Shown here: in pieces, positions 1-34,048 of the stretch
Numbering within the stretch: position 1 is the stretch's first letter
Layout of the letters: each line of letters starts with the position of its first letter
From: a virus
Reading direction: 5' to 3' (one strand)
DNA: 34,048 nucleotides
IMG/VR virus record: IMGVR_UViG_3300033048_000153
Coordinates: 1 to 34,048 of that record
Program-made: the position numbers and the translations under genes
Notes under the pieces: model-generated
What the model was told of the DNA's origin: nothing
What the model saw: the letters and a program-made list of their open reading frames with translations, nothing else
The model's database searches: none

Positions 1-20
1 TGGCCGTCTTCCGCTCGGGA

Positions 21-1505
21 TCACACCCACGACGCTGGAGGTCTCACGAGTTCGACAGCACTCTTCCGTTGGGCGGAACGCACCTGGAGGCCGAGGAACT
101 CGGTGATGCGTTCGATCTCCTCTATCGGATCGGCCAGCAGATTGTGGTAACCCACGGGCAACACCCGCTCGTGCGGCACCATTTCAAGCCCCGCGACCTG
201 TGACTGCCACAAGGCTCGTTGCAACTGTTCGCATTGCTCTGGCGTCGCCCGGAGCCAGCCACGGGCTTTGGCGGAGCGATCCACGAGGGACCGGATCGAC
301 TCCTCGATTGGGCGGTCGATGTGGATGAAGCGACTCTCCGGTTCGAGTTCGAGAAGCAGGTTGATCATGAAACACAGGTGCGGGTACTTGCCGCCCATGA
401 TCGTTCCGCAGTGGGCGGCCTCTCGCTGGCGGGCGTCGATCCACCCACGGAGTCGCTCGCGCGTCACTTTGATCGGGACCGCCCGCTCGACGGATGGGAA
501 CGGATACGCCTGCTCGCAGATCTGGGCGAGGCCGTGGGCTTCGAAGCCGCCGGTGCCGTGGCCGTTGCGGTTTTCGTAGCCGTTGAGGCGGTTGCCCATG
601 TGGACGCCGAGGTGGTGGAGGATGCCTGCGGTGACCGAGGAGCCCGAGCGGTGCAGGCCGATGACCCAGACGGGAGGCTTGCGGCTCGGGCGGCCGGTGC
701 GGTTCCAGGCGTTCCAGTACCTGTCCTGCGTGATCCGACCACAGATGTCCGACCGACCACCGGCCTGGCCGATGATCCATTGAGTGGGTGCGTAGATGTT
801 GAACTCGCCGGACTTGTGGAGCAGCTCCATGCGGTGATCGACATGATGTCTCGGGTGGCGAGTGTGGTCGGGCCAGTCGCAGAGGTGCTGGTAGAGCGTG
901 CGGATGAACCTGCCGCGTGCGGCATACGCCTGCGTACGGTTGACCATGTGCGGGCGCACGACCTCGGCGTTGATGCGTTGGGGTGGTTTGGCGCGCAGGC
1001 CACGATGCTGGCCGCCGAGGTAGAGCTGGTCCCAGTCGGTTGGCAGCGATTCGAGGAACCGTGCGGTCCGTTCGTCGAAGTCGTCGGGGAACAGGGCATC
1101 GTCTTCGAGGACGAGCAGGACCTCGCCGCGTTGGTCCATGCCGTCCATGAGCGCCTGTTCGAGGATGCGGATATGGCTGAGCATGCATCCCCACGCGCCA
1201 CCGCCTTGTTTCCACCAGGTGGGAGGACGAACTCGTCGGCCGTCGATCGCGGGGAAGCGTTCGACGCCGGGCATAGGGCAAGCACGCTCGAACGCTTCCC
1301 ACCGGTCGGGCCTGCGGTCGAGGTTGATGCACTTGGCTAAGACAGATCCGCCGCCGGTCAGGCGCGACAGGAGATCGAGGACCGAGCCACCCGCACGCCC
1401 GGATTGAACAATCTGAACAGGGCGAACCGATCGGGGCTGGGTCTCCACCAGCGCTCGACGATCGCTCATCTCGCGTCGGAGTTCGTCGAGAGCGAGTGTT
1501 GTCAT
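21..1505 (-). CDS. GT25 glycosyltransferase-sulfotransferase fusion
   Basis: The 494-residue product has two catalytic parts. Residues about 55-270 look like glycosyltransferase family 25 (LPS-type), with NLDRRPDRW at 61-69 and an acidic LEDDALF motif near 133-139. Residues about 278-490 look like a sulfotransferase: GLHRSGSS near 283-290 fits the loop that binds the 5'-phosphosulfate of PAPS. It would therefore add a sugar and a sulfate to a glycan, probably in the cytoplasm. The ATG at 1505 is chosen because GAGGAGG lies just upstream and the ATG overlaps the previous stop as ATGA; a longer frame to 1604 would overlap that gene by 100 bp. It is the last gene of the coupled operon that starts with the Ser/Gly-rich Hint protein. 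The domain calls are made by motif; acceptor and sugar donor are unknown. Confidence 0.8.
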   Translation of the reverse strand: MTTLALDELRREMSDRRALVETQPRSVRPVQIVQSGRAGGSVLDLLSRLTGGGSVLAKCINLDRRPDRWEAFERACPMPGVERFPAIDGRRVRPPTWWKQGGGAWGCMLSHIRILEQALMDGMDQRGEVLLVLEDDALFPDDFDERTARFLESLPTDWDQLYLGGQHRGLRAKPPQRINAEVVRPHMVNRTQAYAARGRFIRTLYQHLCDWPDHTRHPRHHVDHRMELLHKSGEFNIYAPTQWIIGQAGGRSDICGRITQDRYWNAWNRTGRPSRKPPVWVIGLHRSGSSVTAGILHHLGVHMGNRLNGYENRNGHGTGGFEAHGLAQICEQAYPFPSVERAVPIKVTRERLRGWIDARQREAAHCGTIMGGKYPHLCFMINLLLELEPESRFIHIDRPIEESIRSLVDRSAKARGWLRATPEQCEQLQRALWQSQVAGLEMVPHERVLPVGYHNLLADPIEEIERITEFLGLQVRSAQRKSAVELVRPPASWV

Positions 1506-2203
1506 CGCTCGTCCTCCTCGGCCAAGGATGACGACAGCACCGCGTCGGTATCCACGCCGGTCTGTTCCCACAGGTCGCGGTGGCGGTGCATGCGGTGCTC
1601 GCACCAGGTCGCGTTGAACTGGTGGTCGGCCTTGAGCACGAGGTGCGCGCCGGGCGTCTGCCTCACCTCACGGACGCGCATCGTGAAGTAGTGCGGCGGG
1701 TAGAACACGATGTCGGGATACCTGAGTAGCACTCGCCGCACGAGCGTGGGACCGGCCTGATCCACGACGCGCCGATGCCGGAAGAAGGATTCATCGACGC
1801 TGACTACCGCCCGCCACATCGCGGGGTGGTTCGGCGGGAAGCCCATCGCCGCGTTGGAAACCCGATCGGCCTGCTCGCGTGCGATCCACGCGGGCACATC
1901 GCAGACCTCGTCCAAGGGCCGGACGGGACGGACATCGGTGTCGAGATAGACGCCGCCGAAGCGAGCAAGCAGTTCGAGGCGGAGGATGTCCGAACGGATC
2001 GCATGGCCCGTCGTGCCGGGCAGCGATCGCGCGATGTCCCACGCCCTGCGGTTGAGGATCGGCGGCAGTGTGTCATCGGTCCAGAGGCGACACTCCCAGT
2101 CGGGGTTCATGCGAATGAACCCATCACGCCAGCGGCTGTACTTCTCGGGCATCTGCGCCGGGCCGAGCCAGATCTGGTGGAGGATGCGCGGGATGGTTGT
2201 CAT
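1502..2203 (-). CDS. GT32-like DXD glycosyltransferase (copy 2)
   Basis: This 233-residue protein resembles the Gly_transf_sug/GT32 family (OCH1-like), which transfers a sugar from a nucleotide donor using a DXD motif. Visible signs are the start IPRILHQIWLG, the block RSDILRLELLARFGGVYLDTD (70-90) with the DTD metal site at 88-90, and the RPLDE that usually follows. It overlaps the upstream gene by ATGA at 2200-2203 and the downstream GT25-sulfotransferase by ATGA at 1502-1505, so all three are probably translated in sequence. It is a divergent paralogue of its upstream neighbour, suggesting two successive sugar additions or two acceptors. No signal peptide is seen. The sugar and acceptor cannot be read from the sequence. 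Confidence 0.85.
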   Translation of the reverse strand: MTTIPRILHQIWLGPAQMPEKYSRWRDGFIRMNPDWECRLWTDDTLPPILNRRAWDIARSLPGTTGHAIRSDILRLELLARFGGVYLDTDVRPVRPLDEVCDVPAWIAREQADRVSNAAMGFPPNHPAMWRAVVSVDESFFRHRRVVDQAGPTLVRRVLLRYPDIVFYPPHYFTMRVREVRQTPGAHLVLKADHQFNATWCEHRMHRHRDLWEQTGVDTDAVLSSSLAEEDER

Positions 2204-2844
2204 ACCGATTCCACTGAATCCACCGTCATTGACGAGTCGCTCTGGTATGCGTCAGCGACATACCCGAACGCGGCGTCACAGTCCTTCGCCTCGGCTTCGG
2301 GAAGGTTGAAGAGCGCCCAGTGGAAGGTGACCCACTGCCGGAAGTGGCCGTGCCCGTCGATCACGCGTGAGAGGAAGCCCGGCCCGGTCTGGTCCCACAC
2401 GCCGCGATAGGTTTCGATCGACCGTGGCAGGTCTCGGACCGCGTGCCACATGGCCGGGTGGTTGCGTTTGGCCCCGACGATGCTGCACGAGAGCTGGTGG
2501 GGTTGGCCGTCGCCGCCGGTCGTCGTGCAGAACCCGGAGACATTCTCGAGCAACTCATCGATCGGGCGTAGCGGGAGGTGGTCGTGGTCGATGAATACGC
2601 CGCCGAAGCGCGCGAGCACTTCGTAGCGGAGGATGTTCAGCCGTGAGACGGACGCGGCCGGTTCGTCGAGGCGGAAGGTCATCTCCCAGGCGTCGTTGTT
2701 GAGGACGACCGGGCGGTCGTCGAGCGTGAGCCGGACGAACTCCCACTCGGGGTGGTGCGCACGCCACGCCGCTTCGAGGTCGTCGGCGTGGTCGGGCGGG
2801 TCGCCCTGTTGCATAAACGCGGTGTAGATGACTCGTGGGATCAT
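2200..2844 (-). CDS. GT32-like DXD glycosyltransferase (copy 1)
   Basis: The 214-residue product has the same architecture as the next gene: an opening IPRVIYTAF, then SRLNILRYEVLARFGGVFI and DHD at 86-88 followed by LPLRPIDELL. This is the GT32-type FGGxxxDxD signature. Its ATG (2844) overlaps the stop of the Ser/Gly-rich Hint protein as ATGA at 2841-2844, making it part of the late structural transcript and probably translationally coupled to a virion protein. Such coupling implies that the enzyme is needed in step with that protein, or is a late-expressed host-surface modifier. The middle (residues 107-125, including CTTTGGDGQPH) differs from the paralogue, so the two may not have the same acceptor. 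Confidence 0.83.
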   Translation of the reverse strand: MIPRVIYTAFMQQGDPPDHADDLEAAWRAHHPEWEFVRLTLDDRPVVLNNDAWEMTFRLDEPAASVSRLNILRYEVLARFGGVFIDHDHLPLRPIDELLENVSGFCTTTGGDGQPHQLSCSIVGAKRNHPAMWHAVRDLPRSIETYRGVWDQTGPGFLSRVIDGHGHFRQWVTFHWALFNLPEAEAKDCDAAFGYVADAYQSDSSMTVDSVESV

Positions 2845-4496
2845 GGCGCCTCCGTGTTGCTCTGCCAGTCGGCGGGCGGCACGCCTTCGAGCCCGCCGGG
2901 GATGGCGGACCCGGCCTGCGTGCCCAGCGCGACCGCGTCGTTGGGTGTCTGCGATCCGGGACCCGGCGCATTGGCTGGCGGCATTGCTGGCGGGGTCGTC
3001 GAGCCGCTGCTGCTGTCGCTGCTGCCACTGCTGTCGCTGCCGCCACTGCTGTCGCTGCCGCCACTGGACCCCGAGCCGGAGCCGGATGAACTGTCGCTGC
3101 TGTCGAACGATGAGCCGCTGCTCTTGCCGGAGCCAGAGGGAGAGCCTGAACCAGAACCCGAGCCAGAACCCGAGCCGGAACCCGACGACCCGCCCGAGCC
3201 GGAACTGCCTGGAATGGACATGCTCGGACCACTGCCTCCGCCGCCACCGATGCCTCCCAACCCGCCTCCGATCCCGTCGTTGTGGACCCAGACGCCGTCG
3301 GCGGTGTAGGTGTTGGCGCCCGGCACGGCAAGCGCCACCGTGCGGACGTTGTGTTCCACGCGCACGACGGATTGCACCGGTTCCTCGGTCATGTCATGGC
3401 GGAGCAGCCGATCACCGATGCGCAGTCGGTCGGTTGAGCAGAACCCGAGACGCCCATCCCGTCGGATCAGGAACGGATGCTCGAAGGTGACTTTGATCCG
3501 CTCGTTGATGATGAAGAATCCGGCATGCTCGCCGAGGGTCACGCGGGCCACTGCGGCCGCGCGGGTGGTGATATCGGATGTGTCGGGATTGGCGAGCCAT
3601 TCGTACTGTGCGTGGTGTTCGGTGTCGCGTGCGAGGCCGGGGATTTCGAGCGAGTCGAGCGTGTCGCCGGGTGCGATGTCCTCGATCGGCTTGAGCGTTC
3701 CGTCGGCGAGGCGCACGAGCGTGCCGAAGAGGAAGCAGTTGCCACCGCCACCGGACCCTCCACCCGAGCCACCGCCGCCGCCTGATCCACCACCACCGCC
3801 GGAGCCGCCACCTGAACCGCCACCTGAGCCGCCGCCGGAACCACCCGATCCGCCGGAGCCACCTGATCCACTTCCATCGCTGCCGCTGTCCGAGCCGGAA
3901 TCCCCGCTCGAGGGACTGCCGAAGCTGCTCGATGAACATGGGAGCGCTTCGGTCGGGTTGCCGATGCGAACGATGGTCCAGGCGATTTCGGGTGTGTCCC
4001 GTTCGGACTTCGGTTGAACCCACAGCAAATATGCCGAGCCGGTCACGCGGCTTTGCAGGCGATCGAACAACTTCGCGGCCTCGGCGAACCGATCGCATTC
4101 ATCAACCATCTCCACGCGCACGGCCACCACGCCATCCACGACGGCCCGCCCGATTGTCCCGGCCAGCAAAGGCTCAAGCAACACCGCGAACCGACCAGTG
4201 GGCTCGTGCTCAGGCCTGACACCTTTGAATGTCACGCGATCCTCGAATACTTCGGCATTGTCGGTCGGTCGGATGAGCGGGCCTTGCATGCCGAGCACAT
4301 CGAAGCGCTGGCGATCGGCGCCGCTGTCATTACGGACGAGGACGATTCCGGTCTGGCGGAACTCGCGGCCAGCAGTTCCCATACCCTGCAACTCGCGCTG
4401 TCTCAGGTCACGCGCCGCGTCGATGAACGTGTTGAACGTCGCCGCCGGGATGACCAGCGGATCGCCGGTTCGCACTTTCTTGAAGGCATCGCCCAT
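2841..4496 (-). CDS. Ser/Gly-rich tail-region protein with Hint domain
   Basis: The 551-residue protein has four parts. Residues 1-180 are a globular N-terminal domain of unknown family. Residues about 188-253 are an almost pure Gly/Ser linker. Residues 254-406 are a Hint (hedgehog/intein) domain: it starts at Cys254 (CFLFGTLVRLADG), has the TxxH motif TFEH at 337-340 and ends in VHN at 404-406. Residues 407-551 form a second low-complexity tail with long Ser-Gly and Asp-Ser-Ser runs and a Pro-rich end. No homing endonuclease fits in the roughly 150-residue Hint. The residue after Asn406 is Asp, not Cys, Ser or Thr, as in B-type bacterial intein-like domains, so cleavage is more likely than splicing. 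CGGAGGATT sets the start. Its place after the tape-measure gene suggests a tail-tip or adhesion protein; this is inference. Confidence 0.8.
   Translation of the reverse strand: MGDAFKKVRTGDPLVIPAATFNTFIDAARDLRQRELQGMGTAGREFRQTGIVLVRNDSGADRQRFDVLGMQGPLIRPTDNAEVFEDRVTFKGVRPEHEPTGRFAVLLEPLLAGTIGRAVVDGVVAVRVEMVDECDRFAEAAKLFDRLQSRVTGSAYLLWVQPKSERDTPEIAWTIVRIGNPTEALPCSSSSFGSPSSGDSGSDSGSDGSGSGGSGGSGGSGGGSGGGSGGGSGGGGGSGGGGGSGGGSGGGGNCFLFGTLVRLADGTLKPIEDIAPGDTLDSLEIPGLARDTEHHAQYEWLANPDTSDITTRAAAVARVTLGEHAGFFIINERIKVTFEHPFLIRRDGRLGFCSTDRLRIGDRLLRHDMTEEPVQSVVRVEHNVRTVALAVPGANTYTADGVWVHNDGIGGGLGGIGGGGGSGPSMSIPGSSGSGGSSGSGSGSGSGSGSGSPSGSGKSSGSSFDSSDSSSGSGSGSSGGSDSSGGSDSSGSSDSSSGSTTPPAMPPANAPGPGSQTPNDAVALGTQAGSAIPGGLEGVPPADWQSNTEAP
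3279..3737 (-). other. Hint (bacterial intein-like) domain region
   Basis: These codons encode residues 254-406 of the Ser/Gly-rich protein. The sequence shows the intein block A cysteine (CFLFGT...PGDTL), a block B TxxH (TFEH), and a block G ending TADGVWVHN. Known Hint domains use Cys1 for an N-S acyl shift and the terminal Asn for cyclisation. Asp at +1 removes the nucleophile needed for standard splicing. Both flanks are flexible Gly/Ser runs, as expected for a protein that is cut or rearranged at this point. Confidence 0.8.
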
Positions 4497-4508
4497 GGAA
4501 TCCTCCGT

Positions 4509-5306
4509 TTAGATTCCAAGGGCCGTGAAGTTGCCGTAGCCGTAGACCTGCTCGACATAGGCCGAAGCGGGTTTCTTGACGAGCGCCTTGGCGGTGTCAT
4601 CCACCGCATCGACGTAGCGCACCCACAGATACTCCCAGCCTTTCTTGGCGATGCCGGTGATGTCGCCGACGGTGAGGTTGATCGCGTTGGGGCTCGCGGC
4701 GAAACGGAAACTGATCTCCCAGTCCGAGTCGCTGCGTTTGGAACCCGACGCGCCGAGGAACAGGCATTCACCGGCGGCAAAGCCCCGGAATACCGCTTCG
4801 TTCACCTTACCCGTCAGACTGAAGAGCACGCCCTTGTACTGCTCGGTGACCTGCGCGTCGGGCAGGTAGTGCGTCTCGGTGAAGTTGTAGACCGGGACGG
4901 CGACATCCACGCCCTCGACCGAGTCATTGGTCACGCCGATCGCGCCCTTGAAGTCCGGCGGCGTCTGGCCGGACGGCGCGTAGCTGCCGATGGTGGCCAG
5001 CGCTTGTGTGATGTGGCGCGTGCCGCCGCCGGTATCAAAGGAGAATGCCGATCCCCCAGTCGGCGGCGGCGACCCGCTCGACAGGCTGTACCGAACCGTC
5101 GCTTCCCAGTGCAGCTCGCCCACGGGTTCGATCGAGATGCTCTGTCGCGGCAGGTTGTCGTAGGTGTCGGGGCTGGCCCCATCGATCGCCGTCTTGACTT
5201 CAAGGTCATCGTTCGAGCCGCGCGCGGTGTAGACCAGATCGATCGAGGCGTTTGGCCCCGTGGTCGATGTGCGGCTCTCGAACTTTTCCTCTACGGTGAC
5301 AGGCAT
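4509..5306 (-). CDS. Tail-associated structural protein, unknown family
   Basis: I do not recognise a named family in this 265-residue product. It begins MPVTVEEKFESRTSTT, is rich in beta-prone stretches with many Tyr, Thr and Ser residues (EAVFRGFAAGECLFLGASG, WEISFRFAASPNAINL), and ends GYGNFTALGI. It has no signal peptide or membrane segment. The gene lies between the tape-measure gene (stop at 5325) and the Hint protein, where siphoviruses encode distal tail, hub or tip proteins; such a role is inferred from position only. GGAGGA upstream of 5306 supports the start. The later half (TVGDITGIAKKGWEYLWVRY) describes a compact domain that could pack in a ring. Confidence 0.7.
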   Translation of the reverse strand: MPVTVEEKFESRTSTTGPNASIDLVYTARGSNDDLEVKTAIDGASPDTYDNLPRQSISIEPVGELHWEATVRYSLSSGSPPPTGGSAFSFDTGGGTRHITQALATIGSYAPSGQTPPDFKGAIGVTNDSVEGVDVAVPVYNFTETHYLPDAQVTEQYKGVLFSLTGKVNEAVFRGFAAGECLFLGASGSKRSDSDWEISFRFAASPNAINLTVGDITGIAKKGWEYLWVRYVDAVDDTAKALVKKPASAYVEQVYGYGNFTALGI

Positions 5307-5324
5307 GGAGCGTTGGTCCTCCGA

Positions 5325-7676
5325 TCAGGTGAACGCGAGCCCGCCGTTGCGGGTGGCGCTGGCGATTCGTTTGGTGTGCTGGGCGGTCTCTTCGGTGGCC
5401 TTGGCGGTGCGTTCGTCGGCATCGCTCGAAGACGCCAGCCCTTGAATCGCCGCCGCATTGAATGTGCCGCGGACAGTTGCGCCAGAGCGGGCCAGGGCGC
5501 CACCGAGCCCGGCGAGCTGGATCTGGATGCGGGCGACGAGGTTCTCTGCGGAATCGGGTGCTCCAGCATCGGAACCGGCGCTCTCCACGTCCTTGCGTTT
5601 CTTCGCCGCCTCGGCAATGGCTTCGTCGAGCTGGCGTCGGGCTTCTTCGAGCGCCTTCTGCGTTTCTTCGATCTTGGTGTTCGTGCGGTCGTCGAGCTTC
5701 TTCTGGGCCTCGTCGAACTGTCGACCGATCTCGGCAAGCGTGGCCTCGTTCTCCTCGGCTGACCGGTCGCGCTGGCGTTGTCGGCTCTGTTCACGCTGAT
5801 CGAGTGTTTTTCGGGCCTGCGATTCGATTTCGCTGAGCCGTGATTCGAGTTGTTGGTCGATGCCTTGCTTGGCAGCCTTGACATCGAGCGATGAATCAAA
5901 CAACCCCTGAATCTCCAGCATCCGTTTGGCGACAAACGAGGTGGCCGTCTCCCAGATCTTCTTGAACCCGCTGGAGAACCGCGTCCAGGTCTTTGACAAG
6001 AACGAGGTCGTCTCGATCCATGCGACCTCGATCGCATGGAAGCCGATCTGGGCCGCCGCCACCGCCCCGAACCACATCTGCTGGGCGGTGGAGATGAAGA
6101 ACCGCTTGGCTTCGAGCCACACGCCGTTGATCGCGGCGACGCCCTTCTGCCAAGCGACTCTGATCGAGAGCCAGAGGATCTGGGCGGCGAGCGCAACATC
6201 ACCAGCCGCGAGCGCATCGGCCATCCCGCCGACGACTTTGGTCACGGTGGCTTTGAGCTTGTTGAACTGCTCGCCGAGCCATGACAACGCCTCGGCCCCG
6301 GCACCGCTCGTGATCAGGATCGCTGCGCCGACACCGACGACGGCTGCAACGACCAGCCCGATCGGCGAGAGCAACGCGGCAAGCACCGTGCCCATGATCC
6401 CGATCGCTGCGCCGACGCCGGTGATGATCGCGGCGAGCGAACCGAACACCACACCGATGGCCACGATCGCCACGCCAGCGATGACCAAGGCGATACCGAC
6501 CCCGATCACGACGGCCGTCAGTTTGAGGATCGTGACAACGAGCTGGCGATTCTGGTTGACCAGTTTCGTGATCCAGCCCGCGATCTTCGCCAATGCGTCG
6601 GCCGCTCGGCGGATGGGTTGTTCGATCGCCTCGCCGATCGCGATGGCGATGCCTTCGACCGCCGAGAGCAGCCGTCGGAACGCACCGCCGATACCCGCGT
6701 CCATCTCCTCGGCGGTCTTGACCGCGACCCCGGCGGACTTGCCGATCTGCTCTCGCAGATCGTCGAACGCCTCGGCAGACGACGCGAGCTTGAGCGCGGC
6801 CGCCTGGCCTCGCCCAAAGAGCGTCTCGAAGATGGACAGACGCTGGGCTGAACCCAGCCCTTTCGTCGCCTTGGCCAGGTCGTTGAGGATGTCGGCGAGC
6901 GGCCGCAGGTTCCCCTGAGCATCGACGGCTTCAACGCCGATCTTACGGAGCTCGGCTTGCCTGGATTCGTTGGCAAGGTTCTTGTACGCACGGGCCAGCG
7001 CGTTGCCCGCGAGCGAGCCCTTGATGCCGTTGTTGGCCAAGACGCCGATCGCGGCTGCGGTGTCCTCGATGCTTGCACCCGCTTCGACCGCGATCGGCGC
7101 GACGGGCTTGAGTGCCTCAAACAGATCGTCGAGTGTCTGGGCGCTCTTGTTCGCCGTCGCGGTGAGGACATCGGTCACGCGCCCCATCTGGCCAACCGGA
7201 AGATTGAATCCGCGCAAGGCCGCCCCTGCGATCTCGGTGGCTCGGGGGAGTTCCGTGCTGGTCGCGCGAGCGAGCGCCAACACGGCCTCGGTGCTGGTCA
7301 GGATCGCCTCGGGCTTGAACCCGGCTCGGCCCAGTTCGGTCATCGCCTCTGCGACCTGGCCCGCCGTGAACGAGGTCGTCCGACCAAGGCGTTTGGCTTC
7401 TTCACGCAGCGACTGGAACTGTGCTTCGGTCGCCCCCGTCACAGCCCGCACCTGACGCATCCGGTCATCGAACCCCGCAAACACACGCGTTGAGATGGCA
7501 AAGCCCGCCGCGAGACCGGTGCCGATGCCGGTCAGGCGTGCGCCGATCCGTTGCACGGACGACCCGAACGCCTTGAGCCGTTTCTGGGCGCGATTGAGAC
7601 CACGCACGAGCTTGTTGTCGTTGGCGTACAGCTCGATGTAAGCTGCTCCTGCCCGGATGCCGCGTGCGGATGCCAT
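5325..7676 (-). CDS. Phage tail tape measure protein (TP901 family)
   Basis: At 783 residues this fits a tape measure protein, which sets tail length and is ejected with the DNA. Residues about 65-340 match the TP901-type core: FDDRMRQVRAVTGATEAQF, LGRTTSFTAGQVAEAMTEL, GFNLPVGQMGRV and FETLFGRGQAAALKL. A long hydrophobic stretch follows (about 370-460, alternating Val/Ile/Ala/Gly), then helical segments and a charged coiled coil about 610-690 rich in Glu, Lys and Arg. CGGAGAT precedes the ATG at 7676. It comes after the tail chaperone and lipoprotein genes, the usual place except for the lipoprotein. Tail length would be roughly 110-120 nm if the common 1.5 angstrom per residue rule holds. 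Confidence 0.93.
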   Translation of the reverse strand: MASARGIRAGAAYIELYANDNKLVRGLNRAQKRLKAFGSSVQRIGARLTGIGTGLAAGFAISTRVFAGFDDRMRQVRAVTGATEAQFQSLREEAKRLGRTTSFTAGQVAEAMTELGRAGFKPEAILTSTEAVLALARATSTELPRATEIAGAALRGFNLPVGQMGRVTDVLTATANKSAQTLDDLFEALKPVAPIAVEAGASIEDTAAAIGVLANNGIKGSLAGNALARAYKNLANESRQAELRKIGVEAVDAQGNLRPLADILNDLAKATKGLGSAQRLSIFETLFGRGQAAALKLASSAEAFDDLREQIGKSAGVAVKTAEEMDAGIGGAFRRLLSAVEGIAIAIGEAIEQPIRRAADALAKIAGWITKLVNQNRQLVVTILKLTAVVIGVGIALVIAGVAIVAIGVVFGSLAAIITGVGAAIGIMGTVLAALLSPIGLVVAAVVGVGAAILITSGAGAEALSWLGEQFNKLKATVTKVVGGMADALAAGDVALAAQILWLSIRVAWQKGVAAINGVWLEAKRFFISTAQQMWFGAVAAAQIGFHAIEVAWIETTSFLSKTWTRFSSGFKKIWETATSFVAKRMLEIQGLFDSSLDVKAAKQGIDQQLESRLSEIESQARKTLDQREQSRQRQRDRSAEENEATLAEIGRQFDEAQKKLDDRTNTKIEETQKALEEARRQLDEAIAEAAKKRKDVESAGSDAGAPDSAENLVARIQIQLAGLGGALARSGATVRGTFNAAAIQGLASSSDADERTAKATEETAQHTKRIASATRNGGLAFT

Positions 7677-7688
7677 TGCGATCTCCGA

Positions 7689-8168
7689 TCAGGTGTTGAT
7701 GGTGCCGGATGACTGCGAAGGACCGGTCGGCGGAGCGACACGCCCTTCCTTCATCCCCTTGTTGAACGAGGATTCCTTCTCTTTGCGGAGTCGGCCCGTG
7801 CCGAGGAAGAGACCGACCAACCCGGTCATCGCAGGAAGTGCCGGGCCGAGCATGGGGATGCCCGCGACGGTCGGGCCGATCTGATCAAGTGCCGAGAGTG
7901 TGAGTTGGCTGAAGATGCCTCGGATCTCACTGGCCCGCTCGATGTTGGACTTCCACTGTGAGCCGGTGCGTTGAGTTTCTTCGAACCATGCGCGGTACTC
8001 GTTCTCGGCTTCGTTGAGCGAAGTCGTCGCGGGAAGCCCGGTCGATTGCTGGACGCGGTTGGGGGTCTTGACACGGACAAGATCACCGAGATCAAACCCG
8101 GAGCACGCGCCCAGTGCGAGGGTGATCATCACGAGTGCGAAGATGTATGCGTACTGTCTGGGTTGCAT
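7689..8168 (-). CDS. Prophage lipoprotein in the tail module
   Basis: The 159-residue product starts with a clear lipoprotein signal: MQPRQYAYIFALVMITLALGAC, with lipobox LGAC and Cys22 as the lipidated residue. The next residue is Ser, which in proteobacterial rules favours the outer membrane. A second hydrophobic, Gly/Pro-rich stretch (about 100-130, IPMLGPALPAMTGLVGLFLG) is followed by basic residues. AAGGAGG seven bases before the ATG at 8168 fixes the start; a longer open frame to 8375 only overlaps the chaperone gene. A lipoprotein between tail chaperone and tape measure is unusual. Known phage lipoproteins act in superinfection exclusion, receptor masking or outer-membrane disruption at lysis (spanins); any of these is possible. 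Family not recognised. Confidence 0.75.
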   Translation of the reverse strand: MQPRQYAYIFALVMITLALGACSGFDLGDLVRVKTPNRVQQSTGLPATTSLNEAENEYRAWFEETQRTGSQWKSNIERASEIRGIFSQLTLSALDQIGPTVAGIPMLGPALPAMTGLVGLFLGTGRLRKEKESSFNKGMKEGRVAPPTGPSQSSGTINT

Positions 8169-8482
8169 GGCTGCGCCTCCTTGCGCGTGGTGTTCTGGGG
8201 GTGTGCTTGCCTTCCGTCGATGAAGATGTCCTTGAGGATGCTCACATCGACCTTCTGCTTTGGTTTGTGCGTCTGGCTGAACGGGTCGAAGTCGGTCGGC
8301 CGGAACGCCCGGTGCTTCTTCGCGTCGCGGTTGGCGTTGGCGATCAGTGCCATGAGCGAGCTGGTCCGTGCCCACTCGTCGCGCTGCTTCGCCTCGGCCA
8401 TCGCGGCCAGTTCACGCAGGGTCAGGGCGGCTGGATCGACGCCGACGACACCGGCGAGTTGCCAGATGAACTGCCAGCACTC
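8129..8482 (-). CDS. Tail chaperone frameshift extension (T-like part)
   Basis: This frame encodes about 117 residues that look like the downstream domain of a G/GT-type tail chaperone: ECWQFIWQLAGVV, then LTLRELAAMAEAKQRDEW, SLMALIANANRD and FRPTDFDPF. No ATG, GTG or TTG start precedes the conserved part in this frame. The frame is -1 relative to the upstream chaperone gene. A GTG-GGG-A stretch at 8487-8481 would allow a tRNA on GGG to slip back one base with full pairing and enter GAG at 8482. The fused product would be about 263 residues. G/GT frameshift pairs are a known feature of long-tailed phages and guide tape-measure folding. The extension runs 40 bp into the lipoprotein gene. Confidence 0.7.
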   Translation of the reverse strand, partial: ECWQFIWQLAGVVGVDPAALTLRELAAMAEAKQRDEWARTSSLMALIANANRDAKKHRAFRPTDFDPFSQTHKPKQKVDVSILKDIFIDGRQAHPQNTTRKEAQPCNPDSTHTSSHS

Positions 8483-8919
8483 CCCACATGATCTTGCAGC
8501 GCTTCCTCCGCGATCCGATCCAGCTCGCCGCTCTCGATTCGTTGCTCGACCAGATCCCGCGCTTTGTCCATCACCCGCCGGGTCGTTTCGAGGACTCGTT
8601 TCAGATTCGCCCGGTCCCTCGGGCTCGGGGAAAAAGACACGAGTTCCTCGAGCAGGGCTGTCGTGGCGTGCTCGATCGCGTCGCCCGCCATCGCCCGTCC
8701 GAACTCCTCGTCGCTGACGCTCTGCGCATCCGCCTCCGGCTTGCACACGGCGTAGACGATGTCGCAGAGCAAGACCGGGTCGGTGATGAGCCGGTCGATC
8801 AGCTTGCCGCCGACGACTTCGAGCAGATCGACTTCGAGCAGGCCACGCACGCGCTTGATCGCGTCCACCGTGATGCTCACCGTCCAGGTCCGCCCCGCGT
8901 TGTCTTGGAATGTCTTCAT
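8422..8919 (-). CDS. Tail assembly chaperone (G-like, unshifted product)
   Basis: The 165-residue protein starts MKTFQDNAGRTWTVSITVDAIKRV at an ATG (8919) preceded by GGAGGAAT. It is mainly helical (VLLCDIVYAVCKPEADAQ, IEHATTALLEELVSF, RVMDKARDLVEQRIESGEL) and lies between tail tube and tape-measure genes, where tail chaperones are encoded. Beyond residue about 146 the unshifted frame turns into a Ser/Pro-rich tail (GSAGSSSGNSPVSSASIQPP) with no sign of conservation, while the -1 frame continues with conserved-looking sequence. This pattern suggests that most ribosomes end at 8422 and a minority make the longer G-T form. Open reading upstream of 8919 overlaps the tube gene and is not credible coding sequence. 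Confidence 0.82.
   Translation of the reverse strand: MKTFQDNAGRTWTVSITVDAIKRVRGLLEVDLLEVVGGKLIDRLITDPVLLCDIVYAVCKPEADAQSVSDEEFGRAMAGDAIEHATTALLEELVSFSPSPRDRANLKRVLETTRRVMDKARDLVEQRIESGELDRIAEEALQDHVGSAGSSSGNSPVSSASIQPP
8480..8489 (-). promoter_or_regulatory. Candidate -1 ribosomal frameshift site
   Basis: Read on the minus strand the bases are CAT GTG GGG AGT in the chaperone frame. The GGGG run at 8485-8482 lets the Gly codon re-pair one base back as GGG, after which reading continues GAG TGC TGG. The site sits exactly where conservation moves from one frame to the other. It is not a classic XXXYYYZ heptamer, so efficiency is uncertain. Confidence 0.5.
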
Positions 8920-8930
8920 GATTCCTCCAT

Positions 8931-9353
8931 TCAGATCCAGCTGGGCGCGGTGCCGTCGTAGGTGACCTTGGCGGTGATCGACACCGTGAGTGCTTCTTCG
9001 AGTTGCTCGCTTCGGCTGAAGTTGGTGATCGAGAAATCTGCTTCGAGCCCGGAGCCCACAGGCCCATCGAGCACCTGCAACCCGATCACGGCGTTGTTGA
9101 AGAATGCGTCTTTGATGGCCGTGAACCCCGCGTCGGCGGTATCCCACACCATCTCGAACTCGACGCTCGCCTCCTTGAGCGTGCCGACGGTTGCTCGCCA
9201 ACCCGCGTTGGCCCGCGTCGTGATGTCGGCCTCGCCGGTTTCGAGACTGAGCGTCACATCTTTGACATTGGCCAGTTCGGTCCATGAACCGGCCCCGCCG
9301 ACGCCTCCGGATTTGAAGTTGAGCACGGCGTCCATGCCGAGTTTGATGGCCAT
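8931..9353 (-). CDS. Major tail tube protein
   Basis: The 140-residue protein has the pattern of TP901-1-type siphovirus tail tube proteins: an early WTELANVKDVTLSLETGEADITTRANAGW stretch, a central VEFEMVWDTADAGFTAI, and a final beta-strand region LTVSITAKVTYDGTAP. These proteins polymerise into hexameric rings around the tape measure. GTAGGAGGCAAAGTC precedes the ATG at 9353, a strong ribosome site as expected for an abundant protein. The gene is between the neck genes and the tail chaperone, as in other long-tailed phages. Confidence 0.85.
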   Translation of the reverse strand: MAIKLGMDAVLNFKSGGVGGAGSWTELANVKDVTLSLETGEADITTRANAGWRATVGTLKEASVEFEMVWDTADAGFTAIKDAFFNNAVIGLQVLDGPVGSGLEADFSITNFSRSEQLEEALTVSITAKVTYDGTAPSWI

Positions 9354-9364
9354 GACTTTGCCTC

Positions 9365-9769
9365 CTACTTCACCGACCCGGCCCAGTGTTTGGGCAGGCG
9401 GCTTTGTGTCTTGGTCAGCGCCGGTCCCATGAACGGCCGCTTCGGGTATCGCTGCTTGCGGTAACGCCCGCCGAACTCGTGCGCTCGTGCCGATTGGCCG
9501 ACAATGCGGTAATCGGGGCCGATGACAACGCGTTGTCTGTTCTTCTCAACCGCAAACCGGATCGAACTGCGCAGTTGCCCGCGCCTAGTCTTGGGCGGTT
9601 TGCCCGGCTCGGCGGGGTTTGCACTCTTGCGGATGCTGCGTTTGGCGGTGAGCCGGATCGTCGCGCCCGCGTGCCCGAGGCTTTCGATGTTGGCCCGACG
9701 AACCTTGCGGAGCACCTTGGGGATGTCCGCACGGGTCTTGATCTGGAATCCAATGGCTGCACTGGTCAT
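9365..9769 (-). CDS. HK97 gp10-like minor tail/neck protein
   Basis: The 134-residue, strongly basic product resembles the HK97 gp10/Z-like family of head-tail connection proteins. It has an N-terminal helix-rich part with many Arg (RKVRRANIESLGHAG), then KPPKTRRGQLRSSIRF, a VVIGPDYR beta segment, and ARAHEFGGRYRKQRYPKRPFMGPAL. The HEFGG followed by RPFMGPAL is typical of that family. Its ATG overlaps the stop of the upstream gene as ATGA (9766-9769), part of a run of coupled genes. It probably sits at the tail-head junction. Confidence 0.8.
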   Translation of the reverse strand: MTSAAIGFQIKTRADIPKVLRKVRRANIESLGHAGATIRLTAKRSIRKSANPAEPGKPPKTRRGQLRSSIRFAVEKNRQRVVIGPDYRIVGQSARAHEFGGRYRKQRYPKRPFMGPALTKTQSRLPKHWAGSVK

Positions 9770-10194
9770 CGCATCACCCGAAATGTCAGCGTGATGATGC
9801 TGGTGAAGAGCCGCTTCTCGGTCAGGTGCTCGGGTGCAAAGACCGGCTCGGTAGCCACCTTGAGTACCGGCACGCTACCGACGCCATCGACCTGCACGCG
9901 CCCGAGCCGGAAGTGGTCGGCGATCTCCTCGGCCAGCGTCATCAACGCATCAGCCTCGGCATCATCCGCCACCTTCTGTTGCACACCGACATCGATGGCG
10001 TAATCGTGCTGGTTCTGATTCCGGCTCGACGCGAGGACTTCGATGCCCTTTGGCACAACCGACACATGCAGGTCAGTCATCTCGGGCAGATCGAACACGG
10101 GCTGGTAGTGCCGCACGGCGGCGAGTGCCTGACTGAATGATCCGGCATTGATCGATTCGACAACCGCGTCGGCGATGACGATAAGCACACTCAT
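9766..10194 (-). CDS. Tail terminator-like protein
   Basis: The 142-residue protein begins with VLIVIADAVVESINAGSF, then DLPEMTDLHVSVVPKG and HDYAIDVGVQQKV, and ends TEKRLFTSIITLTFRVMR. This alternation (N-terminal helix, central beta-sheet with VSVVP, final strand) fits phage tail terminator or tail-completion proteins, which cap the tube and join it to the head. Identification is by pattern and by position between the neck gene and the gp10-like gene. It starts at the ATGA overlap 10191-10194 and ends in the ATGA overlap 9766-9769. Confidence 0.72.
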   Translation of the reverse strand: MSVLIVIADAVVESINAGSFSQALAAVRHYQPVFDLPEMTDLHVSVVPKGIEVLASSRNQNQHDYAIDVGVQQKVADDAEADALMTLAEEIADHFRLGRVQVDGVGSVPVLKVATEPVFAPEHLTEKRLFTSIITLTFRVMR

Positions 10195-10457
10195 GGTTCA
10201 CCTCCGCCCGCGACATGTGGCCGACCGTTGAATCGCCCTTCGAGATACGACACGCGGCGTTCGATCGAGTAGAGGTCGTTGCGCAGACTGCGGATTTCCC
10301 CGGTGAGATCGGCGATACGGGATTCGATCTGGTCGAGTTTGGTCGTCACGACGCCCCACTGGACCGTGAGCGCCAACACCGCGATCGCGGCCGTGATGCC
10401 GACACCTGCCCAACGAGCCTTCGTGCCGTTCGTGTTGGTGGTTGCTTTCTCGGTCAT
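10191..10457 (-). CDS. Small membrane protein with coiled coil
   Basis: The 88-residue product has a short polar N-terminus, one transmembrane segment (about 17-36, VGITAAIAVLALTVQWGVV) and then a heptad-type coiled coil (TKLDQIESRIADLTGEIRSLRNDLYSIERRVSYLEGRF). It overlaps both neighbours by ATGA, in the middle of the neck genes. The shape, one N-terminal anchor with a periplasmic coiled coil, is that of an inner-membrane spanin, some holin-type proteins or a small assembly factor. No family is recognised. If it is a lysis protein, it is the only lysis candidate besides the lipoprotein in this window. Confidence 0.75.
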   Translation of the reverse strand: MTEKATTNTNGTKARWAGVGITAAIAVLALTVQWGVVTTKLDQIESRIADLTGEIRSLRNDLYSIERRVSYLEGRFNGRPHVAGGGEP

Positions 10458-10837
10458 GCGCCCTCCGTGGCGATGTGCTTGGTGTGGATGCGGAGTGCTT
10501 TGCGGTATGGGTCGCTGTAGCGGAACACGGGTTCATCACCGGGAGAGAGGACTTCGAAGACGAAGGTGGTGCTGCCGTCGGTCTCGCGGATCTGATCGCC
10601 CCGTTTGGGCAGCGTGGGTTGGCCGTCGAGCACGAGGTCGGCCGTGCGAATCAGGTAGTCCCGGCTCTCGGTCTTGGTGACGATGCCAAACTCGTCCGCC
10701 TGCTCGAACTCGGTTCGCCCGATCGTGGCCTGCACCTCAACCGTGCTCGCCCCACGCGCATACGACACCGATCGCGTCATGTGTTGGTGTCGCTGGTCGT
10801 CGAGCCAGCTCGCGCCTTGTTCGAGCATGTCCGCCAC
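10454..10837 (-). CDS. Head-tail connector (neck) protein
   Basis: The 127-residue product (MADMLEQGASWLDDQRHQHM...) resembles short head-closure or connector proteins located between capsid and tail genes. It contains VEVQATIGRTEFEQADEF, a DYLIRTADLVLDG strand region and LPKRGDQIRETDG, which is common in neck proteins. The frame starts with GTG at 10837, preceded by AAGGAAGGAACC; an ATG three codons later at 10828 is the alternative. The stop overlaps the next ATG (ATGA, 10454-10457). Function is inferred from position and overall pattern. Confidence 0.72.
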   Translation of the reverse strand: MADMLEQGASWLDDQRHQHMTRSVSYARGASTVEVQATIGRTEFEQADEFGIVTKTESRDYLIRTADLVLDGQPTLPKRGDQIRETDGSTTFVFEVLSPGDEPVFRYSDPYRKALRIHTKHIATEGA

Positions 10838-10858
10838 GGTGGTTCCTTCCTTCGATCC

Positions 10859-11197
10859 CTATTGGCTCATCCGCACGCGCACGCTCGCGTCGTTATCACC
10901 CGCGGCCGCGATGGATCGGCCGATGCGTTTGTTCGACCCGGTGTCGCTGTTCGTCGTGGCCTCTTTGGCCGACTCGTCCCAGTACACATCGAGCCCCTCG
11001 GCGATCGCCGTGCTCGCGCCCGTGGCCTTGGGGAGGTCGAAGACCCCGACGACCGCCAAGGCCCCGAGCGTGCCCGCCGGGATGTCGAGTTTGGCAATGC
11101 CGACGAGTTCGCCCTGGACGACGACTTCACCCGCCGCGACATCCGCCGCGGGCGTGTAGTCGATCGAGTTGCCTTCATGGATGTATGTTGCTGTCAT
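10859..11197 (-). CDS. DUF2190-like capsid-associated protein
   Basis: From the ATG at 11197 the 112-residue product starts MTATYIHEGNSIDYTPAADVAAGEVVVQG, which is the usual opening of DUF2190 proteins, small beta-rich proteins encoded beside phage capsid genes and thought to decorate or stabilise heads. The following LVGIAKLDIPAGTLGALAVVGVFDLPKA also fits. GAGGAG lies nine bases upstream of this ATG. A start at 11263 would add 22 Gly/Glu-rich residues and also has a weaker GAGGTAG, so it cannot be excluded. Confidence 0.8.
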   Translation of the reverse strand: MTATYIHEGNSIDYTPAADVAAGEVVVQGELVGIAKLDIPAGTLGALAVVGVFDLPKATGASTAIAEGLDVYWDESAKEATTNSDTGSNKRIGRSIAAAGDNDASVRVRMSQ

Positions 11198-11282
11198 TGC
11201 GATTTGCTCCTCATCGATGGGTTCCTTGCCACCGGCTTGTCCGTTGCCTGGAAACTGTGTCATTCACGCTCTACCTCGCTGA

Positions 11283-12818
11283 TCAGGCCTCGCCCTTGCT
11301 CTTGACGGCCGCCCGGTGGTCCTGCATTGCCACGCCGAAGTCGAAGTAGCCGCGCCACTGCATGCCGAGTGTGTTGAAATCGGTCTCGCCCGATTCGATC
11401 GTCGGCGTGCGCTTGCCACGCAGATACGCGATCTCGATGGCCGCGACATCCGCCGGGTTGGCCAGCAGGTACCACGCCTTCGCGCTACCGCCGGTGATGC
11501 CCTGAGCGTTGAGGTACGGCGAGGCGACCGGCTGCCACTTGCCCGCGTGCGGGTTGACGGCGGGCTTGGGCTTGTTGGTGTCCGTCGTCTCGTTGACGCG
11601 TGTCTCGGTCATGAGCACCTGAGCCGTCACCTTGAGCGACGACGGCACAAGCAGCACCGCGGGCGAAAGCAGGATCGGCTTGCCTTCGGCGTCCGTCTGG
11701 TCGAGGAAGACCTGCTCGGCCTGGGTCAGCGCGTCGATCGACAACGCGGTGTCCGCACCCGAGAGGAAGTTGTTGTTGCCCGCACCGAAGAAGTTCGACG
11801 GGTTGGACAGCAGCAACTCAAACACCGCCTCCTCGCGCTTGAGGGCGGACATTCGCCCGATCAGGCGCGGGATCTGGAGGAACGCCCCCAAGTCGTCGTT
11901 GATCATCATTTGCCGTGTCAAGGCGATCATCCGCCCGTAGGTCTCGACCTTGTTCGTGAACGCCAGTTCGCTAAGACCGGCGTGCTTGAGTTCGCCGTCC
12001 GGCCCGACCTTCTCGAAGACGCCGTTGCCGGTGAGCCGGTAGCGCGTCACCTCCTTGAAGTCGTTCACATCCGTCTCGGCCGAGAACTTGGCGACCACAC
12101 TCTCGACGGCGGTGTAGGCCGCGAGCATGGTCTTGTTGGCGACATTCGAGAGGATGCCCGAGAGCGAGATCGTGCTGAACCCGCCGCCGCCCGCTGCCTG
12201 GATCAACCGTCCGTTGGCCGCGAATGCCGCGCGGATCGTCGCGTTGTCGATGCGTCCCGGTCGGACATGATCGCCCGCGGCGTGGATCGTCTCGTAGATC
12301 AGCGTGTGCAATCCGGCCCCTTGCAAATCATGGGCCATCGCCGCGTTCATGGTCTTTTCGTCGTACCACTCGCCGACCTGCTTCTCGGGCAGGCCCGCTG
12401 ACAGACACAACGCCGCCTCGATCGCCCGCCCGCTCTGGGCCGGGTCTTCATCGCGGCGTACCCCTCCGTGATTCAGCGAGGGTCGCTGGGCGCGGAGCAC
12501 CTCGAGTTCGGTGCGGGTCGTATCCCAACCGTCAGCGATCGCACTCGCTTCGATCTCATCGTTCTTGCCCGCGCAGATGCGGCGGACCGCCACGATGCGT
12601 GTGGTCTCCGCCGCCGTCTCGGCCCGGATGCGGGCGATGACATCCGTGTCTCCGCCCGCACCCCCCGCACCATCGCCGCCGTCGGCATCCTTGCCGGTCG
12701 GCTCGGCCTCCTCGGCCTTGATCTCGGCTTCGAACATGGCCTGAAGATTGGTCGTCTGTGTTTCGGTGAGCGTGTCGGGGTCGAATCCCTTCGCCTCGAG
12801 CCATTGGTCGAATGTCAT
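11283..12818 (-). CDS. Nested in-frame scaffold-capsid product (internal start)
   Basis: Inside the fusion gene, AAGGAGGACGAC stands directly before ATG at 12818 (Met198, MTFDQWLEAKGFDPDTLTE). The same 12 bases precede the full-length start. Translation from here gives a 511-residue scaffold-capsid protein without protease. MTFDQWLEAKGFDP looks like a natural N-terminus for a capsid protein with a delta-like scaffold. Nested protease/scaffold genes are well known (lambda C/Nu3). This would make capsid subunits in excess of protease. The call is an inference from the ribosome site. Confidence 0.6.
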   Translation of the reverse strand: MTFDQWLEAKGFDPDTLTETQTTNLQAMFEAEIKAEEAEPTGKDADGGDGAGGAGGDTDVIARIRAETAAETTRIVAVRRICAGKNDEIEASAIADGWDTTRTELEVLRAQRPSLNHGGVRRDEDPAQSGRAIEAALCLSAGLPEKQVGEWYDEKTMNAAMAHDLQGAGLHTLIYETIHAAGDHVRPGRIDNATIRAAFAANGRLIQAAGGGGFSTISLSGILSNVANKTMLAAYTAVESVVAKFSAETDVNDFKEVTRYRLTGNGVFEKVGPDGELKHAGLSELAFTNKVETYGRMIALTRQMMINDDLGAFLQIPRLIGRMSALKREEAVFELLLSNPSNFFGAGNNNFLSGADTALSIDALTQAEQVFLDQTDAEGKPILLSPAVLLVPSSLKVTAQVLMTETRVNETTDTNKPKPAVNPHAGKWQPVASPYLNAQGITGGSAKAWYLLANPADVAAIEIAYLRGKRTPTIESGETDFNTLGMQWRGYFDFGVAMQDHRAAVKSKGEA

Positions 12819-13409
12819 GTCGTCCTCCTTGACGATGTGTGCTTGCTTGCTGTGGTTCTGATTGCTGCGCGACGCCGCGACGCTCGCGCTGGTGTTGTCG
12901 TCCGCGCCCAGTGCGACGAAGCTCACTTCGCCAAGCACCGTCTTGCGGGCGATATGAATCGGGCCTGTAAACTCGCGCCCGTTGGCAATGGCCTTCTTGC
13001 CCTTGAGCACGAACTCCATCTGCCCGGACACCGCACCAAGCGATGCCTGCCAGGGGAACCCGTTTCGACTGCTCTCGACGATCTCTTTGGCCACCGGGCC
13101 TGCACCCGAGATCACCCCGGACACGAGCAACTGATTGCCCTCAATGCGGATCGAATCGGTATGCCCGACGATCAATGATCGGTTGTGATCCTTGAGGATG
13201 GGTCGGCTCTTGATCTGGCCGCCCGCGATCTCCATCCCGGCCATGTCCACGACGACCGGGTGCGGCCAGCCGCTGAGCGTCATCGGCCCGCCGGTGTAAG
13301 CGACCATCGAGAATCGGCGCAGAGTCGGCGCGTTGTCGTCGCCGGAGGCAGCGGCCTCGACCCAGTTCTCAACGGGCGCAGACAAAATCAGTTGATGCTC
13401 ATTCGGCAT
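11283..13409 (-). CDS. Prohead protease-scaffold-major capsid fusion
   Basis: The 708-residue product joins three functions. Residues about 5-180 form a caudovirus prohead protease (S78-like), with KDH at 73-75 giving the catalytic His75 and FPWQASLGA giving Ser123. Residues about 195-330 are an acidic, Ala/Glu-rich scaffold-like segment. Residues about 410-708 are a HK97-fold major capsid protein close to Mu gpT-type sequences (GILSNVANKTMLAAY, FKEVTRYRLTGNG, TRQMMINDDLGAF). Fusions of this type are known in phages. AAGGAGGACGAC precedes the ATG at 13409, which overlaps the portal gene by 11 bp. A second, equally strong ribosome site lies inside the gene before Met198. The capsid part would be released by the protease or made separately from that internal start. 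Confidence 0.9.
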   Translation of the reverse strand: MPNEHQLILSAPVENWVEAAASGDDNAPTLRRFSMVAYTGGPMTLSGWPHPVVVDMAGMEIAGGQIKSRPILKDHNRSLIVGHTDSIRIEGNQLLVSGVISGAGPVAKEIVESSRNGFPWQASLGAVSGQMEFVLKGKKAIANGREFTGPIHIARKTVLGEVSFVALGADDNTSASVAASRSNQNHSKQAHIVKEDDMTFDQWLEAKGFDPDTLTETQTTNLQAMFEAEIKAEEAEPTGKDADGGDGAGGAGGDTDVIARIRAETAAETTRIVAVRRICAGKNDEIEASAIADGWDTTRTELEVLRAQRPSLNHGGVRRDEDPAQSGRAIEAALCLSAGLPEKQVGEWYDEKTMNAAMAHDLQGAGLHTLIYETIHAAGDHVRPGRIDNATIRAAFAANGRLIQAAGGGGFSTISLSGILSNVANKTMLAAYTAVESVVAKFSAETDVNDFKEVTRYRLTGNGVFEKVGPDGELKHAGLSELAFTNKVETYGRMIALTRQMMINDDLGAFLQIPRLIGRMSALKREEAVFELLLSNPSNFFGAGNNNFLSGADTALSIDALTQAEQVFLDQTDAEGKPILLSPAVLLVPSSLKVTAQVLMTETRVNETTDTNKPKPAVNPHAGKWQPVASPYLNAQGITGGSAKAWYLLANPADVAAIEIAYLRGKRTPTIESGETDFNTLGMQWRGYFDFGVAMQDHRAAVKSKGEA

Positions 13410-14856
13410 TGTCGTCCTCCTTGCCGGAAGGCGTGAGTTGCGCGACGCGGTCCTCACTGAGTCCGAGTTCCTGCATCAACGCGACCTCCTTGGCCCGCTG
13501 GCGGAGCTCGGTTTCCCAGTCGCGTCCCTGCCGGGCGTATTCGTTGGCCAGCGTCGTCGTGTGCGATGACAGCCGGGTCGCCTGCGCGTTGGCTTCCTTG
13601 GCCGGGTCGACATGCTCGGTGCCGTCCCAGAACCACTGGTGCGACACCATGCCACCCGATGCGATGAGTGTGCGGAGCTGGAGCGGCATCAGATCAGAAA
13701 CAAGCACCGCCTCACGCAGCCACGCTTCAAGAATGCGATCGAGCACGAGGCACACGAGATGCTCTTGGTCGACGCGGATGCTCTTGAAATAGGTCTGGTG
13801 ATCGAGTCGCCCCGAGGCGTAGTTGTACCCACTGCTGTTGCCAGCCGCGATGTTGAACGGCATATTCAAACACCGCGCGATCTCGTTGAGAATCTCATGC
13901 TTGAACTCGGCATAGGTCGTGGCAGGCTGCTCGGCGTGAAGCTGCGACATCTTCCACCCGCCCGGCATGGTCAGCAGCGACCGCGCTTCGAGTTCGATCG
14001 CATCCATCGGCTCGACGGATTCTGCCTCGCCGTTGGCGGGAGTGTCGGTGTAGAGGATGCCCGCAAAGTCCGCGGCCGTCTCGGCAGCACCAAGAACCGC
14101 CAGCGTGAACCGACGCAGCTGCGCAAAGAGGGGTAACGCCGGTGTGATATCAGGAATGCCCCGGCTCTGACCCGGGCGATCTGATCGGTAGTAATGAATG
14201 ACCGACTCGGCGGGGACACGGTCGTATTCGAGCCCGAGGAAGCCCGTCCGCATATCCCCCGGATGGCCCTTGAGAATGTGATACTCGACCGGGTTGCCGA
14301 ACGCATCGAACACAATGCCGTCCACCGCGCCCTCGTCGAGGATCGACAGATCGGGCGTCGTCACTTGATCCGCTTCGATGAGCCGAAGATCGAGTTTCAC
14401 GGGCGTAGAAAGTTGCGGGTTGCTCACCAGAATGGCGAACAACTCCCCGTCGGTTGCCCGAGCCGCCCGCATGGTGCGGAGTTTCTCGGGCAGCCCGATC
14501 TCTTTGCTCCACGCGGCGAATGCCTGTTCGAGCCGAGCGTTTCCGGCCTCGTCATCGGTCAGCATCTGCAGCCGAGGACCGGTGCCGACCACATCATTGG
14601 CGAGTGTCAGCACGATCCCCTTGGCGTAGGCGTTGTTGGCGGTCTCGTATCGGGCACGGTTGCGAAGGGTGCGTCGGACCTCGGGTGAGGCGGCCGCGTC
14701 GGCGCTGAGCCCGTCGGCATGCATCCAGTGCCGCCGGTTGCCGTCGTTGGTCGCGGCTGAGTCAAAGCCCGCTCGGATTATCCGGCGAATAACCCCGCCC
14801 TTCGTCTGGGCGAGCGACTTTGGAGCCTCGGTCTTGGTGCGGAACAAGCCCAGCAT
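13399..14856 (-). CDS. Portal protein (lambda family)
   Basis: The 485-residue product matches the lambda-type portal family, the dodecameric ring through which DNA enters the head. Signs are the N-terminal RHWMHADGLSADAAASPEVR, then RNRARYETANNAYAKGIVLTLANDVVGTGPRLQM, EADQVTTPDL, GNPVEYHIL, the QSRGIPDITPALP block and SGYNYASGRLDHQTYFKSI. Length is usual for the family. The ATG at 14856 shares one base with the stop of the small upstream gene (TGATG), and the 3' end overlaps the protease-capsid gene by 11 bp. Confidence 0.93.
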   Translation of the reverse strand: MLGLFRTKTEAPKSLAQTKGGVIRRIIRAGFDSAATNDGNRRHWMHADGLSADAAASPEVRRTLRNRARYETANNAYAKGIVLTLANDVVGTGPRLQMLTDDEAGNARLEQAFAAWSKEIGLPEKLRTMRAARATDGELFAILVSNPQLSTPVKLDLRLIEADQVTTPDLSILDEGAVDGIVFDAFGNPVEYHILKGHPGDMRTGFLGLEYDRVPAESVIHYYRSDRPGQSRGIPDITPALPLFAQLRRFTLAVLGAAETAADFAGILYTDTPANGEAESVEPMDAIELEARSLLTMPGGWKMSQLHAEQPATTYAEFKHEILNEIARCLNMPFNIAAGNSSGYNYASGRLDHQTYFKSIRVDQEHLVCLVLDRILEAWLREAVLVSDLMPLQLRTLIASGGMVSHQWFWDGTEHVDPAKEANAQATRLSSHTTTLANEYARQGRDWETELRQRAKEVALMQELGLSEDRVAQLTPSGKEDDNAE

Positions 14857-15059
14857 CAGTTGCCTCCCGCGCCGGGAGGAATCAGCCGAGTGAACCGAAC
14901 CGCCTTGGCCGGGTTTGCAGCAACCTGCTTGCTTGCCAGATACCGATCGGCCTCGACCTGGTCCTTGAGCGAGTGCTGCTCGATACTTCCCGCATCACCC
15001 TGCGCCCGTTTCGGGCCGGCAGCGTTGTCTTTGATGGTTTGTTCGAGATCGTTTGCCAT
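14856..15059 (-). CDS. Small pre-portal head protein
   Basis: The 67-residue product (MANDLEQTIKDNAAGPKRAQGDAG...) resembles small proteins found just before lambda-type portal genes, with the pattern IEQHSLKDQVEADRYLASK followed by VRFTRLIPPGAGGN. Such proteins are gpW-like or head-completion candidates, but the exact function is not established. ATG 15059 is chosen because the family begins there; a GTG at 15101 would add 14 residues and has no ribosome site. The stop overlaps the portal ATG as TGATG. Confidence 0.72.
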   Translation of the reverse strand: MANDLEQTIKDNAAGPKRAQGDAGSIEQHSLKDQVEADRYLASKQVAANPAKAVRFTRLIPPGAGGN

Positions 15060-15252
15060 GTCCAGTCCGTATGGATGTGCCGCTTTACGCGCGGCCTTCA
15101 CTACGAACTTACGACATTGAACAGCGTGTTATGCGTTCAACGGCATGACTCTGGCATACATCATTCGATCTATCGAATCGGGATTCATTTTCTCATATTT
15201 GGTACGCAATACACGCAACGAGTCGCAAGAGATGCAATCTTGTGTTGTCGCT
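15060..15252. other. Non-coding gap with 16-bp palindrome
   Basis: This stretch between the Zn-ribbon gene and the head genes is visibly more A+T-rich than its surroundings. It holds the perfect inverted repeat ATTCGAT-CT-ATCGAAT at 15163-15178. Only tiny frames (about 20 codons) occur and I do not call genes. It may hold a promoter or operator for the head-tail transcript; no convincing -35/-10 pair was found. Confidence 0.45.
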
Positions 15253-15438
15253 TCATGATGCCTGCTCCCGTGTTGAGAAGCGCCGACCGCAGTTGCGGCA
15301 CTCGCGCCGACGGAGCAACACACCGCCTGTGAGGCGTTTGAGATACACGACCCGATGATGCGGACACCCGCACTGCCGACACACGATGCCGATGTGCTCG
15401 CCGTCCCGGCTCTCGACTTCTTGCTTCATGCGTGGCAT
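15253..15438 (-). CDS. Small NrdR-like zinc-ribbon protein
   Basis: The 61-residue product has a four-cysteine zinc ribbon: CRQCG, then RLTGGVLLRRRECRNCGRRFSTRE. The arrangement, especially RRRECRNCGRRFSTRE, resembles the N-terminal zinc ribbon of the repressor NrdR but without its ATP-cone. Its ATG at 15438 overlaps the terminase stop (TGATG) and has GGGGAGGGC upstream inside the terminase gene. Being coupled to the large terminase, it may bind DNA in packaging or act as a late regulator; both are inference. Confidence 0.75.
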   Translation of the reverse strand: MPRMKQEVESRDGEHIGIVCRQCGCPHHRVVYLKRLTGGVLLRRRECRNCGRRFSTREQAS

Positions 15439-17711
15439 CAGCGTTGCCCTCCCCGCAATGCCGAGAGCTTGATCCGAGGCTTCTTCGGAGTCGGCGTGGA
15501 GGTTCCGTACAACACTGCTCCCTGCATCGACGCGGCCACGGCACATCCAACCACGCAATCGAGCCAGTGGTTGTCGAGGCCAGGTTGGCGGAGTTTCCAC
15601 TCGTCGACGGTCCGCCCACGGCCTTGGGTCTTGACCCGGTACTCGGCCGTCAGGTGCTCGGCGATGAGGCGGTGCGACTCAGGCTTGTGGCCGAACAACG
15701 CGAGGCATCCCGGGTCGCCCATCGGCACGGCGAGTCGGGATTGAACGAACGACTTCCAGAAGTTCGTATCGAACACCACATGCCTCACGGCCCGCTTGCC
15801 CGCGACATTGGGTATCCGCCAGTTGTGACCAACCCGGTCGCCGCGTTTGCGTTTGTATTCGCTGAACGGGATGCTCGATGCCCCGACATACCGCCCGTGG
15901 CTCGGCAGCAGCACATTGGCGAAATTGCTCTGGCGGCAGAACTGATACACCACATCGGTCGATGCGCCCCAGTTGGCATCGATGAGGCAGCGGTCGATCC
16001 GCACCATCGCCCCATCGTCGCGTCGCCATTCTTTGGTGAGCATCGAATCGGTCAGTCGTTCAAGCCCGGCGTAGATCGCGCCCTCCTGCCCGGCTCGTGG
16101 GGCAGCCGTCAAGAGCGTCCGCCGCATGTCACGGAGGGTGAAATACACCTGCTTCTGGTCGGGCTCGGTGCCGTAATCGATGATGTGCCCGGTGAAGTCG
16201 TCCGCCCACGCTGCAATCAACCAGTACAACGCCTTGCCCTGCACATCGATGAACATCGTCAGGTGCGAGCAGCCGAGCGGGACCTCGCCGCGCTTCATGC
16301 CGCTGGTCTTGGCAGCAATCTCGTCGGCGGTCATCAACTCATCGTCGGGTTCATTCTCCGGCAACGGCTCGTTCTGATACTCCGCCCAGAACGCCGCTTC
16401 GTTCTGGTACTTGAGGTTCATTGCGTGCTGGATGGCCGACAACTCGTCGTGGTTGAACCGCTCGGGCCACGCGATGATCGCGCCCTCGTCCATTGCCTCG
16501 CGGTGCTCGCGGTAGAACTCGGTCGCGGCCTTGATCCCCGCATCATTCCGCAACCCATCAGCCCGAATCTCGGCGTACTTCGCCCACAGCGCCTCATTGC
16601 TCGGGAACGCATACACCATCTTCGTCCGCTCACCCTGCCACTGCGGATGCTGTTCTCGATCGAGCAGCCGGTCGGCCATGTCATCGGGACGCACGACCGT
16701 GATCGTCATCAGCCCGGCGATCTTCTTGCCCGGCCCACCAAGACCGAGGATCGCACCTGCAAGAATCCGCTCGCGCGTCGCGCATTGGCTTGGGCTTCGT
16801 GCCGACTCATCCGTCTGCGGATCATCGATGAGCACCAATGAAGGCCGAACCGATTGCCCATCGGGCCGCTTGTGTTTCATACCACGAATACGCCCAGTGA
16901 TCCCGGCGACCCGGATGATCGCGCCGCTCGCCTTCGATTCCGGCATCGTCGGCAGCACGATCTCCTTGGCCGTCCAACCGATGTGCGTCTGCTTGCCTTG
17001 GAACAACTGCCCGCTGGCGCGTTGATGGATGCCTTCGAGTTGATGGATCGGGTAGACCACCTCGGGAAAATCGGCTAGCAGCAGCTCGTTGTTCTCGAGT
17101 TCCGCCTTGATCGAATCGAGCATGTTGGCTGCGTGCTCTTCGTCGGCACCGATCAATGCCACAAACCCTCTCGCCCCAATCAGGATCGCCCACAAGCACG
17201 CGATCTCGCACAGCGTCGTCTTGCCCGAACCGCGCGGCATGGCCATCGCAAACAGCCCGCCCTCAAGCACGGCCTGCTCGATCTTGGCAATGACCTTGAG
17301 ATGGTCATCCGACCACGCCATCGTGAAAGTCTGCTCGAAGTAGGTCTCGCAGAAGAACCGGAAGCTCGTCTCGGCCTTGGCTTTGCGATCGGGATCGATG
17401 ACCTCGGGTAGTTCGCCGATATCCCGTCCGGAAAGTGACTGGGCTTTGCTTCGTGCCAACGCCCGTTCGCGCTGCGCGTCGTATCCAGTGAGCCCTTCGG
17501 CTTCTGGTTTTGGCTTGTGGCGTTCGTTGATGAGCCATGCGACATAGCGCAGCAGATCAACCCGCTGCGGATGGTTGCTCGCCGCGATGCGTAGCCCCGC
17601 CCGTGTGCGGTGCCGACGCAGCTGCCGCTCGCCAAACACTTCACCGATCGGCGTCGAGTTGAGCAGTTGGCACAGCTCGCTCGGCCTGAGTTGACGCGGG
17701 TCAATCGCCAA
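15438..17711 (-). CDS. Terminase large subunit
   Basis: The 757-residue product is the packaging motor. A Walker A motif PRGSGKTT is at 159-166 and a Walker B LVLIDD at 292-297, followed by a coupling segment. The C-terminal nuclease has the RNase H-like acidic positions FIDV, LIDAN and WLDC. The N-terminal 65 residues carry an extra helical domain (PSELCQLLNSTPIGEVFGERQ... VDLLRYVAWLINERH). The start is taken as TTG at 17711, with GGGAGGG seven bases upstream; the frame open further up has no sensible sequence. It overlaps the small upstream gene by 11 bp. The protein is long for a terminase because of the N-terminal domain. Confidence 0.92.
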   Translation of the reverse strand: MAIDPRQLRPSELCQLLNSTPIGEVFGERQLRRHRTRAGLRIAASNHPQRVDLLRYVAWLINERHKPKPEAEGLTGYDAQRERALARSKAQSLSGRDIGELPEVIDPDRKAKAETSFRFFCETYFEQTFTMAWSDDHLKVIAKIEQAVLEGGLFAMAMPRGSGKTTLCEIACLWAILIGARGFVALIGADEEHAANMLDSIKAELENNELLLADFPEVVYPIHQLEGIHQRASGQLFQGKQTHIGWTAKEIVLPTMPESKASGAIIRVAGITGRIRGMKHKRPDGQSVRPSLVLIDDPQTDESARSPSQCATRERILAGAILGLGGPGKKIAGLMTITVVRPDDMADRLLDREQHPQWQGERTKMVYAFPSNEALWAKYAEIRADGLRNDAGIKAATEFYREHREAMDEGAIIAWPERFNHDELSAIQHAMNLKYQNEAAFWAEYQNEPLPENEPDDELMTADEIAAKTSGMKRGEVPLGCSHLTMFIDVQGKALYWLIAAWADDFTGHIIDYGTEPDQKQVYFTLRDMRRTLLTAAPRAGQEGAIYAGLERLTDSMLTKEWRRDDGAMVRIDRCLIDANWGASTDVVYQFCRQSNFANVLLPSHGRYVGASSIPFSEYKRKRGDRVGHNWRIPNVAGKRAVRHVVFDTNFWKSFVQSRLAVPMGDPGCLALFGHKPESHRLIAEHLTAEYRVKTQGRGRTVDEWKLRQPGLDNHWLDCVVGCAVAASMQGAVLYGTSTPTPKKPRIKLSALRGGQR

Positions 17712-17943
17712 CGGTGATCCCTCCCGTCGCCATCTCCCGCACCAGCCACGCGGCGTAGTGCACGAGGTTGACCGTGCCGTCGGCATTCGTCGGCGCGCCG
17801 GCCTCGATGTCCTGGCCGATCTGCGACGCATCGATGCGCACGCCGCTCGCCTTGGTGAGCAGCCTGGCCGCGTCTTCGATCGACATCGCGGCGGGGTTCA
17901 ATCGGGGCGTTCCATCGGAACTAGGCGCGTGTTCGGGAGTCAT
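17701..17943 (-). CDS. Small terminase-like protein
   Basis: The 80-residue product begins MTPEHAPSSDGTPRLNPAAMSIEDAARLLTKASG and ends in GTVNLVHYAAWLVREMATGG. The last part resembles VDLLRYVAWLINE in the N-terminal domain of the adjacent large terminase. Its first position in the packaging transcript suggests a small terminase or DNA-recognition partner, but it is shorter than most small terminases and no HTH is certain. GGGAGGT before ATG 17943 sets the start. Confidence 0.6.
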   Translation of the reverse strand: MTPEHAPSSDGTPRLNPAAMSIEDAARLLTKASGVRIDASQIGQDIEAGAPTNADGTVNLVHYAAWLVREMATGGITVGD

Positions 17944-18104
17944 GCCGGACCTCCCGAGACAGCTTGCCCACATGCTGCCCCGAGTTTGGCAGATCCTCGG
18001 AAACATCTGCAAATCAAGGCCCATACGCCTTGCAATCCGCTCGTATTCATGGCTTCATGTGCTGCACGCGAGGCGAATGCACGCCCGCCAAGGAGAACCG
18101 AACG
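17944..18104. promoter_or_regulatory. Divergent intergenic region
   Basis: This 161-bp gap lies between the leftward packaging gene and the rightward zinc-ribbon gene, so it should contain promoters for both directions. A TTGCAA at 18030-18035 could be a -35 element for the rightward gene, but no good -10 follows. The role is inferred from gene orientation. Confidence 0.4.
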
Positions 18105-18635
18105 ATGACGACCAACAACCACACCACGACAAACGACCACGCGGAACTTGTCCCGCCATGCTTTGCCTGCCCCAAATGCGGCCAGCGCGAGATGGACCAT
18201 CTGATCTGCGACGAAGACGGCGAAAGCGTCGCCTGCCAAACTTGCGACACGAGCTACACCGTCACCCAACTCGACGAAGAACATCCACGGAGCACCGCCA
18301 TGCCGACCGAAACCAGCACCATCAACGACGACATCCGTGAGATCGCCTCCATCCAACGCCAGATCGCCGACCTGCTCAACGCGGCTGGCGCGAAGGTCCG
18401 CGAGCTTGAGATCGCCATGAGCAACAAGGCCAATGAACTCGAAGACCTCGTCACGCGACGGGGTAAAGGCATCGCCGCCGCCGAGATTGCCGCGGCCTTC
18501 ATCGAGTATCGCGTCAACACCGGCGAGCTCAACAGCCGCCTGATCGACGCGATCGAACGCCGAGGCCACGAGGTCTTCCCGCCCCAGTACGAACCCATCC
18601 GCGCCAAATGGGCGCTCATCGAGAACCGGTCGTAA
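18105..18635 (+). CDS. Zinc-ribbon/coiled-coil protein
   Basis: The 176-residue product has a polar start, a zinc ribbon (CPKCG at 22-26 and CQTC at 44-47), then a helical, probably coiled-coil part (REIASIQRQIADLLNAAGAKVRELE) and a final domain with AAFIEYRVNTGELNSRLIDAIERRGHEVFPPQ. No named family is recognised. AAGGAGAA eight bases upstream supports the ATG at 18105. A second ATG at 18300 has GGAG at proper distance and begins the helical part, so a shorter in-frame product may also be made. It opens the plus-strand accessory block and may be a regulator. Confidence 0.65.
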   Translation: MTTNNHTTTNDHAELVPPCFACPKCGQREMDHLICDEDGESVACQTCDTSYTVTQLDEEHPRSTAMPTETSTINDDIREIASIQRQIADLLNAAGAKVRELEIAMSNKANELEDLVTRRGKGIAAAEIAAAFIEYRVNTGELNSRLIDAIERRGHEVFPPQYEPIRAKWALIENRS

Positions 18636-18668
18636 CCGGCTCGCACATTCACCCCGAAAGGAACTGCC

Positions 18669-19124
18669 ATGACAACGAAGACAACCACGAAGAAGACCAC
18701 GACCAAGAAGGCCGCTCGCAAGGCGACCCCGAAGAAGAAGGCCCCAGCCAAGAAGGCCACACGGCCCAACACGACCACGACTGTCGCCAAGGCCAAGCCC
18801 AATGCGAGCACCAAGGCCAAGCCCGCCAAGAACGCGACTCGGGCCAACAAGGCGACCAAGACGGCCAAGGCGACCAAGCCCAAACGCATCAGCGGGCTCG
18901 ACCTGGCCGCCAAGGTTCTCACCGAGGCGAAGGAGCCGCTGCAGGCCAAGGCCATCGCCGAACGGGCGATCGCCGCAGGCTGGAAGACCAATGGCAAGAC
19001 GCCGCACGCGACCCTCTACGCCGCGATGATCCGTGAGATCGCCAAGAAGGGGAAGGACGCCCGATTCATCAAGACGGATCGCGGGCTCTTCGCCACCGCC
19101 CCCAAGAACAGGAAGGGGGCGTGA
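18669..19124 (+). CDS. Histone-like HARE-HTH protein
   Basis: The 151-residue product has an N-terminal basic tail of about 75 residues made mostly of Lys, Ala and Thr (KKTTTKKAARKATPKKKAP and similar repeats), like histone H1 tails, then a HARE-HTH (HB1/ASXL) domain: ISGLDLAAKVLTEAKEPLQAKAIAERAIAAGWKT, TPHATLYAAMIREIAKKG and a final wing FIKTDRGLFATA. HARE-HTH domains bind DNA and occur in RNA polymerase delta and chromatin proteins; such Lys-rich forms are common in planctomycetes. It likely coats or bends DNA. AAAGGAA precedes the ATG. It is three bases from the next gene. Confidence 0.88.
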   Translation: MTTKTTTKKTTTKKAARKATPKKKAPAKKATRPNTTTTVAKAKPNASTKAKPAKNATRANKATKTAKATKPKRISGLDLAAKVLTEAKEPLQAKAIAERAIAAGWKTNGKTPHATLYAAMIREIAKKGKDARFIKTDRGLFATAPKNRKGA

Positions 19125-19127
19125 ACG

Positions 19128-19472
19128 ATGAGCACCACCAGTCGTACCGAAACTCTCAGCATCGACCGCACCGGGACACTCGTCCGCTCGGTCGCTCCTC
19201 GACGCGGCAAGGCCTACGAGCACCGCTGCACACTCGAAACGCTCAATGCCGTCTGCCACCGCTTCGATGAGCACGGCGAGGGCGACACCGTCGAGACCAT
19301 CGCCGAGGCAATCGATGCCCCGATGACCCAGGTCGCCACCGCGCTCGCCTTCCTGCTCGAACGCGGCATCATCGAGGCCCACGCCCGCCGCAACTACCCG
19401 GCAACCATCGATGTCCACCTCGACGCCATGACTGAGTACCACGCGCTGCGCGAGAAGAACCCGGCCGACTGA
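19128..19472 (+). CDS. Small winged-helix-like protein
   Basis: The 114-residue product contains a probable winged helix: TLETLNAVCHRFDEHGEGDTVETIAEAIDAPMTQVATALAFLLERGIIEAHARRNYPA. The order (helix, helix with AEAIDAP turn, recognition helix, wing) resembles MarR/ArsR-type small regulators, but no specific family is recognised. It starts three bases after the HARE-HTH gene with AAGGGGG upstream, so both are probably made from one mRNA and may act on the same DNA. Confidence 0.7.
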   Translation: MSTTSRTETLSIDRTGTLVRSVAPRRGKAYEHRCTLETLNAVCHRFDEHGEGDTVETIAEAIDAPMTQVATALAFLLERGIIEAHARRNYPATIDVHLDAMTEYHALREKNPAD

Positions 19473-19489
19473 CCGCCACCCGGCTCCCC

Positions 19490-19522
19490 AATCGCCTCTC
19501 CCCGGCCACGAGCCGGAGTTTC
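19490..19522 (+). terminator. Weak candidate terminator after winged-helix gene
   Basis: A short hairpin (CCGGC-CACGA-GCCGG with flanking CTCC/GGAG) is followed by only TTTCTC. It could end the upstream transcript before the Fic promoter, but the T tract is short. Confidence 0.3.
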
Positions 19523-19547
19523 TCGTGCCGAATCGTGCTTCAGAACA

Positions 19548-19593
19548 AAGAAACGATTGTTTCTTACCGATCTTGACTAGAAAACGATCGCTT
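19548..19593. promoter_or_regulatory. Paired palindromic operator at the fic promoter
   Basis: AAGAAAC-GATT-GTTTCTT is a perfect inverted repeat at 19548-19565. Its core AAACGATTGTTT (19551-19562) recurs as AAACGATCGCTT at 19582-19593, 31 bp further on, close to three helical turns. The second copy lies in the spacer between the -35 and -10 elements. This arrangement fits a repressor dimer pair that blocks the promoter; the regulator may be the Fic protein through its C-terminal HTH, or a host protein. Confidence 0.6.
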
Positions 19594-19601
19594 CGTAGTA
19601 T
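19573..19601 (+). promoter_or_regulatory. Sigma-70-like promoter of the fic operon
   Basis: TTGACT (19573-19578) and TAGTAT (19596-19601) are separated by exactly 17 bp. Five of six and four of six positions match TTGACA and TATAAT. The local sequence is A+T-rich in an otherwise G+C-rich window. It lies 31 bp before the Fic start codon. Confidence 0.65.
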
Positions 19602-19631
19602 TGAGCCCTCGGAAAGGAGAGTTTCCCAGCC

Positions 19632-20789
19632 ATGCCCCGCGAAACCGGCACATACCGAACGAGCACCACCCACGGTGAGACCATCCGGGCGTTCGTACCG
19701 CACCCGCTGCCGCCTGCCGATCCGCCGCTCGCGATCGAGGGCGACCTCGCCGAACGGCACGCCGCAGCCCTCGCCGCCATTGGTCGCCTCCGCGTGGCTG
19801 GTGAGATGGTCCCCGACCCCGGCTGGTTTCTCTACGGCTTCGTTCGCAAGGAGGCCGTGCTGTCCTCGCAGATCGAGGGCACGCAGGCGACCCTCCGCGA
19901 TGTCGCCACCTTCGAAGCAACCAGCAAGGCCGATCGGCCCGCCGATGTCGAAGAGGTCTGCAACTATGTCGACGCCCTGAACCACGGCCGCGCGGCGATC
20001 GCCGATCCCACAGGGCTGCCGCTGAGCACGCGGCTGCTGTGCGATGTCCACCGCATCCTCATGCGCGGCATCCGCGGCGAGGACAAACTCCCCGGTGAGG
20101 TCCGTCGCAGCCAGAACTGGATCGGTGGCACGCGCCCGGGCAACGCCCGCTTCGTTCCGCCGCCGCACGAGGAGGTCGCTCCCGCGCTGGCCGCGCTCGA
20201 GAAGTGGATGCACGCCGACGACCCGCTGCCGCCCTTGGTCAAAGCCGGGCTCGCGCATGTGCAGTTCGAGACGATCCATCCGTTCCTCGACGGCAACGGC
20301 CGCATCGGCCGTATGCTGATCACGCTGCTTGTCGAGCACTGGGGCCTGCTCGATCAGCCGCTGCTGTACTTGAGCCTCGCGTTCAAGACCCGCCAGCAGG
20401 AGTACTACGCCCGGCTCGCTGCGGTGCGCACCGAGGGTGAGTGGGAGGACTGGACGGCGTTCTTCCTCGAATGCGTCACCGAGGCGGCCGACGATGGCGT
20501 GCGCATCGCGCAGGCCATCCACACGCTCATCGGACGCGACCGCAGACTGGTCGTCGAACACGAGCGGGCGACCGTCGCGGCCATTCAGCTGCTCGACCGC
20601 TTGCCCTCGAACCCGGTCCTGACGGTGCCGCGTGCCTGTGAATTGCTCGGTATCACCGCGCCCCCAGCACGCAAGGCCATCGAGCAACTCGAACAGCTCG
20701 GCGTGCTCCACGAAACCACAGGCAAACAACGCGACAGGGTCTACGCCTATAGCGCGTATCTTCAGATTCTCACCAGTGAAGAAGATTGA
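19632..20789 (+). CDS. Fic-domain AMPylator-type protein with HTH
   Basis: The 385-residue product is a Fic-family protein. The active-site motif HPFLDGNGRIGR (216-227) is complete, so it should transfer AMP or a related group to a hydroxyl side chain. An N-terminal inhibitory helix SSQIEGT (78-84) has the (S/T)xxxE(G/N) signature of class II self-inhibited Fic enzymes, Glu82 being the blocking residue. The C-terminal part (NPVLTVPRACELLGITAPPARKAIEQLEQLGVL) is a winged HTH that may bind the promoter operators. AAAGGAGAG is upstream. It has its own promoter and is followed at 3 bp by an unknown gene. Targets are unknown; roles in stress, phage defence or toxin-antitoxin action are known for the family. 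Confidence 0.93.
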   Translation: MPRETGTYRTSTTHGETIRAFVPHPLPPADPPLAIEGDLAERHAAALAAIGRLRVAGEMVPDPGWFLYGFVRKEAVLSSQIEGTQATLRDVATFEATSKADRPADVEEVCNYVDALNHGRAAIADPTGLPLSTRLLCDVHRILMRGIRGEDKLPGEVRRSQNWIGGTRPGNARFVPPPHEEVAPALAALEKWMHADDPLPPLVKAGLAHVQFETIHPFLDGNGRIGRMLITLLVEHWGLLDQPLLYLSLAFKTRQQEYYARLAAVRTEGEWEDWTAFFLECVTEAADDGVRIAQAIHTLIGRDRRLVVEHERATVAAIQLLDRLPSNPVLTVPRACELLGITAPPARKAIEQLEQLGVLHETTGKQRDRVYAYSAYLQILTSEED

Positions 20790-20792
20790 CTG

Positions 20793-21458
20793 ATGGCATC
20801 CACTTTTTATGTCAACTCGTTTCGCCCATTGATCGCATCGCGAGCCGGTGTAACAGCAAGCGAAGAGTATGGACTTCCACCGTTCATCGATGGATCGATT
20901 CGCAGAGAACCGGACTTCGAACACCCGCAACCCGTCATTACATGCTTGTGCCGGGCCGATCGGTTTGCACCGCGCCTGGTTCCAGGAGATCATGTTACTT
21001 ATCTCACGGTGAAGGGCCGTTACAAAGCAGTTGAATCTCAGCGACGGTTGATCGCTGTGTTTCGTGTGGAGCGACTCTTTGACACGCACGCAGATGCAGC
21101 AGCATGGTTCAGCCGGCAGGGCCTCCGTCTCCCAAACAATCTGATGGTGAAGGGCAACCCGCCGAATCCGCTCAATCACAGCCATCGATGCAACTCCAAT
21201 CGTGACTTGCCGGAGAAGGAATGGCACCGAAATTGGGACCTCGGTTACCACAAACGAGCCCGAGCCCATGGACGCGTAGTGGGGTGCTCCGTGTTATTTG
21301 TAGATCCATCATGGTCTGCCCCGGTGGTCTCTGAAAATGTTCTCGTACGGGTGTTTGGTCGAGTACCTAGTACAAGGAATCCTGGCCGTCAGGAGATCAC
21401 TCGCCTTCATTCGCTACTGGAACATCTCGGCATAGAAGTTCCGCCTTCTTCCCCGTGA
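20793..21458 (+). CDS. Unknown protein paired with Fic
   Basis: I do not recognise this 221-residue protein. A central segment (RFAPRLVPGDHVTYLTVKGRY...RRLIAVFRVERLF, about 57-95) has the pattern of a small beta-barrel of the EVE/ASCH (PUA-like) type, which binds modified nucleotides or RNA, but support is weak. Later parts hold clusters of His, Asn and Cys (PLNHSHRCNSN, 126-136) that could bind metal or be catalytic. It starts 3 bp after the Fic stop and is visibly less G+C-rich than its neighbours, pointing to transfer. Its 3' end overlaps the convergent methyltransferase gene by 62 bp. It may be a partner, target or antidote of Fic. Confidence 0.68.
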   Translation: MASTFYVNSFRPLIASRAGVTASEEYGLPPFIDGSIRREPDFEHPQPVITCLCRADRFAPRLVPGDHVTYLTVKGRYKAVESQRRLIAVFRVERLFDTHADAAAWFSRQGLRLPNNLMVKGNPPNPLNHSHRCNSNRDLPEKEWHRNWDLGYHKRARAHGRVVGCSVLFVDPSWSAPVVSENVLVRVFGRVPSTRNPGRQEITRLHSLLEHLGIEVPPSSP

Positions 21459-22761
21459 ACTCTTCCCATCGTTGAACAATCACATCGCAGTACGCCGGGT
21501 CGATCTCCATCAGGTAGGCGTGTCGATCCGTCTGCTCACAAGCGATGAGTGTTGATCCCGAGCCTCCGAAGAGGTCGAGGACATTCTCACCCGGGCGGGA
21601 CGAGTACTGGACCGATCGCACCGCCAGCTCGACCGGCTTCTCGGTCAGATGCACCATCGACTGCGGGTTCACCTTCTTGACATGCCAGAGGTCTTTGGCG
21701 TTGGTTGGCCCGAAGAACTTGTGGCCTGCGCCCTCGCGCCAGCCGTAGAAACAGATCTCGAACGCACCCATGAAATCCTTGCGGGTGAGCACCGGGTGCT
21801 GCTTGTCCCAGACGATCCCCTGGCTGAAGTAGAGTTCGCAGGCCTTCAGCGGGGCGGGGTAGTTGCCAAGATTGGCGTACCCGCCCCAGATGTAGAACGA
21901 CCCGCCCGGCTTGAGCACGCGGGCGATGTTCCCGAACCACGCCAGCAGCATCTCGTCGAAGGCTTCATCACTCATGAAGTCGTTCTCGAGCGGGCGATCT
22001 TTCGCACGCATTTTGGCGTGCGTTGGCTTGGCCTTTTCGGGGTGGCGGGCCAAGTCGAACTTCTGGTGGTGTTTCGCTGTCTTGGAACTGGGCGATGGAG
22101 CGAATGACGAGTTGCCCGCCGCGATCGCGTTGTTGCTGCGCGGCTCAACCTTCACATTGTACGGCGGATCGGTATTCACCATGTCGATGGTGGCACGGGC
22201 ATCCCGCCCGTGTGTCAACAACCGATCCAGATCCGCCTCACTCGACGAATCGCCGCACAACAGCCGGTGCTCGCCCAGCACCCACAAGTCGCCCGGCTGC
22301 GTCACCGGATCGTCCGGCGGCTCAGGCACATCGTCGGGATCGGTCAGCCCCTCGCTCACTCCCTCCTCACCGGCCATCAACCGAGCCAGGTCGTCTTCGT
22401 CGAACCCCAGCAGCGACCAGTCGACCCCGGCCTCCTGCAACTCTGCGATCTCGATCGGCAGCAGGTCCATGTCCCAGGTCGCCAGCTCGCCCGTCTTGTT
22501 GTCGGCGATCCGGTACGCCCGAATCTGCTCAGGCGTCAGGTCGGTGGCCACATGCACCGGCACCCGCTTGAGTTCGAGCATCTGGGCGGCCATGAACCGC
22601 GTGTGGCCGCAGACGATAATTCCCTGCTCATCAACCACGATCGGTTGGCGGAACCCAAACTGCCGAATCGATTCAGCAACGGCCTCAACCGCGTCGTCGT
22701 TGAGGCGGGGGTTCTTCTCGTAAGGGGTGAGTTCATCGATGTTCTTCTGGACGACTTTCAT
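21397..22761 (-). CDS. ParB-domain beta-class DNA methyltransferase
   Basis: The 454-residue product has an N-terminal ParB/sulfiredoxin-like domain (1-115, with IIVCGHTRFMAAQML) and a C-terminal methyltransferase. The catalytic motif TDPPYNV (197-203) comes before the AdoMet motif LDLFGGSGST (395-404), the order of the beta class; DPPY indicates N6-adenine or N4-cytosine methylation. Such ParB-methyltransferases are common in phages and protect phage DNA from host restriction. No cognate endonuclease lies nearby. GGAGG precedes the ATG at 22761; the open frame to 22986 lies in the non-coding leader. The peptide THGRDARAT (183-191) just before the catalytic motif is encoded by a palindromic repeat and looks like an insertion. 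Confidence 0.92.
   Translation of the reverse strand: MKVVQKNIDELTPYEKNPRLNDDAVEAVAESIRQFGFRQPIVVDEQGIIVCGHTRFMAAQMLELKRVPVHVATDLTPEQIRAYRIADNKTGELATWDMDLLPIEIAELQEAGVDWSLLGFDEDDLARLMAGEEGVSEGLTDPDDVPEPPDDPVTQPGDLWVLGEHRLLCGDSSSEADLDRLLTHGRDARATIDMVNTDPPYNVKVEPRSNNAIAAGNSSFAPSPSSKTAKHHQKFDLARHPEKAKPTHAKMRAKDRPLENDFMSDEAFDEMLLAWFGNIARVLKPGGSFYIWGGYANLGNYPAPLKACELYFSQGIVWDKQHPVLTRKDFMGAFEICFYGWREGAGHKFFGPTNAKDLWHVKKVNPQSMVHLTEKPVELAVRSVQYSSRPGENVLDLFGGSGSTLIACEQTDRHAYLMEIDPAYCDVIVQRWEEFTGKKAELLCRDVPVANEGE
22194..22212. repeat. HGRDARAT-type palindromic repeat inside the methyltransferase
   Basis: CACGGGC-ATCCC-GCCCGTG forms a 7-bp stem with a 5-nt loop. On the minus strand it encodes THGRDARAT, a peptide I recognise as the signature of a small palindromic repeat spread widely in some bacterial genomes, planctomycetes included. 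Here it lies in frame in the loop just before the DPPY catalytic motif. Confidence 0.7.
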
Positions 22762-23040
22762 GGCGTGTGCCTCCGTGCATGGGGTGTGTGAACCGAGGCC
22801 AACCGTGGCCCCGGCTTGGTTCAATGTGTGCCCCGACGGCGTACCTCGTTGGCCCGTGTGGCGAAGGGGCGCAGAATCCGACGGGTGGTACCAAGCGGGG
22901 CCGGTCCGCCACACGGCCAACCCTCGTGGCCCAGTCGCAGGGCTCCCAAAACCGAACCGGACAGCCGAAAGAAAGTCTGTCCCCAACGGGTGCTGTTCCC
23001 GCGGGCCTCACCTGATCGTGATCCCGCCGGAGTACCTAAT
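22762..23040. other. Structured non-coding leader upstream of the methyltransferase
   Basis: No convincing gene is seen. Two strong inverted repeats stand out. TGAACC (22789-22794) pairs with GGTTCA (22818-22823) around an inner GGCC/GGCC stem. TTGGCCCGTGTGGCG (22849-22863) pairs with CGCCACACGGCCAA (22907-22920) apart from one bulged base. If transcribed leftward this is a folded 5' leader for the methyltransferase mRNA, or a small RNA. Together with 23041-23251 it is the longest non-coding stretch in the window. Confidence 0.5.
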
Positions 23041-23251
23041 CCGTCGCTCGTCGCTCGACCACTCGCTCGACCGCGCGCGCGAGCGATACCGCGGCGTCGC
23101 TCCTGCGCACGCCCGCGGGGGGGTATGGGGGGGTGTGCGCGCGCGAGCGAAAAGGGGGTTTCGCTCGACCACACCCCTCGCTCGACCGGTTGAGCGAAGT
23201 GGTCAAGCGACTGCGCGCGCGAGCGACAACGATGGTTTGAGCGTGCTCGGC
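23041..23251. repeat. Iteron-like repeat cluster, possible origin
   Basis: The 14-mer GCGCGCGCGAGCGA occurs three times exactly (23073, 23137, 23213). The 10-mer TCGCTCGACC occurs four times exactly (23051, 23063, 23161, 23178) and twice inverted with one change (23188, 23201); the copies at 23178 and 23188 form a near-perfect 20-bp palindrome. Both units share GAGCGA/TCGCTC. A G7-TAT-G7 tract lies at 23117-23133. Alternating CG runs could adopt Z-DNA. The cluster lies just downstream of the primase gene, so an origin or a multi-operator is likely; neither is proven. Confidence 0.6.
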
Positions 23252-25390
23252 TCATGGCAAATCCTCCTCCAACTCCGGCTGTGGCCCAGCCGCGTACATC
23301 GCCTTGTGCGCTCGGCCGACCGATAAGCGATGGATGAGCCCCCGGTCTTGGGCGATCTCGAGTAGGTCGCTCGCCCGCCGTCGAGAGAGCCCCGGCTCGG
23401 ACGCGGCCTGCTCGCGGAGCTCGGCCAGGCTGATCGGCTCATCCGAGATGAACGCCTCGACGAACCGCTCGACATCCCACGCGGGGGCCTTGGGCGGCTC
23501 GGGCTTCTTGCGGTCCTTCTGCTTTTTGGCTCGTTCGTTCTTGAGTGCCGCCGGGTCGAGCGTGTCATCGACTGACCACACCGGGAAGTCCCACCGCAGG
23601 CAGGTCGGCTCGATGGGCGGCCACGATCGCACGGCCGCGTCGAGCACGACCACGCCGTCCTCCTCGTGCGGGCGCAGCACGAGGTGCGTGTCGGTCGCCC
23701 GGCTCTGAGCCCCCGCACCGGCCCCGACATCGGTCACACTCTTGCTGCTCTGGCTCCCCTTGGTGCTGTGGTGGATGAGCACGAAGCAGCAGCCGAGCCG
23801 ATTGGCGTAGGAGTCGATCAGGTTGTAGATGTTGGCCATCGTGCCGTTGTCGTTCTCGTCGCCGCCTCGTGGCATGAACCGATAGAACGCGTCAAGGATG
23901 ATGACCTTGAACTGGCCCGGATCGAGCCCGTCGAAGTACACGCCCATCGCGTTGATGTCCAGCAAGCGTCCGCGCAGGTTGTCGACAAAGATCCGCTCGC
24001 TGATCTCCCGCACGGCCACGCTGCGGGCATTGGCGACCTTGGGGATACGGTGGGCGGAGGTCTCGCGGTGGAGTTCGTTATCGATGATCAACACCTGGCC
24101 GGGCACGGTCTCGTAACGCCCGAGCCACGGGCGACCGGTCGCCACCGCGATCGCCAGGTCGAGCGTGAGCCATGACTTGCCCGTCTTGGGGCTGGCAATG
24201 ACATTCATCGTCTCGCCCTCGCGCAGCAGGCCGTGGATCACGGGCGGGCGGAGCAGCGGGAACGATGCGACCAGCTCACCAACCGCGATCGGCGAGGGCT
24301 GAAACGCCCCGGTGCTTGGCGCGGGAGGGGCGGCGATGAACCCCGAGAGATCGACGCCGTGGGTGTCCGTGTCTGGCGTGCTTCCGTAGCCCTCGCCCGC
24401 CAGCGCCGACGCGGCCTTGGCGAAATCGCCCGCGTGTTCGAGCAGCGCGTAGACCGCGAACGGGGCGTAGCCCTTGTGCGACTCGAAAGGCGGGGCGTTG
24501 GTCGAGAAAACATAGAACACGCCGTCCTTGAGCGTCGCGCTCGTGCCCACGGCCTTGCCCGGGCGTCGCCAGTGTTCGTTGTCGCCGCACTTCACGAGCG
24601 CCCATCCGTGTCGCAGGAGCACTTCGCGTGGGTCGCCGCGCTCGTTGAAGTCGTCGCCGGGCCGAGAGCGGCAACTATCCGGTGTTTCCGGATAGTTCAC
24701 TTTCGATGGCGTTCCCTCCACCACGGGGATGGGTGTCTCGTCGAGCCCCCACGCGCAGCCGAGCAGTGTGTCCCGTTCATCGCATGTAATCGTCGGCGAG
24801 GCGGTCAGCTCGCCTTGGATGAGTTCATAGCCATCCGACGGTGCGCACAGGAACAGCCCGCCCTCGCCCCGCGTCTCGATCATGGTGACCACGACCTGCC
24901 ACGCCCCGTCGCCCGACTGCCTCGGCGTGTATTCCTTCGTCCCGATGACCAGTGGCTCGGGTCCGTCGCTCTCGATCACCCGGCTGGCCAGCTTCATGTT
25001 CCCCGAGACCGGCTCGGCGCATCGGTACACGACATGGAACCCGCCCGAGGGCGTGCGTTCGATGACCAGCCGATCGAGCAAGTCCGGCGATTGCTCGTTG
25101 ACCGCCTGTTTCCACGGCTCGAACGCCTCGCCGCCGAGGTCGAAGTCGATCATCTCGAGGTTGCCCGAGACGGTGCCGCAGACGAGACACACCGCCCCCG
25201 CGTCATCGCCGAACCACGATCCGAGTTCGTCGGTGCTCGGCAGCCGCTGCTGGTACGCCTTCCACGCGGGCAGCGCGACGCGCTTCTCGCCCCCGCGCCG
25301 GATCGCGGGCAGGGCGCACAACCCGGCCGCCACGAATACCTCCGCGTGGGATCGGAGCGTGCCGTTGAGATGGGCAGGTGCTCGCGCCAT
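23252..25390 (-). CDS. Primase-polymerase/AAA ATPase fusion
   Basis: The 712-residue product combines a bifunctional primase-polymerase domain and a RepA-like helicase ATPase. The first (about 10-200) has the metal-binding EMIDFDLGG (79-87) and SGGFHVVYR (115-123). A linker segment (RPGDDFNERGDPREVLLRHGW) typical of such phage proteins follows. The second has a Walker A ASPKTGKSW near 399-407 and a Walker B VIILDAFYR. The C-terminus holds a winged-helix-like region (LAELREQAASEPGLSRRRASDLLEIA). It should prime and unwind phage DNA at the origin. Its ATG shares one base with the helicase stop (TGATG, 25388-25392). A perfect DNA hairpin lies inside the linker code at 24673-24697. Confidence 0.9.
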   Translation of the reverse strand: MARAPAHLNGTLRSHAEVFVAAGLCALPAIRRGGEKRVALPAWKAYQQRLPSTDELGSWFGDDAGAVCLVCGTVSGNLEMIDFDLGGEAFEPWKQAVNEQSPDLLDRLVIERTPSGGFHVVYRCAEPVSGNMKLASRVIESDGPEPLVIGTKEYTPRQSGDGAWQVVVTMIETRGEGGLFLCAPSDGYELIQGELTASPTITCDERDTLLGCAWGLDETPIPVVEGTPSKVNYPETPDSCRSRPGDDFNERGDPREVLLRHGWALVKCGDNEHWRRPGKAVGTSATLKDGVFYVFSTNAPPFESHKGYAPFAVYALLEHAGDFAKAASALAGEGYGSTPDTDTHGVDLSGFIAAPPAPSTGAFQPSPIAVGELVASFPLLRPPVIHGLLREGETMNVIASPKTGKSWLTLDLAIAVATGRPWLGRYETVPGQVLIIDNELHRETSAHRIPKVANARSVAVREISERIFVDNLRGRLLDINAMGVYFDGLDPGQFKVIILDAFYRFMPRGGDENDNGTMANIYNLIDSYANRLGCCFVLIHHSTKGSQSSKSVTDVGAGAGAQSRATDTHLVLRPHEEDGVVVLDAAVRSWPPIEPTCLRWDFPVWSVDDTLDPAALKNERAKKQKDRKKPEPPKAPAWDVERFVEAFISDEPISLAELREQAASEPGLSRRRASDLLEIAQDRGLIHRLSVGRAHKAMYAAGPQPELEEDLP
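24673..24697. repeat. Perfect 10-bp hairpin inside the primase linker
   Basis: AACTATCCGG and CCGGATAGTT are exact inverted copies around TGTTT. The element encodes VNYPETPDS on the minus strand, in the linker between the primase and the conserved RPGDDFN segment. It is more A+T-rich than the flanks. It looks like a small mobile palindrome inserted in frame. Confidence 0.55.
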
Positions 25391-27081
25391 CAGAACGGCA
25401 CCTCGTCGGGATCGAAGCCGTAGCCGTCGAAGGCGAGCGCTGGCTCGGGCAGGTTGTCCGGGTCTTCGAGCCGTGGCGGCTTGTCGCCGAGCTCATACCC
25501 GACCACACGCTCCCAGCCATCGCTGGGCTTCTTCTCCGCCGTCACCCGATGTGTCGGCGCAAGCGCACCGGCATCTGCCCACTCAACCGCTTCGGCGACT
25601 GTTTCAGGCACCGGATCACGCGACCGCTCCCGCCACCATTGCTCGGCTTTCCTTCGCGCGTAGCCGGTGTGCTCGAAGCAGACCCACTCGCGCACCCAGC
25701 GGTTGAACCCGACGCGATACTCAACCCGCATCGTCGGCTTGGCGAGCGGATCGCTGCGCTTGTGATGCGTGTGGTACCCGACCTCGATGACCCGTTCCTC
25801 GTGGCGCGCTGGAGCCTCGTCTCCGGTCACGATCGCCGCATCGGAAGCGACGGCCTCGTGCTTGGCTTCCTGACGCGGCGAGAATGCGTGCCCACACTCC
25901 GGGCAGACGGCGTAGGCCGCGTGGATGAGCGCATCGCACTCGGGGCACTGCTTGGCCGGGGCCTCGCCCGAACCTGCATTGGAATCCGCAAGCCGGATCG
26001 CATCGACCGGACCATGCCGGAGCACATTGCCACCGAAGTCGAGCACGAGGCAGTCGTTCTTGCCGGGCGACAACCGGAATCCCCTGCCGACCATCTGGTA
26101 GTACAGCCCCGGCGAGAGCGTCGGACGAAGCAGCGCCACGCAATCGACACTGGGTGCATCGAACCCCGTCGTCAGCACATTGACATTCGCCAGATACTTC
26201 AGATCGCCCGCTTTGAATCGAGCGATGGTCTCGTCGCGTTGCGATACGGGCGTGTGGCCGCAGACAAACCCGCACTCGACGCCATGCGTGTGTTGGAGGA
26301 TCGCCTGCACATGCTCGCCGTGCGCAACACCCGATGTGAAGACCAGCACCGCGTTGCGATCCGCCGTCGCCGCCACGATCTCGCTGCACGCCGACTCGAC
26401 CAGGCCCTCGGCGTTCATCAGGTCTTCAACTTCGCCCGCGACGAACTCGCCACCACGCACATGCAGGTCGCTCGTATCGGCCACCGACTTCCCCGCCCGG
26501 CTCCGCAGCGGGCATAGGTATCCCTGCACGATCAACTCACGCACGCTGGCCTCGAAGCACACCTCGTTGAGGATCGTGTCGGGGCCGCAGATCGTCCCCG
26601 TCTTCATCCGGTACGGCGTCGCCGTCAGCCCGACCACCCGTTGATGGTCGCACAGATCGCGTGCATCGGTGAGGAACCGCCGATACATCCCCTCGCCGTC
26701 CGGCGGGATCAAATGGGCTTCGTCAACGATCACCAGATCCATCGGCCCAAGGTCGTGCGCCCGCTGATAGATCGACTGAATCCCCGCGACCGTCACCGCG
26801 TACCCGAGATCACGCCGACCAAGCCCGGCCGAGTACACCCCGATGGGCAGGTCGGGCGCGACGGCCTGGAGTTTTCCAGCCGCCTGTTCGAGCAGTTCCT
26901 TGACATGCGCGAGCACGATCACTCGCCCGCCCCAGTCTTGCACCGCCGCCCTACAAATCTCGGCGATGACATGCGTCTTGCCGCTTCCCGTCGGCAGCAC
27001 GACCGCCGGGTTTGTGTTGGAGCCGGCGATGTGTTTCCACACCGCATCGACCGCGTCGCGTTGGTAGTGACGAAGTTCCAT
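25390..27081 (-). CDS. SF2 DEAH helicase with zinc ribbon
   Basis: The 563-residue product is a superfamily 2 helicase of the ResIII/RecQ-like group. Visible motifs are the Q-like RHYQRDAV (4-11), Walker A PTGSGKT (30-36), VDEAH (119-123), TATPY (153-157), NVLTTGFDAPSVD (301-313) and QMVGRGFR (329-336). A four-cysteine zinc ribbon follows (CPEC 379-382, CPEC 393-396). The last 100 residues contain a WVREWVCFEHTGYARRKAEQWW block common to phage versions. It probably remodels replication or recombination intermediates. The ATG at 27081 overlaps the RusA stop as TGATG; the TTG one codon earlier is less likely. Confidence 0.92.
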   Translation of the reverse strand: MELRHYQRDAVDAVWKHIAGSNTNPAVVLPTGSGKTHVIAEICRAAVQDWGGRVIVLAHVKELLEQAAGKLQAVAPDLPIGVYSAGLGRRDLGYAVTVAGIQSIYQRAHDLGPMDLVIVDEAHLIPPDGEGMYRRFLTDARDLCDHQRVVGLTATPYRMKTGTICGPDTILNEVCFEASVRELIVQGYLCPLRSRAGKSVADTSDLHVRGGEFVAGEVEDLMNAEGLVESACSEIVAATADRNAVLVFTSGVAHGEHVQAILQHTHGVECGFVCGHTPVSQRDETIARFKAGDLKYLANVNVLTTGFDAPSVDCVALLRPTLSPGLYYQMVGRGFRLSPGKNDCLVLDFGGNVLRHGPVDAIRLADSNAGSGEAPAKQCPECDALIHAAYAVCPECGHAFSPRQEAKHEAVASDAAIVTGDEAPARHEERVIEVGYHTHHKRSDPLAKPTMRVEYRVGFNRWVREWVCFEHTGYARRKAEQWWRERSRDPVPETVAEAVEWADAGALAPTHRVTAEKKPSDGWERVVGYELGDKPPRLEDPDNLPEPALAFDGYGFDPDEVPF

Positions 27082-27446
27082 CAAGCCTCTGCCTCCGAAA
27101 TACGCACGACGACCTTGCCGCCGGGGATGACCGGTGCTCGCTCGATGGCGAGCCGATCGATCTGGCTGTCGTCTTCGTAGATGCCACCGTGTTCGAGCGC
27201 ATCGAGTAGCGCCTTGGTGATGTTGTCAAGATCGCGTCGGCGTCGGTCCGGCGGGTGTGCCGAAATACGGACCGTCAGCGAACCGGTCATTGGCTTGACG
27301 CATCGCGTCGCGAGGATGGCCAGCACACGCTGACGGAACCGCCGACCTTCCTTGCTGATGAGCGTGCGAGCCCCGACCCGCCGCCAGTAGTGATTCACCG
27401 ACGGCGGGTAGGGCAGCTCGATCGTGAATGTGCTCAACGCTTCCAC
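27081..27446 (-). CDS. rusA: RusA-like Holliday junction resolvase
   Basis: The 121-residue product matches the RusA family, which cuts Holliday junctions made in recombination and replication. It opens with TIELPYPPSVNHYWRR and has the metal-binding block RDLDNITKALLDAL (Asp72, Asp74) followed by YEDDSQIDRL (Asp92/93). Length equals that of E. coli RusA. The start is GTG at 27446, with GGGAGTG nine bases upstream; sequence open above it is not conserved. It overlaps the DUF669 gene by 13 bp and the helicase by one base. Confidence 0.9.
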   Translation of the reverse strand: MEALSTFTIELPYPPSVNHYWRRVGARTLISKEGRRFRQRVLAILATRCVKPMTGSLTVRISAHPPDRRRRDLDNITKALLDALEHGGIYEDDSQIDRLAIERAPVIPGGKVVVRISEAEA

Positions 27447-27886
27447 GGCGGCACACTCCCAACTGATGCAGCGGCAACGGGATCGGTGCTTCCCTTGCTT
27501 TCGTACCCCTTGACCTCGTTGGTCATCTCGCCCGTGTCGCCGCGTTTCTTGCAACCGACCTTGATCGTCAGCGGCAGGTTGTGCAGCTCGATCGAGTCCT
27601 TCGGGGCCAGCACGCCGACGGCCCGGCAGATTGCCGACAGCTCGGCCCGTGCGATCTTGACCGCCATCTCGCTCGGGTTGTCGAGGTTGAGCCTCGCCCA
27701 GACGAGCCGTCCCTTGTGCTCGCCTTCGAGCACTTGGAAGGTCAGTTGCAGGTACTGCCCCGTCCCCGCCTTGGTCGGCTTCATCTCCGTCTCAGTGATG
27801 ATCGCCAGGTACTTGCCCGCGGGGATCGGATCGAATCCCACGGCGGGATCGACTTCGTTTGCGTTGAATCCACTCAGATCTGCCAT
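27434..27886 (-). CDS. DUF669 phage protein (ssDNA-binding candidate)
   Basis: The 150-residue product matches the DUF669 pattern: FDPIPAGKYLAIITETEMKPTKAGTGQYLQLTFQVLEGEHKGR followed by NLDNPSEMAVKIARAELSAICRAVG. DUF669 proteins lie beside phage recombinases and are thought to bind single-stranded DNA with an OB-like fold. Here the neighbour is the Sak4-like ATPase, two bases upstream. AAGGAGC precedes the ATG. The C-terminus (DPVAAASVGSVPPWKR) resembles the disordered tail of such proteins. Confidence 0.88.
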   Translation of the reverse strand: MADLSGFNANEVDPAVGFDPIPAGKYLAIITETEMKPTKAGTGQYLQLTFQVLEGEHKGRLVWARLNLDNPSEMAVKIARAELSAICRAVGVLAPKDSIELHNLPLTIKVGCKKRGDTGEMTNEVKGYESKGSTDPVAAASVGSVPPWKR

Positions 27887-27888
27887 GT

Positions 27889-28704
27889 TCAGGCTCCTTG
27901 TGTTTGTGGTTCAGTGGTTGATACATTTGATTCGACGGGCGCATCGACGCCCGGCTGCATCGGGCTCTCGCCGCGCAGGAAGGCGTCGAAGATGCGGTAA
28001 TCGAGCGGCATCTCGTCGGGCAACCCGATTCGGTTCTTGGCCATGTGCGCCGGGCGTTCGGTCGTGCGGATGATCCGTTCGCCGGTGCCGATGCCCTGCG
28101 TCCGCTTGCGGCTGAAGCCCTCGTCCGTGTGCTTCGTGTGCACGCGGTAAGTTGCAAAGAGCACCTCGTCACACCATTCCTGGATCAACGCCGACGCGTG
28201 CTTATTGAGCCGAGGCACATACCGGTCGTAACTCTCGGTCTCGGGGTTGTCGAACTTCTCGATGCGGGCGTGCGCGATGAGGATGACCTGCATCCCGCGC
28301 TCGTTGCGCAGCGAGTCGAGCCCTTCGAGAATCTCCCGCCACTGCGTGAGCGCGAAGGTGTAGCCTTTGGCGTACCCGATGTCCTCGATCGACTCGACAC
28401 CCCGCTTGGCGCAGACCTCGGCGAAGATCAGCCGTTCGAGCCAATCGAGCGAGTCGATGACGACGGTCTTGTATTCGTGGTCTTCGTTGTAGAGCGCCGC
28501 GAGCGATGCGAGGATGTCGCCGTAGCGTGTCGCCACCGGCAACTTGTCGCAGTCGATCTCACCGAGTCCGTCCTCGGTTTGGATGAAGACAGCGTTGTCC
28601 GCCATCGACCCGAAGGTCGATTTGCCGATGCCGTGCGTGCCATACAGCATCACGCGACGGGGCTTGGGTTGGCGGCCGGATTGGATGTGTTGAAGTGGGT
28701 TCAT
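27889..28704 (-). CDS. Sak4-like RecA-fold recombination ATPase
   Basis: The 271-residue product is an AAA_24-type ATPase, of the group that contains the phage single-strand annealing recombinase Sak4. The Walker A motif YGTHGIGKST is at 21-30, a Walker B-type VVIDSLDWLERL follows, and MQVILIAHARIEKF and DRYVPRLNKHASALIQEW match the family. It would pair complementary DNA with help from the DUF669 protein. AAGGAGA precedes the ATG. The exonuclease gene lies 48 bp upstream, giving an exonuclease-annealase-SSB-resolvase set. Confidence 0.88.
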   Translation of the reverse strand: MNPLQHIQSGRQPKPRRVMLYGTHGIGKSTFGSMADNAVFIQTEDGLGEIDCDKLPVATRYGDILASLAALYNEDHEYKTVVIDSLDWLERLIFAEVCAKRGVESIEDIGYAKGYTFALTQWREILEGLDSLRNERGMQVILIAHARIEKFDNPETESYDRYVPRLNKHASALIQEWCDEVLFATYRVHTKHTDEGFSRKRTQGIGTGERIIRTTERPAHMAKNRIGLPDEMPLDYRIFDAFLRGESPMQPGVDAPVESNVSTTEPQTQGA

Positions 28705-28752
28705 GGGTATAGGTCTCCTTGGGTTGATGTGTTGATTTTCAGATGGATGGGT

Positions 28753-29670
28753 TCACAGCCGGTCGAACTTGCGGAGCGATTCGAACCCGGTCGGCCAGTG
28801 ATCGCGTCGCTCGCATTCGCTCAGCTCGGCCATCGCCTTTTCGTTGTCGCGTTGCGCGGCATCGAGCAACTTGGGGCAGATCACCCACACGCCACACCGG
28901 AACGGCTCGCGTTTCTCGACCGCGACGATGTGAACCGGGAGCGTGACGCCTGTGGCCTCGGCAACCAACGCCCGGTAGAAGGCGAGCTGATGGACATAGC
29001 CGTACGCCCGGATGCTCAGCTCGAACGAATCCAGATCGTCCGTGGTCTTGAGATCGACGAGCCCGCGTCCATCGACCGGGTTGATCCAGTCGAGCCGAAT
29101 CTGGCATGGATGCCCCGCGTAAGCCCGCCGAATCACACCCTCGGCCGCTCCAACCGCCAGCAACTCACGAGCGAAGATGTGCGTCTTGACCGCCGCAGCC
29201 ATCTGCTCGATCAACGCCGCCTGGTCGTCGCTGAGCACCGGCTTGCCAACCCGCTCCGCCCACTCAGCAAACGCCTTCGTCCCCGAGCCGAACGGCTTGT
29301 CCGTCTTGGGATTGATCGGTCCGCCCACCGCGAACTCGGCCTCGTACCGCTCGCGTCCTTCGAGGACGAGCACATGTGCCGCCCGCCCGACGAGGAACGC
29401 CGTGCTCTCTCGCCGAGGAATCAATCCCAGCCGCTTGCGCTGATAAAGCAACGGGCACCGCCGAAACTCCGCCAGCCAGTGCGACGACAGGTTGTCCTTC
29501 GCCTTGGCGTGATACACCTCCGCCGGCTCGTGGGTCAGGAATCGCAGATCGAGTTGTTTGTCGTGTTCAGAAGTTCGCGCAAGCATGGCCAGGTCCTCGG
29601 GATGAATGTCTTGGATGAAGTCGCCCTGCCCGAGACGGACCAAGGGCGTAGAGGAGGTGCGGCGTTTCAC
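28753..29670 (-). CDS. PD-(D/E)XK exonuclease (exodeoxyribonuclease VIII-like)
   Basis: The 305-residue product resembles PDDEXK_12/DUF3799 phage nucleases such as RecE-type exonucleases. Signs are HWLAEFRRCPLLYQRKR, AFLVGRAAHVLVLEG, the catalytic QIRLDWIN followed by GLVDLKTTDD, and YVHQLAFYRALV. It likely resects double-stranded ends to feed the annealase. The start is GTG at 29670, which overlaps the previous stop as GTGA and has AAGGAGG seven bases upstream. Open sequence to 29715 has no support. Confidence 0.9.
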   Translation of the reverse strand: MKRRTSSTPLVRLGQGDFIQDIHPEDLAMLARTSEHDKQLDLRFLTHEPAEVYHAKAKDNLSSHWLAEFRRCPLLYQRKRLGLIPRRESTAFLVGRAAHVLVLEGRERYEAEFAVGGPINPKTDKPFGSGTKAFAEWAERVGKPVLSDDQAALIEQMAAAVKTHIFARELLAVGAAEGVIRRAYAGHPCQIRLDWINPVDGRGLVDLKTTDDLDSFELSIRAYGYVHQLAFYRALVAEATGVTLPVHIVAVEKREPFRCGVWVICPKLLDAAQRDNEKAMAELSECERRDHWPTGFESLRKFDRL

Positions 29671-30092
29671 AGTCCGGCCTCCTTGAGCTCTTGCATCGCT
29701 TGCTCGTGACGGCACTGCACACCGGCGCGTGCCTTTGCACCGCGACTGGGCTTGCTCGCGCTCCGCTTGGTTGAGAGTGGCGTGGCTCGTTGCCGTGAGG
29801 CCAACTGCCGGGTGCGATCGAAGTGCGCCGCGTCCGCTTCGGCCAGTGCCCGCCCAAAGTCATTGAGCCACTGGCGGGTGGTGAATATCCGACTCCCGAA
29901 CCGCGTATGCTTGAGACGCACGCGGTCTCCGGATGCCGCTTTGACTCCCTCCCGGCACCACCGCCAGACGCAGTTGGGCGTGGGGCGACCGGGGGCAAGC
30001 TTGGCGGCCTGCGTCAGCGTGATATGCTCATCGAGCGAAGGGCCTTCCGTGCCCGCTCGGTTTGCTGATTGTGTTGATTCTTGCTTGTCCAT
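29667..30092 (-). CDS. DUF1580-like DNA-binding (excisionase-type) protein
   Basis: The 141-residue product has an excisionase-like helix-turn-helix: EHITLTQAAKLAPGRPTPNCVWRWCREGVK, then VRLKHTRFGSRIFTTRQWLNDFGRALAEAD. This is the layout of DUF1580 proteins, known mainly from planctomycetes. The C-terminus is basic and probably disordered. Position beside the integrase suggests a directionality factor or a regulator of the early operon. GAGGAGG precedes ATG 30092. Its stop overlaps the exonuclease GTG. Confidence 0.82.
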   Translation of the reverse strand: MDKQESTQSANRAGTEGPSLDEHITLTQAAKLAPGRPTPNCVWRWCREGVKAASGDRVRLKHTRFGSRIFTTRQWLNDFGRALAEADAAHFDRTRQLASRQRATPLSTKRSASKPSRGAKARAGVQCRHEQAMQELKEAGL

Positions 30093-30173
30093 GTAGACCT
30101 CCTCGCCCGTCTGGCCCGTCTTTGGGCTGGTTGCGATGGGAGAAGGATCTACTGGTTTTTTGCGTGGCTACAA

Positions 30174-30189
30174 GGTTACAGTTGTAACC
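30174..30189. promoter_or_regulatory. Palindromic operator candidate
   Basis: GGTTACA and TGTAACC are exact inverted arms around GT. The site lies about 85-100 bp upstream of the DUF1580-like gene, where a lysogeny repressor or the DUF1580 protein itself could act. A matching half-site GGTTACAAC is found about 95 bp further right. Confidence 0.5.
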
Positions 30190-30209
30190 AGAGTCCCCGC
30201 CAACGAGAA

Positions 30210-30234
30210 CGGCCCTCCCGAAATGGGAGGGCCG
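30210..30234. terminator. Strong hairpin after the integrase gene
   Basis: CGGCCCTCCC pairs perfectly with GGGAGGGCCG around GAAAT. It is downstream of the integrase (minus strand) and could end its transcript, but no T run follows on that strand, so it may work with Rho or act as a processing signal. Confidence 0.4.
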
Positions 30235-30362
30235 GAGGAAGCGTGCAAGTTTTTTGCGAATTGAGAGTGGCGGTTACAACGCACCGGGGTTTTGGTGGTG
30301 TATCAATCGATCCGAAGCATTTCCTGGGATATCGCACACCGATGTTTGGACAGCAAACTGCC

Positions 30363-31730
30363 TCATCCCACCCGCCGCATGATCTCCGCCACCTTGCTCA
30401 TGTCCCGCTCGGCGTACACCGCGTCCGTCACCTGGGCCGATGAGTGCCCAAGTGCCAATTGAGCAGCCTCGAGCCCGAACGCCCGACGAATCTCCGTCGC
30501 GGCGTTGTGCCGCAACTGGTGCGGGTGCCAGCGGTGGGCTTTCTGCCACGCGGCGAGTTCGACCTGCTGCTTCGGCGTGAGCCGCTTCTTCCACGCTGCG
30601 ACCGTCTCGTCCTCCCGGCGTCCGAGCGGTGGGGGAGCCGGGAACGCTTTATCACACGCCCGCCGAATCGCGACATAGAAACTCGGCGTCGTGTATCGCT
30701 CACCCGCTGACCGCTTCGGGTCGATCTCGCGGTTTGTCCCAGCACGGTTCCCGCACGACATCGGCGTCACTCGGCCCGCGCTCAACGCCGCTCGGCGTTC
30801 CGCCTCCGCTTCGGCGGGGCTGAACAGATACGCCTCTGGATCACGCCCGTCGAGGAAGGGCTTCATCACATCCTGGGCGCTCGGCCCGAGCATGATCACG
30901 CGTTCGACGCCGCGAAACTGGTTCTTGTGCTCGACCGGTCGATAGACCCACACACTCGGCCCGTTGCCTTCGTCTTCGCGTTGCTCGATGTCGATCCCAC
31001 GCATGACCAGTAACTCGCCCGGCCTCGCACCGGTGAGCAGTTGAAGATCCACGACCGCCTCGATCTGTCGGTTCAGAAACGGCCGCACCGCGTCGATCCG
31101 TTCGATCGGCACCGGCAGCACCTTCTTGCCCTCTCGTGCCTTCGTCCGCCCGCGTTTGAGCGCCTCGACCGTGTCGAGTGTCTGGTGCACAGTCGCCGGG
31201 ATCAACTCCTGCGAGGCAGCCCAGCGGAACATCCGTCTGATCCGTTGAACATGCTGGTTGATGTACTTGCGTGACCACGCGGGCCTGGGCGGATCGGCGG
31301 CGGCGTCACCGGCAATCATCGCCTCGCGCAGCGCCCGCAACTTCCGAGGCCCGAACTCTTCCGCTGGTTCGCTGCCGTGGTATTGACGAAGCATGCGGAG
31401 GATGACCCGCAGCGTGCCCGACTCGTTGGGCTGGTAGTACCGCCGGGCCCACTTCCAGTACTCGGCGATGACCATCGCCACGGTTGGGCGACCGTCGTCT
31501 GGTGTCGGGTTGGCGCGACGGGCCGGGACGATGCCCGCTTCCTCGGGCTCGGGGTGTCGGCGATCGTTGGCTTCCCACGCGGCGATGATCCGGTGGTATC
31601 GCTCCCGGCTCTCGGGTGTGTTGTACTCGCCGAGCCAGTAATCGCGGCGGTGTTTGGTCGCACGATCCGTGAGTGTGACGATGGCCTGGTCATATCCAGA
31701 CCGCTTCCGATACGAGGGTGTTTTGGGCAT
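30363..31730 (-). CDS. int: Tyrosine-type phage integrase
   Basis: The 455-residue product is a tyrosine recombinase. The catalytic residues are visible: Arg236 in LLTGARPGEL, HxxR in HPHQLRH (His404, Arg407), His429 in LALGHSS and the nucleophile Tyr439 in DAVYAERD. An N-terminal core-binding region includes AEYWKWARRYY and KYINQHVQRIRRMFRWA. A segment about 340-400 between the Arg and HxxR boxes is longer than usual, as in planctomycete phage integrases. Its 5' end is 117 bp from the 3' end of a tRNA-Gly, the usual attachment target. GGGAGGC precedes the ATG. Confidence 0.94.
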   Translation of the reverse strand: MPKTPSYRKRSGYDQAIVTLTDRATKHRRDYWLGEYNTPESRERYHRIIAAWEANDRRHPEPEEAGIVPARRANPTPDDGRPTVAMVIAEYWKWARRYYQPNESGTLRVILRMLRQYHGSEPAEEFGPRKLRALREAMIAGDAAADPPRPAWSRKYINQHVQRIRRMFRWAASQELIPATVHQTLDTVEALKRGRTKAREGKKVLPVPIERIDAVRPFLNRQIEAVVDLQLLTGARPGELLVMRGIDIEQREDEGNGPSVWVYRPVEHKNQFRGVERVIMLGPSAQDVMKPFLDGRDPEAYLFSPAEAEAERRAALSAGRVTPMSCGNRAGTNREIDPKRSAGERYTTPSFYVAIRRACDKAFPAPPPLGRREDETVAAWKKRLTPKQQVELAAWQKAHRWHPHQLRHNAATEIRRAFGLEAAQLALGHSSAQVTDAVYAERDMSKVAEIMRRVG

Positions 31731-31750
31731 GGACGCCTCCCGAACGCTGG

Positions 31751-31771
31751 AGCGCGGTGTAGCACCGCGCT
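31751..31771. promoter_or_regulatory. Perfect hairpin in the integrase 5' region
   Basis: AGCGCGGTG and CACCGCGCT form a 9-bp stem around TAG, 21 bp before the integrase start codon. It could be an operator or an mRNA element that controls integrase. AATATAG next to it resembles a -10 box on the minus strand, but no -35 was found. Confidence 0.45.
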
Positions 31772-31839
31772 ATATTGGGCGTTTCGGGCTGCGCCGTCGG
31801 CCGACGGGTTTCCGCAAGTCGCGGACTCAGCCAGATTTA

Positions 31840-31890
31840 TGGAAAAAGCGGGTGATCGGAGTCGAACCGACGACATTCAGCTTGGGAAGC
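31840..31890. other. Probable attachment site at the tRNA 3' end
   Basis: The tRNA-Gly 3' half faces the integrase, with only 117 bp between. Phages that use tRNA genes normally carry a copy of the 3' end so the tRNA is restored. The matching copy should lie left of position 1, since none was seen in the window. The exact core cannot be set without it. Confidence 0.5.
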
Positions 31891-31918
31891 TGACGTTCTA
31901 CCACTGAACTACACCCGC
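31847..31918 (-). tRNA. tRNA-Gly(CCC)
   Basis: The minus strand folds into a full cloverleaf: acceptor GCGGGTG/CACCCGC, D arm GTTC...GAAC, anticodon stem TCAGC/GCTGA with loop TTCCCAA (anticodon CCC), and T arm GTCGG-TTCGACT-CCGAT. The discriminator is at 31847 and CCA is not encoded. The gene is intact despite integration. A run of T follows the 3' end. Confidence 0.95.
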
Positions 31919-32080
31919 TTGGGTTGTTGAGCGCAGTGCGCACTCAACCGAATCTTCTGCACTGAGTATATGACCCGCAGCCACTACGGGATCAACCATT
32001 CGGAGGATCTCCAGAGTGGAGAGCCAATCAAAAATGCTGTTCTCTCACAGCCGCGAATGCAGACCACAAGAGCGTGAAGG

Positions 32081-32461
32081 TCAGAACCACTCCTTGGTGC
32101 CGTCGAGATACATCGCCTTGAACTCGGCATCAGACTTGGTCAGGTAAGTGATCCCCTCCACCAAGCCGATGATCCCCATCGCAAAGAATATCATGAAGGG
32201 GAAGAACAACACACAGCCAGTCACAAAACCTGCGATCGAGACTCCCAACATTATAAACGCAGGTGTTTTATAGCCAAGAATAAACTTGTGTACACCAAAC
32301 GCGCCCAATACAATCGCGAGCACACCCACAAGAATTCTCTTGCTTTTCACTTCACTCGGTGAAAGCTCAGCAGGGGGCGTGGATGTCTCGGGCGGCGTCG
32401 CAGGCGCTGTCGGTTGCTCGCTCATGCCCGGGTCGCTTTGGTTGTCATTCTGATCGGTCAT
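32081..32461 (-). CDS. TM2-domain membrane protein
   Basis: The 126-residue product has a Pro/Thr-rich N-terminus (about 1-35), then a TM2 domain: KSKRILVGVLAIVLGAFGVHKFILGYKTPAFIMLG, a second membrane segment, and MGIIGLVEGITYLTKSDAEF. The GAFGVHKFILGY signature is typical. Function of TM2 proteins is largely unknown. GGAGAGG precedes the ATG at 32461. It belongs to the host chromosome beyond the tRNA. Confidence 0.9.
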   Translation of the reverse strand: MTDQNDNQSDPGMSEQPTAPATPPETSTPPAELSPSEVKSKRILVGVLAIVLGAFGVHKFILGYKTPAFIMLGVSIAGFVTGCVLFFPFMIFFAMGIIGLVEGITYLTKSDAEFKAMYLDGTKEWF

Positions 32462-32506
32462 CGTGAACGCTGCCTCTCCAAAGAAGTTGTGTCGTACCCC
32501 ACCAGC

Positions 32507-32995
32507 TTACCCGCCTGAGCCGTCCGCCGCCGAACCCGGCTCCACAGCCACCCGCACATACACCGCCCCGCTCAACGACAACGAATCCACAAGCCCCACC
32601 AACGCATCGAACGCCGATCGGCTCGCGACCGTTCCCTGCAGCGTCGCCACCGCATCGGGAGCCTCCGCCGACGCCCCGGGACGCAAGAGCACCCCCGCAA
32701 AGCGAGCGTCCTCTCGAAGTTGCACCGAGAGCTCATCCCTCACCCGTGCCAACGCTTCGCGCTCAGGATCGATCGGCTGGCTTTGCTCCGCGTTGAGTTG
32801 TGCCGCACGCTCTGATTGAGTCGTCGTTACCGCAGACCCGAGCAAAGCCCAGCCCGCAATCGGCACTAACACCAGCAACGCTGCGCCCCCAACGAGCATC
32901 GCCAGAATGCGTCGCTGATCGGGATCTTTCCAACTCAGTGAACACAACGACGTCACCGTTTGCTGCGCACGGATCTTGAGTTCGTAGAAGTCCAA
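32507..32995 (-). CDS. Membrane-anchored protein of unknown function
   Basis: The 162-residue product has a short cytoplasmic start, one membrane segment (about 31-53, LAMLVGGAALLVLVPIAGWALLG) and an extracytoplasmic domain (DELSVQLREDARFAGVLLRPG ... AVATLQGTVASRSAFDALVGLVDSL). The latter has the run of a BON-like domain (helix, then VATLQGTVASRSAF), but this is tentative. The frame starts with TTG at 32995, just after the GAPDH stop, without a strong ribosome site; a later start is possible. Host gene. Confidence 0.65.
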   Translation of the reverse strand: MDFYELKIRAQQTVTSLCSLSWKDPDQRRILAMLVGGAALLVLVPIAGWALLGSAVTTTQSERAAQLNAEQSQPIDPEREALARVRDELSVQLREDARFAGVLLRPGASAEAPDAVATLQGTVASRSAFDALVGLVDSLSLSGAVYVRVAVEPGSAADGSGG

Positions 32996-33013
32996 AGCAA
33001 ACCCCGCGGCCTT

Positions 33014-34048
33014 TTAGCTCTCTTGACTCGCAAACAGCTTGAGCATGTCCATGCACCGTGCCGCGTACCCGGCCTCGTTGTCATACCACGAGACAACCTT
33101 GAAGAACCGGTCGTTCAGCTCGATCGCTGCGCCCGCGTCATAAATACTGCTCCGCGGATCGCCAATAAAGTCGCTCGAAACAACGTCGTCCTCGGTATAC
33201 CCAAGCACGCCCTGCATCGAACCATTCGCAGTAGCTCGCATCGCTTCGTTGATCGCCTTGACCGACGTCGGCTTCGCGGTACGGAACGTCAGGTCAACAC
33301 ACGAAACGTCAGCGGTCGGCACACGGAACGCCATCCCCGTGAGCTTGCCCTTGAGCGCCGGGATGCACAACGCCACCGCTTTGGCAGCACCCGTGCTCGC
33401 CGGGATGATGTTCTGGTACGCATTGCGCCCGCCACGCCAGTCCTTCTTCGACGGCCCATCCTGCGTGGGCTGGGTAGCCGTCGCTGCATGCACCGTCGTC
33501 ATCAAACCCTCATCAAGCCCGAACTCATCGTTGATAACCTTGGCGATCGGCGCAAGACAGTTGGTTGTGCAACTCGCGTTCGACACCACCACGTCAGTCT
33601 TCGGATCGTACTGCTCATGGTTGACCTTGTACGCAAGGGTCTTGACCGTATCAGGCGTCTTGGTCGGTGCCGAGATCAGCACTCGCTTGCAGCCGTTGTT
33701 CTCGATGTGCTTGTGCGCCGTGTCATAGGTAGTGAAGAACCCGGTGGATTCGAGCACATAATCTACGCCCCAATCACCCCAGGGCAGCTTCGCCGGATCA
33801 CGCTCAGCCTTGGTCTGCGTGGTGTAGCCATTGACCGTAAACGACGTATCGGTCGCCGAGACATCCGCCAGTTTGCCGTCCACACGGAACCGCCCGTGCA
33901 TCGTGTCGTAGCCCAACAGATACGCGAGATTATCCGCGGGAACAAGATCATTCACCGCAACCACTTCAACATTGGGGTCACCAGCCGCGAGGCGATACAC
34001 GAGCCGACCGATCCGTCCAAAGCCATTGATACCGATGCGTAATGCCAT
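33014..34048 (-). CDS. gap: Glyceraldehyde-3-phosphate dehydrogenase, type I
   Basis: The 344-residue product is a complete type I GAPDH, which oxidises glyceraldehyde 3-phosphate with NAD and phosphate in glycolysis. The NAD-binding start [10 protein letters not shown] is at 6-15, the active-site SNASCTTN puts the catalytic cysteine at 160 and the paired histidine at 187 (TTVHAAT). Later motifs [22 protein letters not shown] and WYDNEAGYA are all present. The start codon is the last base triplet of the window, so upstream signals are not visible. A housekeeping gene, it marks host chromosome. Confidence 0.98.

Follow-up and report, generated by a model that had tools for sequence, protein, structure and literature searches.

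The window analyzed here, 34,048 bases long, covers an entire IMG/VR record and represents a prophage with a GAPDH gene at its right end. Its late operon lies on the minus strand and comprises terminase, portal, protease/capsid and tail genes, the tape measure, a gene for a 265-residue protein and, last, four cassette genes. The locus is the end of the late (virion) operon in a prophage lineage of Planctomycetes, with the following features:

30363-31730: integrase
5325-7676, minus strand: tail tape-measure protein (phrog_1533, 3e-93)
4509-5306, minus strand: conserved tail-region gene, 265 aa, used as survey bait (351 viral and 201 genome stretches)
2841-4496, minus strand: P0001, Ser/Gly-rich, Hint-containing, fibre-like putative virion protein, 551 aa
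3942-4496, minus strand: N-terminal base domain of P0001, residues 1-185 (61-row alignment; AF2 pLDDT 85.8; Foldseek)
3738-3941, minus strand: Ser/Gly stalk or linker, residues 186-253
3279-3737, minus strand: Hint domain, apparently of the A-type BIL kind, residues 254-406 (Cys254, TFEH, VHN with Asp at +1)
2844-3278, minus strand: Ser/Gly-rich C-terminal tail, residues 407-551
3105-3125, minus strand: conserved lysine motif KSSGSSF (K458) in the Ser/Gly tail
2862-2897, minus strand: C-terminal peptide GGLEGVPPADWQ, seen only where a GT32 pair lies downstream
2200-2844, minus strand: P0002, GT32-type glycosyltransferase A, 214 aa, DHD (PF04488, 1.6e-6; ATGA overlap)
1502-2203, minus strand: P0003, GT32-type glycosyltransferase B, 233 aa, DTD (PF04488, 3.1e-9; ATGA overlap)
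21-1505, minus strand: P0004, GT25-sulfotransferase fusion, 494 aa from ATG (PF13469, 1.5e-17; PF01755, 6.5e-5; EDD, GLHRSGSS, HIDRPxxESI)

Coordinates, Pfam profiles and motifs bear out the earlier sequence-only reading of these four genes as a Ser/Gly-rich Hint protein, two GT32-type enzymes and a GT25-sulfotransferase joined by three ATGA overlaps, each of 4 nt. The overlaps are not something special, as -4 nt overlaps are common in the window's late operon, with three more at 9365-10837. For P0004, the ATG at 1505 is the simplest start and the longer GTG open reading frame to 1604 is unnecessary. Transmembrane segments are absent from all four cassette proteins.

Ser and Gly make up 33% of P0001, which contains 35 SG dipeptides compared to 14.5 ± 3.2 after shuffling of its residues. 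Every one of the six Ser and four Gly codons occurs, indicating that this composition is set at the protein level and arguing against a DNA tandem repeat, an explanation that we rejected. The window's linker is mainly Gly, one part being pure Gly. A likeness to the Ser-Gly attachment sites of animal proteoglycans, drawn from sequence alone, proved only verbal: the enzymes of these cassettes are GT32, GT25, GT42-like or GT2/GT4, with no xylosyltransferase and no evident SG attachment-site rule, and Pfam found no member of the animal GAG-initiation xylosyltransferase family among the four cassette genes.

In Foldseek searches of the PDB with the base-domain model, the top 15 matches are all phage capsid-decoration, head-fibre or portal-capsid proteins, each of them weak (E 0.016-0.27), and the matches to phi29 gp8.5 and decoration proteins have TM-scores of only 0.4-0.6. 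The viral library gave 15 matches with E<1e-3, including phage proteins with collagen repeats. Three surveyed loci (L066, L027 and L192) have a further C-terminal domain in common behind collagen-like or Ser-rich regions, a base-stalk-tip layout. Fold and gene position thus provide moderate support for a virion location of P0001 as a fibre/decoration-type protein, a better name than the generic tail-region protein first suggested. P0001 resembles phi29 gp8.5 and decoration proteins in its predicted base fold with a stalk behind it (collagen-like in L066), but has no detectable sequence similarity to gp8.5, and its stalk is Ser/Gly with a Hint domain. Neither the base domain nor the 265-aa bait has a match among 50,697 annotated phage records, and AF2 and Foldseek gave no usable match for the bait (4509-5306).

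Pfam recognizes the embedded Hint domain only below threshold (PT-HINT, 1.9e-4); a 29-row profile secured it, with the bacterial intein-like domain PDB 2LWY as its best solved relative (1.1e-7). Across the 29 aligned relatives, Cys1, T-x-E-H and the terminal His are invariant and the adjoining Asn is present in nearly all, while the +1 residue is Asp in 55 of 63 readable relatives, as in the window, where HN is followed by D. By its Hint fold, terminal His-Asn and non-nucleophilic +1 residue, the domain appears closest to A-type bacterial intein-like (BIL) domains, which undergo cleavage at each end and, even with no nucleophile at +1, are capable of ligation (PMC4031507). BIL domains sit within hypervariable regions (PMC7765530); that of the window differs from A-type BILs in its setting, a putative virion protein rich in Ser/Gly whose tail has a conserved Lys motif and whose gene is linked to those of glycosyltransferases. 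In relatives, the tail behind the Hint domain is almost Ser/Gly alone with one conserved lysine, set in K[SHGED]SGSS in the listed tails, and a cross-linking role for this residue is conjecture. Applied to 11 host genomes, the Hint profile gave ~25 matches, and all those placed are in phage cassettes.

P0002 and P0003 score above the PF04488 cut-off and retain the DXD motif. The GT25 part of P0004 reaches 23.3 bits with Glyco_transf_25 against a cut-off of 24, and has a PHROG glucosyltransferase match (3e-10). Its Sulfotransfer_3 part carries the phosphosulfate-binding loops GLHRSGSS and HIDRPxxESI; profile and loops together predict a PAPS-dependent sulfotransferase, and the conserved PAPS-type P-loop of this one fused domain makes sulfation probable. 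The fused domain is missing from most relatives of the cassette. Nearly all full-length relatives keep the DXD/DHD, EDD and P-loop (GLHRSGSS) motifs, and one copy of the fusion (L119, 13548-15095) is broken into several frames by decay or sequencing error. Among the 50,697 phage records, GT32-A has no match and P0004 only weak ones (~26-33% identity, uncultured large phages). An NCBIfam search gave nothing useful, and a toxin-related reading of weak GT-A matches was not adopted.

The neighborhood is not a one-off. We surveyed related loci with the 265-aa tail gene as bait, so that loci were not picked for having glycosyltransferases, and kept the best 80 matches from viral contigs and the best 80 from genome contigs; the genome matches are nearly all from Phycisphaerales or other Planctomycetota. 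The base domain is present in 153 of the 160 loci, normally in the next gene. In the commonest order, the base protein is followed by a SAM methyltransferase, a sialyltransferase-like glycosyltransferase (PHROG 4603) and a separate Ser/Gly-Hint protein, with or without the GT32 pair, whereas in the window-type order one protein combines base, Hint and Ser/Gly stalk, with the GT25-sulfotransferase downstream. All 67 Hint-bearing loci have transferases, 57 of them the SAM methyltransferase and sialyltransferase-like enzyme (PHROG 4603, 7e-10) and 10 the GT25-sulfotransferase. In relatives, the genes for base and Ser/Gly protein are separated by a 360-aa gene that PHROGs recognize and Pfam misses. 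The sialyltransferase-like gene is always paired with the SAM methyltransferase (L132 3800-4714 and L110 2472-3080, with relatives in 80 and 82 loci); the pair stands in front of the Ser/Gly-Hint protein, is absent from the window and probably does most of the modifying in this phage lineage.

Co-occurrence was counted in the 93 loci with at least 4.5 kb downstream, of which 66 have a Ser/Gly stalk and 27 do not. Glycosyltransferases adjoin the stalk in 66/66, the opposite of loci in which transferases are never beside the Ser/Gly protein, an outcome that would have spoken against the sequence-only reading. Profiles identify them in 63; the other three have GT4 and GT2 (L021) or radical SAM and GT2 (L105, L106). 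Among the assignable proteins of the 27 loci without such a stalk (Pfam, 105 downstream proteins), glycosyltransferases occur only at L066 and L073, whose base proteins contain collagen-like repeats and a Gly/Tyr-rich insert, respectively. Repeat-bearing base proteins therefore come with glycosyltransferases and plain ones without. The Fisher value for the stalk-glycosyltransferase association (2e-20) is not a significance, as the loci are related. On the bait-protein tree, stalk and enzyme traits change five times each, always together, and three of these five joint changes are on well-supported branches (sign test p 0.25, a test that cannot reach significance with only three well-supported independent pairs). 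The enzyme sets themselves (GT42-like with methyltransferase, GT32 pair, GT25-sulfotransferase, GT2/GT4) are swapped among loci, with at least 11 changes on the same tree.

The GT25-sulfotransferase is also found behind Ser-rich stalks that lack a Hint domain (L165, L191, L192 and L194), which argues that the enzymes track the stalk and led us to reject their dependence on the Hint domain. In the 11 host genomes, every copy in intact context (L191, L192, L194, L195, L198, L199 and L200) immediately follows a base protein with Ser/Gly, two partial copies are at contig ends, and a divergent one (L193) is in a different prophage-like region. In this last case (4288-10557), capsule-synthesis, GT25 and sulfotransferase domains are fused beside a pyruvyl transferase and a thioesterase-like gene.

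P0001 ends in GGLEGVPPADWQ-SNTEAP. A 12-residue peptide of consensus GG[MLV]EGVPPAxWQ also ends the Ser/Gly proteins of L011, L022, L038, L101, L151, L155 (with one substitution), L158, L159, L161 and L163, with GT32 directly downstream in all; those of L025 and L033 end in it as well, where the contigs stop. No other complete Ser/Gly protein of the bait loci contains it, and L098, L027 and L165 have GT32-like genes without it. A degenerate DNA search of a 2.9-million-contig viral collection recovered 19 stretches, all 19 at the C-terminus of a Ser/Gly-rich open reading frame, and wherever the contig continues (15/15) GT32-A follows, overlapping the stop. The peptide is constant while its synonymous codons and the residues up to the stop vary; conservation of this kind, seen in the protein and not the DNA, suggests a role, docking for example. 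The pairing could partly be explained by physical linkage, as the peptide is at the end of the gene abutting GT32. Four IMG/VR records (L174, L182, L184 and L185) end exactly at the Ser/Gly gene's stop codon, where GT32 would begin, suggesting that trimming of proviruses takes the transferases for host genes and removes them.

The explanation that we favor, and hold to be reasonably probable, is phage-encoded glycosylation of the virion fibre stalk, with probable sulfation in the window. It draws on the transferases at 67/67 Hint loci and 66/66 Ser/Gly loci, the joint changes of stalk and enzyme traits, the peptide that is always followed by GT32-A despite varying synonymous codons, and a base like those of head fibres and decoration proteins in a set without transmembrane segments. 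The sequence-only reading had already proposed that the phage may glycosylate and sulfate its own Ser-rich protein; co-occurrence now partly supports that proposal, within which the acceptor, glycan and sulfation are what we infer. In the order of steps envisaged, P0001 would be a virion fibre or decoration protein whose base domain docks on the particle and whose Ser/Gly-rich stalk carries an autoprocessing Hint domain. Before assembly, soluble enzymes translated beside it would add sugars to the stalk serines in the cytosol: GT32-A, which the C-terminal GGxEGVPPAxWQ peptide possibly recruits, would start or extend a glycan together with GT32-B, and the GT25-sulfotransferase would extend and sulfate it. 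The Hint domain may cleave, or re-ligate its flanks as A-type BILs can, so that the Ser-rich tail is trimmed or attached. A more elaborate, proteoglycan-like coat, with the peptide as an exchangeable docking tag for the GT32 pair, a sulfate-capped glycan and a BIL thioester that ligates stalk to base or cross-links copies via the KxSGSS lysine, is speculative and seems quite unlikely.

Stalk glycosylation is weakened by the shared ancestry of the loci (three strongly supported independent pairs, five on the best tree), the weak PDB matches (best E 0.016), the mainly Gly linker of the window and the chance that the peptide travels with the abutting GT32. It is further weakened by the L193 fusion to a capsule-synthesis domain beside a pyruvyl transferase, and by the frequent position of the cassette near recombinases or the prophage end, a usual site of host-altering cargo too. 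These last two points, together with the classing of phage GT25-like genes as morons in PHROGs, favor the main rival, lysogenic-conversion cargo that modifies host surface glycans (superinfection exclusion, receptor change) and merely adjoins the last virion gene. Such host-surface modification, raised from the sequence alone as the alternative, lost ground because glycosyltransferases accompany the Ser/Gly stalk and 25 plain relatives lack them; translational coupling to a virion gene, the C-terminal peptide linked to GT32, and four genes without a membrane protein or flippase also speak against it, and we regard it as unlikely. A gtr-type serotype-conversion system (flippase, membrane-bound GtrB) was not found among the four proteins, none of which has a transmembrane segment, in a window that starts at position 1.

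Distinctly improbable is a different glycosylation target among the virion proteins (tail tube, capsid), with the Ser/Gly stretches serving the Hint domain as nothing more than flexible linkers on either side. The pure-Gly part of the P0001 linker, the occurrence of BIL domains in hypervariable regions and the capsid and tail-tube targets of known phage virion glycosylation (PMC12363180) would fit such a target, but the GT25-sulfotransferase behind Hint-less Ser-rich stalks does not, and plain relatives have tail genes without glycosyltransferases. Association without function, in which recombination at the operon end spreads the Ser/Gly-Hint-glycosyltransferase block as one unit and co-occurrence is hitchhiking, agrees with enzyme and peptide blocks that are swapped together and with few independent changes on the bait tree, but is very improbable given the repeated enzyme-set changes with never a stalk lacking a glycosyltransferase, largely intact catalytic motifs and a peptide kept while its codons and flanking residues vary.

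Phage-encoded virion glycosylation and bacterial Ser-repeat proteins with their own glycosyltransferases are already known. Mycobacteriophages Che8, Corndog and Myrna glycosylate capsid and tail tube (Freeman et al. 2023, as related in PMC12363180); they likewise encode glycosyltransferases, although modification of the particle is known for them and proposed for the phages studied here. Those are actinobacterial phages with capsid and tail-tube targets, whereas the planctomycete cassette has a dedicated Ser/Gly stalk protein, swappable glycosyltransferase sets, a fused sulfotransferase, a BIL domain and a peptide tied to one glycosyltransferase. Dedicated Ser-repeat glycosylation in bacteria is exemplified by SRRPs with GtfA/GtfB (PMC6973325) and SDR proteins with SdgA/SdgB (PMC3794999), in which, as here, a low-complexity Ser-rich acceptor (putative in our case) is encoded next to the cytosolic glycosyltransferases dedicated to it, and strains differ in how many and which of these they have. 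Unlike the putative virion protein P0001, SRRP and SDR proteins are cell-surface adhesins, modified by other glycosyltransferase families with no Hint domain and no sulfotransferase. Neither a GtfA/GtfB pair nor SecA2/SecY2 was found, the window having PF04488, PF01755 and PF13469 and other sampled cassette genes being GT42-like, GT2 or GT4. New here are the lineage, the swappable enzyme sets, the fused sulfotransferase, the intein-like domain and the glycosyltransferase-linked peptide. If stalk glycosylation holds, Planctomycetes prophages would keep a modular gene set for coating a virion fibre with sugar and, in some of them, for sulfating it, and the few mycobacteriophage examples on record would be joined by a lineage that has no match among the 50,697 phage records. 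The pairing of peptide and GT32 would then be a code, written in the genes, by which an enzyme recognizes its acceptor, and the arrangement of BIL domain and lysine would provide BIL domains with a concrete biological role.

Other features of the surveyed loci include a family of ~960-aa cysteine-rich proteins (L121 12844-15762 and relatives) that occupies the same position in 11 loci, none of the surveyed ones with a Ser/Gly stalk. Several copies of the bait-type prophage are found per chromosome in the genomes of L111 and L134, with five or six Hint matches in each, and in CP087563 (the L143 genome), with at least five bait matches. Four loci (L056 10823-13052, L119 10823-13058, L124 10823-13073 and L127 10812-13010) encode two consecutive Hint proteins between which the base domain is seemingly split: the first ends its base near residue 150, before its Hint domain, and the second starts with the final base strands that the first lacks and then has a linker and Hint domain of its own, an arrangement that could need ligation or fragment complementation.
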